Origin: Phytohabitans rumicis
Lineage (GTDB): Bacteria > Actinomycetota > Actinomycetes > Mycobacteriales > Micromonosporaceae
Length of the DNA stretch: 64,000 nucleotides
Assembly: GCF_011764445.1 (NCBI RefSeq)
Contig: NZ_BLPG01000001.1
Span: 1,426,001 to 1,490,000, forward strand
Reading direction: 5' to 3'
The notes beneath the pieces are model-generated. The model was not told the DNA's origin. It did not search any database and saw only the letters and a list, made by a program, of their open reading frames with translations. Both the position numbers and the translations under genes were made by a program. Position 1 is the stretch's first letter. Each line of letters opens with the position of its first letter. Positions 1 to 64,000 of the stretch are shown one piece after another.

Positions 1-1171
1 GAAGACGTCGATCTGCTATTACCTGCGGTCATTGTTGTGGCTGGCAGGCTGGACGCCGGGCCTTACGGTGTCGCCACATGTAGTCGCTGTCAACGATCGG
101 ATCCAGATCGGTGATGGTCCGGTCGAGGCCGACGACATGCTACAAAACCTCGGTATCTTCTTGGGCCAACTGCCCCGCGACGTTCGAAACACCATTACCT
201 ACCTTGACCTGATGATGGCCTTCGCGTGGTGGATGTTTGCCCGTGCGAAGGTCGATTGCGCCGTCGTCGAGGTGGGTGTGGGCGGTCTCCACGATCGAAC
301 TAACTTCCTCGCCGCTACGGGCAAAGTGTGTGTCATCGGCGATATCGGCCTTGATCATGTTGGCGTGCTAGGCCACTCGCTCGCCGAGATCGCGGTCCAC
401 AAGGCAGGTATCATCAAGCGGGGATGTCATGTGGTAGCGCTAGAACAACATCCAGTGGCGATGTCGGTCATCTCCTCGGCGGCTGCAACTCGCGACGCTA
501 CGGTCGAATACGTGGATGGGGCCGGCAGTGCTCCTGCCGGGCTGCCGGCCTTCCAGCGGCGTAACTGGGCGCTGGCGACTGCTGCATATCGGCACATGGC
601 GAGCGTTCATAGGCTCCCGAAACTCTCACCAGGTACCCTCGCTTCCGTCGCGCTCGACCAACCGCCAGGGCGGATGGAACGATGGCAATTGGGTGGTCGC
701 GAGCTGGTGCTGGACGGCGCGCACAATCCTCAAAAGATGGGAGCCTTGCGTAGACACTTGACCAGCAGCTCACGTGCTCGGAGGAACATCGTCGCGAATA
801 TGGTCCAAAGTACAGGCGGCCGGATCGCTGACACGTGCGCTGAGCTGGCGCAATTCGGCGATCATGTCATCGTTCCAAGCTTCCAGTCGACGCCGGTTCC
901 GGTTAAGAGGTCAGTGTCCGCAACGGAGTTCGCGAACATCGCGCTGTCCAAAGGCGTGCCATCGGCCGAGCCCGTTGAGGACACCGAGGAGGCGCTGTGC
1001 CGGGCGCTCGACGCATCTGCTCCGGTCGTGGTCACCGGTTCCCTCTATCTGGTTAGCCAGGCCCGAAACGTATTGATGCGGTGGGGGGCGAGCCTTGCAA
1101 CTCGCGACAGGAGCCCTGTGCACTCCGCCGTATCTGGTGACCGCATCCGTTCGACACCCGTGTTGCGATGA
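1..1171 (+). CDS. Mur ligase / FolC-like ATP-dependent ligase, 5' truncated by window edge
   Basis: The reading frame is open from the first bases of the window, so the start lies upstream. The first visible residues (KTSICYYLRSLLWLAGW) align with the end of the FolC P-loop (GTNGKGST type) and the helix after it, followed by SPH and an NDRI motif as in folylpolyglutamate synthases. VEVGVGGLHDRTN and the later IGLDHVGVLG and HKAGIIK match the Mur ligase/FolC central domain, and LDGAHNPQKM matches the C-terminal domain. The family joins an amino acid such as glutamate to an acyl acceptor using ATP. The stop overlaps the next gene's start (ATGA), so it is probably translationally coupled to the amidotransferase. 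The pairing suggests a specialised pathway rather than housekeeping folate synthesis; the substrate is unknown. Confidence 0.8.
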   Translation, partial: KTSICYYLRSLLWLAGWTPGLTVSPHVVAVNDRIQIGDGPVEADDMLQNLGIFLGQLPRDVRNTITYLDLMMAFAWWMFARAKVDCAVVEVGVGGLHDRTNFLAATGKVCVIGDIGLDHVGVLGHSLAEIAVHKAGIIKRGCHVVALEQHPVAMSVISSAAATRDATVEYVDGAGSAPAGLPAFQRRNWALATAAYRHMASVHRLPKLSPGTLASVALDQPPGRMERWQLGGRELVLDGAHNPQKMGALRRHLTSSSRARRNIVANMVQSTGGRIADTCAELAQFGDHVIVPSFQSTPVPVKRSVSATEFANIALSKGVPSAEPVEDTEEALCRALDASAPVVVTGSLYLVSQARNVLMRWGASLATRDRSPVHSAVSGDRIRSTPVLR

Positions 1172-1794
1172 ACCCAGAACACACATATCCGATCGTTGGC
1201 GTGACCCAACGGGCCTTCCGCCCGACGCAAACCCAGTATGAGCGTCGAGACGGTCTGGACATCCGCTGGCATCATTTTCTCCAGGCGGTCGAGGCGATCT
1301 GTCTGCCGCTGCCAAACGACCCGTCGATCGCGGTACGGCACGCATTACGCTTTGGCGTACAAGCTCTTGTGTTCTCTGGCGGTGAGGCGATTGCTCCATG
1401 CGATGGGCAGTCGCCCGCACGTGACGCCACGGAGGGCGCCCTCCTGGCGTGGGCGCTTCACAACGCCACCCCGATAGTCGGCGTTTGCCGCGGTATGCAG
1501 TTCTTACTCGACTACTTCGGCGGGAAATTGCGACGGGTCGACGGGCATCTTGGTGTCGATCACACGATGTTGATCAACGGAGTTGCGAGGGACGTGCGTT
1601 GCCACCACCGCTGGGGAGCCTATGACGCGCCGTCAGGTTTTGAGGTACTCACGCGGGCAGGCAGTGTCATCGAACAGGTCAGGCATGTGTCGTATCCTAT
1701 CACCGGGATGATGTGGCATCCGGAACGGCGGCCAGTCTTTGACCATCGGGATGTTCTTCTTATGCGCGTCGCACTCGGGCTCGACCGAGGCTGA
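1168..1794 (+). CDS. Class I glutamine amidotransferase (peptidase C26 / PuuD-like)
   Basis: A 208-residue protein with a nucleophile elbow VGVCRGMQ (Cys107) and the His-x-Glu of the triad in MMWHPERR (His184, Glu186), as in gamma-glutamyl-GABA hydrolase and related class I amidotransferases. The family hydrolyses a gamma-glutamyl amide bond or supplies ammonia from glutamine. The ATG overlaps the stop of the Mur ligase-like gene by one base pair step (ATGA). The pair may act in sequence: the ligase adds gamma-glutamate and this enzyme removes or uses it. A similar hydrolase (Cj1417) acts on gamma-glutamyl-CDP-amidate in Campylobacter; the resemblance here is from motifs only, so the substrate is not assigned. 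Confidence 0.8.
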   Translation: MNPEHTYPIVGVTQRAFRPTQTQYERRDGLDIRWHHFLQAVEAICLPLPNDPSIAVRHALRFGVQALVFSGGEAIAPCDGQSPARDATEGALLAWALHNATPIVGVCRGMQFLLDYFGGKLRRVDGHLGVDHTMLINGVARDVRCHHRWGAYDAPSGFEVLTRAGSVIEQVRHVSYPITGMMWHPERRPVFDHRDVLLMRVALGLDRG

Positions 1795-1834
1795 TACTTT
1801 GGGTCTACGAATTAGACATACATCGGGGTGGTAC

Positions 1835-2218
1835 ATGAAGTTGTTCTCCCGACCGATCATCCTCGCGGTGGCTGGCGTCGTTACCACGACAGCGCTGGCC
1901 GTGGTCGTCAATGTGTGGACGGACAGTTGGAACTGGATCGCGCTAGTGGCGCTCCTGGGACTGGTGGTAACTGCCACTGTCCTGGCAGTGATGACTGGAA
2001 CGACCGCACGGCCAGCAAAGACGACCGTAATTCAGTCGGCCAGCAAGGGTGGCCGGATCTCCGACGGCGTCATCCGCGCCATGCGCGAGGCTGACGTCGA
2101 AGAACATGCGACGAACGAGGGGGTAATACGACGCTCCAAGATCGATGCGGACAACGCCACTGTCCGACGAACGAGTGACGGCGGCGTCATCGAGGGCGGC
2201 ACCCTTGAGGCTAGCTGA
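1835..2218 (+). CDS. Small membrane protein of unknown function
   Basis: A 127-residue protein. I chose the ATG at 1835 because it has a GGGGTGG-like ribosome binding site just upstream and avoids overlap with the amidotransferase; an in-frame upstream start at 1739 would overlap it. The N-terminal half has two hydrophobic segments (about residues 7-25 and 30-50) separated by a short polar turn with tryptophans. The C-terminal half is soluble and has a loose repeat of the form ISDGVI, EGVI, GGVIEGGTL, suggesting a short beta-rich stack. I do not recognise the family. It is convergent with the ATPase/TPR gene, whose stop is only a few bases away; whether they cooperate is unknown. Confidence 0.6.
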   Translation: MKLFSRPIILAVAGVVTTTALAVVVNVWTDSWNWIALVALLGLVVTATVLAVMTGTTARPAKTTVIQSASKGGRISDGVIRAMREADVEEHATNEGVIRRSKIDADNATVRRTSDGGVIEGGTLEAS

Positions 2219-2222
2219 CCGG

Positions 2223-4751
2223 TCACGTCTGCGGTTGTGGGCCGCAGCCGGTCGCCCATAGGTTCTGTACGTACGTCGCAACTCGTCGCCGCAGGTCCTC
2301 GCTGCGCGACTCGGTGAGCAGACGCTCGGCCGTCGTTTCTGCCTCCTTGAGGCCGACCGCGTTAATCTTTGCCATAGCGAACCAGCGACTGTAGGCCGCA
2401 CGCGCCTCACCGAGTCGTCCGTCGACCCGCCGGTATGCCTCAATCGCCTGCCCATACCACTCGGCTGCCACGGCTGCCTCCCGTTGGCCGATAGCCGCAT
2501 CGCCAAGTCCGCGCAACACGCGCGCTCGTCCGAGGAGCCCGCCGGTTCGATCGAAAATCTGCAACGCGGCGTCATAGTGCTCCGCTGCTCGCTCGAGCTC
2601 CCCCAAGCCAATAAGGGCGTCTGCGTACAGCACCAGAGTATTCGCCTCGTGGTGCGGGCTGCCAACCGATCGGCACAGGGCGAGTGCCTGCTCAAGCCAC
2701 GCCAACGCCTGGCCGTACGTCCGCTGCCCACTGTGGAGCTCGCCAAGCGCGTTGAGGGTTCGGGCCCTTTCGAGCAGATCGCCGGCCTTCTCCAACTGCG
2801 ACAAGGCCGCCCGGAAACGCTCCTCTGCCACCTTCAGGTCTCCTTGCTGCAACGCGACCCGGCCCAGCGAGCGCAGCGTCTTCCCGTACCGCAGGTGATG
2901 CCCGTGGAGTCTGGCAATTTCCAGAGCCTCCTCGTACAGCGTCGTAGCCTGTTCGACCCGGCGCTGGCGCCGAGCGATATCCCCGAGAGACACCAACGCG
3001 CCCATGCGCTCCTCAACCTGCCCGAGCCGCTCCGCCACCTCCAGCTCGGCCCGGTAGTGCCGCTCCGCCTGATCAAGGTCGCCAACCCTCACCGCGATAT
3101 CGCCGAGCAGTTCGAGGGTGGCCGCCCGCCAGGTTGCATCGTTTCCGTCAAGACGCCCGATCGCGTTGGCGAGTAGCTGCGCGGCCTCGGGCAGGTGGCC
3201 CTGGTGAAATGCGATTCGTCCGGCGGCCTGCTCAGCATGGCCAACAATCTCTGGCGCCGTACGGGCGAGCCGGCCCACAACCTCAGGTGCAAGCAAGACG
3301 CTAGTAAGTGCCAGCACACTGCCAACCTTGTACGTCTCCAACGCTGAGCGCACACGGTCGCTCCACAACACCGCCAATGACATGTCGCCCGCAGCGAACC
3401 GGTGGTAAGTCTCCTCCAGGAAGGCCCCCTGAGCCGCGAAGTAGTGCGCGGCACGGTGGTGCAAAAGGTCGAGCTTCGTAGGTTCGTCGTGGCTTAGGTA
3501 CTCCAGCACGGCAACCCGCACCAGCTCGTGAACACGATTGTCCCGCCCACCGTCGACGCCGTACGAGGTCCGAACGAAGGATTGCTCAAGGAAGTCCGCG
3601 TACCAATGCGGATCGGTCAACGCTACGTCGTCAGCGAGCATGAATTCGATCGCCTCTTTCCGCACTGACCGCAGGGTCGCCGCCGCGAGGACGACCGCCC
3701 GCCGGTCAGCTGCCAACCTGCGCAGGAACTCCTGTGGCAGCCACTCACCGGCGAGCCGATTTCGGGACGCGGCAGCCAGCCACGCCTCCGAGATGTCCTC
3801 GCCGCGCTCCTGCTGGAGATCCGCCATCAGGCTTGTCCAAACAGGCACGCCGCGACAGTAGTCGTAGATCGCATCGGCGACGCCGGCCGCATCGATGCCT
3901 CGCCGGCGCAGGTACGCCCTGCTGTCCTCCCGGGTCCACTCGGTCAGCTCGACAGAGCGCACCTCGATCGATGTCGGGATCCGCACATCCTCACGGCCCG
4001 CGAGGACGATCTTGAGGTCCGGGACAGCCAGGCACAGCTGCGGGATTAGCTCGGCCACGAACCAATGCCGCACGGCCATCGTCGCCGGATCCATGACTGT
4101 GCTGTCATCGAGGTAACGCAGACGTTCCGTGGTATCGAAAAGCAGCACGACATTACGGCTTGGCAGACGGCGTACTGCTCGGGTCATAGCGGTCAGAAGG
4201 CCCCTGCGATAACTGGTCTGTTCGGAGAGGGTGCGCCGGCCATCTGTAGCGACCTTGATGGTCGAGCCGCTGATCTGCCCTCCCGTCTGGGCGTTCAAGG
4301 CGACGGATACCGTGTGCTGAGATGCCGCGCGGCGAACGCGACGTACCTGGCGGACAAAGCGGGCATGGCGGAACCTACACTTGATGCGACGAAAGCCCCC
4401 CGCGTCGAGCAGGACCTCGCTGATTCGGTGGACAACGACTTCCACCAGTTCAAACGAGGCCGCCCGTCGGTCATCGAAGTCGAGCAGCCCATCGAGATCT
4501 ATCAACACTCGTCGCTGGCCGGGCGGCGCCGAACGCACGAGTTGTCGCAATAGAGTCGATTTTCCCTGCCCTGCCAAGCCCCAGAAGATGAGTACCCTGC
4601 AGCGATCTTGGGTTGCGAACTGCGCAAACGCATCGAGGGCGGACTCGCGATCAGTGAACGCGTCGTCGCCGGTACCCTGGCGTTGGGTAGGTACCCCCAC
4701 ACGCATAGTTTTGCATGCTCGAATACCGAGTAACAGATTGCCGCCGCGCAT
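2223..4751 (-). CDS. Large P-loop ATPase with C-terminal TPR repeats (STAND-like)
   Basis: An 842-residue protein with a Walker A motif GLAGQGKST at residues 58-66 and a Walker B-like VVLLFD at 201-206, followed by a winged-helix-like stretch. From about residue 500 to 800 it has repeated helical pairs of TPR type (for example RIAFHQGHLPEAAQLLANAI and ALNALGELHSGQRTYGQALA). This layout fits STAND/NB-ARC or AAA-type signalling ATPases, which in actinomycetes serve as transcriptional regulators or defence sensors. No DNA-binding or effector domain is obvious at the N-terminus, which has only about 55 residues before the P-loop. An in-frame ATG at 4706 is an alternative start. It sits beside the CRISPR locus, but a defence role is inference. 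Confidence 0.75.
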   Translation of the reverse strand: MRGGNLLLGIRACKTMRVGVPTQRQGTGDDAFTDRESALDAFAQFATQDRCRVLIFWGLAGQGKSTLLRQLVRSAPPGQRRVLIDLDGLLDFDDRRAASFELVEVVVHRISEVLLDAGGFRRIKCRFRHARFVRQVRRVRRAASQHTVSVALNAQTGGQISGSTIKVATDGRRTLSEQTSYRRGLLTAMTRAVRRLPSRNVVLLFDTTERLRYLDDSTVMDPATMAVRHWFVAELIPQLCLAVPDLKIVLAGREDVRIPTSIEVRSVELTEWTREDSRAYLRRRGIDAAGVADAIYDYCRGVPVWTSLMADLQQERGEDISEAWLAAASRNRLAGEWLPQEFLRRLAADRRAVVLAAATLRSVRKEAIEFMLADDVALTDPHWYADFLEQSFVRTSYGVDGGRDNRVHELVRVAVLEYLSHDEPTKLDLLHHRAAHYFAAQGAFLEETYHRFAAGDMSLAVLWSDRVRSALETYKVGSVLALTSVLLAPEVVGRLARTAPEIVGHAEQAAGRIAFHQGHLPEAAQLLANAIGRLDGNDATWRAATLELLGDIAVRVGDLDQAERHYRAELEVAERLGQVEERMGALVSLGDIARRQRRVEQATTLYEEALEIARLHGHHLRYGKTLRSLGRVALQQGDLKVAEERFRAALSQLEKAGDLLERARTLNALGELHSGQRTYGQALAWLEQALALCRSVGSPHHEANTLVLYADALIGLGELERAAEHYDAALQIFDRTGGLLGRARVLRGLGDAAIGQREAAVAAEWYGQAIEAYRRVDGRLGEARAAYSRWFAMAKINAVGLKEAETTAERLLTESRSEDLRRRVATYVQNLWATGCGPQPQT

Positions 4752-4862
4752 GACAGCGCACAGGAGTCAGCCAGCGGGCGGTGTCAAGGGTCAGGACGAA
4801 GCGGCTCTGGCACGGTCTCGATGATCCGGGCGGTCGATGGTAGATCATGCCTCGTATCCATA

Positions 4863-5204
4863 GTGGAGCTTCCTGCGGTCTTCTTCCCGCGCCTGTCCGG
4901 GCTGCGTATCACGAACGTGCTGGCCAGGGGTGCGACGGTGCGAGTGCACGCCGAGACGAGCAGCGCCGCGGTGAGGTGTCCGGACTGTGCGACGCTGTCG
5001 CGGCGGGTGCACAGCCGGTACGAGCGGCGGCTGCTGGACGGTGCGGTCGCTGGCCGGGAGACCGTGCTGCACCTGCGCGTACGCCGGTTCTTCTGCACGT
5101 TCATCGGCTGTGTGCGCCGGATCTTCGCCGAGCAGATCGACGGCCTGACCGTGCGGCATGGCCGGTACAGCGAGCTGGCCAGGCGGATATTGAAGGCCGT
5201 CGCG
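4863..5204 (+). pseudogene. ISL3-family transposase, N-terminal fragment
   Basis: Reading from a GTG at 4863, about 114 codons match the start of ISL3 transposases: the PRLSGLRI start, a zinc-binding CPDC at residues 39-42, then RVHSRYERRLLDG, the second cysteine pair in FFCTFIGC, and EQIDGLTVRHGRYSELARRIL. The match stops after LKAVAW. The remaining three-quarters, including the catalytic DDE region, is missing. The next bases, TGGTCC at 5205-5210, are the last six bases of a CRISPR repeat, so the fragment is joined to the array inside a repeat. I see no terminal inverted repeats. It is a dead remnant. Confidence 0.8.
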
Positions 5205-8200
5205 TGGTCCAGAACGCCCCGCACGCGGCCATTTCGACCTCGCCTGCTCCCCGCGCACGCGGGGGTGGTCCCGCGACGCCGCTGCAATACCCGTCTGTGA
5301 CGCTCTGCTCCCGCGCACGCGGGGGTGGTCCCGTCGGCCACGGCGTCGGCGCAGGCTGTCTGAGCTGCTCCCCGCGCACGCGGGGGTGGTCCCGAGCGCG
5401 AGGCGAGCGCGTGGATCGATGCTCACTGCTCCCCGCGCACGCGGGGGTGGTCCGCGGTGCGGGTCCTCGACTTCGGCGACCAGCTCTGCTCCCCGCGCAC
5501 GCGGGGGTGGTCCCCAGGGCCACTGGGTTTCCAGCGCGCGGACGAGCTGCTCCCCGCGCACGCGGGGGTGGTCCCGAGTTCCAGCGTCCATGTACGTGCG
5601 GTGCCCGCTGCTCCCCGCGCACGCGGGGTGGTCCCGGGATCGGCGGGTTCGGGTCGCCGCCAGTGTCCTGCTCCCCGCGCACGCGGGGGTGGTCCCTCGC
5701 CAAGCACGCCTCCGGGCTGCTCGGCTTGCTGCTCCCCGCGCACGCGGGGGTGGTCCCATGGCTGGAATGGGTCCACCACCCAAGCCGGACTGCTCCCCGC
5801 GCACGCGGGGGTGGTCCCCTCTCGCGGCCTCGCGCCGCGGTCGGATCGACCTGCTCCCCGCGCACGCTGGGGTGGTCCCCGCCAATGTCACCCTAGGGGA
5901 GTGGTTGCGGTCTGCTCCCCGCGCACGCGGGGGTGGTCCCCTCATGGCGACGCACGGACCGTCCGATGCGGACCTGCTCCCCGCGCACGCGGGGGTGGTC
6001 CCCGGGCGGATGGGCAGCCGTACGTCCCGGTAGCCTGCTCCCCGCGCACGCGGGGTGGTCCCCGTTCCGCCTCGGCCGTGCAGGGCGGCCAGGTCTGCTC
6101 CCGCGCACGCGGGGGTGGTCCGGAGTTGATGGAATCGGCCAGCCACTTGATTAGCTGCTCCCCGCGAACGCGGGGGTGGTCCGGTCGCGCCGAACGTCCG
6201 CGCGGCCGGGATCGCCTGCTCCCCGCGCACGCGGGGGTGGTCCCCGGAGGTGCGGCGCTGCCCGTCCAGCGCACCACTGCTCCCCGCGCACGCGGGGGTG
6301 GTCCGGGCTGCCGGCGATGCCCCGGAGACGAAGACCCTGCTCCCCGCGCACGCGGGGGTGGTCCCCGTCTCGCTGCCCGGCTGGGCGACACGCCAATCTG
6401 CTCCCCGCGCACGCGGGGGTGGTCCTCGCAGGCCAGCAGTGGACCCGGCCCTGGGCGTCTGCTCCCCGCGCACGCGGGGGTGGTCCTTGGGGCCCGAATT
6501 CCTGGAAGCGTGGGGGTATCTGCTCCCCGCGCACGCGGGGTGGTCCCTTCCTCGGCGCCACCGACGGACTCGCCGACCCCTGCTCCCTGCGCACGCGGGG
6601 GTGGTCCCACCGACACGAGCATCGTGGGGTGGCACCTCATCTGCTCCCCGCGCACGCGGGGGTGGTCCGGCCAACGCCGTCCAGCAGGAAGCGCGCGGCC
6701 TCTGCTCCCCGCGCACGCGGGGGTGGTCCCCGAAGTCGGTCTTCGCGCCGTTGCGGTTGCAGCTGCTCCCCGCGCACGCGGGGGTGGTCCTCGGTCGGGC
6801 CGTTGACCGCGTCATCGAGCCATCTGCTCCCCGCGCACGCGGGGGTGGTCCGGACAGCCGAAGGTGTGGGGCAACGGACTCGACCTGCTCCCCGCGCACG
6901 CGGGGGTGGTCCCCGGCGCCCCAGCGCGTGCTTCGCGAGTTGAACCTGCTCCCCGCGCACGCGGGGGTGGTCCCTAGGGAGCCCAAAGGTGGAGCACAGA
7001 GAGCCTCTGCTCCCCGCGCACGCGGGGGTGGTCCCGCGGCCCGGAACGGCGCGGTGATGATGCCGGCCTGCTCCCCGCGCACGCGGGGGTGGTCCCGCCC
7101 AGGACTTCTGGTTAGGGGTGAGGAACTTCGCCTGCTCCCCCGCGCACGCGGGGGTGGTCCCGTCGCGCGCGCTTCCTCCGCTGCCCCGCTTCCTGCTCCC
7201 CGCGCACGCGGGGTTGGTCCCATGAACCCAATGTGCAGATGCATATTCAGTCCCTGCTCCCCGCGCACGCGGGGTTGGTCCCGTGGTCTCCGATCTCCGC
7301 ATGGCAACCTTCCTCTGCTCCCCACGCACGCGGGGTTGGTCCCCTGACCATCTCGGATCCGACGGTCACGCCTTCCTGCTCCCCGCGCACGCGGGGTTGG
7401 TCCCCCGCAGCGGTTCACGGTAAGCAGCGACGCGGTCTGCTCCCCGTGCACGCGGGGTTGGTCCGTGTCCACCCTGCACGCGATCGTCTCCCGCCTGCTG
7501 CTCCCCGCGCACGCGGGGTTGGTCCCAAGGCTCCGTGGCTGGCCAAGGCCGACGAGATCTGCTCCCCGCGCACGCGGGGTTGGTCCCGAGGCGTCGGCCC
7601 ACGTCTGGAAGATGACCGACTGCTCCCCGCGCACGCGGGGTTGGTCCCCCCTAGCGCCCGGCTCTCTACCCCCCGACCGCTGCTCCCCGCGCACGCGGGG
7701 TTGGTCCCTGTCCGCGTGAGCTGGGAAAAGTCGCCATCGGCGTCCTGCTCCCCGCGCACGCGGGGTTGGTCCCGACACCTGGCGGGGCCTGTCCTCGGCC
7801 GGTGTCTGCTCCCCGCGCACGCGGGGTTGGTCCCGAACCTGCCGGGGACCACCAACTGGCCCATCCTGCTCCTGAGCACGCGGGGTTGGTCCCGAGCCCA
7901 CCCGGATGTTCAATGTTGGTGCCATCTGCTCCCCGCGCACGCGGGTTGGTCCCCCGTTCGCCAGCTCCTCCCGCTGCGCCTTCTCCTGCTCCCCGCGCAC
8001 GCGGGGTTGGTCCCCGTGGATCGCGGCCGACTGGCTGCGCCTGCACCTGCTCCCCGCGCACGCGGGGTTGGTCCCCCGCACAAGACCCACGGGCACTTCC
8101 AGGTGTACTGCTCCCCGCGCACGCGGGGTGAGTCCCGAGACAGCGCCAAGCGCGTGCTTGAACAGCAGCTGCTCCCCGCGCACGCGGGGTTGGTCCGGCC

Positions 8201-9350
8201 GCGGCCCGGGCCAAGGTGGACAAGGCCCGCTGCGCCCCGCGCACGCGGGGTTGGTCCCTACTCGCCGTAGGCGAGGATGGGCCCGGCGCGCTGCTCCCCG
8301 CGCACGCGGGGTTGGTCCCTCGGGGAACTTCTTCGATCTGGTGCTGGACGCTTGCTCCCCGCGCACGCGGGTTGGTCCCGGAGCGGCTTGCTGGCGCCGC
8401 CGAGGCGGCGTCTGCTCCCTGCGCACGCGGGGTTGGTCCCAGCCTCGGTGGCTCCAACGGCATGATGCGGCTCTGCTCCCCGCGCACGCGGGGTTGGTCC
8501 CGGGTCTCATCGGAAGTATTTCTTCGCATTTCCCTGTTCCCCGCGCACGCGGGGTTGGTCCAGTTGCTCCTGCTCGCCCAGCATGAACATGTCGCTGGTC
8601 CCCGCGCACGCGGGGTTGGTCCCCGTCCCCGTGGCGGTCACGACCTTGACGGGGGCTGCCCCCGCGCACGCGGGGTTGGTCCCTCGCCCTGGTGGCGGTT
8701 CAGCTCGATCCGAACTGCTCCCCGCGCACGCGGGGTGGTCCCGCTACAAGCGGCGCGTACGCACCGCCCTGTACCTGCTCCCCGCGCACGCGGGGGTGGT
8801 CCCGTTGTGGGCACACCTCGTAATGGACCGGAGCGCTGCTCCCCGGCGCACGCGGGGGTGATCCGTGGCACAGCCGATCGCGGAGGTCCCGGGTCATCTG
8901 CTCCCCGCGCACGCGGGGGTGGTCCCTCGTCTTCGACATCCTGGAGTGCGACCCAGCCCTGCTCCCCGCGCACGCGGGGGTGGTCCCTTTCGCGGGGAAC
9001 GGCTCGTTTCTGGTCCCCTGCTCCCCGCGCACGCGGGGGTGGTCCCGCGGCAGCCAGGTCACGGCCCGCCTCGCGTAGCTGCTCCCCGCGCACGCGGGGG
9101 TGGTCCTGGGGCGGCCGAATCGTCGCATTCAAGAACGGCGTGCTCCCCGCGCTCGCGGGGGTGGCCTCTAGCGACCCGAATCACACGGTTAGTCCGATTG
9201 GCGCTCCCCGCGCTCGCGGGGGCGGTCCCCGAAGACGCGCAACCACTCGTGGCCGAAGGAGTGCTCCCCGCGCTCGCGGGGGTGGTCCCCGGGCCTGGCT
9301 CGGGCGAGTGGTGCGGTACCTCCGCTCCCACACACACGGGGTGATCCCAC
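5205..9350 (+). CRISPR. Type I-E-like CRISPR array, about 68 repeats, leader end lost
   Basis: The repeat is 28 nt and recurs every 61 bp on average. It begins CTGCTCCCC, has the hairpin core CCCCGCGCACGCGGGG and ends TGGTCC; a 29th base is usually C but is G, T or A in a minority. The first whole repeat starts at 5244 and the last recognisable, degenerate one near 9322. Spacers are about 33 nt and all look unique by eye; one, at 7709-7744, is 36 nt. Compared with the known E. coli I-E repeat orientation, transcription runs on the plus strand, so the leader should lie left of 5244. Instead there is a 33-nt spacer (5211-5243), a six-base repeat stub, then the ISL3 fragment. Degenerate repeats from 9140 onward mark the old, leader-distal end. 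Repeat variants occur in blocks. No cas genes are present in the window, so activity depends on Cas proteins encoded elsewhere. Confidence 0.97.
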
Positions 9351-9614
9351 GACACGGACCGTACTTCCACAGCGACACACCACAGCAAAGTTCACCGTCG
9401 GCAACAGCTGACGACCGCGGCAACTCGCGGCCCGCCACAACCAGCGGGCCGCGAACACCTGTCACATCGGGGCCCAGCCAGCCCGAAAGCGTGCAGCGCG
9501 CGGCCCGCCGTCTGACCGGTCGTTCGAGCCCCGAACCCGCGGATTAAGAGCGCGAGGACCTGCATCAAGCCCGATAGCGCCACCCGTTGAGGGTCGGCCG
9601 CGTATGAGGACGCG
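9351..9614. other. Intergenic region between CRISPR array and immunity gene
   Basis: I see no credible gene here. The only structured element is the inverted repeat at 9426-9453, described separately. Confidence 0.5.
9426..9453 (+). terminator. Strong stem-loop downstream of the CRISPR array
   Basis: CGCGGCCCGC at 9426-9435 pairs perfectly with GCGGGCCGCG at 9444-9453 around an 8-nt loop. There is no clear U-tract, as is common in GC-rich actinomycetes. It could end the pre-crRNA transcript or the convergent transcripts from the toxin locus. Confidence 0.5.
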
Positions 9615-9944
9615 TCAGGTCATTTGTCTGGTTGCAAGATAGCTATCCAGTACACGCAGTAGCTCCTCACTGGCCGGGCCTTCTAGCTCGCCTGGAATCG
9701 CGGCAGCGCCGGACTCGTCCAAAATTGTAGGAAAGATTTTCGACGCCACGATCACTGACCAGTGAAAGCTAGATTTCTGTCCGAGAGTATGGGTTGCTAC
9801 CCACTCATTGAACCCTGCCAAAAGCTTCCAGTCAGTCGCGGCGTTGCAGCCCTCGATGAAGGCAACCAGCGTGTGGAACCTGTCGTCAGGCAGGTACATC
9901 CTCGGACGCATGCCGAGCTGCTTAAACAGGTCACGAAAATCCAT
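9615..9944 (-). CDS. Probable immunity protein for the RHS toxin
   Basis: A 109-residue soluble protein starting MDFRDLFKQLGMRPRMYL. I chose the ATG at 9944 because it lies two bases after the RHS stop codon; an upstream in-frame start would overlap the RHS gene. The protein has an RPRMYLPDD motif, a central FIEGC segment and a tryptophan-rich patch; such small acidic proteins with an RPxMYL motif occur among uncharacterised neighbours of polymorphic toxins. Position is the main evidence: immunity genes typically follow directly after the variable toxin tip. The exact immunity family is not recognised. Confidence 0.65.
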   Translation of the reverse strand: MDFRDLFKQLGMRPRMYLPDDRFHTLVAFIEGCNAATDWKLLAGFNEWVATHTLGQKSSFHWSVIVASKIFPTILDESGAAAIPGELEGPASEELLRVLDSYLATRQMT

Positions 9945-9946
9945 CG

Positions 9947-12900
9947 TTAGAATCCAAAGTTGATATAAGGGGCATTCTCGCCCCACTGGGCTTTGTATTG
10001 AGAAGGCGCTAGTCCGCTTGAACCCGTGGTCCCATCATATACACGACCATCCTTGACCACAGCATAGTGCTCAAACCATGTCCCATTCGGATCGTGAGTC
10101 GATGCGCCGAGTCTCGGGGCACCACGGGGAGTGATGTGCACGATGTCTCCGCCTATTCTACCCTGAATCCGCGTCGCACACTCATGGCAGTTTCCGCCTT
10201 GCTGACGTGGCCACGTGAATCCTGAACCGCCGCCCGGAGCAGGCGGGCAGTTATGAACCAGGACGGGTGTGTCGCCGGCTATCACGTAGTACGTGTGTAT
10301 GTCATCGACCGAGAGGGTGTAGGCGCCACCCACGTGAGCACTGGTCCATGAAATGCCGTCGACGGCGGCAGGGGCTCCGTTACCAGTGTAAAGGTGGTCG
10401 CCGGGGCTCAGTTGCTGGGCCTGCTGCCACTGCTTGGCGGTTTCGTTCCAGAATGGATGGTCTTCGGTCGTGGTGAGGACTTCGCCGTTTGCCAATTCTA
10501 GGGCGACAAGCTGGTCTTCGTGGACCCACAGGTAGGTGACAGTGCGTGGGCCCTGCTCGTCGGTTTCAGGATCGGTGGCAAGGACCTCATCCCCGACTCT
10601 AATGTCTCTGATTGGTTTCGTGGTGCCGTCGGCCATTAGCACTTCGGTGTCGCCGCTGAAGCTGCACGCACCTCCCGCACCAACGACACCCGGGCGGACG
10701 TAGCCGGTCAGTGCGCCGACGCCTGCTGCGCCTAGCAGGCTTCCCGTTGCGTAGAATTCGCCGGTGCCAGCGACTGCTGCCACCCAACACCCCGGCGTCA
10801 GAGCGCAGCTCATCCCGAGCACTATCGTGCCTACGAGTAAAAAGTTTTCGAGCGCGCTACGTTCGGGCAAGAATGGGTTGTTGTTCGCGCAGTGGTCCCA
10901 GTCACCGAGTTGGTAGATCCACGTGCAAACGTAGGCCCAGTTATCAGGATATTGCCCCGAAAACTCGAGGAGTTCGCGGTTGGTGAACGCTTTGGATCCG
11001 GTATACCCCCGGACGTCGAGGGAGTACGCGTGATCGTCGCCTATGTCGTTGGGCATATCCAGAACGTCGTCGATGGTTGGTGGTCCTTCGCAGGCGTTGG
11101 CGGAGCCGCACTGCCTGGGTGGGCGCTCGAGCTGTCTGTCGTCGCAGGTGGATTGGGTGAGACAGAGCCCGGTTGGGTCACTGGAGGTGACCGGTGTGTT
11201 GTTGGCGTAGGCGTAGGCGTTCCACTGTTGTGGGTTGGCGAGGTCCATGATCGGGTCGACGGAGATGAACCTGCCGGTGGTGGGGTCGTATTCGCGGGCG
11301 CCGAGGTGGACGAGCCCAGTGGGGTCGTTTTCACCGCCGACATAGCCCTTCGGATTCGGCCACGAGGTTGGGACGGTGCCACGGGGGGTGCCGAACGGGG
11401 TTTGCCGACGTTGTGAGACAGCGTTGCTGGCGGTGTTGATCGAGATGAGATTGGTGGCTTGGTGGTCGGTAACCAGCCAGCTCAGGCCGGTGGCGGTGCG
11501 GCTCGCGACGGTGGCGCCGGCGTGGCTGTAGTAGCGGGTGACGGTTTTGGTTGCGGCGCTGGTGGTGTATCGGATTTCTTGGCCGGGCAGGTAGAGGGTT
11601 TTGCCGGTGGCGTCGCGGCGGATGAGTCGGTTGCCGCCGGCGTCGTAGAGGTAGGAGCTGGCGCCGCTGGGGTCGCTGGTGGTGGCGAGTTTGCCCTCTT
11701 GGTCCCAGGTGAGGGTTTGGGTGCCGCCGTTGGCGGGCCGGGTGAGGGTGTTGCCGGTGTTGTCGTATGTGTAGCTGCTAGTGGTCGAGCCGGTGGTGAT
11801 CGTGCTGACAGCGTGGGGCTTGTTCGCGGTCGGGCCGGAGGTGGGATGGGTGTAGCTGGTAGTGATGTTTCCGGTGGATCTGTGGTCGACCTGTTCGGTG
11901 CGATTGCCGATCTTGTTGATAGTCCAGGTCAGCCAGTAGGGGGCCGGGCCGCCAAGGCCGGCGGTGGTGGGCGTGGTGGTGCAGTTGTCGCTAGCAGGTG
12001 TCCAGGCTTGGGTGAGGCGGCGTAGGTGGTCGTAGGTGAAGCATTGGTTGTCGGGAGTGCCGATGGCGTCGCGGATTTTGGTGATGTTGCCGGCGTGGTC
12101 GTAGCTGTAGTTGACGTCGGCGAGGTTGTACGGGGCGGCGGTGTCCCGGCTGACGATGTTCTGGGTGACGCGGCCGGTTTCTAGTTCGCGGTTGTAGGTG
12201 AGGTGGGTGTTGTGCCCGACCTGGTCGCACTGGTTGGTGCACAGGTTGTGTTGCTCGACCTGGCCGAGGTCGTCGTAGTGGGTGGCGTTGACGTAGTCCA
12301 GGTGAGTCAGGCCGTAGGTGGTCGTTAGGGCGGTGGGTAGGCCGAGGTCGGTGTACTCGTGGTGCAGGGTTTCGGTGGGTAGGTCGGTGCCGGCGGCCTG
12401 GATGAAGCTGGTGGTGGCGAGGCTGCCGTTGGGGTTGTAGGTGTACTGGTACTGGTAGGTGCCGGCCAGCCCGGTCTCGGTGTCGGGGATGACGACCTGC
12501 ATGGCTTCGGGTTGGTAGTCGTCGCTGTAGTCGGAGATCCGGGTCTCGTAGGCGACACCGCCGCTGCCGCTGCGCACGGACGCGTATAGCTGGCCTTTGG
12601 CGGTGAGGTCGTAGCTCCAGGCGGCGCGGGGTACGCCGAGGGCGAAGTTCTGGTAGACGCCGATCGTGCGGTTGATGGCGTCGTACTTGTAGACCAGCTT
12701 GATGTTGCGGGCGTCGACGGTGGTGCTCAGCCTGCCGCCGGCGTCGTAGGTGGACGTGGTTCTGCCGCGGTCGGGGTCTATCTCGACGGTTTTGAAGCCA
12801 CGGATGTTGTACTCGTACGTCCAGGCGTTGCTGGCCGGGTCGGTGACCCCGATGAGCTGGCCTTTGCGGTTGTAGCTGTAGGTGGTGACGTCGCCGCTGT

Positions 12901-15900
12901 TCCAGGCGGTCAGCCGCGGGTACTGCCACAGTTGGGTGGTGCGGCCTCGGGCATCGGTAACGGTGGAGGTGCCGGTGCCGCCAACTGGTGGCGTGATGTC
13001 GGTGCGGTCGCCGGCGTAGTAGGTGGTGGTCCGCCACCGTTCCACGTTGTACGGCTCGAAAATGTGGGCGACAGCACGGCCGGCGCCGTCGTAGACGGCC
13101 CGGTTCTGGGTGGGGACGTCCAGGGGCTGGACCGGCACCTGCAGGGTTGGGGTGGTGGCCGGCAGGGCGGTCGCGTTGTAGTAGGCGCTATAGGTTACTT
13201 TCTCCCGGCCGGCGGTGTCGTAGAAGGTGTTGGTCAGCAGCCGCCCGCCGGCCGCGGCGGGTGAGGCCGCCTGGGTTTGCACCTGGCGTAGGAGTCCGTC
13301 GTAGAGGGTGTGGCTGGTGACGTAGTTGCCCGGCATGCCGGGGTCGTTGCCGTTCGGGCCGAGGACCTTGGTGGTGACCACGGACGGTGCGGTCTTGCTG
13401 ATGGTGTAGCTGTAGACGGCGTTGGCCGTGTGGACGTCCTTGGTGCGGCCGGGTTTCCAGACCGCGATGAGCCGCCCGAGCGGGTCGTAGGCGAGGTCGG
13501 TGCGTTTGAGGTTCGGGTCGACCACAGCGGTCGTCGATCCCCAGGCCGGCGAGAGCTCGGTGACGGTTTCATGATCGGCCGCGTTCGTCACCTTGACCGC
13601 GGTGACCGGGCCGCCGGTCGCCGGCGTGTACGCGGTATCCGTGGCGTTGGTGTTGGCATCGATCGTCTGGGTGACCCGGCCGTGTGCGTCGTACGTGGCC
13701 TGTGTCGTGGTGACGTAGGTGGGGGTGCCAGCGTTCCACGCCGTCATCTCCTCCACCTTGGTCGGGTTTGCCTTGGACGGTGCGGTTCCATGGGCGGGAG
13801 CGTTGTCGTAGGTGGTCTTGGTGTCGGAGATGACGTCCGCGTCGACCAGCGAGGTCGGGGTGCCCGCGGCGGTGCAGGAGACGGCGAAGACCTGGCCGCG
13901 GTGCACCGCGGTGAGCAGCCACGCGGTGGTGTTCCGAGGTTCGTAGGTGGTCTTGGCGCATTGCTCGTCACCGGCGACGCCGTCCTGGCCGAAGTCGTCG
14001 ACCTGGATCGGCATACCGAACCCGTCAAATGTCGTGGTGGTCCTGGTGACCCGTTCGCCGCGGCCAGCGTCGAGCGCGACGCGGTTTTTGACGGTGGCGG
14101 TGTTGGTGAACCGGGCGGTGACGGTGTCGGTGTTGATCGTTCGGGTCGCGGTCGGGCCGGATGCCCACGGGTCGTTGATAGTGCCAGAGACTTCGGGGCC
14201 GCCGGGGCCGTTGAAAGTGATCTGTTCGCGGGTCATGCCGGCAAACCAGTCCTCGTCGGGCCAGGTGCCGCCTTTGGAGTCGGTGATGTTGACGGTGCGG
14301 GTACCGGAGGGTTGCTTATCGCCGTGCATGCCGCGGAAGTAGCGGGTTTCGGCGTAGGTGAGCGGGTCACCGCGGTCGGGGTCGCCGGTCGTGACGCCGA
14401 CCCGTGCGTAGCCACGCCAGCCGGACCAGGTTTTGTAGGCGGGTTTGATGATGCCGTCGTCGTCGTTGTAGTGCCAGGCCGGGCTGTCCAGGTAGCTGTA
14501 GCGGGTCAGCGTGTGCGAAGCGCCGGCCACCATGTCGGTTTCGCGGACCTGTTCGACCACGTATTTGTGGAACCAGTCGGTGATCGGTGTGGTCTGGCCG
14601 TCGGGGATCCACTTGACCGGGTAGCAGCGCCGGTCGTTGTTGTGCACGGCCGGTTCCGCACCGCCGTCGGTGCAGTCCGCGTCGCTGTAGACGATGGAGA
14701 TGGCGCCGCCGGTTTCGGTGTCGATGCGGACCAGCCGGTGCCAGGCCATGGCAGCGATGTTGTCGATGCCGTCGACCCGGTTGTCCAGGGACAGGCTGGT
14801 GAACGTGACGTCCGGAAGGCTCGCGGTGCCGCCGACCAGACCGGTGTGGCTGATCTTTTCCAGCCATAGTCCGGCCTGGGTGGTGTCGCCGGGGTCGGGG
14901 AAGCCGTGGGTCAACGTCCAGCGTTCGACGTTGTCGTAGCCGCCGCCGCTGTTGCGGATCTGGGTGGTGATGGTGGCCAGCCGGCGGGTGGACCAGAACG
15001 TCGGGCTGACCGTGTCGCAGGAGGTGGCCGTGGCGGCGCATTCCAGGTCCCACGGGGTGTCCGGCCAGTGCGTGCCGTCGTGGGTGGCGCAGGAGGTCAG
15101 GCACCGGTCGGTGGTGCCGAAGACGACCTTGGCGGTGGCGGTGCCGGCGAAGACGGTGTCCGGGCTCGTTTCGGTTTCGCGGCGGGTGCCGTACGCGATC
15201 TGTGTCAGGTAGCCGCCCCGGCTGTAGCCGATGTCGTCGGCGGGTGTGTTGTTGCGGCCGTATTTGTTGGTCTCGGCGGTGTACCAGTAGGAGGCCGAGT
15301 TGCCGTGCAGGTCGACGACGTAGTCCAGGTTCCACCGCCACGCCTGCACACAGTCCGAGTTGGCGTAGGTGGTGGCGTGGCACGGTTCGTCGTCGTGGTT
15401 GCCGAACACCGGAGTGGTCCAGGTCGAGTTGGTGACCGGGTTCCCGGACGCCCAGCCGGGCAGCTTGTGCTTGCCGAACCAGTACTGGGTGCCGCTGGTG
15501 CTGGTGACCACCCAGTACTCGCCGTCGTTGTCTCCGTTGTCCGCCCCGGTCTCCCGCCGGACGCGGGAGCCGTCGTCGTTGCGCAGGTGCCAGCGTCCCT
15601 CGGTGCTGTTGTAGATGAGCTCGCTGCTGGTGCCGTTGAGGTTGAGGACCGCGTTGTAGTTGGCCCAGCACAGGTCGCCGGTCTTGACCGTGTTGTTCGG
15701 CGCGGTGTCGTTGGGGCCGCCGTCGTCCATGTCGTCGGAGCAGGACCGGTAGCCGCGTTCGATGTATCCGCCGGGCCAGGCGTCGAACCCGCCACCGGCC
15801 CACGCGGGCTGGTTGTTGGAGGCTGCGTGCCGGCCGTCGACGGCCTGCGAGTTGTAGTTCAGCGCGACGCTCGGAGCGAGCCCGCCGGGAACCGGTGGAA

Positions 15901-16726
15901 CGCGCATGGGGTAGGCCCAGGTGAACGCGCCCGAGTTGCCACCCGCCGACCACGTGGACGAGGGCTGCAGGGCGGTGGCGGTGAAGTCGCCGGACGGCCC
16001 GGACGGGTCCGCGTCCAGCGCCAGCAGTGATCCGGTGGTCGATGCGGCAGGGATGGTGGCGGTGACGAGGCTGGAGCCGGCGTGGTTCCGAGACGACGGG
16101 ACCGGTTGGGGTGCGCAGGCCGGCTTTTCCGGGGTGGCCAGGGCGCATTCGGGCAGCTGGTACATCCGCAGCCGGGACGCCCAGCTCGCCCCGTACGCGG
16201 TGCGGAAGGCCCGGTAGTCGACGGTGACCGCCGCCTGGCCCCCGGCCGCGGGCGCGCTGGTCGGGCTGACCCGCAGCAGCAGGCCGTCAACGCCCGCGCG
16301 GGCTGTGGCGGCCCGGTCATACACGTGCACCGTCACCCGCGCCGGGGCGGTCTTGCCGATACCGGGATGGTCAACCAGCACCGGCAGCGTCCCGGCGCGT
16401 GCCGGTCCCCGGGCCGTAGCCCTCTGGTCAGCGGCGGCTGGGAGTGTCACCTCGGCGGTGCCAGCGCTCGGCCAGACCGGCGCCGGCGCGTCCAACGCAC
16501 TGGGCACGACGGCCGCGGGCGCGGTCTCGGCCTTCACCGTGGTGACCGGGACGCTCGGCACGTCCTTCACGGCCGGCGGCGTGTAGGGGGCCGGTTTCGC
16601 GACCGCGGGCGCCTGCCCGAACCCGAGGGCGAGGACGAGGGTCACAGCCGCCGCGGTGGCGGCGCGCAGCCGCCGCCGGGTCCGGATCGGCCTGAACGGA
16701 TACGTCGACGACGGGCGTGGTCTCAC
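9947..16726 (-). CDS. RHS-repeat polymorphic toxin with HINT domain and papain-like toxin tip
   Basis: About 2259 residues, starting at a GTG preceded by GGAGG six bases away. The N-terminus has an Arg-rich start and a hydrophobic signal segment ending APAVA. Next come an all-beta region typical of actinobacterial RHS proteins (SYGASW...GGLAPSVALNYN), many YD repeats (YDPLGRL, YDAGGRL, YDNTGN) and the RHS core ending REYDPTTGRFISVDPI and DPTGLC. After a hydrophobic stretch, residues 2021-2159 form a HINT (intein-like) domain beginning CSFSGDTEVL and ending VLVHN, followed by Cys; this layout is known to release the tip by self-cleavage. The final 100 residues hold NCHECA (Cys about 2180) and HYAVVKDGRVYDG (His about 2220), resembling papain-fold toxins, probably a deamidase or peptidase. 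It is secreted and acts in contact-dependent competition by inference. The next gene is the probable immunity gene. Confidence 0.88.
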   Translation of the reverse strand: MRPRPSSTYPFRPIRTRRRLRAATAAAVTLVLALGFGQAPAVAKPAPYTPPAVKDVPSVPVTTVKAETAPAAVVPSALDAPAPVWPSAGTAEVTLPAAADQRATARGPARAGTLPVLVDHPGIGKTAPARVTVHVYDRAATARAGVDGLLLRVSPTSAPAAGGQAAVTVDYRAFRTAYGASWASRLRMYQLPECALATPEKPACAPQPVPSSRNHAGSSLVTATIPAASTTGSLLALDADPSGPSGDFTATALQPSSTWSAGGNSGAFTWAYPMRVPPVPGGLAPSVALNYNSQAVDGRHAASNNQPAWAGGGFDAWPGGYIERGYRSCSDDMDDGGPNDTAPNNTVKTGDLCWANYNAVLNLNGTSSELIYNSTEGRWHLRNDDGSRVRRETGADNGDNDGEYWVVTSTSGTQYWFGKHKLPGWASGNPVTNSTWTTPVFGNHDDEPCHATTYANSDCVQAWRWNLDYVVDLHGNSASYWYTAETNKYGRNNTPADDIGYSRGGYLTQIAYGTRRETETSPDTVFAGTATAKVVFGTTDRCLTSCATHDGTHWPDTPWDLECAATATSCDTVSPTFWSTRRLATITTQIRNSGGGYDNVERWTLTHGFPDPGDTTQAGLWLEKISHTGLVGGTASLPDVTFTSLSLDNRVDGIDNIAAMAWHRLVRIDTETGGAISIVYSDADCTDGGAEPAVHNNDRRCYPVKWIPDGQTTPITDWFHKYVVEQVRETDMVAGASHTLTRYSYLDSPAWHYNDDDGIIKPAYKTWSGWRGYARVGVTTGDPDRGDPLTYAETRYFRGMHGDKQPSGTRTVNITDSKGGTWPDEDWFAGMTREQITFNGPGGPEVSGTINDPWASGPTATRTINTDTVTARFTNTATVKNRVALDAGRGERVTRTTTTFDGFGMPIQVDDFGQDGVAGDEQCAKTTYEPRNTTAWLLTAVHRGQVFAVSCTAAGTPTSLVDADVISDTKTTYDNAPAHGTAPSKANPTKVEEMTAWNAGTPTYVTTTQATYDAHGRVTQTIDANTNATDTAYTPATGGPVTAVKVTNAADHETVTELSPAWGSTTAVVDPNLKRTDLAYDPLGRLIAVWKPGRTKDVHTANAVYSYTISKTAPSVVTTKVLGPNGNDPGMPGNYVTSHTLYDGLLRQVQTQAASPAAAGGRLLTNTFYDTAGREKVTYSAYYNATALPATTPTLQVPVQPLDVPTQNRAVYDGAGRAVAHIFEPYNVERWRTTTYYAGDRTDITPPVGGTGTSTVTDARGRTTQLWQYPRLTAWNSGDVTTYSYNRKGQLIGVTDPASNAWTYEYNIRGFKTVEIDPDRGRTTSTYDAGGRLSTTVDARNIKLVYKYDAINRTIGVYQNFALGVPRAAWSYDLTAKGQLYASVRSGSGGVAYETRISDYSDDYQPEAMQVVIPDTETGLAGTYQYQYTYNPNGSLATTSFIQAAGTDLPTETLHHEYTDLGLPTALTTTYGLTHLDYVNATHYDDLGQVEQHNLCTNQCDQVGHNTHLTYNRELETGRVTQNIVSRDTAAPYNLADVNYSYDHAGNITKIRDAIGTPDNQCFTYDHLRRLTQAWTPASDNCTTTPTTAGLGGPAPYWLTWTINKIGNRTEQVDHRSTGNITTSYTHPTSGPTANKPHAVSTITTGSTTSSYTYDNTGNTLTRPANGGTQTLTWDQEGKLATTSDPSGASSYLYDAGGNRLIRRDATGKTLYLPGQEIRYTTSAATKTVTRYYSHAGATVASRTATGLSWLVTDHQATNLISINTASNAVSQRRQTPFGTPRGTVPTSWPNPKGYVGGENDPTGLVHLGAREYDPTTGRFISVDPIMDLANPQQWNAYAYANNTPVTSSDPTGLCLTQSTCDDRQLERPPRQCGSANACEGPPTIDDVLDMPNDIGDDHAYSLDVRGYTGSKAFTNRELLEFSGQYPDNWAYVCTWIYQLGDWDHCANNNPFLPERSALENFLLVGTIVLGMSCALTPGCWVAAVAGTGEFYATGSLLGAAGVGALTGYVRPGVVGAGGACSFSGDTEVLMADGTTKPIRDIRVGDEVLATDPETDEQGPRTVTYLWVHEDQLVALELANGEVLTTTEDHPFWNETAKQWQQAQQLSPGDHLYTGNGAPAAVDGISWTSAHVGGAYTLSVDDIHTYYVIAGDTPVLVHNCPPAPGGGSGFTWPRQQGGNCHECATRIQGRIGGDIVHITPRGAPRLGASTHDPNGTWFEHYAVVKDGRVYDGTTGSSGLAPSQYKAQWGENAPYINFGF

Positions 16727-16773
16727 CGGGAACCTCCGTGGTCGGGGGCCTGGGGGTGGCAGGACAAAGGGGG

Positions 16774-19700
16774 TTAGCTGGTGACGGGGTGCAGCAGCAG
16801 GCCGCGGCCGTCGGCGATCACGGGATGGCGGTAGCCGTATTGGACGGCTTGGGTGCCGTCGGCGTTTTCGACGCCGACGGTGGCTTCGCCGCCTTGTTCG
16901 TAGAAGTTGACGTCGATGTCGTCCCACACGATCTCGATGTCGCCCTGCTCGTGGAACACCGCCTCGAAGCTGACCCGGGCGTTCGGGTCGGCCAGGCTGT
17001 ACACGTTGCGCCACTCCACGATGAATCGCCGGTTCGGGGCGGTCCCGGTGGTCGCGGTGCGGATACTGGCGGAGGCGTCAAGGACCCAGTCGTGCTGGAA
17101 CGGGTACACCGCCGTGTTCGGGTGGCTGCTCTCCCACTCCGAGGGCAGCGGCCACGGGTCGTAGGGCTGGTTGGTCATCGCCTCGAACGCGATGACGCCG
17201 TCGTTGGCGATCCACGCCGTCGGGTACGACTGGCCATACAGCGCGACGGGGAACGGCAGGGTCACCTCCTGGATGCCGTCGTCGCCGCTGGAGGGCAGCA
17301 CGGTGTCGTTGGCCGGCACGAACGTGCGCGGTCCTTCGACGGCGGTGTAACGCGTGCCGGACGACGCGGGTAGGTCGAAGTCCACCGTGGACGTCGCGTT
17401 CCCGGACACCGTCACCGGCTGGGCGGCCGTGCCGTAGCAGCCGCTCCCCGTCCCCGGGGTGGCCAGGACCGTGTACGGGCCTCCCGGCACGTCCCCGAAC
17501 AGGTAGCTGCCGTCGGCTGCGGTGGTGGCGGTCAGCCCGGCAACCTTCACGCTCACCCCCGCCGCTGGTGTGCCGGCGTAGGTGACGGTGCCGGTGATGT
17601 CACCGATCGGCGCCGGCCCCGGCGTGAACCGCACCCCTTGGCCGCTGGCGATGACCGGCTGCTGGTAAGAGTGGACCAGGGCGAAGGTGCCGTCGGCGTT
17701 CTCGATCGCCACCGCCCCCGCCGCACCCTGCTCGCGTGCGACGCCGGGGTCGATATCGTTCCAGGCCACCTGGATGTCGCCGCCCTCGTGGAAGACCGCC
17801 TCGAAACTGACCCGCGCGGTGGGTTCCCACCAGTTGTGCACATTGCGCCACTCGACGATGAACTGCCGGTGGGGTGCGGTGCCGAGGGTGGTGGTGCGGA
17901 TGCTGGCGGAGGCGTCGACGACCCAGTCGTCCCAGAACGCGTAGACAGCGGCGTTGGGTTTGGTCTGCTCCTGCAGCGAGGGCAGCTCGGTGGCCTGCCA
18001 CGGGATCCCGGTGTAGGGGGCGAACGCGACCAGGCCGTCGATGTCCACCCACGCGGTCGTGTACGACTGCCCGTACAGGGAGATCGGGAACGGTACGGTC
18101 ACCTGCGTCTTGCCGTCGTCGCCGGACAGCGGCAGGACGGTGCCGTTGGCCGGGGTGAATGCGGCCGGCCCGGCCTGGCACATGTTGCCGTACGCATCAG
18201 ACAGCGGCCGCAAAGGTAGGTCCACGTCGGCGGTCTCGTAGACATCGACGTCGAGGTTGAGGACCTTGCCGCAGTGGTTGCCCTTGACCGCGGACACCGT
18301 GTACGAGCCGGCCTCGATGTCAGCGAACGCGTACCCACCCGCGGCGTCGGCTGTGACGGAGATCCCCGCGGGCTCCAGGGTCACGGCGGTGCCCGCCTGG
18401 GGGCTGCCGGTACCGGCGTCGGTCACCGTGCCGGCGAGGGTAACCATCTGGATCGGGTTGGCCATGATCTGCGGCGGCAGGAACACCACCGCGCTGCCGT
18501 CGGCCAGGACCGGTTGCAGGAACGAGTACTGCAGGCCCACCGTGCCGCCGGGGCTTTCGATCCCGACTGTCGCCTCCGACCCACGCTCCGCGTCGCTGGT
18601 GGCGCTCAGACCGGCGTAGTTGAGGAAAATGAAGCCGGCCTCGTGAAGCATCACCTCCACGGTGATGCGCTCGCTGGTGTTGCCGGCGCGGTGCACGTTG
18701 CGCCACTCCACCACGAACCAGCGGCCGTCAGCATCGTCGATGCTGGCGGTGCGGACACTGGCCGACCCGTCCACGACCAGGTCATCCCAGAACGCCGCGA
18801 CCAGGCCGTTCGGCGCCGACGCGGCCGGGATCGTCATCGAACGCCCCGGCGTGGAGCCGCCCGGCTCCGTGAACGTCAACAACCCGTTGGTGTCCACCCA
18901 GACGGTGTCGAACACGTCGCCGTAGAACGGGAACTCGAAGGGCAGCGACACCTGCGTGACCGCGTTGTCGGCGCCGGCCAGGGCTTGCAGCACGGTGTCA
19001 TCGGCTGGAGTGAACGCCCTGGCATCCACCTGGCAGCCGTATCCGTAACTGTCCACGGGTGGAACCAGGAACAGTTCAGGGTCCCCGTCATCCGGAATCT
19101 TCACCTCGGTGCTGGCCGACAGGCCGCAGCCGCCGCCATGCGAGGCCGCAACGACGTACGTGCCCGGCGTCAGCCCGGTGAACGCGAACGCCCCGTCGGC
19201 GCCGCTGGTCACGGTCAAGCCCGGCGGTTCAAGGATCACCGTGGCCCCAGCCAGCGGCTGCCGAGCTTGGTCGAAGGTACGGCCGGACAGCCCCACGGTG
19301 GCGGCCTCGACCTGGATTGTTGCGGAGACCGACTCGCCGAGCAGGTTGTCGGCCTGATTGAACGCCGCCACCCACACTCTGAGCTGTCCGGTCTGCGTGG
19401 TCGGAATCGCCACCGGCGGAGTGGTCGTCCCGCCCGGTGTGGCGGGGTCGGCGGTCAGGTTCAGGGTGTCGGTGCCGATGCTGTACTTGAACTTGGTGAT
19501 GTTGGTGTCGCCGCCCGCGTTGAACGTGACCTGCGCCGGGCTGCCCACCGTCACGGTCGCGGTGGTGAAGGCGACCTGGGGCTTGACCGGCCGGGCGAGG
19601 TCCTTGATCGCGGCCGGGGACGGGATGAAGTTGTACATGCGTACGTCGTCGATGGCGCCCTTGAGGTAGTCGACGTTCAGGGCGGTCCACCGGCTCCGGC

Positions 19701-22503
19701 CGATCGTCACCGGCCCGGTGGCGTGGAAACCGCCGCTCAGCACAGCCGAGCCCGACTGCTGCACCCCGTTGACATACAGCCGGAGTGTCTTCGTAGCGGC
19801 GTCGAAGGTTCCCGCGAGGTGGGTCCACTTGCCCAGCACCGCGGTGGAGTCGGACAGCACCGTCGCCGTGCCCGACCCGGATGTGTCCGTGCTGACCATG
19901 ACGAACCTCCACCGACCGCTCTGCGCCGAGGTGTAGCTGAGCGTGAACGCGGAATTGGTGGCGCCGTCCGCGGCGACCGCGGTCTGCCCGGCGCCCGCGG
20001 AGGGCGAGGCCAGCCGCACCCAGGCCGCCACGGTGAACGTCGAATCGGTGCGCAGCGCTGCCGGGGCACCCGTGGTCGGGTGCGGCTGGGTCACCGGGCC
20101 CGTCGTCAAAGCGTGGGCGGTCGCGCTGGTCAGCGACAACGCCGTACCCTCACCGCCGCGGCCGGTGGTGGTGCCGGCCGACGACAGGGTCAGGGTGTTG
20201 CCGTGCCCGGTGTCGTCCAGGCCACGGTTGGTGGCGTCGTCGAAATTCCACTCCGTCGCCGGCCCGGAGCCGGAGGCCACCTTGAACTTGTACTCGATCG
20301 GCGTCGAAGGCCGCTCCGCTCGGTCCTCCGCCCAGACCGTCAGCGTGTGCACCCCGTCCCGCCGCGGCCGGACGCTGATGTAGGCGTTCTTCGACGCGTC
20401 CGGCGTCACCTTGTTCGCGTTGCCCGGCGACACGCCCTGGTCGATCGTCCACCGGTAGTAGACGACGTCCTCGGGCATGGTGGTCGGCGGGTGGATCCGG
20501 AACCCGCCGGCAAAGCCCACCCCGCCGCTGCCGGGCTGGTTCGGGTTGGCCGGGTTGTACTCCGGATACAGCCCATCCGTGGAGGTGATGTCCGAGGCCG
20601 GGTTCGGCGGCAGGAAGTCCGTGTGGAACTCGCACGTCCCCGACCAGGTGCCATCGTTGACGTTGTCGAACGTGTACGCCTGATACACGTACACGGTGTT
20701 CTCCACCAGCTTCTTGACCGCATCGGTCGTCGAGACCGGACCCGACGTGACCGGGGCCGGGTTGGCCGAGGTGCCCTGCACGTAGATGGCGGTGTTGCGG
20801 GCCTGGCCCTGCTTCCAGTAGTAGAACCGGGTCGTCAACGCCTGCTGCCCGCTGTCCGGGTCGCTGGCAGTGGCGGTGAACGTGGGCGCGTTCGTGGTCA
20901 CGAACGGCCGGGCCGTCCCGGTCGCGCACCCTTTGGCGGCCACCTTCAGGTCGCGGGCCGCGTTCGGCTTGGTGTTGTAGTGGATCGACAGGGCGGCGTC
21001 GCTCTTGAACCGCTTCCACTGGAACCTGTCCGACTCGGACTTGGCCCGCAACCCCACATTCAGCACACCCGTACCCGACGCGGCCAGCTGGGCGACCTTG
21101 CCGGTCACGTTGAACTCGACCTTGCTCGGGCTACACGAGTACCCGTTACGGCGGATCACATCCGAGGTCGCCAGCACCTCCCCCCACCCCGAACCCGACG
21201 TGTTCCAGCCGGTGTTCCACGTCGTCGACGGGCCGAACGCCTGCTTGAGCCACCGCAGCTCCGTACGCGCCGTACCGGCATAGCTGCAACCGGCGCCGGA
21301 CCACATCTGCGTCAGCGACATCGTCGCCTTGTAGATGTGCTTGAACTTGTACGGGGCGATATCGAACGCGAACAACGAGCGGTCCTTGACCGTCGGGGAC
21401 TCCCAGTCGCTGAACCCGGCCCGCATCATCCCGTAGTTCGCATCCGAACTGTTCACCGACGACGCCTTGTAAAACGACTTGGACGCCTCCGACCAGCGCA
21501 GCACCGACCACGCCGACCTGTTCACCGTCTTCTGCGTCCACGTCGGATCCACAAACACCGGGAACACCGTCGCCGGATCCGCGAGCATGCCCGCGTCCGG
21601 CACCAACGTCAACTGGCCTGCCGACACCTCCGCGGCCACCGTCGCCGTCCGCGGCTCCACCGGCGGCGCCGCCACCCCACCATCCGGGACCTTGCCCGCC
21701 GCCGACCGCGCCGCCGGCGACTGCCCCGGCTGGGCGCCCCGCGAGTCCCACATCGACGGCGTCGGCCCCTCGAACACCACCGCACCCGAACCGTCCACCG
21801 CCGACACCACCCCCGTGCCAGCCTCCGTACGCAGCGACACCCCGGACAGCTCCGTCGTCAACGCGACCCGCGCCAACGCCGTATTCCTGGCCGCCTTCGC
21901 CGACCGGATCACCAACAGGTGCGTGAACGCGTCCACATCCGCGCGCACCCGCAAATCCACCCCCGGCAGCACATCCCGGTAGGTGGCCGTATCACCGGAC
22001 AACACCGGCGCCGGCAACGGCTGCGGCCACCGCAACCCCACCTGCCTGGCACCATCACGCATCACCGCGAACGGCCCCGACCCGCCCGCGGAAAACCGCA
22101 CGTCCAACGTGGACGCCACCGGCGACACCGAACCGTCCGCGTTCCGCCTAAGCGTCGTGTCCACCCCGACCCACGAACCATCCGCACGCCGTACCCGCTG
22201 CGGACGCAGACTCGCCTCCGTCACAAACGAACCGTCCGGCCGCGCAAACGTCAAGCTGTACTCATCCCGGAGCGTCTCCACCTCAACCCGCCGGTTCGAG
22301 GACGCGGCTCGCGCCAACGCCGCCGACTCGTCCACCAACACCGGCACGCCCAGCTCGGAAGGCTCCCGCGGCGCCGCCCACGCCCGCTCCGGCGCCACCA
22401 GCAACGACGCCAACACCATCGCGACCGCACCCGCCGCAACGAACCGTAACCGTGAAACCCGACCCCGACCGGCCCAGACACCCATCGAACGGCCAGCTGT
22501 CAC
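16774..22503 (-). CDS. Very large secreted multi-domain protein (DNRLRE / LamG / repeat modules)
   Basis: About 1909 residues from a GTG with GGGGAGG upstream. Residues 1-43 are a signal peptide ending AWA. The N-terminal third resembles DNRLRE-type surface proteins (TLRRNADGSVSPVAS, then a VFPVFVDPTW segment and paired-cysteine beta regions). Near the middle is a LamG/concanavalin-like module (TFTVAAWVRLASP, LYVNGVQQSGSAV, IDDVRMYNF). The C-terminal third has three copies of a module of about 200 residues (TVLP-SGDDG, PFP-LYGQSY-TAW, SASIRT, VEWRNV), each after a carboxypeptidase-regulatory-like beta domain (AGTVTDAGTG, TITVTYAG type). It lies 47 bp upstream of the RHS gene in the same direction, an arrangement common in actinobacteria, so it may anchor or present the toxin. 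No enzyme motif is visible. Confidence 0.8.
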   Translation of the reverse strand: MTAGRSMGVWAGRGRVSRLRFVAAGAVAMVLASLLVAPERAWAAPREPSELGVPVLVDESAALARAASSNRRVEVETLRDEYSLTFARPDGSFVTEASLRPQRVRRADGSWVGVDTTLRRNADGSVSPVASTLDVRFSAGGSGPFAVMRDGARQVGLRWPQPLPAPVLSGDTATYRDVLPGVDLRVRADVDAFTHLLVIRSAKAARNTALARVALTTELSGVSLRTEAGTGVVSAVDGSGAVVFEGPTPSMWDSRGAQPGQSPAARSAAGKVPDGGVAAPPVEPRTATVAAEVSAGQLTLVPDAGMLADPATVFPVFVDPTWTQKTVNRSAWSVLRWSEASKSFYKASSVNSSDANYGMMRAGFSDWESPTVKDRSLFAFDIAPYKFKHIYKATMSLTQMWSGAGCSYAGTARTELRWLKQAFGPSTTWNTGWNTSGSGWGEVLATSDVIRRNGYSCSPSKVEFNVTGKVAQLAASGTGVLNVGLRAKSESDRFQWKRFKSDAALSIHYNTKPNAARDLKVAAKGCATGTARPFVTTNAPTFTATASDPDSGQQALTTRFYYWKQGQARNTAIYVQGTSANPAPVTSGPVSTTDAVKKLVENTVYVYQAYTFDNVNDGTWSGTCEFHTDFLPPNPASDITSTDGLYPEYNPANPNQPGSGGVGFAGGFRIHPPTTMPEDVVYYRWTIDQGVSPGNANKVTPDASKNAYISVRPRRDGVHTLTVWAEDRAERPSTPIEYKFKVASGSGPATEWNFDDATNRGLDDTGHGNTLTLSSAGTTTGRGGEGTALSLTSATAHALTTGPVTQPHPTTGAPAALRTDSTFTVAAWVRLASPSAGAGQTAVAADGATNSAFTLSYTSAQSGRWRFVMVSTDTSGSGTATVLSDSTAVLGKWTHLAGTFDAATKTLRLYVNGVQQSGSAVLSGGFHATGPVTIGRSRWTALNVDYLKGAIDDVRMYNFIPSPAAIKDLARPVKPQVAFTTATVTVGSPAQVTFNAGGDTNITKFKYSIGTDTLNLTADPATPGGTTTPPVAIPTTQTGQLRVWVAAFNQADNLLGESVSATIQVEAATVGLSGRTFDQARQPLAGATVILEPPGLTVTSGADGAFAFTGLTPGTYVVAASHGGGCGLSASTEVKIPDDGDPELFLVPPVDSYGYGCQVDARAFTPADDTVLQALAGADNAVTQVSLPFEFPFYGDVFDTVWVDTNGLLTFTEPGGSTPGRSMTIPAASAPNGLVAAFWDDLVVDGSASVRTASIDDADGRWFVVEWRNVHRAGNTSERITVEVMLHEAGFIFLNYAGLSATSDAERGSEATVGIESPGGTVGLQYSFLQPVLADGSAVVFLPPQIMANPIQMVTLAGTVTDAGTGSPQAGTAVTLEPAGISVTADAAGGYAFADIEAGSYTVSAVKGNHCGKVLNLDVDVYETADVDLPLRPLSDAYGNMCQAGPAAFTPANGTVLPLSGDDGKTQVTVPFPISLYGQSYTTAWVDIDGLVAFAPYTGIPWQATELPSLQEQTKPNAAVYAFWDDWVVDASASIRTTTLGTAPHRQFIVEWRNVHNWWEPTARVSFEAVFHEGGDIQVAWNDIDPGVAREQGAAGAVAIENADGTFALVHSYQQPVIASGQGVRFTPGPAPIGDITGTVTYAGTPAAGVSVKVAGLTATTAADGSYLFGDVPGGPYTVLATPGTGSGCYGTAAQPVTVSGNATSTVDFDLPASSGTRYTAVEGPRTFVPANDTVLPSSGDDGIQEVTLPFPVALYGQSYPTAWIANDGVIAFEAMTNQPYDPWPLPSEWESSHPNTAVYPFQHDWVLDASASIRTATTGTAPNRRFIVEWRNVYSLADPNARVSFEAVFHEQGDIEIVWDDIDVNFYEQGGEATVGVENADGTQAVQYGYRHPVIADGRGLLLHPVTS

Positions 22504-22883
22504 GGTGCCTCCCCGAATCACACCGAGCAAAGTGACCGTCACACTGCGGCACGACCTGCGTGGCTGTCAATGCCCCCAGCGGGAGTTTCCTTCAGGTCCT
22601 CGGAAACTGGCGGCACAGATCTACATCAGCGGGAAACGATTCCCCAACCATGCGGTAGAACGGCAAACCACCACCAGGAAGCCCCAAACCACACACATCA
22701 ACCGCCACCCACACAGCCTCCCTGGGCCGTGTGCTCACGCCGCAGTTCCAACGGCTCAAGCGGGAACATCCACGGCGCGACTCCCCCATCGAGATTCCAC
22801 GGCGATCCACGCACGTTCTCGGTCCCCACCAACGCGGCGAAAGCCGGTACCCTGAGCCACCGATTTCCGGTGGAGGAGAAACG
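22504..22883. promoter_or_regulatory. Divergent promoter region between toxin locus and lipoprotein gene
   Basis: No gene seen in about 380 bp. The stretch must hold divergent promoters for the secreted protein (minus strand) and the lipoprotein (plus strand). At its right edge CCACCG (22857-22862) and CGGTGG (22868-22873) form a small hairpin that overlaps the start of the lipoprotein ribosome binding site GGAGGAG and could limit translation. Confidence 0.4.
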
Positions 22884-22928
22884 TTGACGTCCCGCAAGGT
22901 CTCCCAACAGGCCGCACGTATAGCCGTC

Positions 22929-22952
22929 TGAAGTTCCCCCGGTTTTCCGGAC
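22929..22952 (+). repeat. IS3 element terminal inverted repeat, left
   Basis: Starts TGAAGTTCCCCCGG and ends TTTTCCGGAC. It pairs with 24189-24211. The only difference is one extra T in the left copy. Confidence 0.9.
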
Positions 22953-22968
22953 GGGGGACGTGTGGTGA

Positions 22969-23853
22969 TCACGCTGCTCGTTGAGCGGGCGTGTGGTGGG
23001 TTTGTTCGTACTGTACGGGGCTGAGGTAGCCCAGGGCGGAGTGTCGCCGGGTCGGGTTGTACCAGGCGTTGATCCACTCGAAGATGGCGTTGGCGAGGTC
23101 GTCGCGGGTGCGCCAGGTGTGCCGGTCCAACAGTTCGGTTTGCAGGCTGGCGAAGAACGCTTCGGCCATGGCGTTGTCGTAGCAGTCGCCGATGCTGCCC
23201 ATGGAGGCGAGGATCCCGGCGTCGCGGAGCCGTTTGCCGAAGATGTAGGAGGTGTACTGGGCGCCGTGGTCGCTGTGGTGGATCACGGTGCCGTCGGTGG
23301 GTCGGCGGGTCCAGGTGGCCATGTCCAGGGCGTCGCAGACCAATTCGGCTCGCATGTGGTCGCCGATGGCCCAGCCCACCACGCGGCGGGAGTACACGTC
23401 CAGGACGACGGCGAGGTAAAGCCAGCCCTGCCAGGTCATCTGCTGGGTGATGTCGGCGACCCAGAGCTGGTTGGGTTGCTCGGCGGTGAACTTGCGTGCG
23501 ACCAGGTCGTCGGCGGGTGCCGCCTCGGGGTCGCGGACGGTGCAGCCGTGGAGCCGGCGGCGGTGGATGCCTTGCAGGCCAGCGTCTCTCATTAGCCGCT
23601 CGACCCGTTTACGTCCACAGTGGATTTTGTGGCCGAGCCGTAGTTCGGCGTGTACCCGCGGCGAGCCGTAGCTGCCGCGAGAGTCGGCGTGGATGTCGAT
23701 GATCGCATTGGTCAGATAGGCGTCGTCCAGATCGCGGCCGGAGGGGCCGTTGGTGCGCCACTCGTGGAACCCGGAACGGGACACGCCCAGGGTGCGGCAC
23801 AGCAGGGTGATCGGGTAGGTGGCCTTCTCCACCTCGATGAACCGGTAGATCAT
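22969..23853 (-). CDS. IS3-family transposase, catalytic subunit (OrfB)
   Basis: A 294-residue integrase-core protein. The catalytic acidic triad is visible: Asp134 in VADITQQ, Asp195 in HHSDHGAQY and Glu231 in NAMAEAFFASLQTEL, with 35 residues between the last two (DD35E). An HTH_21-like N-terminal region (GVSRSGFHEW, RGSYGSPRVHAEL, RRVERLMRDAGL type) precedes it. The ATG overlaps the orfA stop (ATGA). It catalyses strand transfer of the element and appears intact. Confidence 0.95.
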   Translation of the reverse strand: MIYRFIEVEKATYPITLLCRTLGVSRSGFHEWRTNGPSGRDLDDAYLTNAIIDIHADSRGSYGSPRVHAELRLGHKIHCGRKRVERLMRDAGLQGIHRRRLHGCTVRDPEAAPADDLVARKFTAEQPNQLWVADITQQMTWQGWLYLAVVLDVYSRRVVGWAIGDHMRAELVCDALDMATWTRRPTDGTVIHHSDHGAQYTSYIFGKRLRDAGILASMGSIGDCYDNAMAEAFFASLQTELLDRHTWRTRDDLANAIFEWINAWYNPTRRHSALGYLSPVQYEQTHHTPAQRAA

Positions 23854-24140
23854 CGGGGTGGCAGAACGTTCTGTTGGGCGAAGAAGGCCGCGGCTTTTAC
23901 CAAGATCTCCTTTTCCATCTCCAGCACCCGAACCTGACGGCGCAGCACACGAAGCTCCTCGCGTTCAGCGCCGGTCAGGCCCTCACGGTGCCCTTCCTCG
24001 ACGTCGGCCTGGGACATCCAGTTCCGCAGGCACGACTCGGAGATCCCCAAACTCTTGGCCAGCTCGGCCACCGGCTTCTCACGCCGGCGCGCCAGTTCCA
24101 CCGCACGACGGCGGAACTCCGCAGGATGTGGTGCGGGCAT
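23850..24140 (-). CDS. IS3-family transposase, HTH subunit (OrfA)
   Basis: About 96 residues starting MPAPHPAEFRRRAVEL, a typical Tnp_8 helix-turn-helix (KSLGISESCLRNWMSQADV) followed by a leucine-rich coiled coil (LRVLRRQVRVLEMEKEIL). The stop overlaps the orfB start, so OrfB may be made by coupled re-initiation as well as by the -1 frameshifting usual in this family; I see no obvious A-rich slippery site. An in-frame start further upstream at 24179 would lie in the inverted repeat region and is less likely. Confidence 0.9.
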   Translation of the reverse strand: MPAPHPAEFRRRAVELARRREKPVAELAKSLGISESCLRNWMSQADVEEGHREGLTGAEREELRVLRRQVRVLEMEKEILVKAAAFFAQQNVLPPR

Positions 24141-24188
24141 GTCCGGACTCCTCTCAGTGAGGACAACTGCTGCCCTCACACCTGGGTT

Positions 24189-24211
24189 GTCCGGAAACCG
24201 GGGGAACTTCA
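24189..24211 (-). repeat. IS3 element terminal inverted repeat, right
   Basis: Reads GTCCGGAAACC then GGGGGAACTTCA on the plus strand, the inverse of the left end. It is followed directly by the duplicated target GTC. Confidence 0.9.
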
Positions 24212-24703
24212 GTCGCCGCAGTCGCCGTGCTCGTCCTCACGAGCTGCACCACCAGCGATGACACACCCACGGCCGCGGCCGAGTCCGGACCGGCGGCGAG
24301 CCCCGCCCCGGACGGGCCCTACCGGCCCGTCGCCAACCTTTGCCAGGCCATCGACGCTTCACCCTTAAAGACGACGAACCCGCCACTGGCCGGCACAGGC
24401 AAACACGTCGAGTCCGACGGGCCAGGCCAGGCAAGCCGAAGCTGCACACTGCCATTGACCGGCGGCCGGTTAGATGTCGTCGCGGTGACATACGACCGGA
24501 TCAGCGACGCCACGACGGCGTTCAACTCCGCAGCAGCCAGCACGATGTGGAAGTACCGGCTGACCCGATCCGGGCCCGTGACCGGCGTAGGCCAAAACGC
24601 CTTCGCTCGCTTCGGCGCCTACGACGCCACCAGCGTCGTCGCCGAACTCACCAGCCACAACGCGAACGTCGTGCTCACCGTCAACGCGATGGTAAACCTG
24701 CCC

Positions 24704-24717
24704 GATACCCGATACCC
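24704..24717 (+). repeat. 7-bp tandem duplication causing a frameshift
   Basis: GATACCC occurs twice in direct succession near the 3' end of the broken lipoprotein gene. Deleting one copy gives the ending LPDTRAAGKLEAAIREISR, with normal codon use up to a stop at 24786, so the duplication is most likely the lesion. Confidence 0.75.
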
Positions 24718-24801
24718 GAGCCGCGGGCAAGCTGGAAGCGGCCATCCGCGAAATCAGCCGCACGACACTAACCTCGCTCGGCGGCTGACACTGGTGGTTT
24801 C

Positions 24802-24885
24802 GTGACGCCAGAACCGACGGCGAGCGTCGACGACAAACTGAACACGATCGAGATGAGCGAGGTCGAGCGCCGCGTGCTGGCCTGA
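24802..24885 (+). other. Short open frame of unknown origin
   Basis: A GTG at 24802 opens a 27-codon frame (VTPEPTASVDDKLNTI then EMSEVERRVLA). It lies just after the lipoprotein and before a sigma-factor remnant on the other strand. Its acidic, helix-forming composition could be the truncated start of a larger gene. It has no clear ribosome binding site and may not be expressed. Confidence 0.25.
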
Positions 24886-24961
24886 GGATTGGCCGAGTGG
24901 GGCGGTCCGCCAGGTGCACAGACACGCTCGCGGCGGCGACTCGCGTAGGCGGGCGCACAGG

Positions 24962-25130
24962 TCACCAGCACCTCCAGCGCCGCCCGCGGGACAGGCCCGC
25001 ATCCACCGTGCCAACCGGCACACCCAGTACGGCTGCCACCTCCTCAACGGGCAGGTCGGCTAGGTGGTGCAGTACCGCATCGCGGGTCGGGCGGCGCAGG
25101 GCGGCAATCAACGCCACCCGGGTCGGGCGA
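24962..25130 (-). pseudogene. ECF sigma factor remnant, region 4
   Basis: On the minus strand the peptide ALRRPTRDAVLHHLADLP then VEEVAAVLGVPVGTVDAGLS matches sigma region 4.2 of ECF sigma factors (usual form AVVLHHLADLPVEEIAAELG). Region 2 and the promoter-melting helix are absent upstream; the frame there continues into non-homologous, Arg- and Ser-rich sequence. Shifting frame after SRGR gives AALEVLVT, suggesting a further frame break. It is a dead fragment in a decayed zone. Confidence 0.6.
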
Positions 25131-25769
25131 GAGCCCAGGCGCCTCCTGCGCAGAACGATCCGGAGATGTTCCGCAGACGGTGGCCATGAACGTAGCGGGC
25201 AGCCGCTCCCGGCGTCGGTGGATCTTCGAGCGGCTACTCTCCGCCGGCCGTGCGGAGCGTCCGGTTGCGACGGTGGCGGGGCCGTGGCCTGGTGAAGCCG
25301 AGCGCGCCGCGACGACCGGCGCCGATGCCTGCAGCCAAGCTGGCTCGAGTGGTGCCACACGATCGCTGCCACCGGCGTCCTCATCTCACCAGATCCGCGC
25401 CGCAGCCAGCAGGGGACGTGCCGATCCGGTACCGCCGGGCGAGAGTGGCAACGGCGAAAGGTAGGCCCACTCGGCGCTCCAGACCGGATCGGAAAGTGGC
25501 TGGACGAGTTCCCGCTCGCCGGCCGCCGCTGCAGCCCGAGCGACGCCCCGGCACGACGGGCCACTGCCGAACATTGGACGCACTTGATTCGCGTCAAGTG
25601 CGCGCCGATGTAACCCGACATAAGGGAAGATACCGCTGGTCGATTTCGGCTTGTTTGTCGGATTGGTCCGACCGCGAGCCAACCGAACTCGCTCGATCAC
25701 CGTGAGCGCCCGCTAACACACCACGTCCACAAAGGACGTACAGCGACAGAGTTTCCCCTGCTCACACCG
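25131..25769. other. Gene-poor decayed region
   Basis: About 640 bp in which I see no gene that I can support. Short open frames on both strands lack recognisable motifs, consistent codon use or ribosome binding sites. It lies between the sigma remnant and the tRNA-Pro fragment. Confidence 0.5.
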
Positions 25770-25812
25770 TCGGGACGGCCGGATTTGAACCGACGACCCC
25801 TTGACCCCCAGT
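25770..25812 (-). other. 3' half of tRNA-Pro(GGG): integrative-element attachment scar
   Basis: Read on the minus strand the sequence runs from the anticodon loop (ACTGGGGGTCAAG, anticodon GGG) through a T-arm with GGTTCAAATCC and an acceptor strand CGTCCCG with discriminator A. The T-stem pairs with one G-U. The matching 5' half (D-arm and acceptor 5' strand) is absent on the higher-coordinate side. Identity from the anticodon loop to the 3' end is typical of attachment cores used by actinomycete integrases, such as pSAM2 in tRNA-Pro (known for the family). A complete tRNA is not encoded here. Confidence 0.7.
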
Positions 25813-25921
25813 ACTCCGGTGGCCCAGCGGCATGCTCACGCACGTTTGCCCAGGTCGCCGCCAGCATAGAACACCCGAGTAAAGGGGCCGCTCCATCCGC
25901 CACGCACGGATCGCTGCGCCA

Positions 25922-26971
25922 TCAGCGGACCGGCGCCGCCGTGGACTCCCGCCGCACGAACTCCGCACGGACGTGCCGTGGCTCCGGGACGTCGTCGTCG
26001 CCGAGGGCGGCCAGAATCTGGTGCACCGCCTCCTCACCCGCGAGGTCGAGCGGCGTACGGATGGTCGTGATCGGCGGCGAGGTGAAGTCGGAGCCGAAGA
26101 TGTCGTCGAAGCCGATGATGCTGAGCCGCGATGGCACGTCGATGCCCGCGGAGCGGCAGGCGCGGAGTAGGCCGATCGCCATCAGGTCGTTGTACGCGAT
26201 GACCGCAGTGACGCCGGACGCCTGGACCCGTCGCAGTCCTTGCTCTCCGCCGTCGAGTGTCGGTACGCCCGGGCCGATCTCGACGACTGTCATGCCGCGG
26301 CGTGGCGCCTCGTCGAGCAGCGTCTCCCAGCGCAGCCGACTCATCCACGACGCGCTCGGCCCGGAGAGGAACGCGAGCGAGGTGTGGCCGAGGGAGGCTA
26401 GGTGGTCGAGCGCGTCCCGAATGCCCGGCACCACGTCGGGTACCACCCCGGGCACACCCGCGACCACCCGGTTGACCAGCACGAGTGGCTTGGCGTCCGC
26501 GAGCGCCTCGATCTGCTCGTCGGCGAGACGGGAGGCGACCAGGACGAGCCCGTCGATGGACTGGAGTAGCCGTTGCGCGCTCTCCGCTTCCAGCGCGCCG
26601 GACTCCTGCGACTCGGCGAGCACGAGCGTGTAGCCCTCCGCGGCCGCGATCCGCTCGGCGCCGCGTACCAAGGGGAAGTACACCGGGTTGGTGATGTCGG
26701 TGAGGATCAGTCCCAGGGTGTTCGTGCGCCCAGTGGGCAGCGCCCGGGCCATCGGGTTGATCCGGTAGTTCAGCTCGGCCGCGGCTTCCCGGATGCGTTG
26801 TTCGGTCGTGGCGTTGATCCGTCCGGGCTTGTTGAGCGCGCGCGAGACGGTCGAGGGACTGAGGCCGAGGTGCCGGGCGATGTCGTAGATCGTGGCCGCC
26901 GGCTTCCGGCTGCCATTTCCGCGTCGTGCGGAGCGAGCCTGCTCCTGATTCACATGCAAAGGGTGGCACAT
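25922..26971 (-). CDS. LacI-family transcriptional regulator
   Basis: About 349 residues with the LacI helix-turn-helix ATIYDIARHLGLSPSTVSRA followed by the hinge (NKPGRI, RIREAAAELNYRINPMARAL) and a periplasmic-binding-protein-like sugar domain (LGLILTDITNPVYFPLVRG, GFDDIFGSDFTSPPITTIR). It is divergent from the family 5 ABC transporter operon, and three LacI-type palindromes lie in the gap. The start is uncertain: the ATG at 26971 falls inside the first operator, so a TTG at 26959 or GTG at 26950 is more likely. It is probably the local repressor of the importer and of the catabolic genes. Confidence 0.88.
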   Translation of the reverse strand: MCHPLHVNQEQARSARRGNGSRKPAATIYDIARHLGLSPSTVSRALNKPGRINATTEQRIREAAAELNYRINPMARALPTGRTNTLGLILTDITNPVYFPLVRGAERIAAAEGYTLVLAESQESGALEAESAQRLLQSIDGLVLVASRLADEQIEALADAKPLVLVNRVVAGVPGVVPDVVPGIRDALDHLASLGHTSLAFLSGPSASWMSRLRWETLLDEAPRRGMTVVEIGPGVPTLDGGEQGLRRVQASGVTAVIAYNDLMAIGLLRACRSAGIDVPSRLSIIGFDDIFGSDFTSPPITTIRTPLDLAGEEAVHQILAALGDDDVPEPRHVRAEFVRRESTAAPVR

Positions 26972-26986
26972 GGCAACCGATTGACA
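26971..26986. promoter_or_regulatory. LacI-type operator 1 of the importer promoter
   Basis: TGGCAACCGATTGACA, an imperfect palindrome around CCGA that matches the two other sites in this gap and sites elsewhere in the cluster. It overlaps the furthest upstream possible start of the regulator, consistent with autorepression. Confidence 0.65.
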
Positions 26987-27016
26987 AAGAGCCAGGGCAA
27001 CGCCGTCAGCCGATTA

Positions 27017-27032
27017 TGGCAATCGGTTGACA
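27017..27032. promoter_or_regulatory. LacI-type operator 2 of the importer promoter
   Basis: TGGCAATCGGTTGACA, the same palindrome with its centre inverted. It is spaced 46 bp from operator 1 and about 90 bp from operator 3, so looping or cooperative repression is possible. Confidence 0.65.
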
Positions 27033-27107
27033 AGAAGTCGACGACGTGCTGAGCTAGCGGCAACACGGGGGACACACGCGGGACATTTGCCCAGCCATCG
27101 GTTGCCC

Positions 27108-27123
27108 TGACAACCGGTTGCCA
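27108..27123. promoter_or_regulatory. LacI-type operator 3 of the importer promoter
   Basis: TGACAACCGGTTGCCA, the closest to the ideal palindrome (AACCGGTT core). A half-site CGGTTGCC lies just upstream. It is 31 bp before the substrate-binding protein start, where it would block transcription. Confidence 0.7.
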
Positions 27124-27154
27124 AGCCGACCCGTGCTCATCCAAGGGAGTCACT

Positions 27155-28693
27155 ATGTCGCACATCCCCCTACGCCGCCGTGCGCGCCGCCCGGTCGCGC
27201 TCATCGCGGCGGCGGCTACCGCTATGGCGCTGGGCGCGTGCTCGGCGGACGGTCAGGAACCCACCGCCGCCAGGCATGACCTCGCCGTCGCCGTCGTCAC
27301 TCCCCCGAACTCGCTCGATCCAGCCCAGCTCGCCGACGGCCAGCAGATGTTCGTGTGGGGGTCGATTCTCGACACCCTGCTGTACAAGGAGAACAAGACC
27401 GGCGAGCTCAAGCCCAACGCGGCCGAGAGCTGGGAGTACAACGAGGACGGCACCAAGCTGACCCTCAAGATCCGCAAGGGCATGACGTTCAGCAGCGGTC
27501 GTCCGGTCAACGCCCAGGCCGTCGTGGCGACGATGCGGCGCACGATGAGCACGCCCGGCGTCTTAAAGATCAAATATGAAGCGGTGAAGTTGGTGACCGC
27601 TGTCGACGACAGCACCGTGCTCGTCGAGTTCAGCCGCTTCGACCCGCAGTTCGTGCCAAACCTGACGCTCGGCGCGGGTGCGATCGGCGATCCGGACACC
27701 CTCGCTGACAAGCGCACCGCGACCGATCCGGTCGGTTCCGGACCGTACACACTGGACACCGCCGCGACCGTGCCGGGGGCGAAGTACGTGTTGAAGAAGC
27801 GCAACGACTACTGGAACGCCAGCGCCTATCCGTTCACGACCCTCACGGTGCGGGTGCTGCAGGACCCGACGGCGTCGTTCAACGCGCTCCAGGCCGGCGA
27901 GATCAACGCCGCGACGGTCCAGACCCAGCTGCTCGGGCGACTCGACAAGAACGCCTTCACGATCAACAAGATCGAGGCGCAAGCAATCATGTACGTCGAC
28001 ATCCTCGACCGCAAGGGCGAGAAGTGGCCGGCGCTCGGTGACGTGCGGGTGCGCCAGGCGATCAACTACGCCATCGACCGCGAGGGGATCCTGAAGGGCC
28101 TCCTTCAGGGCAACGGCAAGGTCACCAACCAGACCTTCAGCCCGTTCGGGAAGGTCTACGACGCGTCGCTTAACAGCACGTATCCGCATGATCCCGCTCG
28201 CGGTAAGGCACTCGTGCAGGAGGCGGGATACGCGGGCACGAAGTTCAAGATCCCGAGCACCTTCCTGTCGACGTCGTTCGAGGCCAGCATCTCGCAGGCG
28301 TTCAACGACATCGGTCTGGGGCTGGAATGGGTGTCGGTGCCGCCGCAGCAGGCGCAGACGGCGCATCTGTCCGGCGACTATCCCCTGTCGTTCCAGATCA
28401 CCGGCTTCAACTCCGACCCGGGCGACGCCAACCTGCATTACGGGCCCGACGGCTACGCCAACCCGCGTCACTACAAGGACGCCACCACCGACAAGCTCTT
28501 CGGCGCCATCAACACGACGGTCGACTTCGACAAGGCGCTGCCGGCCTACAAGCAGCTCAATGAGTACGCCGTCAGGCAGGCATTCGAGGCCCCGATCGTC
28601 TTCACCGGTGGGACGTGGGCGACCGGCAAGGGAATCGTGATGCTCGACGACGGCAAGGCCCCGTCGACCACGAGGCTGTTCGGCCTCGCCTAG
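27155..28693 (+). CDS. ABC transporter substrate-binding lipoprotein, family 5 (Dpp/Opp type)
   Basis: 512 residues with a lipoprotein signal peptide (LIAAAATAMALGAC, lipid-modified Cys29) and the SBP_bac_5 fold motifs (NSLDPAQLADG, NAAESWEYNEDGTKLTLKIR, GSGPYTL, DVRVRQAINYAIDREG). The ATG follows AAGGGAG. Family members bind oligopeptides, nickel or oligosaccharides; here the surroundings of glycosidases favour an oligosaccharide or glycoside ligand, though this is inference. It is the first gene of the dpp-like operon and divergent from a LacI gene with three operators in between. A stem-loop follows that may keep its mRNA level above that of the permeases. Confidence 0.9.
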   Translation: MSHIPLRRRARRPVALIAAAATAMALGACSADGQEPTAARHDLAVAVVTPPNSLDPAQLADGQQMFVWGSILDTLLYKENKTGELKPNAAESWEYNEDGTKLTLKIRKGMTFSSGRPVNAQAVVATMRRTMSTPGVLKIKYEAVKLVTAVDDSTVLVEFSRFDPQFVPNLTLGAGAIGDPDTLADKRTATDPVGSGPYTLDTAATVPGAKYVLKKRNDYWNASAYPFTTLTVRVLQDPTASFNALQAGEINAATVQTQLLGRLDKNAFTINKIEAQAIMYVDILDRKGEKWPALGDVRVRQAINYAIDREGILKGLLQGNGKVTNQTFSPFGKVYDASLNSTYPHDPARGKALVQEAGYAGTKFKIPSTFLSTSFEASISQAFNDIGLGLEWVSVPPQQAQTAHLSGDYPLSFQITGFNSDPGDANLHYGPDGYANPRHYKDATTDKLFGAINTTVDFDKALPAYKQLNEYAVRQAFEAPIVFTGGTWATGKGIVMLDDGKAPSTTRLFGLA

Positions 28694-28706
28694 GAAGCGA
28701 CAGACC

Positions 28707-28736
28707 CCGGGTGGCGGTCGCCTGGCCGCCACCCGG
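28707..28736 (+). terminator. Intercistronic stem-loop after the binding-protein gene
   Basis: CCGGGTGGCGG (28707-28717) pairs perfectly with CCGCCACCCGG (28726-28736) across an 8-nt loop. It sits between the binding-protein stop and the first permease start, the classic position for partial termination or 3'-end protection in importer operons. Confidence 0.6.
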
Positions 28737-28755
28737 ATCCCGATCGGGAGCGACA

Positions 28756-29697
28756 ATGATTGCCTACATCCTGCGCAGACTCGGCGCCGGCCTCGTCCTC
28801 GCGCTACTGGTAACGCTCATCACCTTCCTGATGCTGAGCCTGTCGTTCGGGGATGTCGTCAGGACGATCCTTGGCCAGTCGGCGACGCCCGAGTCGGTCG
28901 AGGCCATGACGAAGCAGCTCGGCTATGACCGGCCGGTGCTGGTCCAGTACGGCGACTGGTTGCTGGGCCTGCTCCGTGGCGACCTCGGAAGCTCGGTCTA
29001 CACCTCGCTCCCGGTCGCCTCATCCGTGCTCCAGCGGCTTGGCGTGACGCTGTCGATCATCGTCCCCGCCTTGATCATCACCGTCTTGCTGAGCATCCTG
29101 CTCGGCGTGTGGGCCGCTTCGCGCGGCGGTGTCGCCGACCGCATCGCGCAGGGCCTCTCGCTCGTGGGCTACATCGTCCCGGGCCTGCTGCTGGCGATCG
29201 GGCTGGTCTATGTCTTCGCGGTACGGGCGAAGGTGCTGCCGGCGACGGGGTACACACCGCTCGCCGAGGACCCGGCGGCGTGGCTGCGCAGCATCGCGAT
29301 CCCGGTGGTCGTGCTGGTCATCGGGAGCGTCGCGAACATGGCGGCGCAGGTGCGCGGCCGCATGATCGACGAGCTGCGCCGCGACTACGTACGCACCCTG
29401 CGGACCCGCGGCATCTCCACCACGTCGATCGTCGTCAAACACGCCCTGCGCAACGCCGCGAGCCCCGCGCTCACGGTCCTGTCGCTGGAGTTCATCCAGA
29501 TGTTCGGCAGCGCGCTCATCATCGAGAACGTCTTCGCGCTGCCCGGCTACGGCAGCTACGCGTTCAACGCGTCCCTGCAGGGCGACATCCCCGTCATCAT
29601 GGGCATCACGATCTTCGGTGTGCTGCTCGTGACCGTCGTCAACCTCGGCACCGACCTGGCCAACGGCTGGCTCAACCCGAAGGCGAGAGTCCATTGA
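28756..29697 (+). CDS. ABC transporter permease, DppB/OppB-like
   Basis: 313 residues from the ATG at 28756 with GGGAG just upstream. About six membrane helices are visible (AGLVLALLVTLITFLML, IIVPALIITVLLSILLGVW, PGLLLAIGLVYVF, FIQMFGSALIIENVFALPGYG). The EAA-like loop (RDYVRTLRTRGISTTSIV, KHALRNAASPALTVLS) contacts the ATPases. Its stop overlaps the TTG of the next permease (TTGA), indicating tight coupling within a Dpp-type importer. Confidence 0.93.
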   Translation: MIAYILRRLGAGLVLALLVTLITFLMLSLSFGDVVRTILGQSATPESVEAMTKQLGYDRPVLVQYGDWLLGLLRGDLGSSVYTSLPVASSVLQRLGVTLSIIVPALIITVLLSILLGVWAASRGGVADRIAQGLSLVGYIVPGLLLAIGLVYVFAVRAKVLPATGYTPLAEDPAAWLRSIAIPVVVLVIGSVANMAAQVRGRMIDELRRDYVRTLRTRGISTTSIVVKHALRNAASPALTVLSLEFIQMFGSALIIENVFALPGYGSYAFNASLQGDIPVIMGITIFGVLLVTVVNLGTDLANGWLNPKARVH

Positions 29698-31441
29698 GCA
29701 CCGGCACGCGCACCCCCACCTGGCGGCGGCTCCTGCGCGACCCGCAGGCCGTCCTCACCGCGAGCGTCCTGATCGTCATCTTCGCGTCGGGACTGTTGAC
29801 GCCTCTCCTGGCGCAGCACAGCCCCAACGAATCCGACCTCGGCATGGTCAACGCCCCGGCCGGTACACCGGGGTATCTCCTCGGGGCCGACGAGAGCGGG
29901 CGCGACATCCTCTCCCGTCTCCTGCACTCCATCAACACCAGCGCGGTCTCCGCGCTGATCGGCACGGGCGTCGCCCTCGCCGTGGGGTGACCGCGGGACT
30001 CGTCGGCGGCTACTTCGGCACCCGCACCCGGGCGATTGCCGAGTGGGCGTTCAACCTGGTCATGACGTTCCCCGGCCTGTTGCTGCTCATCATCCTCATG
30101 CCGGTGACCGGCGGCGACTACCGCTTCACCATGCTGATCTTCGGCGTGCTGCTGTCGCCGAGCATCTACCGCATCGTGCGCAACCTCGTGCTCGGCGTGA
30201 AGAACGAGCTCTACGTCGACGCCGCGCGCGTCTCGGGCCTGGGCAACACGCGGATCCTCGGCCGGCACGTGCTGTCGGTCGTGCGAGGGCCCATCATCAT
30301 CGCCGCGGCGTTCATGATGGGTGCGTCCATCGCCACCCAGTCGGGGCTGGCTTTCCTCGGCGTTGGTTCGAAGGGGATTCCGAGCTTCGGCGACATGATC
30401 GCGTCCGGGTTCCGGAACCTGTACATCGCACCGACGCAGTTTCTGTGGCCGAGCCTGCTCCTCGGGCTGATCACCGCGTCGCTTGTGCTGCTGGGCAACG
30501 CGTTGCGCGACACCCTCCAGGGTTCGAGGCCGAAGCCGGCGAAGGTCGGCGAAGGGCAGCGCGCCGAGGTGAGGACCGATCCGACCCCGGCGGCCGACCC
30601 GGAGGCGCTGCTGGAGATCCGCGATCTGACGATCGCCTATCCCGGGCCTATGGGCCAGTTGCGCGAGGTGGTGCGCGGGGCCGCTTTGCACATCCGCCGC
30701 GGGCAGACGCTCGGGGTCGTCGGCGAGTCGGGATCGGGCAAGACGCAGACCGCTTTCGCGGTGCTCGGCGTGCTGCCGGACGAGGCCGTCATCACCGGCG
30801 GCTCGATCGTGTTCGAGGGCCGCGAGCTGATCGGACTCTCCGACGGCCAGATGCGGCCGCTACGTGGCAAGCAGATCGCGTACGTCCCGCAAGAGCCGAT
30901 GTCCAACCTGGACCCGTCGTACCCGGTCGGAGCGCAGCTGATCGAGGGCGTACGGTCAGCGCTGGGCATCTCGAAGCGCGAGGCCAGGACCCGCGTCCTG
31001 GCCCTGCTCGAACGATGCGGCATCGCCGATCCCGAGCGAACGTTCGACTCGTACCCGCATCAGCTCTCCGGCGGCATGGCGCAGCGCGTGCTCATCGCCG
31101 GCGCCGTCGCCAGCCGTCCCAAGCTGCTCATCGCCGACGAACCCACCACGGCCCTCGACGTGACCGTCCAAGCCGAGATCCTCGACCTGCTGCGCGACCT
31201 GCAGGCGGAGCTCAACATGGCGGTGCTGCTCGTCACGCACAACTTCGGCGTCGTCGCCGACATCTGCGACCGCATCGCGGTGATGGCGCAAGGCGAGATC
31301 GTGGAATCGGGCGATGTGCTGGAGGTCCTGCACAACCCGCGCCACGAGTACACGCGGATGCTGCTGGACTCGATCCTCGACGACGCGTCGGTGCGCACCG
31401 ACGCCCCGGCCGGGGCCACGACCGAAGGGGCAAAACGATGA
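29694..31441 (+). pseudogene. Fused DppC permease-DppD ATPase of the importer, one frameshift
   Basis: Reading starts at a TTG overlapping the DppB stop. The first 98 codons are a DppC N-terminus (VLIVIFASGLLTPLL, LLGADESGRDILSRLL) and then stop at TGA 29988-29990. A second frame from 29987 continues the same permease (TAGLVGGYFGTRT, FMMGASIATQSGLAFLGVG) and, with no stop between them, runs into an ABC ATPase (Walker A GESGSGKTQ, signature LSGGMAQR, Walker B LLIADEP). The break is in the run GGGG at 29984-29987; one more G restores VALAVGVTAGL. DppC-DppD fusions are known in actinobacteria. If the missing G is a sequencing error the gene is intact. GTGA at the break could also allow re-initiation. 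Confidence 0.85.
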
Positions 31442-32301
31442 CCGGGACACTGCTCGACGTCACCGACCTTCGGGTCGCGTTCCGCCGCCGCGGATTCCGC
31501 GCCCAACCCATCGAGGTGCTGCACGGCGTCTCACTCCACGTTGGCGCCGGCGAGACGGTCGGCCTCGTCGGCGAGTCCGGCTCGGGCAAGACCACGATCG
31601 GCCGGACCGTACTCGGCCTCGTGAAACCGAGCGGCGGCAGCATCCGCTTCGAGGGGCGCGAGATCGGCAGGCTCGGCGCGCGGGAGCGGCGAGCACTCGC
31701 GAAGGACATCCAGGTCGTCTTCCAGGACCCGTACAGCTCGCTGAACCCGTCCATGACGATCGGGGCCATCCTCACCGAACCACTCGTCGTCCAGGGCGCG
31801 ACCGCGAGAGACGCACGCGCCCGCGTGCGTACCCTGCTCGATCAGGTGGGCCTTCCTGCGGACGCCGCCGAACGCCTACCGCGCGAGTTCTCCGGCGGTC
31901 AGCGACAGCGCATCGCCATCGCCCGCGCGATCGCGCCCCAGCCCAGGCTCATCGTCTGCGACGAACCGGTCTCCGCACTCGACCTGTCCACCCAGGCGCG
32001 CGTGCTCGACCTGTTCATCGACATCCAGCGCCGCACGGGCACCGCCTACCTGTTCATCTCGCACGACCTCGCGGTGGTGCGTCACATCAGCCACCGTGTG
32101 GCGGTGCTCTACCGCGGCGACCTCGTCGAAACCGGACCCGCGGCCACGGTCACGTCCACCCCAGACCACCCATACACCCGCAAGCTGCTGCTCGCCGCAC
32201 CGGTCGCCGACCCGATCGAACAACACAAACGCCGCAAGGAGCGCCGCCTGATCTCTTTGCCCTTGATCGACGCAGAAAGCCTTGATCGACGCGGAGGGTG
32301 A
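31438..32301 (+). CDS. ABC transporter ATP-binding protein, DppF/OppF-like
   Basis: 287 residues from the ATG at 31438, which overlaps the previous stop (ATGA). Walker A is GESGSGKTT, the signature is FSGGQRQR, Walker B is LIVCDEP with a D-loop SALD, and the H-loop is LFISHDLAVV. The C-terminus has the oligopeptide-transporter extension (DHPYTRKLLLAAP). It pairs with the DppD half to drive import of the ligand bound by the family 5 lipoprotein. It is the last gene of the operon and faces the glucuronidase gene across a 62-bp gap. Confidence 0.93.
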   Translation: MTGTLLDVTDLRVAFRRRGFRAQPIEVLHGVSLHVGAGETVGLVGESGSGKTTIGRTVLGLVKPSGGSIRFEGREIGRLGARERRALAKDIQVVFQDPYSSLNPSMTIGAILTEPLVVQGATARDARARVRTLLDQVGLPADAAERLPREFSGGQRQRIAIARAIAPQPRLIVCDEPVSALDLSTQARVLDLFIDIQRRTGTAYLFISHDLAVVRHISHRVAVLYRGDLVETGPAATVTSTPDHPYTRKLLLAAPVADPIEQHKRRKERRLISLPLIDAESLDRRGG

Positions 32302-32363
32302 GGCCGCGGGAGCAACGGTCTGAGCCACGACGGCCATCGCGGCAGCTCAAGATCTGAAGGTCT

Positions 32364-34138
32364 TTAGACGCCGCGCCAGCGGCGGCGTACGGCGAACGCG
32401 GCGCTCTTGGGTCGGCGGTCGCGGGTGAAGATGCCCTTCTTGTTGCCGTCGACCCGCACGATCGCGGGCTGGGTGGCGAAGTCGGCGAAGTTCCAGATGT
32501 GTTCGCCGACGACCGCGTCGACCCGGTCGAACACCCGGTGGTACATCTCCAGCAGGCCGGCCTGGTACTCCTCCGACCACGGTGCGTCGACCACGGCGTG
32601 GAGGCCGGCGATCGCGTCCGCGCCGTACTCGGTGACGATGATGGGCTTGCCGTGCCGGTCGGCCCAGGCACGCAGGTCGGCTTCCAACGCGGATTCGGCC
32701 CGCGCGAGGTCGCCGGTGTGCGCGTACCAGCCGTAGTAACGGTTGATCATGACCACGTCGGCAAGGTCGGTCAGCGCGCAGGTGTCCGGGCCGTCCGCGA
32801 TCATGTTCACGTACCCGACCGGACGGGTGGGGTCGAGCTTGCGCGCTTCGGCGAACAGGGGCGCGAAGTAGTCGCGCGCTTCCTGGCCGCCGGCGTCGGG
32901 CTCGTTGGCGACGCACCACAGCACGACACTCGGATGGTTGCGGTCGCGGTCGACGAGCTCCCGCACCGCCTGCAGGTGGGTGCGCTGGGTCGCGGACCCG
33001 ATGGTCTGCTCCGTGTACGTCGGGGCAGGTCCGTGCGGCCGTACGTCACCAGGACGCGGAGGTTCATGCCGACGGCGGCGGTCTCGTCGATCACGACGAT
33101 GCCGTGCCGGTCGGCGTAGTCCAAAACCTCTTCCGCGTACGGATAGTGCGAGGTGCGGAACGAGTTGGCACCGATCCACTCCATCAGCTCGAAGTCGTGG
33201 ACCATGAGGGCGTCGTCGTGGCCCTTGCCGCGGATCGGCGCGTCCTCGTGTTTGCCGAAGCCGCGGAAGTAGAACGGCTCGCCGTTGACGAGGAACTCGG
33301 TGCCGCGCACCTCCACCGTGCGCACGCCCACGGGCAGGGTGTAGCTGTCGACGAGGTTGCCGCCCGCGTCGTGCAGGCTCGCCTCCAGCTCGTAGAGGTA
33401 GCCGTCGCCCGGTGCCCACGGGTGGACGTCCGGTACGGTCAGCAGCCCCTCGGCGCCCTCGGACACGGCCACCTGGGCGCCGCCGGCGTCGCGCAGGGTG
33501 ACGTGCGGCTCAGCGGAGCCGGCCTGCCGGATCGCGTACCGCACGGTGCCGGTGCCGCCGTCCAGGCCGGTGTCGACCGAGATACCCGTGATGTGCGTGC
33601 GCGGCGTGGTGTAAAGCCAGACCGAGCGGTGCAAACCGGCGTAGTTGAAGAAGTCGTGGAAGTAGTTCTGGGTGCGCCCGGTGGCCGTCTGTTGCTGCGT
33701 GCCGGGCGGTACGGAGGCCCAGGTGAGCTCGTTGTTGACCACGACGGTGACGCGCGCCGTGCCGCCCGGCCGCACGCGGTCGGTCACGTCGACCTCGAAG
33801 GGTGTGTAGCCGCCCTCGTGCTCGGCGACCTGGACGTCGTTCACCCACACCACCGCGCGGTGCGTGGCCGCGTCGAAGCGCAGGACGATCCGCTCCCCCG
33901 CCCAGCCCCGAGGTATCCGCACCGTCGTCTGGTACCAGGCGTCGCCGACGTGATCGCGGACGGCGAGTTCCGGCACGATGTCGTTGTAGCTCGCTGGCAC
34001 CGGCATCTCCCGCGCCCGGTCCAGCGTGGCGCGCCACCAACCCGCGGTGCGCCCCGCTCCCTCAGGGTCCAGCCGAAACATCCACAGGCCGTTCAGAGAC
34101 TTCCGCTCGCGGGTCGCATTGTCTTGGGGACGAAGCAT
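32364..34138 (-). pseudogene. GH2 beta-glucuronidase-like glycosidase, copy 1, one frameshift
   Basis: The N-terminal frame (MLRPQDNATRERKSLNGLW to AAVGMNLRVLVTYGRT) and the C-terminal frame (PTYTEQTIGSATQRT to RRRWRGV) together align along their length with the intact paralogue at 35163-36938. The acid/base motif WCVANEPD and the nucleophile motif VTEYGAD are both present. The frames join at a run of four C on the coding strand (33022-33025); one more C gives DLPPTYTEQ and an unbroken gene of about 590 residues. GH2 glucuronidases release terminal beta-glucuronic acid. There is no signal peptide, so it acts in the cytoplasm. It is the last gene of the uxaC operon, 5 bp after the Gfo-like gene. 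Confidence 0.85.
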
Positions 34139-34143
34139 GAGAA

Positions 34144-35166
34144 TCAGTAGGCCTTCGTGCCGTCTTGAGCGACAACCGGTTGCCGCCTGTTGCCAGCCAG
34201 CTGCGCGCGTATCGCGTCGAGGGTGCGGAAGACGTCGATTGTCGCGGCGGCGTCGTGGTCGGGGTGCTGCGGCCACCCGCGTTCGATGGCCTCGGCGACC
34301 GCGCGGAGCATCGGCACGAAGCCGTTGCCCTCCTGCGGAAGCTCGGTGCGTGGTGGATTGCCGAACATCGCCTGCCACGAGTCGGCGTGCAGCGTGTACG
34401 ACGTCGTCGCCCAGAACATCGGTGGGATGCCGACCCATCCATGGGTGCCGCTGATCGCCGCCGACGGTTCCACAAAGTCCACCATGGACGCCGCCAGGTG
34501 CGCGAACCGGCCGCCCGGATATTCGAGCGTGATGTGCTCGGCGACGTCGACGCCGTTCGGCCGCAGCACGCCGGCCGCGTGTACGGCCTCCGGCGGCCCA
34601 AGAACCGCATGGGCGAGGGTCACCGGGTAGATGCCCTGGTCGAGCAGTGTGCTGCCGCCGCGTTCCGGATCCCACTTGCTGCCCGTGCCATCGCCGGGCA
34701 TCGGCAGGCCGAAGCCGGCGCGTACGCTGCGCGGCTCACCGATGCGCCCCTCCCCGACCAGCCGCAGCACCTCGCGGAATCCCGGGTTGAACTTCATCCA
34801 CATCGCTTCCATGAGGAACCGCCCCCGCTCAGCCGCCAGAGCGAACAGCTCCGCCACCTCCGCGGCCGTGCGCGCCATGGGCTTCTCGACGAGTACGTGC
34901 TTGCCGGCGTCGAGGGCAGCTCTCGTCATCCGGTGGTGTGTGGCGAAGGGCGTGGCAAGGTAGACGGCGTCAATCGCGGGATCGGCGAGCAGCGCGTCGT
35001 AGTCGTCGAACGCCGCCGGGATGCCGTGTTCGGCCGCGAACATGTCAGCCCTGGAGCGGTTGCGACCGAAGACCGCGACGACCGCCGTGCCGGGCATCGC
35101 GTGGAGATCGGGCACGAACCGTTGCGAGATCGTTCCGGTGCCGATGACGGCCCAGCGCAGAGTCAC
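34144..35166 (-). CDS. Gfo/Idh/MocA-family NAD(P)-dependent oxidoreductase
   Basis: 340 residues starting at a GTG that overlaps the preceding gene's stop (GTGA). The N-terminal Rossmann fold is LRWAVIGTGTISQRFVPDL, followed by AVFGRN, AVYLATPFATHHRM and the conserved Lys of HVLVEKPMA, then the C-terminal beta-sheet domain. The family oxidises or reduces sugars, sugar acids and inositols. Within this operon it likely handles a sugar acid or a modified sugar (inference). A LacI-type operator lies inside its last codons. Confidence 0.9.
   Translation of the reverse strand: MTLRWAVIGTGTISQRFVPDLHAMPGTAVVAVFGRNRSRADMFAAEHGIPAAFDDYDALLADPAIDAVYLATPFATHHRMTRAALDAGKHVLVEKPMARTAAEVAELFALAAERGRFLMEAMWMKFNPGFREVLRLVGEGRIGEPRSVRAGFGLPMPGDGTGSKWDPERGGSTLLDQGIYPVTLAHAVLGPPEAVHAAGVLRPNGVDVAEHITLEYPGGRFAHLAASMVDFVEPSAAISGTHGWVGIPPMFWATTSYTLHADSWQAMFGNPPRTELPQEGNGFVPMLRAVAEAIERGWPQHPDHDAAATIDVFRTLDAIRAQLAGNRRQPVVAQDGTKAY
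34171..34194. promoter_or_regulatory. LacI-type operator inside the 3' end of the Gfo-like gene
   Basis: GACAACCGGTTGCC at 34171-34184 followed by a second half-site, GCCTGTTGCC. The site is about 35 bp upstream of the GH2 copy 1 start, so a regulated internal promoter is possible. The same composite (GGTTGCC, three to five bases, GTTGCC) recurs at 43150 and 47472. Confidence 0.55.
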
Positions 35167-36938
35167 GTGTCGCGGCCGAGATCACGCGGCGGCTTGCGGC
35201 CGGCTAGCGGCTTCCACCGCGCCCGCAGCGCGTGGGCCGCGGCCTTGGGCCTGCGGTCGCGGGTGAACACACCCTTCTTGTTGCCGTCGACCCGGTGGAT
35301 GCCGTGCGAGGTTTGGAAGTCGGCGAAGTTCCACACGTGTTCGCCGATGAACGCGTCGATGCGGTCGAACACCCGATGGTTCATCTCCAGGTAGGCCTGC
35401 TGGTACTCCTCGGTCCACGGGGTGTCCCACACCGCATGCAGCCCCGGCATCGTGTCGGCGCCGTACTCGCTCATCATGATCGGCTTGCCGTGCCTGGCGG
35501 CCCAGCCGCGCAGGTCGTGCTCCAGGTACATCTCGGCCGTGGCGAGGTCACCGGTGGCCACGTACCAGCCGTAGTAGCGGTTGATACACAAGACGTCGAA
35601 GAGATCGGCGATGCGGTCGTTCTCGTGCGTGGCGAAGATGACGGCCGCGTAGCACACCGGGCGGGTGGGGTCGAGCTTGCGGGTGAGCTCGACCAGCGGC
35701 TCGAAGTACTCGCGTGCACCGTCCTCATGGGACGAGGGCTCGTTGGCGATGCACCACATGACGACGCTCGGGTGATTCTTGTCGCGGGCGATGAGCTCGC
35801 GGATCGCCTGGGCGTGCGCGTCGCGGGTGGCCTCGCCGAAGGTTTCCGGTGAGAAGGTCGGCTGCGGCGGCACGCCGGTGAGCCCGCCCTGCACCGCCAG
35901 GTTGAGCCCGACGGCCGCGGTCTCGTCGATGACGACGATGCCGTGCCGGTCGGCGAACTCCATCACCTCCTCCGCATACGGGTAGTGCGACGTACGGAAG
36001 GAGTTCGCGCCGATCCAGTCCATCAGCTGGAAGTCGTGGACGAGGTAGGCGTTGTCGTGGCCCTTGCCGCGCACGGGCGTGTCCTCGTGCTTGCCGAATC
36101 CGGTGAAGTAGAACGGCTCGCCGTTGATGAGGAACTCCGTACCGCGCACCGCCACGGTGCGCACACCGAACGGCTCCGTGTAGCTGTCGACCACCCGGTC
36201 GCCGTCGAGCACTTCGACGAGGAGGTCGTAGAGGTAGGCGGCGCCCGGCCGCCACGGCGTCACGTCGGGGATCCGCAGCGTGCCGCCGGCACCGTCCGCC
36301 GCCGCGACCTCGGTGCCGGTGGCGTCGAGCACCCGTACCCGGACCGGCGCCGGCGCGCTGGTCCGGACTGCGTACTCGACCGTCCCGGTGCTTGCGTCGA
36401 GGCCGGTCACGACCGTGATGTCCTGGACGTGTACGGCCGGCACGCTGTACAGCCACACCGAGCGGGCCAAGCCCGCGTAGTTGTAGAAGTCGTGCAGGTA
36501 GGTCTGCCGGCGCCGCCCGTCCTGGGTGACGGTGATCGTGCCGGGTGGGATCGTCGTGTTGGTCAGTTCGTTGTTGACCCCGATGGTGAGGCGGAACTCC
36601 TGGCCTGCGCTCACGTGCGCGGTGATGTCGGCCTCGAACGGCGTGTAGCCACCCACGTGTTCGGCCACCAGGACGTCGTCGACGTAGATCCTTCCCTGGT
36701 GGGTCGCGGCGTCGACGCGCAGGATGATGTCTTCGCCGGACCAGCCGCGCGGCACCCGCACCTGGCGCTGGTACCACACCCAGCCCACGTGGTCGCGGAT
36801 GGCGCTGTCGACGAACAGGTCGTTGTAGCTGGCCGGTACCGCCGCTTCGAGGTCCCACCGGTCCCGGTCGAGCGAGAACCGCCAGAGTCCGTCGAGGTTC
36901 ACCAGCTCACGGGTGGCGGTCGAGCGGGGCTTCAACAT
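35163..36938 (-). CDS. GH2 beta-glucuronidase-like glycosidase, copy 2
   Basis: 591 residues. The domain order is a jelly-roll sugar-binding domain (residues 1-170), an Ig-like domain (170-270) and a TIM barrel. Glu400 in MWCIANEPS is the predicted acid/base and Glu491 in MMSEYGAD the nucleophile. The KHEDTPVRGKGHD and NSFRTSHYPYAEE motifs are those of bacterial beta-glucuronidases. No signal peptide is present. The ATG has GGAG upstream and lies 13 bp after the SDR gene; the stop overlaps the Gfo-like start. It has about the same length as copy 1, so the two are tandem-type paralogues, perhaps with different aglycone preferences. Confidence 0.9.
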   Translation of the reverse strand: MLKPRSTATRELVNLDGLWRFSLDRDRWDLEAAVPASYNDLFVDSAIRDHVGWVWYQRQVRVPRGWSGEDIILRVDAATHQGRIYVDDVLVAEHVGGYTPFEADITAHVSAGQEFRLTIGVNNELTNTTIPPGTITVTQDGRRRQTYLHDFYNYAGLARSVWLYSVPAVHVQDITVVTGLDASTGTVEYAVRTSAPAPVRVRVLDATGTEVAAADGAGGTLRIPDVTPWRPGAAYLYDLLVEVLDGDRVVDSYTEPFGVRTVAVRGTEFLINGEPFYFTGFGKHEDTPVRGKGHDNAYLVHDFQLMDWIGANSFRTSHYPYAEEVMEFADRHGIVVIDETAAVGLNLAVQGGLTGVPPQPTFSPETFGEATRDAHAQAIRELIARDKNHPSVVMWCIANEPSSHEDGAREYFEPLVELTRKLDPTRPVCYAAVIFATHENDRIADLFDVLCINRYYGWYVATGDLATAEMYLEHDLRGWAARHGKPIMMSEYGADTMPGLHAVWDTPWTEEYQQAYLEMNHRVFDRIDAFIGEHVWNFADFQTSHGIHRVDGNKKGVFTRDRRPKAAAHALRARWKPLAGRKPPRDLGRDT

Positions 36939-36951
36939 GAGACAACTCCGT

Positions 36952-37766
36952 TCAGGCGGTAGTGCCGCCGTCGGCGAGCAGCGTGCTGCCCGTCATGAAG
37001 GTGGACAGGTCGGACGCGCAGAAGAGGGCAACGCGCGCGATGTCGTCCGGAACGCCGACCCGGCCGATCGGGCCGCCGAGCATGAGGTCGGTCGGCGGTG
37101 CGTCGGCGGCTGTGAAGCCCGCGGCGGCGGCCGCCAGCATGTTGCCTTCGGTCGGCACGTAGCTTGGCGCGACGCCGAGCACGCGGATGCCCAGTGGGGC
37201 GAGCTCAAGTGCCATCTCCCGCGTGAGACCGCGGACGGCGTGCTTGGATCCGACGTAGGCCGCGAGGCCCGGTGCGCTCGCGCGGAACCCGGCGGTGGAG
37301 ACGATGTTCACGATGACGCCGCCCGCACCGGCGGCCGCCATCCGCCGTGCCGCCTCGCGCGCACCGAGAAAGACGCCGCGGGCGTTCACGTCGAAGACCT
37401 TGTCCCACGTCTGCTCGCTCATGTCCAGCAGGGGACGTTCGGGAAGATGCCGGCGTTGTTGACCCAGATTTCCAGGCCGCCGAGTTCGGCGACCGCCCGG
37501 TCCGCCGCCGCGGCAACGGCTGTGGCGTCGGTGACGTCCATGGCGGTCCCGATCGCGCGTACGTCGTGCCGCTCGGCCAGTTGTTTGGCCGCGGTCGCGG
37601 CGAGCCCTTCGTCGATGTCGCCGATCAGCAGGTCGGCTCCGGCCTCGGCCAGCCGCGACGCGATCGCCTTGCCCAGTCCGCGACCGCCTCCGGTCACGAC
37701 CGCGCGCCGGCCCTTCAGCGACACGAGTTCGGCCAAAGATCGGCTCGCTACGTCTGCGGTAGACAC
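36952..37766 (-). pseudogene. Short-chain dehydrogenase/reductase, one frameshift
   Basis: The start is a GTG (37766) after AAGGAG. The N-terminal frame has the Rossmann TGGGRGLGKAIA and NNAG motifs and breaks after IFPNVP. The second frame resumes at DMSEQTWDKVFDVNARGV and has the catalytic Ser (IVSTAG) and Tyr-x3-Lys (YVGSKHA), ending LLADGGTTA. The break is the run GGGG at 37431-37434 (CCCC on the coding strand); a fifth C restores VPLLDMSEQ. An intact protein would have about 271 residues. It is probably an NAD(P)-dependent sugar or sugar-acid dehydrogenase within the uronate operon. Confidence 0.85.
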
Positions 37767-40368
37767 AATGGTCTCCTTCCTTGGAAGCGACCCGGGCCGG
37801 TACGGACGGTGCTGCCGTCCGGAAACCGGATCTGCGCTTCGGACCCCCCGGGCACGTCGACCGAGATGCTCAGGTGACCGTCCTTGATGGACCATTCGGC
37901 CGCGATCAGCCCTTGCGGGCCGTCGAACGTGCCCTTGGCCCAGGTGATCGCCTCGCTCAGCACGGGGCCACGACGAACGACTCCCACCCGACGGAGCCCG
38001 GCGCCTGCCGCAGGCCGAGCGTGTGGGTGTGCAGGAAGCGGATGACCGCGCCCTTGCTGTAGTGGTTCAGCGATGCCGTGGCGGTGCCGTCCTCGGATAC
38101 GCCGTCCCAGTCCTCCCAGATGGTCGTCGCACCCCGGTCCAGCATGCCCAGCCACGACGGGGACGACCGTTGGAAGAGCACCGCGTAGGCGACATCGGGG
38201 AAGCCTGCGTCGGCCAGGACGGGCAGCAGGTCCGCGGTGGAGAGGAAGCCCGTGCCGAGGTGCCCGTCGGCGGCCTCGATCAGGCCGACGAGGTGGCGGG
38301 CCGCCCGCTCGCGCAAGTCCTCGGGCACGAGGTCGAACGCGAGGGCGCGCACGTAGCTGGCTTGCGTGCCGGCCGTCGTCCGGCCCCGCGGATCCAGAAA
38401 CTCGATCCGCCACGCACGGCGCACGTTCTCCGCCGTTTCGTGGTAGCGGGCCGCGTCCTCGGCGTAACCCAACACGTCCGCGATGGCCGCGAGTGTGTGT
38501 ACGGAGCGGAACAGGTATGCGGTGCCCACCTCGCCCTTGTCTGCCATGTACCACGCCATGGGATCGTCCGCGATTCGCTGCTTGGGCTCCAGCCACTCTC
38601 CCCAGTGGAACGAGCCGTCCCAGACGAACTCCTCGTGCGGCAGCGGCTCGGCCGAGCGCTCGATGCGGGAAGGGTGCCGAGCCTTCCGCGCGGTGCCCAG
38701 CGCCCACTCGACCCACCGCCGCATCGCCGGCCAGTTCTCGGCCAGGGCGGTCGTGTCCCCGTACGTCTCGTAGAGCACCCACGGGACGAGGACGACGGCA
38801 TCGCCCCAGCCCGCGGAGCCGGTGATGCCGCTGACGGTCGCGTCGTCATGGACCTTCAGCCGGTTGGAGTCCGGCGACGAGTTCACGATCCGGCCGTCGT
38901 CGAGCTGATCGTCGCGGACCGATCGCAGCCATTTGCGGCTGAAGCCGTCCACGTCGTACAACCGCACCGCGGTCGGCGCGAAGATCTGGTAGTCCCCCGT
39001 CCAGCCAAGGCGCTCCCGGGTTGGGCAATCGGTCGGGATGTCGACGGCGTTGCCGCGAAAGCTCCAGCGGGCCGCCTCGTGCAGGCGGTTGAGGTCGTCG
39101 TCGCTACAGGCGAAGGTCGCCGTGGGCCGAAGGTCGGTATGTACCACCTGCATGACCACGGCCGCCGGGTCCAGGTCGCCGCCGGCGCGGCGTACGCGCG
39201 CGTAGCGGAAGCCGTGCACCGTGTGCCGGGGCTCGAACACCTCATCGGGCCGGCCCGAGGAGGCGACCTCGTCCCGCTGTACGAAAGGGATTACCGGCTC
39301 GCCCGGCTTCTGGCTGTCCAGGTGCGCCGTCGTGAGGTCGCCAGCCCGGTCCAGGTGCTCGCCGTAGTCGATGACCGTACGGGTCCCGGCCGGCCCCAGG
39401 TCAGTGAGGGTGATCCATCCGGACGCGTTCTGTCCGAAGTCGACGATCCACGCGCCGTCGGCGTGCCGGGTCACCGACGCCGGAGCGCGCCGCTCGACGC
39501 GCCGCACCGGCGGGGCCGGCGACCAGCTGATCGGTGGGGCGGTGACCGCGTCCACGAGGACCGGCCGGACGGCTGTGGGTGGCGCCGTGTAGTCGGTCGT
39601 CTGGCCGTTCATGAGGTCGGCCGCGACGATGTTGCCGGGGCGCGACGTCCAGCCTGAGCCGGTGCCGGCGACGACTTCCGTGCCGTCGGCGTGGCGGACG
39701 TGGAGTTGGAGCCGCGCCGCGGTAGTCGTCCCCCACACGTCGCGCTGGCGCCAGGTCCCGTTGGAGCCCCGGTACCAACCGTCCGAGAGCAGAATCTCCA
39801 GGTCGTTGACTCCACTGTGGAGCAGGTTCGTGACGTCGGTGGCCTGAGCGTAGAGGGTGTCGCCGTACGAGGTAGAGCCCGGAGCCAGCTCCGCCGTCCC
39901 CACCCGCGTGCCGTTGACGAATGCCTCGTAGACACCGAGGGCCGTGGAGTAGAGCCGCGCCTCGACGATGTCTTCGCGGAGAAGCACATGTCCGGCCAGC
40001 ACGTACGCCGGGCGGGCGTCCTCCTCGTGCGGGGAGATCCACCGCGCGGACCAGTCCCGATCGAGCAGGCCCGCCTCGAACGCGTGCCACGGCGACCAGT
40101 CCGACACGCGCCCACCACGATGAACCCGGACGCGCCACGCGACGGATTGCCGGCTGCGCAACGGCGGCAGCGGCCAGTCGACGAAGAGGTGCCCCGCAGA
40201 GGCGACACGCTCCACCGTGTGCTCACTGCCGTCGATACGAAGCTGCAGGTCGTAACCGTCCTGCCCGATCCAGGCGGGCGGCAGCTTCCAGGACAGCGAT
40301 GGCCGCTGTCCGGCGACGGGGAACTGGTCGCCGCCACTGGCGATCCGCAGATCATATGGAGTGCTCAT
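37748..40368 (-). pseudogene. GH78 alpha-L-rhamnosidase, copy 1, one frameshift near the end
   Basis: About 873 codons from the ATG at 40368. It has the accessory beta-domains (WSARWISPHEEDARPAY, NGTRVGTAELAPGSTSY, IVDFGQNASGWI), then the (alpha/alpha)6 barrel with DCPTRERLGWTGD, the hallmark of GH78, and a C-terminal beta-domain. The frame ends early at 37957 (SFVVAPC). The run GGGG at 37964-37967 needs one more base; then it continues SEAITWAKGTFDG to a stop at 37748, giving a normal tail. Its start overlaps the stop of the uxuB-like gene. It removes terminal alpha-L-rhamnose from imported glycosides in the cytoplasm. Confidence 0.87.
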
Positions 40369-41701
40369 CGCGCGTCCAGTTCGGCGTCGAGCGCGGTCAC
40401 GAGCTCCCGGTCGGCGGCCAGCCGGGGTCGAGCAGCGCGAGCACGTCCCGCGGCGAGGCGGCCGCGGCGACGAACGGTGCTGCGGCGGCGTCGCGGATCG
40501 GTGTCGACCGGCCGCGCAGGTGCCCGATCCAGGCGGCGAGGACGTGCACGGCGCCAGCGGGCAGATGTCCTTCGGCGCGGGACAGGCGCAGTACGGGCAG
40601 GATGCGGATGGGGATTTTCTGGGATCCGTCGGCGGCGATCTGTTCCAGGCGGTGCTCGATACGCGGGTTGGACCAGCGCTCGACGAGCGCGGCACGGTAG
40701 GCCGCGATCTCCGCGCCGGGCAGCGTCAGGTGCCGCGCTGCCTCGTCCCACCAACGCTCCAATACCTGGCGGCAGATCGGGTCGGCGAGCGCCTCGGAGA
40801 CGGTCGCATGGCCGCGGGCGCCACCGGAGTACGCCAGCAGCGAGTGCCCGCCGTTGAGCAGCCACAGCTTGCGCTGCTCATGCGGCAGGACGTCGGTGAC
40901 GAACCGGGCGCCGACGGCGTCCCAGGCCGGGCGGCCGGCCGGGAAGTGTCCACTGAGGATCCATTCGTGGTAGGGCTCGGTGACCACCGGTACGGCGTCG
41001 GCGTGCCCGGTCAGGCGAGCCACGCTGGCGAGGTCGACGGGGGACGTCGCCGGGGTGATCCGGTCGACCACCGTCGTCACGAAGGACACGTTGTCACCGA
41101 TCCACCGATCGAGTGCCGGGTCGACGAGACCCGCAAGCTCGTGCACGGCCCGTCCGGCGACGTCGGCGTTGTCGGGCAGGTTGTCGCAGGAGACGATGGC
41201 GACCGGGCCACCGCCGGCCGCGCGTCGGGCGGCGAGTCCGGCCACGAGGCGGCCCGGCACGGTCCGCACGTCCTGCGCCTCGCCGGCGCGCAGCGCGGCG
41301 ATGTCGTCCTGGACCGCGACATCGGTGTCGTCCAGTCCGCCGTCGGGTCCGCGCCGGTAAGCGGCTTCCGTGACGGTCAGAGTGGCGAGCGCGATCTCGG
41401 GCCGCTGCCAGAGCCGCCGCCACGCGTCGTGGTCGGTGCCGGCATGGACCTCGCTCAGCGATTCGGGCGTGGTTGTCTCGTCGCGCTCAGGCCCGCGTAC
41501 GACGAGGGTGTAGAGGGCGTCCTGGACGCGCAAAATGTCGGCCAGCGCGGGCGAGCGACCGGTGAACGCGGCGATCCCCCACTCCGCGGCGTCCGGGGCG
41601 GCGGCGGTGTACCAGGCCTGGTGGGCGCGGAAGAAGTTGCCGAGGCCGAGATGGATGGCGCGGACGGGCGGCGCCGGCGTGGCGCGGCGCAGGGTTTTCA
41701 C
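40365..41701 (-). pseudogene. uxuB: Mannitol dehydrogenase-family protein, probable fructuronate reductase, one frameshift
   Basis: The start is a GTG (41701) overlapping the uxaC stop (GTGA). The N-terminal Rossmann domain (AIHLGLGNFFRAHQAWYT) and the C-terminal helical domain with KLWLLNGGHSLLAY, carrying the catalytic Lys, Asn and His, identify the family. The frame breaks at GGGG 40424-40427 near the end; with a fifth base it reads DPRLAADRELVTALDAE and ends at 40365, overlapping the GH78 start. Fructuronate reductase converts D-fructuronate to D-mannonate, the step after UxaC. The specificity is inferred from the neighbour, since mannitol and tagaturonate enzymes share the fold. Confidence 0.85.
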
Positions 41702-43118
41702 AGCTTGAAGACCTTCTGTGGTTGCACGGAGACGAGGCGGGTGAGGGTGTCGAGCGCCTCGTCCTCGTCGAGGCGGTGGGCGGCGACGAGCCCGGCCAGG
41801 TAGCCGGCGTCGAGCCGGCGGGCCATGTCGTGGCGTGCCGGGATGGAGCAGAAGGCCCGGGTGTCGTCGATGAACCCGGACAGCCGCGGGAACCCGGCGA
41901 TCTCGGTGACCGACTCGTGGAAGTGGCGGATGGCGGCCGGGTTGTCGAGGAACCACCAGGGCACGCCGGCGTAGACGGACGGGTAGAAGCCGGCGAGCGG
42001 GCCGATCTCGCGGGCGTACACGGTCGGGTCCACGGTGAACAGCACCAGGTGCAGGTTCGGGTGAGTGCCGAAGCGGGCCAGCAACGGCCGCAGCGCCCGG
42101 GTGAACTCCACCGTGGTGGGGATGTCGTGGCCGGTGTCCGGGCCGAACGCGGCGAGCGTCGCCGGGTGGTGGTTGCGGTACACCCCGGGTGGAGGGTCAT
42201 GACGAGCCCGTCGTCGCAGGACATCCGCGCCATCTCGAGGATCATGTGCTGGCGGAACGCGGTCGCTTCGGCGGCGGTGACCACGCCGGCGAGCGCCCGG
42301 GCGTAGATACGCTCGGCGTCGGTCCACTGCAGCGGGGCCGCACCGGCGTCGGCGTGGCTGTGGTCGGCGGAAACGGCGCCATGCGCGGCGAAGTGTCGCC
42401 GGCGTTGTTCGAGCGCCGCGACGTAGCCGTCGTAGTGGCCGGTGTCGACGTCAGCGACCACACCGAGGTGCTTGACCGCGTCGCCCCAGCCCGGGCGGGC
42501 CACCTCCAGGTAACGATCGGGGCGGAACGTCGGCGCCACGCGCGTCGAAACGGCCTGGTCGGCGGCGATGGCGGCGTGAGCGTCAAGGCTGTCGGCGGGA
42601 TCGTCGGTGGTCGCCAGGAACGTGATGCCGAAGCGCTCCAGCAAGGCCCGCGGGCGGTTCCGCGCCTCCGGCAACTGGGCGGCGACATGGTCGTAGAGCT
42701 CGTCGGGATCTGCGGTGTCGGGACGGTGGGTGACGCCGAAGATGTCCGCGAGCTCGCTGGCCAGCCAATACTGCACCGGGGTGCCCCGAAACACCGCCCA
42801 GTTGGCGCAGAACAGTCGCCACGCCTCCCGGGCGCGATCCTCCGGCAGCGGTCCTTCGCCGACGCCGAGCCGGTCCAACGGCACACCGCCCGCGTGCAGC
42901 AGCCGCGTCACGTAGTGATCCGGCTGGATGAACAGCGCGGTCGGGTCGGTGAACGGGACGTCATCGCGCAGGATCCGGGCGTCGACGTGCCCGTGCGGGG
43001 AGATGATCGGTAGGTCCCGCACCGCCGCGTAGAGGCGGCGCGCGATCGGCCGCACCGCGCCACCGGCCGGCAGGAGTCGGTCCGGATGCAGCGTCAGGGG
43101 TACGCGTGCGGTCGCCAT
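41698..43118 (-). pseudogene. uxaC: Glucuronate isomerase (UxaC), one frameshift
   Basis: The start MATARVPLTLHPDRLL is followed by the amidohydrolase-fold metal motif ISPHGHVD and then DPTALFIQPDHYVTRLLHA, ANWAVFRGTPVQYW and LLERFGITFLATTDDPAD, all typical of uronate isomerase. The frame breaks at CCCC 42183-42186: GLVMTLHPG continues in the next frame as VYRNHHPATLAAFG, ending with VSVQPQKVFKL. With one extra G it is about 470 residues, the family length. It isomerises glucuronate to fructuronate. It is the first gene of the minus-strand operon uxaC-uxuB-GH78-SDR-GH2-Gfo-GH2, in which most junctions overlap. Confidence 0.9.
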
Positions 43119-43149
43119 GCCCGGAGCATGTGGCCCCGCCGGCGACGGC

Positions 43150-43173
43150 GCCAACCGGTTGCCACGTGTTGCC
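43150..43173. promoter_or_regulatory. LacI-type operator in the uxaC / larA-like divergent promoter
   Basis: GCCAACCGGTTGCC at 43150-43163, a near-perfect palindrome, followed by a second half-site (ACGTGTTGCC). It lies about 32 bp upstream of uxaC and about 45 bp upstream of the larA-like start, so it can control both directions. Confidence 0.7.
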
Positions 43174-43217
43174 GCCGGTCCTTGCCGCCACGGCGCGGTT
43201 GTGGCAAAGGTGGGGAG

Positions 43218-44429
43218 GTGACCAGCGATGTTCTCGACGACGACACGGTCCGGGCCTACGTTGCCGAGCATCTGGCCGGCGCCGACCTGGACGGGCGCAG
43301 CGTCTGCGTCATCGTGCCGGACGCGACCCGCAGTTGCCCGCTGCCGCTGCTGCTGGGCGCGGTCCATGAGGCCCTGCGGGGGCGGGCCGCACGGGTGACC
43401 GTTCTCGTAGCGTTGGGCACCCATGCGCCGATGAGCGACGCCCAACTGCGCGCGCACCTCGGCGGCCCGTACCCCGGCTGGGTGATCCGCAACCACGAGT
43501 GGTGGGACCCCGAGGCCCTCGTGTCGCTGGGCAGCATCGACGCCGACCGGGTCGCGGAGCTGTCCGGGGGCCGCATGAAACGCGCGGTCGAGGTGGTGCT
43601 CAACCGGGCGGTCGTCGACCACGACGTGTGCCTGGTGGTCGGCCCGGTGTTCCCGCACGAGGTGGTCGGCTTCTCCGGCGGCAACAAGTACTTCTTCCCC
43701 GGTGTCGCCGGCCAGGAGATCATCGACTTCTCGCACTGGCTGGGCGCCCTCATCACCAGCGCCGCCATCATCGGCACCCGCGGCGTCACGCCGGTGCGCG
43801 CGCTCATCGACGAGGCCGCCGGGCTGATCCCGAGCCGGCGGCTGGCGCTGTGCGTGGTGGTGCGATCCGGCACGGGCGCGCTGCACGCGGCGGCGTTCGG
43901 CACGCCGGAGGAAGCCTGGACGGCGTGCGCGGACGTGTCGGCGCGCGCACACGTGTCCTATTTGGATACACCGGTATCCCGCGTGTTGTCGGTCATCCCG
44001 GCCAAGTACGACGACATGTGGACCGGCGCGAAGGGCTTCTACAAGGTGGAGCCGGTCGTCGCCGACGGCGGCGAGGTCATCCTCTACGCCCCGCACATCA
44101 ACCGGCTGTCGGCGACGCACCCGGAGATCGAGGAGATCGGGTACCACTGCCGCGACTACTTCCTCGGCCAGTGGGATCGGTTCGCACACCACCATTGGGG
44201 CGTGCTCGCCCACTCGACCCACCTGCGCGGTGCCGGCACGTGGTCCGCGACCGAAGGCGAGCGCAACCGGGTCACCGTCACCCTCGCCACCGGCATCCCG
44301 CCAGACGTCGTGCACCGCGCGAACCTCAACTACCGCGACCCGGACACCGTCAGGCTCGACGACTTCGCCGACGACCCCGACACCCTCCTCGTCGCCCAGG
44401 CCGGCGAGGTCCTGTTCCGCCTCAGGTGA
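43218..44429 (+). CDS. LarA-like nickel-dependent racemase (DUF2088 family)
   Basis: 403 residues from a GTG preceded by GGTGGGGAG. The protein has the LarA-type N-terminal motif VIVPDATRSCP, then VALGTHAPMSD and HEVVGFSGGNKYFFPGVAGQEIID, which match the lactate racemase/hydroxyacid epimerase fold with the conserved lysine in the GNKYFFPG loop. LarA enzymes need a nickel-pincer nucleotide cofactor made by LarB, LarC and LarE; none is visible in this window. It is divergent from the uronate operon with a shared operator, so its substrate may be an aldonic or uronic acid epimer (inference). Its 3' end overlaps the convergent LacI gene by about 100 bp. Confidence 0.8.
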   Translation: MTSDVLDDDTVRAYVAEHLAGADLDGRSVCVIVPDATRSCPLPLLLGAVHEALRGRAARVTVLVALGTHAPMSDAQLRAHLGGPYPGWVIRNHEWWDPEALVSLGSIDADRVAELSGGRMKRAVEVVLNRAVVDHDVCLVVGPVFPHEVVGFSGGNKYFFPGVAGQEIIDFSHWLGALITSAAIIGTRGVTPVRALIDEAAGLIPSRRLALCVVVRSGTGALHAAAFGTPEEAWTACADVSARAHVSYLDTPVSRVLSVIPAKYDDMWTGAKGFYKVEPVVADGGEVILYAPHINRLSATHPEIEEIGYHCRDYFLGQWDRFAHHHWGVLAHSTHLRGAGTWSATEGERNRVTVTLATGIPPDVVHRANLNYRDPDTVRLDDFADDPDTLLVAQAGEVLFRLR

Positions 44430-45427
44430 GAAGTGGACGCGCGCACCACGAGCCGCGACGGCAGCATCACCGGCTCCAGCGCGTGCGGCTTGGCTCCGCG
44501 GACCACGGCGAGCAGGTTGCGTACCGCGGTGAGCCCCATCGCGTGCAGCGGCGCGGCGACGGTGGTCAGCGCCGGCGTCACCAGCTCCGCCGCGTACACG
44601 TTGTCGAACCCGACGACGCTCACGTCGCGGGGCACGGCGACACCTCGCGCCGTGAGCGCCTGCATCAGGCCGATCGCGACCAGGTCGTTGTAGGCGATCA
44701 CCGCGCTGGTGGGATGCCGCAGCAGTTCGGTCGCGGCCACGGCGCCACCGCTGATCGTCGGCTCACCCGGGCCGATCCGGCGCACGTGCAGCCCCAGTTC
44801 GGTGGCGGCGGCCCGCAGCGACCGCCAGCGGATGCCGTCCGCCCACGACGCCTCCGGCCCGGCGGCGTACGAGATCCGCTGATGCCCCAGCGCCGCCAGG
44901 TGCTCGACCGCGCGCCGCATGCCGCGGGGGTTGTCGGTCACGATGCATGGCACGTCGGCGATCGTCCGGTTGAGCACGATCAGCGGCCGCTGCTTGGCGA
45001 TCGTGCGGATCGCCGCGTCCGGCATCCGCGACGTCGCCAGCACGACACCGTCCACAGTGGGCATCACGCGCTCCAGGACCTCCCGCTCGCGCAGGCCGGA
45101 CTCCTGCGCGTCGGCGAGCAGGAGCGAGTAGCCGGCCTCGACCGCCGCGACATGCGCGCCGTGGATGATCTGGTTGGAGAACGGGTTGGTGATGTCGGAG
45201 ATCACCAACGCCACCATCGACGTGCGACCGGTCGGCGCCGCCCGGGCGATCGGGTGCGCATGGTAGCCGAGCTCCGCGGCGACCCGCCTGATCCGCTCCG
45301 CCGTCTCGGAACGCACCCGTCCCGGGCGTGAGAAGGCCCGGGAAACGGTCGACGCGGCCACCCCGGCGGCGCGGGCGACGTCATAGATCGTAGGCCCGCG
45401 ACCGAGGGCGTCCGACTGGTCTGTCAT
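44330..45427 (-). CDS. LacI-family transcriptional regulator
   Basis: 365 residues from the ATG at 45427. The helix-turn-helix is TIYDVARAAGVAASTVSRAF with hinge RIRRVAAELGYHAHPIAR, followed by the ligand domain (VALVISDITNPFSNQIIHGA, VVGFDNVYAAELVTPALTTV). The last ~30 residues, after LVVRAST, do not resemble a LacI tail and are read antisense to the end of the larA-like gene, so the usual stop may have been lost. It is divergent from the TetR gene with a LacI-type palindrome 30 bp upstream of its start. It is related to the regulator at 25922-26971 and may see an overlapping set of sites. Confidence 0.88.
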   Translation of the reverse strand: MTDQSDALGRGPTIYDVARAAGVAASTVSRAFSRPGRVRSETAERIRRVAAELGYHAHPIARAAPTGRTSMVALVISDITNPFSNQIIHGAHVAAVEAGYSLLLADAQESGLREREVLERVMPTVDGVVLATSRMPDAAIRTIAKQRPLIVLNRTIADVPCIVTDNPRGMRRAVEHLAALGHQRISYAAGPEASWADGIRWRSLRAAATELGLHVRRIGPGEPTISGGAVAATELLRHPTSAVIAYNDLVAIGLMQALTARGVAVPRDVSVVGFDNVYAAELVTPALTTVAAPLHAMGLTAVRNLLAVVRGAKPHALEPVMLPSRLVVRASTSHLRRNRTSPAWATRRVSGSSAKSSSLTVSGSR

Positions 45428-45455
45428 CGCACCAGCTAACCTGAACCCACAACTT

Positions 45456-45473
45456 TTGGCAACCGATTGCCAA
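45456..45473. promoter_or_regulatory. LacI-type operator upstream of the second LacI gene
   Basis: TTGGCAACCGATTGCCAA is an almost perfect 18-bp palindrome, broken only at the centre. It lies about 30 bp from the LacI start and about 58 bp from the TetR start, fitting autoregulation and control of the TetR gene. Confidence 0.75.
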
Positions 45474-45530
45474 CAATTGGAGTTCGCCACCCTAGGATGG
45501 GTCGAGCAGGCCGGTGACCGGGAGGTATGT

Positions 45531-46202
45531 GTGTCAGGCGGGCAAGGTGAGGCCGGCGGTGGCGTGAGTGGCCGCACGCGGCAGGTGGGTCGGCCCCCGC
45601 TGACCGAGCGGCACAAGGCGGAGATCCGCCGGGAGATCGCCCGGCAGGCCGTACGGTTGTTCACCGCCAAGGGCGTGGCCGCCACCTCGGCCGAGGAGAT
45701 CGCCGCCGCGGTCGGGATCTCCGTCCGGAGCCTGTGGCGCCACTTCCCCAACAAGGAACGCTGCGTGCTGCCACTGCTCACCGAGCCGTTGGCGGTCACC
45801 GCGAAGGCCCTCCGCGATTGGCGACGCGGCGACGACGTCGCCGCCTTCTACGAAGCCATGGAGCAGGGCACCGCCGACGCGATCGCCGCCGACGAGATGG
45901 GCGCGGACATCCCGGCGATACTCGACCTGGTGCGGCTCACGCGCACCGAGCCCGGCCTTCGGCTGGTGTGGCTGCACTCCCAGGACGACTCCGAGCCGAT
46001 CATCGCCGACGCGCTCGCCCGCCGCGCCGGCCTGCCCGCCCCCGATCTGACCATCCGGGTACACGCCGCCACCATCAACGGCGCCCTGCGGGCCGCGATG
46101 GAGCACTACGCGTTCACCACCGACCCGGCCGACAGCGACCCGGTGGCCCTGCGCGACACCGTCCGGAACGCCCTGGTGATCGCCGCCCGCGGCCTCGCCT
46201 AG
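45531..46202 (+). CDS. TetR-family transcriptional regulator
   Basis: 223 residues from the GTG at 45531 (GGGAGG seven bases upstream); an upstream in-frame start would add about 25 residues across the operator. The helix-turn-helix is AEEIAAAVGISVRSLWRHFPNK, preceded by EIARQAVRLFTAKGVAATS. The C-terminal ligand domain (PAILDLVRLTRTEPGLR) is of the TetR_C type found in many actinomycete MftR-like regulators. It is divergent from the LacI gene and convergent with the GH1 gene, only 6 bp apart at the stops. Its target is not evident. Confidence 0.8.
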   Translation: MSGGQGEAGGGVSGRTRQVGRPPLTERHKAEIRREIARQAVRLFTAKGVAATSAEEIAAAVGISVRSLWRHFPNKERCVLPLLTEPLAVTAKALRDWRRGDDVAAFYEAMEQGTADAIAADEMGADIPAILDLVRLTRTEPGLRLVWLHSQDDSEPIIADALARRAGLPAPDLTIRVHAATINGALRAAMEHYAFTTDPADSDPVALRDTVRNALVIAARGLA

Positions 46203-46208
46203 GGCATT

Positions 46209-47408
46209 TCAGAGCGCGTTGCGGCGGGCCACCTCGCCCAGCCACGCCAGGCTCGGCTTCGGGGTCCGCACGAACGTCTCGCGATCCACCGCGATCAGCC
46301 CGAACGTGGGCGCCCAATGCCCCCATTCGTAGTTGTCCAGCAGACTCCAGTGCAGGTATCCGCGCACGTCCACACCGTCGGCCATCGCCGCGCCCAGATG
46401 ACGCAACGCCTCGCTCGTGTATGCGACGCGCCGCTCGTCCTCGCCGATCGCGATCCCGTTCTCCGTGATGAGGATCGGGATGCCGCCGGTCGCCTCCCAG
46501 GTGTGGCGCACCGCGAGGCCGATCGCGTCCGGCCGGTACGCGGTGCCGACCAGCGTGTTGTCCGGGCTTGGCGGGGCGGGCTCGATGCCGGTCCCGTTCA
46601 CCCACTGGCTGGAGTACGACTGCACGCCGACGAAGTCGTCACCTTTCGCACCCTCCAGGTAGAGGTCCTCCCGGACGTACTGGAGTTCGCGGAGCTTCTC
46701 CTCCCCGCCGGGGCGCGCGACCAGCGCCTGGCTAGCGACGGTCCAGCCGACCGCGGCGCCGGTGCGCTCCCGGACCAGGTCGCGGACCGCGTGATGCGCC
46801 TCGACCAGGCGACGCCCGATCCGCGGGTCGGGGTCGGGCAGGACCGGCCGCACGCCCTCGTCGACCGTCGGGCTCTGCCACTGCGCGGCCAGCTCGGGGT
46901 CGGCGGCGAGGCGGGCCAGCATGGTCATCAGCGCCAGCATGTTCGGTTCGTTCATCGTGCACACCCACGGCACGCCGTCGAGGATGGTGGTCACGGTCTC
47001 GACGTAGGCCCGGAACCGCTCGATGGCACGCTCCCCCGCCCAGCCGCCCTCCTCGGCGAACCACCGGGGGTTGGTGAAGTGGTGCAGCGTGACGACCGGC
47101 GTCAACCCGAACTCGAGCGCCTTGTCGATCATGCGCCGGTAGTGCGCCAGCTCCGCGCGCGAGATCAGGCCGGGCTCCGGCTCGACGCGCGCCCATTCGA
47201 TGCCGAACCGGTAGGCGTTCAGGCCGGCGTCGGCCAGGAGACGCATGTCCTCGGCGTACCGGTGGTAGCTGTCGCAGGCGTCGCCGCTGCGTTCCATTCC
47301 CGGCACGCGACCTTCGCTGGCCCAGAAGTCGCTGTTGACGTTGTTGCCCTCGATCTGGTGCGGCGCGGTGGCCGCGCCCCAGAGAAAGCCCGCCGGGAAG
47401 GTCGTCAT
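46209..47408 (-). CDS. GH1 beta-glucosidase-like glycosidase, copy 1
   Basis: 399 residues with the GH1 start FPAGFLWGAATAPHQIEG, acid/base Glu154 in TMNEPN and nucleophile Glu317 in LITENGI. The length is slightly below the family's usual 440-450 residues, and the typical Trp-rich C-terminal aglycone motif is replaced by LLDNYEWGHWAPTFGLIAVD, as in short cytoplasmic forms. There is no signal peptide. The ATG has GGAGG upstream and overlaps the stop of the GH78 gene (ATGA). It probably releases a beta-linked glucose or similar residue after rhamnose removal. Confidence 0.9.
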   Translation of the reverse strand: MTTFPAGFLWGAATAPHQIEGNNVNSDFWASEGRVPGMERSGDACDSYHRYAEDMRLLADAGLNAYRFGIEWARVEPEPGLISRAELAHYRRMIDKALEFGLTPVVTLHHFTNPRWFAEEGGWAGERAIERFRAYVETVTTILDGVPWVCTMNEPNMLALMTMLARLAADPELAAQWQSPTVDEGVRPVLPDPDPRIGRRLVEAHHAVRDLVRERTGAAVGWTVASQALVARPGGEEKLRELQYVREDLYLEGAKGDDFVGVQSYSSQWVNGTGIEPAPPSPDNTLVGTAYRPDAIGLAVRHTWEATGGIPILITENGIAIGEDERRVAYTSEALRHLGAAMADGVDVRGYLHWSLLDNYEWGHWAPTFGLIAVDRETFVRTPKPSLAWLGEVARRNAL

Positions 47409-49984
47409 CGCTGGTCCTCCGTCACGTGGGGTGGAGGGACCAATCTGATCGGCCGGCGGGCGCCACCGTCCACTGGTTGCCGCTTGTTGCCCCCGGCCTC
47501 GCTCTGTATGGCGGCGGCAATCTCCTCACGAGCGCTGGCGGGGAGCGCGGAAAAGTCGTTCAGGACGGCCGACAGCGGCATGGCCGCATTGCTCTCGACA
47601 ACGGCGTCGAGCGGCAGATGGGGCAGGTGATACTGCAGGATCGCTGCGATCCTGGCCCAGGTGGCGTCGTCGCCGGCGAGTGCGTCGATCGGGCTGTCGA
47701 GCGCGAGCTCGTGCGGCCGCTGGCGCGCCGGGTATGTCCAGCGGTGCTCTCCCGGGCCGACCCGCTCCGAGTCGCCGGTCGGATGCAGCGGGAGTTCGAC
47801 GATCGCTGTCGTTCCCGGCGGGACGACCACCGCCAACTCCATGGTGCCATTCGCCTGGTGCCACCGCACCGCAAGCCTTCCACGAGGGGTGTCGTGTGCC
47901 GCCTTGGCGAAGGTGAGGCCGCCACCGGGCTGGGGTGCGATGCGTACGGTGCGGTAGCCCGGGCTGGTCGCTTCGAGGCCGGCCACGACGGCGTGCAGCC
48001 AGTGCGCGATCGAGCCGAGGGCGTAGTGGTTGAGGGACGTCATGCCGGAGGGGTTGACGGTGCCGTCGGGAAGGATCGCGTCCCATCGCTCCCAGATCGT
48101 CGTCGCCCCTCGGGTGACGGGATACAGGAACGATGGCGCTTCGCGCTGCAGGAGCAACGCGTAGGCGGCATCCGTATGGCCCGTACGGGTCAGCGCGTGG
48201 GCGACGTGCGGTGTGCCGGCGAACCCGGTGGAGATCCGACCGGCGTCCCGGCGGACGAGGTCGGCCAGCCGCGTGCCCGCGGTGGGCAGCTGACCCGCAT
48301 CGAGGAGTCCAAACTGGATCGCGAGGGCGTACGCGGTCGCGCTTTCGTTGGTGATCCGGCCGTTGGGGGTGACGTACTCGGCGCGGAAGGCGGCACGTAC
48401 GCGCTCGACGAGCGCGGTGAAGTGCTTCGCGTCGCCCACCTGCCCCAACGCCTGGGCGGTGGCCGCCATCTCCCGCGCGACCTTCGCGAGGTATGCCGTG
48501 GCGACGAGGTGCGGATCGGTCTTTCCGCGGCGCGGGCTGGTCAGCGGGGCGGAAGGATCGAGCCAGTCACCGAACTGGAAGCCCGCGCTCCACAGGCCGC
48601 GCTCGTCGAGCAGCGCCTCCACGCTCCGGGTGAACGCCACCATGGACTCGTATGAGCGGCGCAGGATCTCGATGTCGCCGTACTGCCAGTACAGGGCCCA
48701 GGGAAGGCTGACCGCCACGTCGCTCCACAGTGCTGCCGGTGACTTGTATGTGCCCTGTACGTCGGGGACCACGTACGGGACGAAGCCGCGCTCGCGTTGC
48801 TCGGCGGCCAGGTCGGCGAGCCACGAGCCCAGGACACCGGAGACGTCGTAGAGATAGGCGGCGGTGGGCGCGAACGCGTTGATGTCGCCGGTCCAGCCGA
48901 GTCGCTCGTCGCGCTGCGGGCAGTCGGTCGGCAGCCCGACGAAGTTGTCGCGCATCGACCAGACCACGTTTTCGTGCAGGCGGTTGACGAGCTCGTCCGA
49001 GGTCTCGAACCACCCGGTTCGCGTCATGTCACTGTGGACGACGACGGCGCGCACGTCGTCGGGCGAGATGTCGTGCGGGAGTCCTTCGATCTCGGCGTAG
49101 CGGAACCCGTGGTAGGTGAACCGCGGCTCGAATTCCTCTGTCCCGGAGCCTGCCAGCAGGTACCGATCCGTGGCCTGCGCCGTGCGCAAGGTGGTGTAGT
49201 CCGGCAGACCGTCGACGAGGACCTCCGCGTGCCGGATCGTCACGAGCCGCCCGCGTGGGCCGGTGAGCCGCAGGCGTACCCAGCCCGAGATGTTCTGTCC
49301 GAAGTCGACGATCGTCGTCGCCCGCCGGGACGGCCGGATGTCCCGTGGCGCCAGTTCCTCGATGCGCCGGATCGGCGGGGCGACCGGGTCGACGAGCGTG
49401 GCCCGATCCCATTCGATCGCCTCGACCGGACCCCATCCGCTGTCGTCGAACCCGGGCTGGTGCCACCCGTTGGGCTCCATGCGCGCGTCGATGGTGACAC
49501 CGTCGTAGACGCTGTTCGCGCGCACCGATCCCTCGCCCGCCCGGAACAGCCGGTCGGTCACGACGACTTCCCTGCGGTCGGAGTAGTTCAGGTCGATCAC
49601 GGCGAAGAGCCCGACCCGGTCGGCGAACTGGCGCCGCCGGCAGATCTCCGCGTAGCCCAGCCGCCCGGTCGCCCAGCCCTCGCCGACGATCGCGCCGAAG
49701 GCGTTCGCACCGGGACGCACCAGATGAGTGACGTCGTGGCTGCGGACCACCAGGCGGTGGCGATACGACGTCCAGCCGGGATCGAGCACCTCGTCGCCGA
49801 CGGGAGCGCCGTTCAGATACGGTTCCACGACGCCGAGCGCGGTGACCCACAGCGTCGCCGACACGACGTCCTGCGCCACCTCGAACTCGCGCCGGAAGTA
49901 GACTGCCGGGTCCTCGGCTTCGCTGGTCGGCCTCGCGCGCGGCCCGATGAACACCGCGCCGCGGTCCTGATAGCCGGCGCTCAT
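47405..49984 (-). CDS. GH78 alpha-L-rhamnosidase, copy 2
   Basis: 859 residues from the ATG at 49984, which overlaps the GH1 copy 2 stop (ATGA). Beta-domains (VTALGVVEPYLNGAPVGDEVL, IVDFGQNISGWVRLRLTG) precede the (alpha/alpha)6 barrel with DCPQRDERLGWTGD, and the C-terminal beta-domain (VRIAPQPGGGLTFAKA) is complete. The reading frame is unbroken. No signal peptide is visible. Together with copy 1 it gives the cluster two rhamnosidases in separate operons, suggesting two rhamnose linkages or two ligands. Confidence 0.9.
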   Translation of the reverse strand: MSAGYQDRGAVFIGPRARPTSEAEDPAVYFRREFEVAQDVVSATLWVTALGVVEPYLNGAPVGDEVLDPGWTSYRHRLVVRSHDVTHLVRPGANAFGAIVGEGWATGRLGYAEICRRRQFADRVGLFAVIDLNYSDRREVVVTDRLFRAGEGSVRANSVYDGVTIDARMEPNGWHQPGFDDSGWGPVEAIEWDRATLVDPVAPPIRRIEELAPRDIRPSRRATTIVDFGQNISGWVRLRLTGPRGRLVTIRHAEVLVDGLPDYTTLRTAQATDRYLLAGSGTEEFEPRFTYHGFRYAEIEGLPHDISPDDVRAVVVHSDMTRTGWFETSDELVNRLHENVVWSMRDNFVGLPTDCPQRDERLGWTGDINAFAPTAAYLYDVSGVLGSWLADLAAEQRERGFVPYVVPDVQGTYKSPAALWSDVAVSLPWALYWQYGDIEILRRSYESMVAFTRSVEALLDERGLWSAGFQFGDWLDPSAPLTSPRRGKTDPHLVATAYLAKVAREMAATAQALGQVGDAKHFTALVERVRAAFRAEYVTPNGRITNESATAYALAIQFGLLDAGQLPTAGTRLADLVRRDAGRISTGFAGTPHVAHALTRTGHTDAAYALLLQREAPSFLYPVTRGATTIWERWDAILPDGTVNPSGMTSLNHYALGSIAHWLHAVVAGLEATSPGYRTVRIAPQPGGGLTFAKAAHDTPRGRLAVRWHQANGTMELAVVVPPGTTAIVELPLHPTGDSERVGPGEHRWTYPARQRPHELALDSPIDALAGDDATWARIAAILQYHLPHLPLDAVVESNAAMPLSAVLNDFSALPASAREEIAAAIQSEAGGNKRQPVDGGARRPIRLVPPPHVTEDQR
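47472..47491. promoter_or_regulatory. LacI-type half-site pair inside the 3' end of GH78 copy 2
   Basis: ACTGGTTGCC followed by GCTTGTTGCC, spaced as in the composite sites at 34171 and 43150. It is about 65 bp upstream of the GH1 copy 1 start and may mark an internal regulated promoter. Confidence 0.45.
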
Positions 49985-51225
49985 CCGGCCGCCACGCCGG
50001 CGGCGATGCCGCCCAGCCAGGCGGCCGAGGGCCGCGGCCGGCGCTCGAAGGTCCGCCAGTCCACCTCGACGAGGCCGAACGTCACGTCGTACCCGGAGAA
50101 CCACTCGAACTCGTCCAGCAGCGTCCAATGGAGATAGCCGCGCACGTCGAGGCCCTCGGCCACCGCCGCGGCGAGCAGGTCCAGCGCCCGGCCGGTGTGC
50201 TCCAGCCGCAGCGAGTCGTCGAAGGTGCACACGCCGTGCTCGGTGATCACGACCGGGCGCCCGGATACCGAGGCCGCATACCGCGCGGCGTTGGTGAGCG
50301 ACGCGGGATACAGCTCCCAGCCGAGGTCATCCACCGGTGTGCCGGCCGGTGGCTTCTCGACGCCGCCGGCGCCGACGAGGCGGCGCGTGTAGTTCTGCAC
50401 GCCGACGAAGTCGTCGTCCCGGCTGACCTCGAGCCAGCGGGTGACCGCCTGGTCCCGCACCGCCGCCGCACGCTCCTCGAAGCCGGGCACCGCCTGGTAG
50501 TCCACACACGCCAGCGACCAGCCGACCGGAACGTCGACGTGCGACTTGATCGCTTCGGTGGCGCGGCGGTGCGCCTCCGCGTACCGGCCTAGCTGGTCGC
50601 CGTCCCACAACATCATCGGTTTGAACGAGCCGGTGGTGCTCGGGTGCCGGCGGCTGGCGTGCTCCAGCGCGAGGCCGAGGTCGCCGACCGCCGCACCGCC
50701 CACGCCACCGCCGCCGACGGCGGCCACCGTGGCGACATTGGGTTCGTTGAGCGTGATCGCCCAGTCGATCTCGCCGGCCAGGTGGGCCGCCGTCACGTTC
50801 ACGTACCGCACGAAGCGGTCCACGGCGTGCGGGTTCGTCCATCCGCCCTCGGCGGCGAACCACAGCGGCGTGGTCCAGTGGTTGAAGGTGACGACGGTGC
50901 GCAGGCCGGCAGCACGGCACGCGGCGGCCAGCCTCCGGTAGTGATCCAGCTGCGCCCGGGAGAACTCACCGGGAACCGGCTCGACGCGCGACCACTCGAC
51001 GCTGAACCGCAGGGCTCGCAACCCCACGCCCGCCGCCATCGCCACGTCGTCCGGCCACCGGTTGTAGAAGTCCGCCGCGTCTCCACTGTGGTGCTTGAAG
51101 ACGGTGTCTGGCACGTGTTCGAGCGCCCAGCTGTCGCTCGCGACGTTGCCTCCCTCGATCTGGTGGCCGGCCGTGGCGGCACCGATGAAGAAGCCCGGCG
51201 GGAAAGCGTTGCGCATTGTCCTCAT
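49981..51225 (-). CDS. GH1 beta-glucosidase-like glycosidase, copy 2
   Basis: 414 residues. I chose the ATG at 51225, which overlaps the permease stop (ATGA); a second in-frame ATG at 51216 is possible. GH1 features: FPPGFFIGAATAGHQIEGGN, acid/base Glu161 in ITLNEPN and nucleophile at about Glu329 in VVITEHGV, where the usual ENG is EHG. A glycine-rich loop (GGGGVGGAAVG) follows the acid/base and is not typical. It is cytoplasmic and sits directly after the MalG-like permease, linking import with hydrolysis. Confidence 0.88.
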   Translation of the reverse strand: MRTMRNAFPPGFFIGAATAGHQIEGGNVASDSWALEHVPDTVFKHHSGDAADFYNRWPDDVAMAAGVGLRALRFSVEWSRVEPVPGEFSRAQLDHYRRLAAACRAAGLRTVVTFNHWTTPLWFAAEGGWTNPHAVDRFVRYVNVTAAHLAGEIDWAITLNEPNVATVAAVGGGGVGGAAVGDLGLALEHASRRHPSTTGSFKPMMLWDGDQLGRYAEAHRRATEAIKSHVDVPVGWSLACVDYQAVPGFEERAAAVRDQAVTRWLEVSRDDDFVGVQNYTRRLVGAGGVEKPPAGTPVDDLGWELYPASLTNAARYAASVSGRPVVITEHGVCTFDDSLRLEHTGRALDLLAAAVAEGLDVRGYLHWTLLDEFEWFSGYDVTFGLVEVDWRTFERRPRPSAAWLGGIAAGVAAG

Positions 51226-52070
51226 CCCTTGATAGCGCCAGACGACAGCCCGGGGACGACGCGCCGCTGGACAAGTAGGTACGCCAGTACGAGCGGAATG
51301 CTCGTCAGCACGACGTGGGCGAAAATGACGTTCCAGCGCAGCACCGGCTGATCCGCCGACGCGGACGCGAAGTGGTACAGCGCCAGCGGCAGCGTCGCCC
51401 GATCCGAGCCCTGGAGCAGGAATCCCGCGAAGAAGAACTCGTTCCAGGTGGAGATGATCAGGATCACGGACCCGACCAGGAGCACGGGAACGGTGAGCGG
51501 GAAGATGATGCGCAGGAAGATCTGCATCCGGTTGGCGCCGTCGATGGATGCCGAATCCTCCAGGTCTCGCGGCACCGACTTGATGAAGCCGGTGGCCAGG
51601 AAGACGACGTTCCCCATCCGGGTGCCGGCCATCACCAGGAAGTAGCCGAACCTGCTGCCGTCGATCCCGAGGGTCTGCAGCTCGTAGATGGTCGGCAGGA
51701 TGGCCGCGGGCAGCACGATGGAGAGCACCGTGATGTTGTACGCGACCCGCGCGGTCATGGACCGTGACCGCGCGTACGCCCAGGCGGCCATCGCGCCGAG
51801 GACGACGATGACGGCGATCGTGGGCACGACGACGACGAGGCTGTTGACGAGGGCTCGGAAGAAGTGACCTTCGTTGATGACGAAGGAGTAGTTGTCCCAG
51901 AGGGCCCACTCTTTCGGCAGGTCCAGCTCCAGCAGCGACGCCTCTTCCAGCGGCTTGGCCGAGTTCACCAGGAGCATCCACAGTGGCAGCACGACCCAGA
52001 GCAGCGCGATGACGCTGAGCACGGCTATCCGGGCGCCGCCCCGCCAGCGGCTCTTTGACTTGGTGCTCAT
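51222..52070 (-). CDS. ABC transporter permease, MalG-like (carbohydrate CUT1)
   Basis: 282 residues from an ATG overlapping the stop of the partner permease. Six membrane helices are visible and the EAA loop reads VPRDLEDSASIDGANRMQIF, with the CUT1-type ending RRVVPGLSSGAIKG. It forms the channel with the MalF-like protein; no cognate ATPase is encoded in the window, as is common for CUT1 importers that share a MsiK-type ATPase in actinomycetes. Confidence 0.93.
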   Translation of the reverse strand: MSTKSKSRWRGGARIAVLSVIALLWVVLPLWMLLVNSAKPLEEASLLELDLPKEWALWDNYSFVINEGHFFRALVNSLVVVVPTIAVIVVLGAMAAWAYARSRSMTARVAYNITVLSIVLPAAILPTIYELQTLGIDGSRFGYFLVMAGTRMGNVVFLATGFIKSVPRDLEDSASIDGANRMQIFLRIIFPLTVPVLLVGSVILIISTWNEFFFAGFLLQGSDRATLPLALYHFASASADQPVLRWNVIFAHVVLTSIPLVLAYLLVQRRVVPGLSSGAIKG

Positions 52071-53014
52071 GCTTCGACCTCGCGGCGCCGCAGGTACGCG
52101 ATGAGCGGTAGCCCGAGCACGATGACGAGGACCGTCACGACGAGGCTGAGCGAACTCGCCATCCCGAAGAAGCCGCTGCCGTATTGGTTGAACATCGCGA
52201 TGTTGAGCACCATGGTCGCGGTGCCGGGACCGCCGCGGGTCGTCGCGGCGACGAGGTCGAAGGCGTTGATGGCGCCGAGCATCGTGACGACCACGGTGAA
52301 GGTGAACGCGGGCGCCAGGAGCCGAAACCGGATGCGCCAGAATCGCTGCCACGCGTTCGCGCCGTCGACCGTCGCCGCCTCGGTGAGCGACTCGGGGATG
52401 TTGTTGAGCCCGGCGATGTAGACCAAGGTGATCAGACCGCTCCACTTCCACGCGTCGACGAACGCCAGGCTGACCAGCGCGCTGGTCCCGTGCCCCAGCC
52501 AGGCGTAGTCGAACCCGCCGACGAAAAGCGAGATGAAGCTGTTCAGTGGCCCCTGTGGTGCGAGGATGGCGCCCCAGATGTAGCCAGCGGCCACCGGAGC
52601 GACGAGCACGGGAAGGAAGAAGAACGATCGAAAGAACCCGTTCACTCTGTTGGAGCGCTGCAACACCAGCGCCATGGAGAGACTGAACAGGTTTTGGATG
52701 ATCATGGCCAGCACCGCGTACAGGAGCGTGACCTTGATGGCCTGCCACAGGATGTCCTGGCTGATGAGGGCTCGGAAGTTCTCCAGTCCGTTGAAGGAGA
52801 TGACGTCCGAGTACCCGCTCCAGTCGGTGAACGCGAACCGGAGGTTGAGCAGGAACGGCACGGTGAAGAAGGCGGCCACGAGGGCGAAGGCCGGGACGAT
52901 GAACGGCCACCATCCGCCCTGTCCGATTTTTCGCTGACGCGGGCGCCGCGGCGCAAGGGAGGGCTCGGCCCTGCCTTGCGCCGCCGGCGCGGTGTCACTC
53001 GGCGCGTACGTCAT
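52067..53014 (-). CDS. ABC transporter permease, MalF-like (carbohydrate CUT1)
   Basis: 315 residues with a positively charged N-terminus, then six helices. The EAA loop is NIPESLTEAATVDGANAWQR, the CUT1 signature. It starts nine bases after the binding-protein stop and overlaps the MalG-like gene, so the three are one operon with the downstream GH1-GH78-GH1 genes. Confidence 0.93.
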   Translation of the reverse strand: MTYAPSDTAPAAQGRAEPSLAPRRPRQRKIGQGGWWPFIVPAFALVAAFFTVPFLLNLRFAFTDWSGYSDVISFNGLENFRALISQDILWQAIKVTLLYAVLAMIIQNLFSLSMALVLQRSNRVNGFFRSFFFLPVLVAPVAAGYIWGAILAPQGPLNSFISLFVGGFDYAWLGHGTSALVSLAFVDAWKWSGLITLVYIAGLNNIPESLTEAATVDGANAWQRFWRIRFRLLAPAFTFTVVVTMLGAINAFDLVAATTRGGPGTATMVLNIAMFNQYGSGFFGMASSLSLVVTVLVIVLGLPLIAYLRRREVEA

Positions 53015-53023
53015 CGCAGGCTT

Positions 53024-54349
53024 CTACCAGCCCGTCACGTGTGCCGATTTCGCCCCTTGCGCCAGTGCTTCCTGGGCGAGCTTGGCGGCCTGCTCGGGCG
53101 TGTACTGCCCGCTGAGCAGGCCCGACATCAAGGTAGGGAACTGGGCGCTGAAGCCGACGAGGTTGGCGTTGACGGCGAGTGCCTTGTCTGCCTCGTAGGC
53201 GTTCCAGAACTCCTGGTTGATGCCCGTCGGTGTCGTGGCCGTGGCGCCGGTCAACGCCGGAAACCGCTTCGTCGAGGTCAGATAGTCCTGGTACCCGTCC
53301 GTGGTGATCCACTGGATGAAGGCCAGCGCGGTGCTTTCGCGGTCGGCGTTGCCGGTCTTCGGCACGTACCAGGTGCCGTTGAAGGACGGCGACCAGGCGG
53401 ACGTCGTGCTGCTCGCCGACGGCGACGCCCATCCGATCGCGGCGCTGGCCTTGGCGAGATCGTCGCCGTACACCGCGGTCAGCTGCGGAAGCGAGCTGGT
53501 GGACTGCGGGAGGAACGCCGCCTTGCCGTCGGCGAGCGCCTTGAAGGACGGCTCGGACTTGGCGGTGGTCGCGTCCTTGTTGAAGCAGCCCATCGACTGG
53601 AGCTTCTTGTACTGGGTGAGCGCCGCGACGAACGGTCCCGCGGGGTCGTCCAGGGTCGCCTTCTTGGTGAGCAACTCTCCGGAGTAGTTCTGGCTCTTTT
53701 CGGCGCCGGCGAGGTTCATGAGGATCTGGATCTGCGTCGGCCACTGGGACCCACCGGCCTCGTAGATCGTGGCGACGCCGGGCGCCTTCTGCTTGAGCGT
53801 GGTGCAGATGTTTTCCAGGTCGGCGTAGGTCTTTGGCGCGCTGAGTCCGGCGTCCGCCAGCACCTTCTTGTTGTAGTACATGCCGAACAACCCCGGACCG
53901 ACGGTGATCGCGGCGTAGATCTTGCCGTCGAGCGAGCCCGCGGTCTTGTAGAGCTCCCCGGACCGCTGGACGTACGGCATGTTCGACATCTCGATCATGT
54001 TCTTCGCCGGGTTGAGCGCCCAGAACAGCGCTGTCGCGTGGTACTCCAACAGGTCCGGCCGGTCGCCGCTGGCCCACTTGGTCTGCACCTGGTTTTCCAG
54101 GCCGTCCGCGGTGATCTCGACGAGGTTCACCTTGACGCCGAACTTCTGCTCGAAGTTCTTGTACGCCTCGCGAACGTAGGGCTGATCACCGGTGCTCGTC
54201 CAGACGGTCAGCTCCTTCGCCTTGACCGTGGCCGTCCCGTCGGCCGCCACCCCGCTGTCCCCGCCGCCAGTGTCGTTGTTCGCCGAGCAAGCCGTGAGGG
54301 CAAGGACGGCAGCGGCCGCAACGGCCACCGCATACCTGAATCGTTTCAT
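53024..54349 (-). CDS. ABC transporter substrate-binding lipoprotein, family 1 (carbohydrate)
   Basis: 441 residues with a lipobox LTAC (Cys21) after a hydrophobic signal segment, and the SBP_bac_1 pattern (KELTVWTSTGDQPYVREAYK, GVKVNLVEI, FGMYYNKKVLADAGL, SALAFIQWITTDGYQDYL). The ATG follows GAGGAG. It binds a sugar or glycoside for the MalFG-like permeases and leads the operon that runs down to 46209. It is divergent from a third LacI gene, which probably controls it. Confidence 0.92.
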   Translation of the reverse strand: MKRFRYAVAVAAAAVLALTACSANNDTGGGDSGVAADGTATVKAKELTVWTSTGDQPYVREAYKNFEQKFGVKVNLVEITADGLENQVQTKWASGDRPDLLEYHATALFWALNPAKNMIEMSNMPYVQRSGELYKTAGSLDGKIYAAITVGPGLFGMYYNKKVLADAGLSAPKTYADLENICTTLKQKAPGVATIYEAGGSQWPTQIQILMNLAGAEKSQNYSGELLTKKATLDDPAGPFVAALTQYKKLQSMGCFNKDATTAKSEPSFKALADGKAAFLPQSTSSLPQLTAVYGDDLAKASAAIGWASPSASSTTSAWSPSFNGTWYVPKTGNADRESTALAFIQWITTDGYQDYLTSTKRFPALTGATATTPTGINQEFWNAYEADKALAVNANLVGFSAQFPTLMSGLLSGQYTPEQAAKLAQEALAQGAKSAHVTGW

Positions 54350-54664
54350 GAGGTCTCCTCGTCGTTGGTGATCCTCGGTCTATGGGGTAGCCACAAGCCG
54401 CGTTGACAGCGACGGATGCGGTCCGCCGCCGCGGCTGCCGGCGGTAACTGTTACGTGTACGCAAAGACTACGTAACCGCTTGCGTGCCGTGGAACGTATC
54501 ACCACCCTGCGCGAGACGTCAACGACCTGCGGATCGACGTGGTACAAGCCCTCGGCGGGGTTGTCCGGCCCGCCAGGGGTTGTGGCAAACTGTGCGCAAC
54601 CGATTGCGCTCGCGGGTGTCAGCCGCCGCGGGTCGGTGGGCCGACGTCAGATCAGGAGCAGTGG
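54350..54664. promoter_or_regulatory. Divergent promoter region with two LacI-type palindromes
   Basis: 315 bp without a gene. ACGTAACCGCTTGCGT (54470-54485) and GCGCAACCGATTGCGC (54594-54609) share a palindrome of the form CGCAACCGATTGCG, a variant of the sites used by the other two regulators (GCGCAA in place of GGCAA). They sit between the binding-protein gene and the LacI gene, fitting control of both directions. Confidence 0.65.
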
Positions 54665-55699
54665 ATGACCGCGGGCGAACCAGCCACCATGCAGGACCTT
54701 GCCCGCATGGCTGGGGTGTCGGTGGCCTCGGTGTCCCGCGCGTTGAGCGGGAAGCCCGGTGTGTCCGCCGCCACCCGATCCGTCATCGCCCGGCTCGCTC
54801 GCGAGCACGGCTTCACCGGCAACCAGCCAGCGCGAGCGCTCTCGACCGGCCAGACCGGACGCATCGCGGTAACCCTGCCCCGCATCGAGGCCGAGTACTT
54901 CGCTCGGATCCTGGCCGGTGCCGCGCAGGTGATCCATGACGCCGGGCTGAGCCTCGTCCTGGAGACGACCCAGCACGAGGGAGACCGCCAAACCGACGCC
55001 ATCCGCGAGTTCGTGCGGACAGGGGTCGACGGCGCTCTCCTGCTCCTGCCGGCGCGGTCCAACTGGGAGATATCCGCCCTCTACGACAGCGGCTTCAAAT
55101 TCGTGATCATCGACCCGACCGACCAGGTGACGGCTCCCATGCCATGGGTCACGGCGACCAACGCGATGGGAGCCCGCCACGCCATCGAGCACCTCCTCGC
55201 ACTGGGCCACCACCGGATCGCGATCATCACCGGTGAGTCCCACTTCTTCAGCACCAGGGAGCGGTTGCACGGTACCCGGGAAGCACTCGAACAAGCCGGG
55301 ATCGGTCTCGACCAGAGCCTCGTACGGGTGAGCGGATACACCGAATCGGCCGGAGGCTACGAAGCGGCGCTCGACCTCATGCGCCAGCCGGACCCGCCCA
55401 CCGCCATCTTCGCGTTCAACGACCGGCTCGCTTTCGGGGCGCTCCAAGCCGCGCACACGCTCAAGCTTCCGGTGCCGGACGCATTGTCCATCGTCGGTTT
55501 CGACGACGTCGACGCCGCCAAGCTGATCTCCCCCAGCCTCACGACCGTACGCCAGCCCCTTTCGGAGATGGGCTCGACAGCGGCCACGATGCTCATCCAG
55601 CTCATCAACGGCCAAAACCCACGCGGCATGCACATTCAGCTGGCGACCGACCTGATCGTGCGCCAGTCCACGGCCGCGCCCAAAGCAGCAAGACCCTGA
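54665..55699 (+). CDS. LacI-family transcriptional regulator
   Basis: 344 residues from the ATG at 54665 (GGAG nearby). The helix-turn-helix is TMQDLARMAGVSVASVSRAL with hinge RSVIARLAREHGFTGNQPARAL, then a ligand domain (IAVTLPRIEAEYFARIL, GFDDVDAAKLISPSLTTVRQP). It is more distant from the other two LacI proteins than they are from each other. Divergent from the family 1 transporter operon, it is the likely local repressor, relieved by an imported sugar. Immediately after its stop the sequence is a scrambled junction. Confidence 0.9.
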   Translation: MTAGEPATMQDLARMAGVSVASVSRALSGKPGVSAATRSVIARLAREHGFTGNQPARALSTGQTGRIAVTLPRIEAEYFARILAGAAQVIHDAGLSLVLETTQHEGDRQTDAIREFVRTGVDGALLLLPARSNWEISALYDSGFKFVIIDPTDQVTAPMPWVTATNAMGARHAIEHLLALGHHRIAIITGESHFFSTRERLHGTREALEQAGIGLDQSLVRVSGYTESAGGYEAALDLMRQPDPPTAIFAFNDRLAFGALQAAHTLKLPVPDALSIVGFDDVDAAKLISPSLTTVRQPLSEMGSTAATMLIQLINGQNPRGMHIQLATDLIVRQSTAAPKAARP

Positions 55700-55714
55700 C
55701 ATCTGGGGCCGTCC

Positions 55715-55882
55715 CCCGAAGGACAGGGTCTCGGGGATGTGGGCGATCTTGCCGTCCTCTTCGGCGAGGACGTACTCGGCGTAGGAGCCCTGTCCCTGCG
55801 GAAGGCGCATGAACTGCCCGTAGACGCGGTCCCCGGGGCGGAACCGGGTGACGCCCGGGCCGGTCTTCTCGACCACGCGGGT
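55715..55882 (-). pseudogene. MDR (zinc-independent) oxidoreductase fragment
   Basis: About 56 codons: RVVEKTGPGVTRFRPGDRVY then GSYAEYVLAEEDGKIAHIPE match the N-terminal catalytic domain of quinone oxidoreductase-type MDR proteins (about residues 60-115 of the family). The segment is fused in frame to the end of the RibA domain and stops at the end of the LacI gene. The coenzyme-binding domain is missing. It is a recombination remnant. Confidence 0.75.
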
Positions 55883-56497
55883 CAGCTCGGGCAGCGGGAT
55901 GGTGTGGTTGGTGTGCTGGGCCTTGGCGTGCAGGTAGTTCAGGTTGCTGGGGGTCGCGTGTACGCCCGTGGGCACGGTCTCGGCGATGGTGATGCCCAGG
56001 TCGCGCAGTTGCTGCGCCTTGTCGGGGTTGTTGGTGAGCAGGTCCAGCTCGGTGACGCGGAGGGCGGTCAGCATCTGCGCGGCCGCCGTGTAGTCGCGGT
56101 CGTCCTCGGGCAGGCCGAGGGCGATATTGGCCTGATAGGTGTCCAGGCCGGCGTCCTGCAGGGCGTACGCGTCGAGCTTGTTGTACAGACCGATGCCGCG
56201 GCCCTCCTGGCGCAGGTAAAGCAGCACGCCGCCGACGGCGTCGATGCGCTGCACGGCCTTGCGCAGCTGTGGGCCGCAGTCGCAGCGGGCCGAGCCGAAG
56301 ACGTCCCCGGTGAGGCACTCAGAGTGCAGCCGCACCAGCGGAGGCCGGGCGGTGGACAGGTCACCGAGCACGAGCGCGACGTGCTCCGCCCCGTCGACCA
56401 GGCCGCGGAACGTGACGGCCTCCGTCGTGACGGAGTAGGCGTCGGGGAAGCGCAGCGGGATGCGGACCCGGGTGCGTACGGCGGCGGGCGTGCTGTT
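55883..56497 (-). pseudogene. ribA: GTP cyclohydrolase II (RibA) domain, no start, fused to an MDR fragment
   Basis: About 205 codons cover the RibA domain from VRTRVRIPLRFPDAYSV to the family's C-terminal NLNYLHAKAQ. The zinc site SECLTGDVFGSARCDC (Cys-x10-Cys-x-Cys) and the active-site RQEGRGIGLYNK are intact. RibA opens GTP to start riboflavin synthesis. There is no start codon between an upstream TGA and the first conserved residue; an ATG in another frame (MNAEQHARR) suggests one indel. The stop is replaced by an in-frame MDR fragment. The 5' end abuts an SDR remnant on the other strand. Probably inactive, although the domain itself is complete. Confidence 0.75.
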
Positions 56498-56553
56498 CGG
56501 CGTTCATCACGGGCCAGATCATCGTCGCGGACGGCGGCAGCACCCGCCGCTAA
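56497..56553 (+). pseudogene. SDR C-terminal remnant
   Basis: Plus-strand codons SAFITGQIIVADGGSTRR followed by TAA are the invariant C-terminal tail of classical SDR oxidoreductases (FITGQ and VDGG motif). Nothing upstream in this frame belongs to the family; it becomes the RibA sequence on the opposite strand. It marks a recombination junction. Confidence 0.6.
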
Positions 56554-56593
56554 GGGCGTGAGGTGGGTGTCCGGGCGCCGGCGAGGACGACCA

Positions 56594-56624
56594 GCGGCGG
56601 CTGGCATTGCTGCTCAGCCGCCGC
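56594..56624. terminator. Stem-loop between the SDR remnant and the rhodanese gene
   Basis: GCGGCGGCTG (56594-56603) pairs with CAGCCGCCGC (56615-56624) over an 11-nt loop. It lies just past the rhodanese stop and may terminate that transcript. Confidence 0.5.
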
Positions 56625-56649
56625 CAGCGGTCAACGGCTCTGGCTGGCC

Positions 56650-56976
56650 TCAGAGGGATTCGGTGGGCAGGCCGGCGGCAGTCCAGTCCTCGATGCCCTC
56701 GCGATACTTGCGGACGTTGGTGTAGCCAAGGGCGGTGAGCCGGTCGGCGACCTGTCCGCTGTTAGGGCAGGCCGGGTTGGAGCAGTACGTGACGATCGCG
56801 GCGTCGCGGTCCGGCAGCAGGGCCGAGGCTTGCGCGTCCACCTCGGCAGGGGGCAGGGCGATGGCGCCGGGCAGGTGCTGCTTGGCGTGGTACTCGCCGC
56901 CCAGCGCGTCGACAACGGTGACGGTCCCGGCGCCGATCGCCGCCTTCAGTTCGTCTCGGGTGATCAGTGCGGTCAT
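56650..56976 (-). CDS. Rhodanese-like sulfurtransferase
   Basis: 108 residues with the rhodanese pattern VVDALGGEYHAKQHLPGAIA and an active-site loop VTYCSNPACPNS (Cys65), ending YREGIEDWTAAGLP. This single-domain form moves sulfane sulfur. It is divergent from a TetR gene with palindromic operators in between, so it is the most likely target of that regulator. It lies near the sulfur-uptake genes. Confidence 0.88.
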   Translation of the reverse strand: MTALITRDELKAAIGAGTVTVVDALGGEYHAKQHLPGAIALPPAEVDAQASALLPDRDAAIVTYCSNPACPNSGQVADRLTALGYTNVRKYREGIEDWTAAGLPTESL

Positions 56977-56996
56977 GTCGCTACCTCCAAGGGGAT

Positions 56997-57010
56997 CGGA
57001 CTATAGTCCG
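56997..57010. promoter_or_regulatory. TetR-type operator 1
   Basis: CGGACTATAGTCCG, a perfect 14-bp palindrome in the 37-76 bp gap between the rhodanese and TetR genes. Confidence 0.7.
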
Positions 57011-57030
57011 GTTATGCCTGGAGACAGTAG

Positions 57031-57044
57031 CGGACCACGGTCCG
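57031..57044. promoter_or_regulatory. TetR-type operator 2
   Basis: CGGACCACGGTCCG, the same palindrome with changes at the centre, 34 bp from operator 1 (about three helical turns). It lies upstream of the TetR start chosen here but inside the coding region if the ATG at 57014 is used. Confidence 0.6.
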
Positions 57045-57052
57045 GTTCTGCA

Positions 57053-57628
57053 ATGCCTCTGGAACTGCTCCGTAGCCCGCCGCCCAAGGAACGAGCGGAC
57101 GCCGCGCGCAACCGGGCGGCCGTACTCGACGCGGCCGCCCGGCTCTTCGCCGAGCACGGTGTGGCCACGGTCTCCATGGACGAGATCGCGGCCACTGCCG
57201 GGGTAGGCAAGGGCACGTTGTTCCGCCGCTTCGGAGACAAGGCCGGGTTAGCCGCTGCGCTGCTCGACACGCGCGAGCGGGTGCTGCAGGAGGCCATCCT
57301 GCACGGACCGCCGCCACTCGGCCCCGGGGCGCCCCCGGCCCAACGGCTCACCGCATTCCTCGACGCCTATTTGGACTACCTACTGGAGCACCTGGACCTG
57401 GTACGGATGTCGGAGACCGCCGCACCCGGCGCCCGCTACCGGATCGGGGCCTACCGATTCTGGCACCGGCACCTGGCGATCCTGCTGGCCGGCGTACCCG
57501 ACCCGGATCATGCCGCACACGTTCTCCTGGCCGCCCTGGCCGCCGAACACATGGCCGCGCTGCTACCTGAACTCGGCGAGCCGCGGATCCGCGCCGGGCT
57601 GCGCCGAATCGCCGGTCAACTGCGGTGA
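57053..57628 (+). CDS. TetR-family transcriptional regulator
   Basis: 191 residues from the ATG at 57053 (MPLELLRSPPPKERADAARN); an in-frame ATG at 57014 would add 13 residues and cover operator 2, so the shorter form is preferred. The helix-turn-helix is MDEIAATAGVGKGTLFRRFGDK. The C-terminal domain (YLLEHLDLVRMSETAAPG, HAAHVLLAALAAEHMAALL) fits the TetR_C type of actinomycete repressors. It probably represses itself and the divergent rhodanese gene through the two palindromes. Confidence 0.87.
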   Translation: MPLELLRSPPPKERADAARNRAAVLDAAARLFAEHGVATVSMDEIAATAGVGKGTLFRRFGDKAGLAAALLDTRERVLQEAILHGPPPLGPGAPPAQRLTAFLDAYLDYLLEHLDLVRMSETAAPGARYRIGAYRFWHRHLAILLAGVPDPDHAAHVLLAALAAEHMAALLPELGEPRIRAGLRRIAGQLR

Positions 57629-57697
57629 GCGCACCGCCGTCGTGGCGCCGGACACCATCTCCCGGTCCCGCGACATCACAGCCCACATCGGCTTCCT

Positions 57698-58711
57698 TTA
57701 GCGGGATGGGGCGAGGCTCGCGGGTTCGGCGGACGACTCGCCCGTTTGTGTCACTGTCGTGGTAGGACTATGCGGCGCGATCCGGATGAACACCGCGGTG
57801 CCGAGCTCGAGGCCCAGATCCAGGAACTCGTTGCGAGTGAGCGTCACCGTGACCGCCTGGTCGTCGGCCGTGGTCACCTCCACCCGGATCTCGAAGCCGA
57901 TGCGGGTGATCCTGGTGACCTGCCCCGGCACGCCGGCCGGATCCGCCGCGCCGCTGTGGAGTTGCAGGTCGTGCGGGCGGACGAGTTGGTCGCCCAGTTG
58001 GGTGACCGGGCCAAGGAAGCGCATGACGAAGTCGTTGGCCGGCTCGTCGTACAGCTGGTCGGGTGATCCGATCTGCTCGATCCGCCCTTCGTTGATGACG
58101 ACGATCTCGTCGGCGACCTCGAGCGCCTCCTCTTGGTCGTGGGTGACGAAGACGGTGGTGACGTGCACTTCGTCGTGCAGGCGGCGCAGCCAGTCCCGCA
58201 GCTCCTTGCGGACCTTGGCGTCGAGGGCGCCGAACGGCTCGTCCAGCAGAAGCACCGTCGGCTCGACGGCCAGGGCGCGGGCGAGCGCCATCCGCTGGCG
58301 CTGCCCGCCGGACAGCTGCGAGGGCAGCCGATCGGCGAACTGTTCCAGGTGTACGAGGGCGAGGAGTTCGTCGACGCGGCGGCGGATCTCGGCCTTGGGG
58401 CGTTTGCGGATCTCCAGGCCGAAGGCCACGTTGCGGCGTACCGACAGGTGCTTGAACGCCGCGTAGTGCTGGAACACGAAGCCCACGTTGCGTTTCTGCG
58501 GCGGCAAGTCGGTCGCGTCGATGCCTTCGATCTGGACCTTGCCGGTGTCGGTGCGCTCCAGCCCGGCGATGATGCGCAGGAGGGTGGACTTTCCTCCGCC
58601 GGAGGGGCCCAGCAGCGCGGTGAGCTGGCCGGCCGGGATGTTCACGGATATGTTGTCGAGCGCGACGAAGTCTCCGAAGCGCTTGCCCACGTTGGTGATC
58701 TCGATGCTCAA
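57698..58711 (-). CDS. cysA: Sulfate/thiosulfate ABC transporter ATP-binding protein
   Basis: 337 residues from a TTG that overlaps the cysW stop (TTGA). Walker A is GPSGGGKST (residues 35-43), the signature is QLSGGQRQR, Walker B is [12 protein letters not shown] and the H-loop THDQEE. The C-terminal TOBE-like domain ([12 protein letters not shown]) is typical of CysA. It powers sulfate uptake with CysT, CysW and the binding protein, and is the last gene of the four-gene operon. Confidence 0.93.
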
Positions 58712-59547
58712 CGGTTGTCCTTCGGCCGGATGACGGAGACGACGATAATGGCGGCCACCGCGACGAGGGCGAGGAGGAACGCGGTGGCGTAGGCGCCGCC
58801 GCGGTCGAAGTTCAGGTACTTCTCCTCGACCACGAGGGTGGCCGTGCGGGTCTGGCCGAGCACGTTGCCGGACACGACCTTGACCGCACCGAACTCGCCG
58901 AGTGAACGGGCGAGGCTCAACACGACCCCGTACGTGACGCCCCACTTGATAGCGGGCAGGGTGATCCGGCGGAAGGTCTGGAACGCGTTGGCGCCGAGGC
59001 TCCGCGCGGCCTGTTCCTGCTCGTCGCCGATCTCTTCCAGGACGGGCACGACCTCCCGGATCACCAGGGGCAGGGCCACGAAGACCGTCGCCATCACCAT
59101 GCCCGGCACCGCGAAGATGATCTGGAAGCCCATCGCTTCAAGGGTCGGCCCGAACCAGCCGTCGCGGCCGCCGTAGACCAGTACCAGCGAGAGGCCGACG
59201 ACGATGGGCGAGATCGACAGCGGCACGTCCAGCAGGGCGTTGAGCAGCCGCTTGCCGGGAAAGTCGTAGCGGACGATCAGCATGGAGATACCGACGCCGA
59301 ACACCGTGTTGATGACGACGGCGGTGATCGCGATGCCCACGGTGAGCTTCAGCGCGTGGACCACATCGGGGTCGTCGAGGATCGCGTTCAGGTCGGTGAA
59401 GCCGTCCTCGAACGCGTTGCGCCCGACCAGGTAGAGCGGCCACGCGACGAGCAGGAACAGGTACGCGGTCACCACGAGGCGCAGGACGTACCGACCTGGG
59501 CCCTGGCGACCCGCTCGGACCTTGGCCGCGGCGGTGCGGTCAGCCAC
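58708..59547 (-). CDS. cysW: Sulfate ABC transporter permease CysW
   Basis: 279 residues from a GTG, overlapping cysT by 8 bp and cysA by 4 bp. Six helices and the EAA loop [20 protein letters not shown] are visible, with the CysW-type ending [13 protein letters not shown] and [14 protein letters not shown]. It forms the sulfate channel with CysT. Confidence 0.92.
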
Positions 59548-60388
59548 GGCGCACCACCCTTCGCTGGATAACGTCGAGGATGACGATGACGGCGAACGAG
59601 ATCGCCAACAGCACCGCGGCCACGGCCGCCGCGCTGTCCGGGTTGTCGTTCTCGATGCTGCTGAGGATCCGCACCGAGGCGACTTCGGTGCGCATCGGCA
59701 GGTTGCCGGACAGCAGGACCAGCGAGCCGTACTCGCTCACCCCGCGGGCGAACGACAGCGCGGCGCCGGCAGCGATGGCCGGGGTCAGGCTGGGCAGGAT
59801 GATCCGCCGGAACGTGGTGAGCCGGCTCGCGCCCAGCGACGCCGCCGCCTCCTCGACCTCGGGGTCGAGTTCGGCCAGCACCGGCTGCACGGTACGCACG
59901 ATGAACGGCAGCGTGACGAACAGGAAGGCCAGGAACACCGCGACCCGGGTGTTGGCGATGTTGATCCCGAGCGGGCTGTCCGGGCCGTACAGCGACAGCA
60001 GCACCAGGCCGGCGACGATCGTCGGTAGCGCGAACGGGATGTCAATCAGGACCTCGAGGGCTCGCTTGCCGAAGAACCGGTCGCGCACCAGCACCCAAGC
60101 GATGAGCGTGCCCATGACGATGTTGACCACCGTGACGAGCGCCGCGGTGCCGACGGTGAGCCGGATCGCGGCGGCGGACTGCTCGTTGGTCACCGCCCGC
60201 CAGAAGCCGCCCCAGCCGCCCTCCGACGCCGTCACCACCACAGCGGTCAGCGGGATGAGCACGAGGAGGCTGAACCACAGCATCGCCACCCCGAGGCCCA
60301 GGCCGGAGACCCGGGTGAGCGGCAGGCCGCCCCGGGCCGACCGGCGGGTGGCCGCCGGTCGGTCCGGAGCGAGTGCGGTCGAGGTCAC
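59540..60388 (-). CDS. cysT: Sulfate ABC transporter permease CysT (CysU)
   Basis: 282 residues from a GTG overlapping the binding-protein stop (GTGA). The N-terminus is charged, then six helices follow; the EAA loop is EEAAASLGASRLTTFRRIIL and the segment FARGVSEYGSLVLLSGNLPM is the CysT signature. It acts in the inner membrane with CysW. Confidence 0.93.
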   Translation of the reverse strand: MTSTALAPDRPAATRRSARGGLPLTRVSGLGLGVAMLWFSLLVLIPLTAVVVTASEGGWGGFWRAVTNEQSAAAIRLTVGTAALVTVVNIVMGTLIAWVLVRDRFFGKRALEVLIDIPFALPTIVAGLVLLSLYGPDSPLGINIANTRVAVFLAFLFVTLPFIVRTVQPVLAELDPEVEEAAASLGASRLTTFRRIILPSLTPAIAAGAALSFARGVSEYGSLVLLSGNLPMRTEVASVRILSSIENDNPDSAAAVAAVLLAISFAVIVILDVIQRRVVRRG

Positions 60389-61413
60389 TGCGCCTTCCCG
60401 GACGCGGTAATGATCTTGGTGACGAGACCCGCGTCCTCATCGAAGAACTTCTTCGACAACGCCGACCAGCTCTCGAAGTCCTTGTCCACGGTGAGCAGCT
60501 TCTGCGGGGTCGGGAACGGGTTGTTCGGATCGATCGCCCCCTCGACACCCTTGGTGTCGACGCCGTCGATGATCGGCCGGAAGCCCTTGAGCGCGAACTG
60601 GCGCTGGCCCTGCGGACCCAGCACGAAGTCCAGCCACTCCTTCGCCTTCGGGTTGGCGTTCTTGAGCACCGCGCCCGGGTTCTCGATCAGGATGGTCGTC
60701 GACGGGAGGACCCAGTCGAGCTTCTCACCGTTCTGGCGGGCCAGGATCGTCTCGTTCTCGTAGGCGAGCAGGACGTCGCCGGTACCGCCGAGGAACGCGG
60801 TGGTAGCGTCCCGACCGCTGTTGGGCAGCGCTACCACGTTCGCGAACAGCTTGGTGAGGTAGTCCTGCGCCTGCGCGTCGGTCCCGCCGTTGGCGGTGAT
60901 GTGACCCCAGGCGGCGAGCGCGTTCCACCGGGCCGCGCCCGACGAGGCGGGGTTGGGCGTGACGATGCTGATGCCCGGCTTGATCAGGTCGTCCCAGCCC
61001 TGGATGTTCTTGGGATTCCCCTCGCGCACCGCGAGCACGACGACCGACGAGGACACGATGCCCTTGTTCGCCCCGCTGTTCCAGCCCGCGTCGACCAGGT
61101 CGGCGTCGACCAGCCGGGTCACGTCGCTGGTCACGGAGAAGTGCACGTAGTCGGCTTTCAGCCCGGACACCACCGCGCGGCTCTGGTCACCGGACGCGCC
61201 GTACGAGGTCTTGAACTTGACACCCTTGCCCGCGTCGGTCTTGTTCCACTCCGCGGCGATCGCCTTATTCGCCGCCTCGGGGACGGCGAAGCCGACGATG
61301 TTCAGCGTCACGGACTCACCGGCCGACTCCCCTCCTCCATCGCCACCGCAGGCCGACAGCGCCAAGCTGGCGACGAGGGCGAGAGCGGCGGCCGCTCTGG
61401 TCCGAATCTTCAT
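60385..61413 (-). CDS. sbp: Sulfate-binding lipoprotein
   Basis: 342 residues with lipobox LSAC (Cys22). The family motifs SYGASGDQSRAVVSGLKADY, NPASSGAARWN and NETILARQNG correspond to the sulfate-binding residues of Sbp/CysP. The ATG follows GGAGGA. It captures sulfate (or thiosulfate) for CysTWA. Expression is likely under the Rrf2-type regulator next door. Confidence 0.92.
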   Translation of the reverse strand: MKIRTRAAAALALVASLALSACGGDGGGESAGESVTLNIVGFAVPEAANKAIAAEWNKTDAGKGVKFKTSYGASGDQSRAVVSGLKADYVHFSVTSDVTRLVDADLVDAGWNSGANKGIVSSSVVVLAVREGNPKNIQGWDDLIKPGISIVTPNPASSGAARWNALAAWGHITANGGTDAQAQDYLTKLFANVVALPNSGRDATTAFLGGTGDVLLAYENETILARQNGEKLDWVLPSTTILIENPGAVLKNANPKAKEWLDFVLGPQGQRQFALKGFRPIIDGVDTKGVEGAIDPNNPFPTPQKLLTVDKDFESWSALSKKFFDEDAGLVTKIITASGKAQ

Positions 61414-61446
61414 GGGAACCCATCCTCCTTCAGCGCGTCTCCGCGC

Positions 61447-61456
61447 GATATATATC
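61447..61456. promoter_or_regulatory. Palindrome in the sulfate operon leader
   Basis: GATATATATC, a perfect AT-rich 10-bp palindrome about 35 bp upstream of the binding-protein start in an otherwise GC-rich region; possibly the -10 region or a regulator site. Confidence 0.35.
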
Positions 61457-61500
61457 TCCGAGCGAAAAGGTCGGGAATATGGACAAACAAGAGTGAAGCG

Positions 61501-61566
61501 TCAGCGACTACGAGCGCCTGCCGGGCCTCGATGCCAGCGGCGGCAACTCTCGACCGAATATCCCAT
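61501..61566 (-). other. Possible leader peptide upstream of the sulfate operon
   Basis: A 21-codon frame (MGYSVESCRRWHRGPAG then ARSR) lies in the 5' leader, containing one Cys. Short Cys-containing leader peptides precede sulfur genes in actinobacteria. There is no clear ribosome binding site, so this is speculative. Confidence 0.25.
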
Positions 61567-61581
61567 CTAGTCGACAGACTT

Positions 61582-62007
61582 TCAAGAGTTAGGTACGGCC
61601 GCGGGACGGCCGGGCGCGAGCAGGTCGGCGAGGCTGGCGCTGTCGACGATGCCCTCGATCGCCCGGTGCACCGACAGCCAGACCTCGCTCAGTCCGGCGG
61701 CGACGCCGTGGTACGAGGCGCCGGCAGTCGGGAGCCCCCGGACCGTCGTAATCGCCCCATTGGTGGCGCGCAGCACGTCGCCCACCGTGATGTCCTGCGG
61801 CGCACGGGTCAAGGCGTACCCACCGTCGGCCCCACGCAGGCTGTGCAGCAGGCCGGCCCGGCGCAGATCGAGCAGGATGCCTTGCAGGAACGCGTACGGG
61901 ATGTCCTGACTCGCGGCCAGATCGGCCGCCTTCGCCAACTCCGGATGGTGGGCCGCCACGGCGAGCATGGCGCGCACGGCGTAGTCGGTCCGCGCGGACA
62001 CGTACAC
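61582..62007 (-). CDS. Rrf2-family transcriptional regulator
   Basis: About 141 residues from a GTG at 62007 (VYVSARTDYAVRAMLAVAAH, the standard Rrf2 N-terminus); GGAG lies upstream. The wing reads LRRAGLLHSLRGADGGYALTR. The cluster of cysteines that binds an Fe-S centre in IscR-type members is absent, so it is more like the CymR or HipB-like sulfur sensors. It is convergent in function with the sulfate operon and the sulfur-related genes on both sides, which are its likely targets. Confidence 0.85.
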   Translation of the reverse strand: MYVSARTDYAVRAMLAVAAHHPELAKAADLAASQDIPYAFLQGILLDLRRAGLLHSLRGADGGYALTRAPQDITVGDVLRATNGAITTVRGLPTAGASYHGVAAGLSEVWLSVHRAIEGIVDSASLADLLAPGRPAAVPNS

Positions 62008-62104
62008 GACCTGACTCCGTTCTCCGATCTTTCCCACTTGATATGTAGGAATAGTGGACTGAGTTCGCTCGCGAGTCAAGTCCGGGAGGTGGTGGGCCTT
62101 CGGA

Positions 62105-62842
62105 TCAGGTGTAGAGGGTGAACTCGGGGTACGCGCCGTTGAGGTAGTGATCGCCGACCTCGCGCCGTTTGTAGGCGACCGGGTCGTGCAGGGTGTGCGT
62201 GCGCACGTTGCGCCAGAATCTGTCGAGGCCGTACCGATTGCTGGTGGCGCGGGCCCCGGTCACCTCGTAGATGCCCGCGGTGACGTCCAGCGCGACGTCG
62301 GTGGCGACCACCTTGAGCCGGGCCACGGCCGCCGCGACCTCGCCGCGTTCGTCCCAGGTCAGCGCGGGTCCGCGCGCGACGGCCGCGGCGAGGTGGGCGG
62401 CGACCCGGTCGGCCAGGGCGCCCGCCGCGTCCAGGCGGGCGGCGAAGCTGCCGTACGTGGACAGGACGTACGGCTCGCGGGTGGCCGCGTCGATGCCGCT
62501 GAGCACCCACGGGCGGGAGACGGTACGGGTGTAGTCGCGGGCGACGGCCAGCGCGCCCTCCGCGATGCCCAGGTAGAAGTGGCCGAAGACGGCCTGGATC
62601 GCTGGGGTGATCACGGTGGCCAGGGGCGTCAGCTTCGCCGGTGCCAGCGAGCCGATCACGTGCTCGGGGTCGATGCGTACCTCGGTGAAGGGCTGCCGCC
62701 AGTGTTGTGGACGGTCTGGGTCAGGGGACGGCCCGCGGCGTCGCTAGCCGTTGCCGCACAAGGCAGCCGCCGCGCGGTCCAGCTGGGCCGCACCCGCCGG
62801 GATAGCGAAGGTCTCGTCGAGGTCGGGGGCCTGCACAGTCAT
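62105..62842 (-). pseudogene. DszC/SfnB-like flavoprotein monooxygenase, large internal deletion
   Basis: The N-terminus (MTVQAPDLDETF then ARLDRAAAAL-type residues) ends at a stop near 62744. The C-terminal half resumes in another frame (HWRQPFTEVRIDPEHVIG, AVFGHFYLGIAEGALAVARD, YLNGAYPEFTLYT) and matches the acyl-CoA dehydrogenase-like domain of sulfur-acquisition oxidoreductases. About 200 residues, covering the FAD-binding middle part, are absent. The family uses reduced flavin to attack organosulfur compounds. The context of sulfate uptake supports that role, but this copy is dead. Confidence 0.75.
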
Positions 62843-62974
62843 CGTTGGTTCGCTCCGTATCGCGGTTGTCGTTTCTGGCGATCGAATTCTGCGCAGCCAT
62901 GACGGCGCAGCGGAAGTACGCACTAATTTCTGCCCCGGTGAGGTGGAGGGAACCATGACCATGGTCGATAATTC

Positions 62975-62991
62975 CTATCGGGTAGATAGGT
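62975..62991. promoter_or_regulatory. Inverted repeat upstream of the carbonic anhydrase gene
   Basis: CCTATC (62975-62980) and GATAGG (62986-62991) face each other around GGGTA. It lies about 27 bp before the start codon and resembles the CCTAC/GTAGG repeat at 63798. A TCCTAC motif also occurs just upstream of the Rrf2 gene. A shared Rrf2 site is possible. Confidence 0.45.
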
Positions 62992-63017
62992 GTAAGTGAT
63001 CCGGATGGGAGCTGGCC

Positions 63018-63512
63018 ATGACCGTCACCGACGAACTGCTCGCCAACGCCGAGCGATACGCACAGACCTTCGACAAGGGGCATCTGCCGCTGCCTCCGGC
63101 CCGCGGCGTCGCGGTGCTGGCGTGCATGGACGCGCGACTGAACCCGTACGGGCTGCTGGGTCTACAGGAAGGCGACGCCCATGTCATCCGCAACGCCGGC
63201 GGCGTGGTGACCGCCGGCGAGCGGCGGAGTCTGGCCATCAGCCAGCGCCTGCTGGGCACCCGCGAGATCATCCTCATCCATCACACGGACTGCGGCATGC
63301 TCACCTTCACCGACGACGACTTCAAGTCCAAGATCCAGGCCGAGACCGGGATCAAGCCGGACTGGTCCGCCGAAGCGTTCGCCGATCTGGACGAGGACGT
63401 GCGCCAGTCGATCCGGCGGATCGACGCCGACCCGTTCATCCCGTACACCGACCACGTGCGGGGCTTCGTCTACGAGGTGGAGACCGGGCGGCTGCGCGAG
63501 GTGGTCGCATGA
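63018..63512 (+). CDS. Beta-carbonic anhydrase
   Basis: 164 residues with the beta-class zinc ligands Cys36 (ACMDARLN, with Asp38-Arg40 dyad), His89 and Cys92 (LIHHTDCGM). The short form lacks the extra N-terminal helix of larger members, as in many actinomycete proteins found beside sulfur genes. It interconverts CO2 and bicarbonate. The ATG follows GGGAG. Its stop overlaps the HxlR remnant. Confidence 0.92.
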   Translation: MTVTDELLANAERYAQTFDKGHLPLPPARGVAVLACMDARLNPYGLLGLQEGDAHVIRNAGGVVTAGERRSLAISQRLLGTREIILIHHTDCGMLTFTDDDFKSKIQAETGIKPDWSAEAFADLDEDVRQSIRRIDADPFIPYTDHVRGFVYEVETGRLREVVA

Positions 63513-63733
63513 CCCATCACGGCAACCACGCAGACGTAGACGCGGTCCTCGCCGCGCGCGACGACACGACCTGCCGGGTCCGCGAGGTCCTGGACCGGGT
63601 CGGCGAGAAGTGGGCGGTAACCGGGCTGGTGATCCGTACCGTGCACCCGGTGGTGCCACCGCGGGTCGACTACGCGCTCACCCCCTTGGGCGTGACCCTG
63701 CTCGACACCGTGGCGAGGCGAGAAACCAGATGA
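63509..63733 (+). pseudogene. HxlR-family regulator, internal deletion of the DNA-binding core
   Basis: The ATG overlaps the previous stop (ATGA). The start has CRVREVLDRVGEKWAV and the end TRTVHPVVPPRVDYALTPLG-like residues, both canonical HxlR segments, but the roughly 40 residues in between (the recognition helix and wing: FNELRR, GISQRMLT type) are missing without a frame change. The remaining 74-residue protein could not bind DNA normally. It may be a relic or a dominant-negative form. Confidence 0.75.
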
Positions 63734-63797
63734 CCTCGGCCTGCTCGCGCGCCCGCGCCCAGCGCTGCACGGCGTGTGACCCAGGTCTCAGCCTGAT

Positions 63798-63814
63798 CCT
63801 ACTTATTCTGTAGG
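63798..63814. promoter_or_regulatory. Inverted repeat upstream of the luciferase-like gene
   Basis: CCTAC (63798-63802) and GTAGG (63810-63814) around a 7-nt AT-rich spacer, with a further AGTAGG nearby. It lies about 60 bp before the start of the next gene and resembles the repeat at 62975. Confidence 0.4.
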
Positions 63815-63876
63815 TTTAGTAGGCTGGGCCGACGGAGGTCAGCCGACCCTTCCCCGCCCATGACTGAGGGGTGCCG

Positions 63877-64000
63877 ATGAGCTTAACTCCGCTGTCCATT
63901 TTGGACCTGGCGCCAGTACTGTCCGGCGGCACCCCGGCGCAAGCGCTGCGTAACACGATCGACCTGGCGCAGCAGGCCGAGCAGGCCGGCTACCGGCGGT
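63877..64000 (+). CDS. Luciferase-like monooxygenase, N-terminus only
   Basis: Starts ATG at 63877 (GAGGGGTG upstream) and runs off the window. The residues LTPLSILDLAPVLSGGTPAQ and IDLAQQAEQAGYRR match the start of LLM class flavin-dependent oxidoreductases. In a sulfur-acquisition setting it could be an alkanesulfonate- or organosulfur-type monooxygenase, but the window ends too soon to assign a substrate. Confidence 0.7.
   Translation, partial: MSLTPLSILDLAPVLSGGTPAQALRNTIDLAQQAEQAGYRR

Follow-up and report, generated by a model that had tools for sequence, protein, structure and literature searches.

An apparently leaderless type I-E CRISPR array bordered by a truncated ISL3-family transposase gene in Phytohabitans rumicis

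The array, its flanks and the ISL3-type fragment

The window analysed here, i.e. the whole stretch of 64,000 nucleotides (C1:1426001-1490000), belongs to a Phytohabitans rumicis genome of 10.7 Mb, assembled in three contigs and 96% complete. Its left part contains a long CRISPR array, which is preceded by the gene for an ATPase and by the remains of an insertion sequence (IS), and followed by the gene for a large RHS-repeat protein (Table 1). The array is of type I-E, with a repeat of 28-29 nt, a period of about 61 nt and spacers of mostly 32-33 nt. The commonest repeat form, CTGCTCCCCGCGCACGCGGGGGTGGTCC, is present in 28 copies. Counting the one left of repeat 1, there are 68 spacers, of which 54, the leader-most one included, measure 33 nt and nine measure 32 nt; no pair among the 68 has 16 or more bases in common.

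Table 1. Features of the P. rumicis locus and of the type I-G arrays of the same genome (window positions unless marked C1).
Feature	Position	Strand	Remarks
842-aa ATPase, left flank	2223..4751	-	Pfam: weak AAA/nSTAND matches, TPR repeats
Outer 21-bp element end, TGTCAAGGGTCAGGACGAAGC	4782..4802	+	same outer end aligned in G004, in G106 and in the other P. rumicis remnant
Inner ISL3-type terminal sequence, GGCTCTGGCACGG	4803..4815	+	
Truncated ISL3-family transposase	4821..5204	+	about the first 117 of the 526 aa of full-length relatives
TGGTCC, 3'-terminal hexamer of a lost CRISPR repeat	5205..5210	+	junction at about 5203-5205
Leader-most surviving spacer	5211..5243	+	33 nt
Type I-E CRISPR array	5244..9347	+	68 repeats, mostly 28 nt
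2355-aa RHS-repeat protein with HINT domain, right flank	9947..17014	-	Pfam
First type I-G array (L002)	C1:1356664-1364898		114 repeats
Second type I-G array (L003)	C1:1379266-1382793		47 repeats

Specifically, repeats 1-32 are of the ...GGGGGTGGTCC type, repeats 33-57 of the ...GGGGTTGGTCC type and repeats 58-64 again of the ...GGGGGTGGTCC type with small variants, and a 36-nt spacer and a 29-nt repeat mark a block edge at 7096-7160. This three-block mosaic could have arisen from a fusion of arrays, or from a repeat mutation that swept through the array and was later reversed. The degenerate state of the last four repeats (65-68, 9139-9347) places the trailer on the right and, therefore, the leader end on the left. 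Decay in repeats 1-32 is slight, with three repeats carrying a substitution and six a change in homopolymer length, so that either the loss of the leader end and cas genes is recent or some constraint on the array remains. Repeats 2, 7, 14, 15 and 22 lack one base of a run of C or G, and repeats with a G run shorter by one base were also seen in an array of Phytohabitans suffuscus (L040); these forms are due either to sequencing error or to real slippage.

When compared with the loci fetched from relatives, including the cas operon of P. suffuscus, the 68 spacers gave short matches only (at best 17 exact bases, or 21 of 23), and in the fetched P. rumicis loci and the window the best self-target measured 16 bases. 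The two spacers searched against a phage collection, one of them the leader-most, found no match there. As for the flanks, the ATPase has no full-length counterpart in the five congeners, the partial matches, chiefly to the TPR region, reaching at most 36% identity.

The protein encoded immediately left of the array matches the ISL3 zinc ribbon (Zn_ribbon_ISL3, PF14690; E 5e-12) and the IS fragment belongs to the ISL3 family. The frame of this stub is open from an ATG at 4821; the start codon of the relatives in G004, G005 and G236, which is GTG, corresponds to 4854, and the window has GTA at 4854-4856. The full-length transposases of these three genomes measure 525-527 aa, so that about a fifth of the protein remains in the window, and the IS portion left before the junction corresponds to approximately the first quarter of the element. 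A full-length relative matches both transpos_ISL3 and DDE_Tnp_ISL3 above cut-off; the DDE part is absent from the window fragment. Immediately next to their inner ends, members of the ISL3 family produce a target duplication of 8 bp. In the window the right end is lost; among relatives, duplications of 8 bp at the inner ends and of 5 bp at the outer ends are both seen. The genome has a further terminal remnant of this element, 111 bp long, at C1:3786877-3786987 (L007), and scoring of 40 of 247 candidate places revealed no other long copy of the fragment.

The junction itself was delimited from both sides. On the array side, the first TGGTCC lies 61 nt upstream of the TGGTCC of repeat 1 (5266-5271), the intervening 33-nt spacer keeping the exact 61-nt register. 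Outside the array this hexamer occurs at 20 of 59,800 window positions, and the chance of meeting it in register at this one place is therefore about 3e-4. Base 5204 is a G, the same as in the repeat, and the suffix in common may thus extend to 7 nt. On the IS side, the DNA alignments of three of the eight compared relatives reach 5203 and those of the others stop earlier, while in the protein alignments six relatives end at the residue encoded by nt 5202-5204 and one extends two residues more. Past 5203, the DNA alignments show the relatives continuing into the transposase and the window entering TGGTCC. The open frame of the stub crosses the junction into the region of the first spacers and repeats, with a stop at 5298-5300. 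The preliminary description of this DNA had reported TGGTCC in register before the leftmost spacer, and an N-terminal ISL3 transposase ending abruptly before it, and both observations are borne out; it had begun the element at 4863, and here the ISL3 identity stands and the start gives way to the outer and inner ends of Table 1. In conclusion, our data confirm that the left edge of the array is the end of a repeat cut at the ISL3 fragment, and place it to within a base or two.

Leader, cas genes and the arrays of congeners

No leader was recognisable at 5000-5204, a stretch of ISL3 sequence, and the array has no conserved leader directly before its first repeat. The commoner of the two leader types of P. 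suffuscus (G005) had no match in the P. rumicis genome, compared with four matches in G005 and one in another congener (G001), and the second type, searched in the 135 kb around the array, gave no convincing match. These results support the earlier proposal that the leader was lost. The companion proposal, that the neighbouring cas genes are gone, is supported for Cse1, Cas6e and Cas7e, each with no match in the whole genome in a search that was positive in two of 14 control genomes for each family (Thermus and Deinobacterium; E. coli negative). The search took in these three families and Cas1, and, the genome being 96% complete, a cas gene could be missed. The sole Cas1 match sits in a type I-G locus, beside Cas3g, Csb2 and Csb1 matches that are above their cut-offs; it fits the Cas4g/Cas1g model best, yet stays below the cut-off of that model (459.8 of 560 bits). 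All 57 repeat matches in the genome, allowing up to 3 mismatches, fall in the array described here, and no second array with the same repeat was found within that limit. The missing part had been proposed to be either deleted or moved; since the rest of the genome has no sequence within 3 mismatches of the repeat, deletion is favoured and relocation is not.

A near match to the repeat is present in five of the six Phytohabitans genomes, P. rumicis included, with only two matches in G002 and only one in G003. The most complete picture comes from P. suffuscus (G005, NZ_AP022871.1), which has five I-E arrays, each behind a leader and with a repeat identical or almost identical to that of P. rumicis. 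Four of these leaders are of one type, ending in ...CCCGCAGGTCAG.AAG.C, and the fifth is of another type that appears, by eye, to be common to G001. The array with the identical 28-nt repeat (12 copies) adjoins an I-E cas operon, and the repeats of the others differ by one base. The operon comprises the C-terminal part of Cas3, Cse1, Cse2, Cas7e, whose frame also gives a Cas5 match, and Cas1, together with two further ORFs that have no Pfam match. Among the six genomes, only G005 gave a Cas7e match. In G001, which is 89% complete, I-E arrays with leaders occur, yet Cas7e has no match; a leader by itself, therefore, does not imply cas genes. A further copy of the I-E leader was seen in G001 (L167, G001:C1:5047403-5047489), at a site that has no hit to the repeat pattern when as many as 2 mismatches are allowed; this leader is perhaps paired with a different repeat variant.

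The type I-G locus provides a common landmark for the two genomes. In P. rumicis it consists of Cas4/Cas1, Cas3g, Csb2 and Csb1 genes between two arrays with 36-nt repeats (Table 1), and its syntenic region (C1:1365129-1379026) is 82-83% identical to that of G005, in the same direction, over 13.7 kb of aligned sequence (blocks of 8.5 and 5.2 kb). In both genomes I-G arrays stand on both sides of the I-G cas genes, the second array being opposite in direction between the two, and I-E arrays lie past the same end of the locus, with one extra I-E array on the other side in G005. A gene for a 1516-aa SEFIR/TIR-CHAT-TPR protein, possibly a defence gene, is found near the I-G arrays of P. rumicis (L003:12435-16985, minus strand). 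The two species therefore resemble each other in the identical 28-nt repeat, carried by one array of G005, and in the nearness of a type I-G locus; they differ in that G005 has five leaders and an I-E cas operon, none of which was found in P. rumicis. Taken together, these data indicate that the P. rumicis array is most likely a fossil, apparently a relic of a type I-E locus that has neither leader nor cas genes.

Proposed history of the array

We consider it likely that a chromosomal I-E array lost its leader-proximal end and its cas genes through the insertion of an IS and a subsequent deletion. An ISL3-family element would have inserted to the left of the array or within it. A later deletion, presumably one and not several, would have started in the transposase gene and stopped at the 3' end of a repeat; the remainder of the IS, the leader and some of the youngest repeats would have been lost with it, so that the stub came to adjoin TGGTCC. 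The I-E cas genes may have gone in the same event or in another. The order of these events is presumed, and the array would probably now be inert for both acquisition and interference. At most one or two bases are in common at the junction, which therefore looks like a product of illegitimate recombination. In addition, neither leader nor repeat is recognisable left of 4782. The IS was therefore probably located outside this array, and simple insertion into one of its repeats does not agree with this sequence.

Alternatively, the array may have arrived already headless, as a transferred or rearranged fragment, at a site that never held a complete locus. We regard this as improbable, although several features of the surroundings are compatible with it. 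The left-flank gene has no full-length counterpart in the five congeners, and about 48 kb separate the I-E array from the nearer I-G array, which ends at C1:1382793, compared with 7.9 kb from the second I-G array to the nearest I-E array in G005. From C1:1388000 on, the intervening DNA gave one 258-bp match to 100 kb of G005 and no other, and three of the 10 ORFs scanned in it are transposases (two with an integrase core, one of the IS4/5 type). The position of the I-E arrays and the I-E cas operon in G005, past the same end of the syntenic I-G locus, speaks against such an arrival.

Loss by insertion and deletion was also weighed against three explanations that we judge to have very little chance of being right. 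Transfer of the leader-side half to another site, through recombination of copies of the IS, is very unlikely: the 111-bp terminal remnant offers a second copy of the element, but elsewhere the genome contains neither the repeat, at up to 3 mismatches, nor a match to the leader used in the search. Nor is it at all likely that an ISL3 copy was falsely joined to the array during assembly, even though the array is long and repetitive and several of its repeats vary in homopolymer length, because the join is in register, a similar join exists in the genome G105, and no other long copy that could confuse the assembler turned up among the places scored. Continued use of the array, with transcription starting at the IS end or at a cryptic promoter and with Cas proteins provided in trans, could draw on the direction of the IS fragment, which points into the array with its frame open across the junction, and on the good preservation of the leader-side repeats, but is scarcely credible given that the three I-E signature families have no match, that the resident I-G system uses a different, 36-nt repeat, and that a sigma-70 scan of 4600-5260, a kind of scan that is weak for actinobacteria, found no promoter-like match. 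The preliminary description had suggested that a promoter in or near the IS fragment might serve the array, and this is kept as a hypothesis.

ISL3 elements at other CRISPR arrays

DNA matches to the ISL3 fragment, mostly short, were obtained in 142 of the 300 family genomes. Those of at least 300 bp represent, besides the window, at least nine copies in eight genomes (G004, G236 with two, G005, G113, G106, G120, G105 and G209); about two candidates were scored per genome, and more copies may exist. Two of the nine, in G105 and G209, lie in I-E arrays, and the other seven showed no I-E repeat in the 13-20 kb around them. In G209, a full-length ISL3 element, whose N-terminal frame differs from that of its relatives, sits inside a repeat with the 5-bp duplication GGAGC, and a leader-like sequence is present at the far end of the array. 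The I-E array of G105 (L084, reverse complement 3565-10571) has a leader-like start and is broken twice. The first break is an element with IS21 IstA and IstB and an IS5-type transposase, inserted in a repeat with the duplication ATGGT; the second is an ISL3 stub that begins within a repeat, after about four bases, and passes into a partial spacer. Right of the IS21-type element, ATGGTCC followed by a 33-nt spacer and a repeat forms an edge like that of the window; in G105, however, the repeat is directly adjoined by the end of the IS. In both genomes ISL3 is thus an insertion within an array, and in the congener the flank on the leader side of the arrays is a leader, which argues against ISL3 sequence as their normal flank.

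The ISL3 fragment alone found no relative in the reference genomes. An alignment of four transposases gave 433 loci, the best 80 of which, including the G004 and G005 copies, were scanned for repeats and arrays. Nine were flagged and two stood on inspection: L105, where degenerate I-E-like repeats abut the IS, and L113, where an I-E-like array lies about 0.5 kb from it. As cases of ISL3 at an array, L096, L104, L106, L115, L145 and L150 were rejected, each showing a single weak match only, and the supposed CRISPR array at L135 is another tandem repeat. These data suggest that the association of ISL3 with I-E arrays recurs, in a small sample in which the arrays may be just tolerant targets.

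In several ISL3 relatives the inner ISL3 end is bordered externally by an outer end of 21 bp (TGTCRACG...GAAAACT). A script assigned both inner ends in 49 loci; 12 of these scored as having an inverted outer pair, three of them with identical 5-bp flanks; the assignment is imperfect, and L145, L151 and L154 among the 12 rest on misplaced ends. Permutation of the right flanks gave means of 4.1 pairs and 0.07 identical flanks, with none of 500 permutations exceeding two. In L088 the script misplaced the ends, but identical 5-bp flanks were found separately; L090 and L085 are below the pair threshold, yet their 5-bp flanks are identical. Six loci have 7-9-bp duplications at the inner ends instead. 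Two-tier ends, with a 21-bp TG...CA outer sequence and 5-bp duplications, were observed in L088, L089, L090, L094, L100 and L085, and other ISL3 copies have 8-bp duplications at their inner ends. By eye, the outer end resembles the end of the IS21-type element of G105, TGTCAGCTCCGCGTGAAAACT, and the whole may be a composite unit that IS21-type ends mobilise. We put forward, as a doubtful but conceivable extension, that an actinobacterial ISL3 clade captured between IS21-like TG...CA ends may move as a unit, with 5-bp duplications, and may repeatedly hit I-E repeats (in G105 and G209, and possibly in both P. rumicis and Solihabitans fulvus), breaking arrays and setting up deletions that behead them.

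Known orphan CRISPR arrays and remnants are likewise repeat-spacer arrays for which no cognate cas operon is found in the genome, and in Haloquadratum walsbyi HBSQ001 the loss of a locus, leaving only a CRISPR remnant, has been inferred (PMC3119063). In contrast to these, the lost edge in the window is set to one or two bases, at an IS fragment, and 68 repeats survive. The disabling of CRISPR-Cas systems by IS transposition is also known: 163 natural IS insertions into cas genes have been described, in a paper that also refers to earlier findings of IS in CRISPR loci (PMC10359306). The subject of that paper is cas genes, and the term ISL3 is absent from its main text, whereas in the window the IS stands at the leader end of the array and is itself cut by a deletion. 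Among the literature matches listed, the titles and the first lines of the abstracts contain nothing on this ISL3 element in CRISPR arrays or on Phytohabitans CRISPR loci. An orphan CRISPR array broken by an IS is a known and ordinary kind of locus, here unusually well resolved.

The P. rumicis locus represents a nearly base-resolved case of array freezing, in which the young end was lost at an IS and the old end was kept. Length and tidiness of an array do not show that the system works, and an array without its leader does not reveal which is the 'newest spacer'. If the recurrent association between an ISL3 element with IS21-type ends and I-E repeats is true, this element would stand out as a particular cause of CRISPR loss in actinobacteria.
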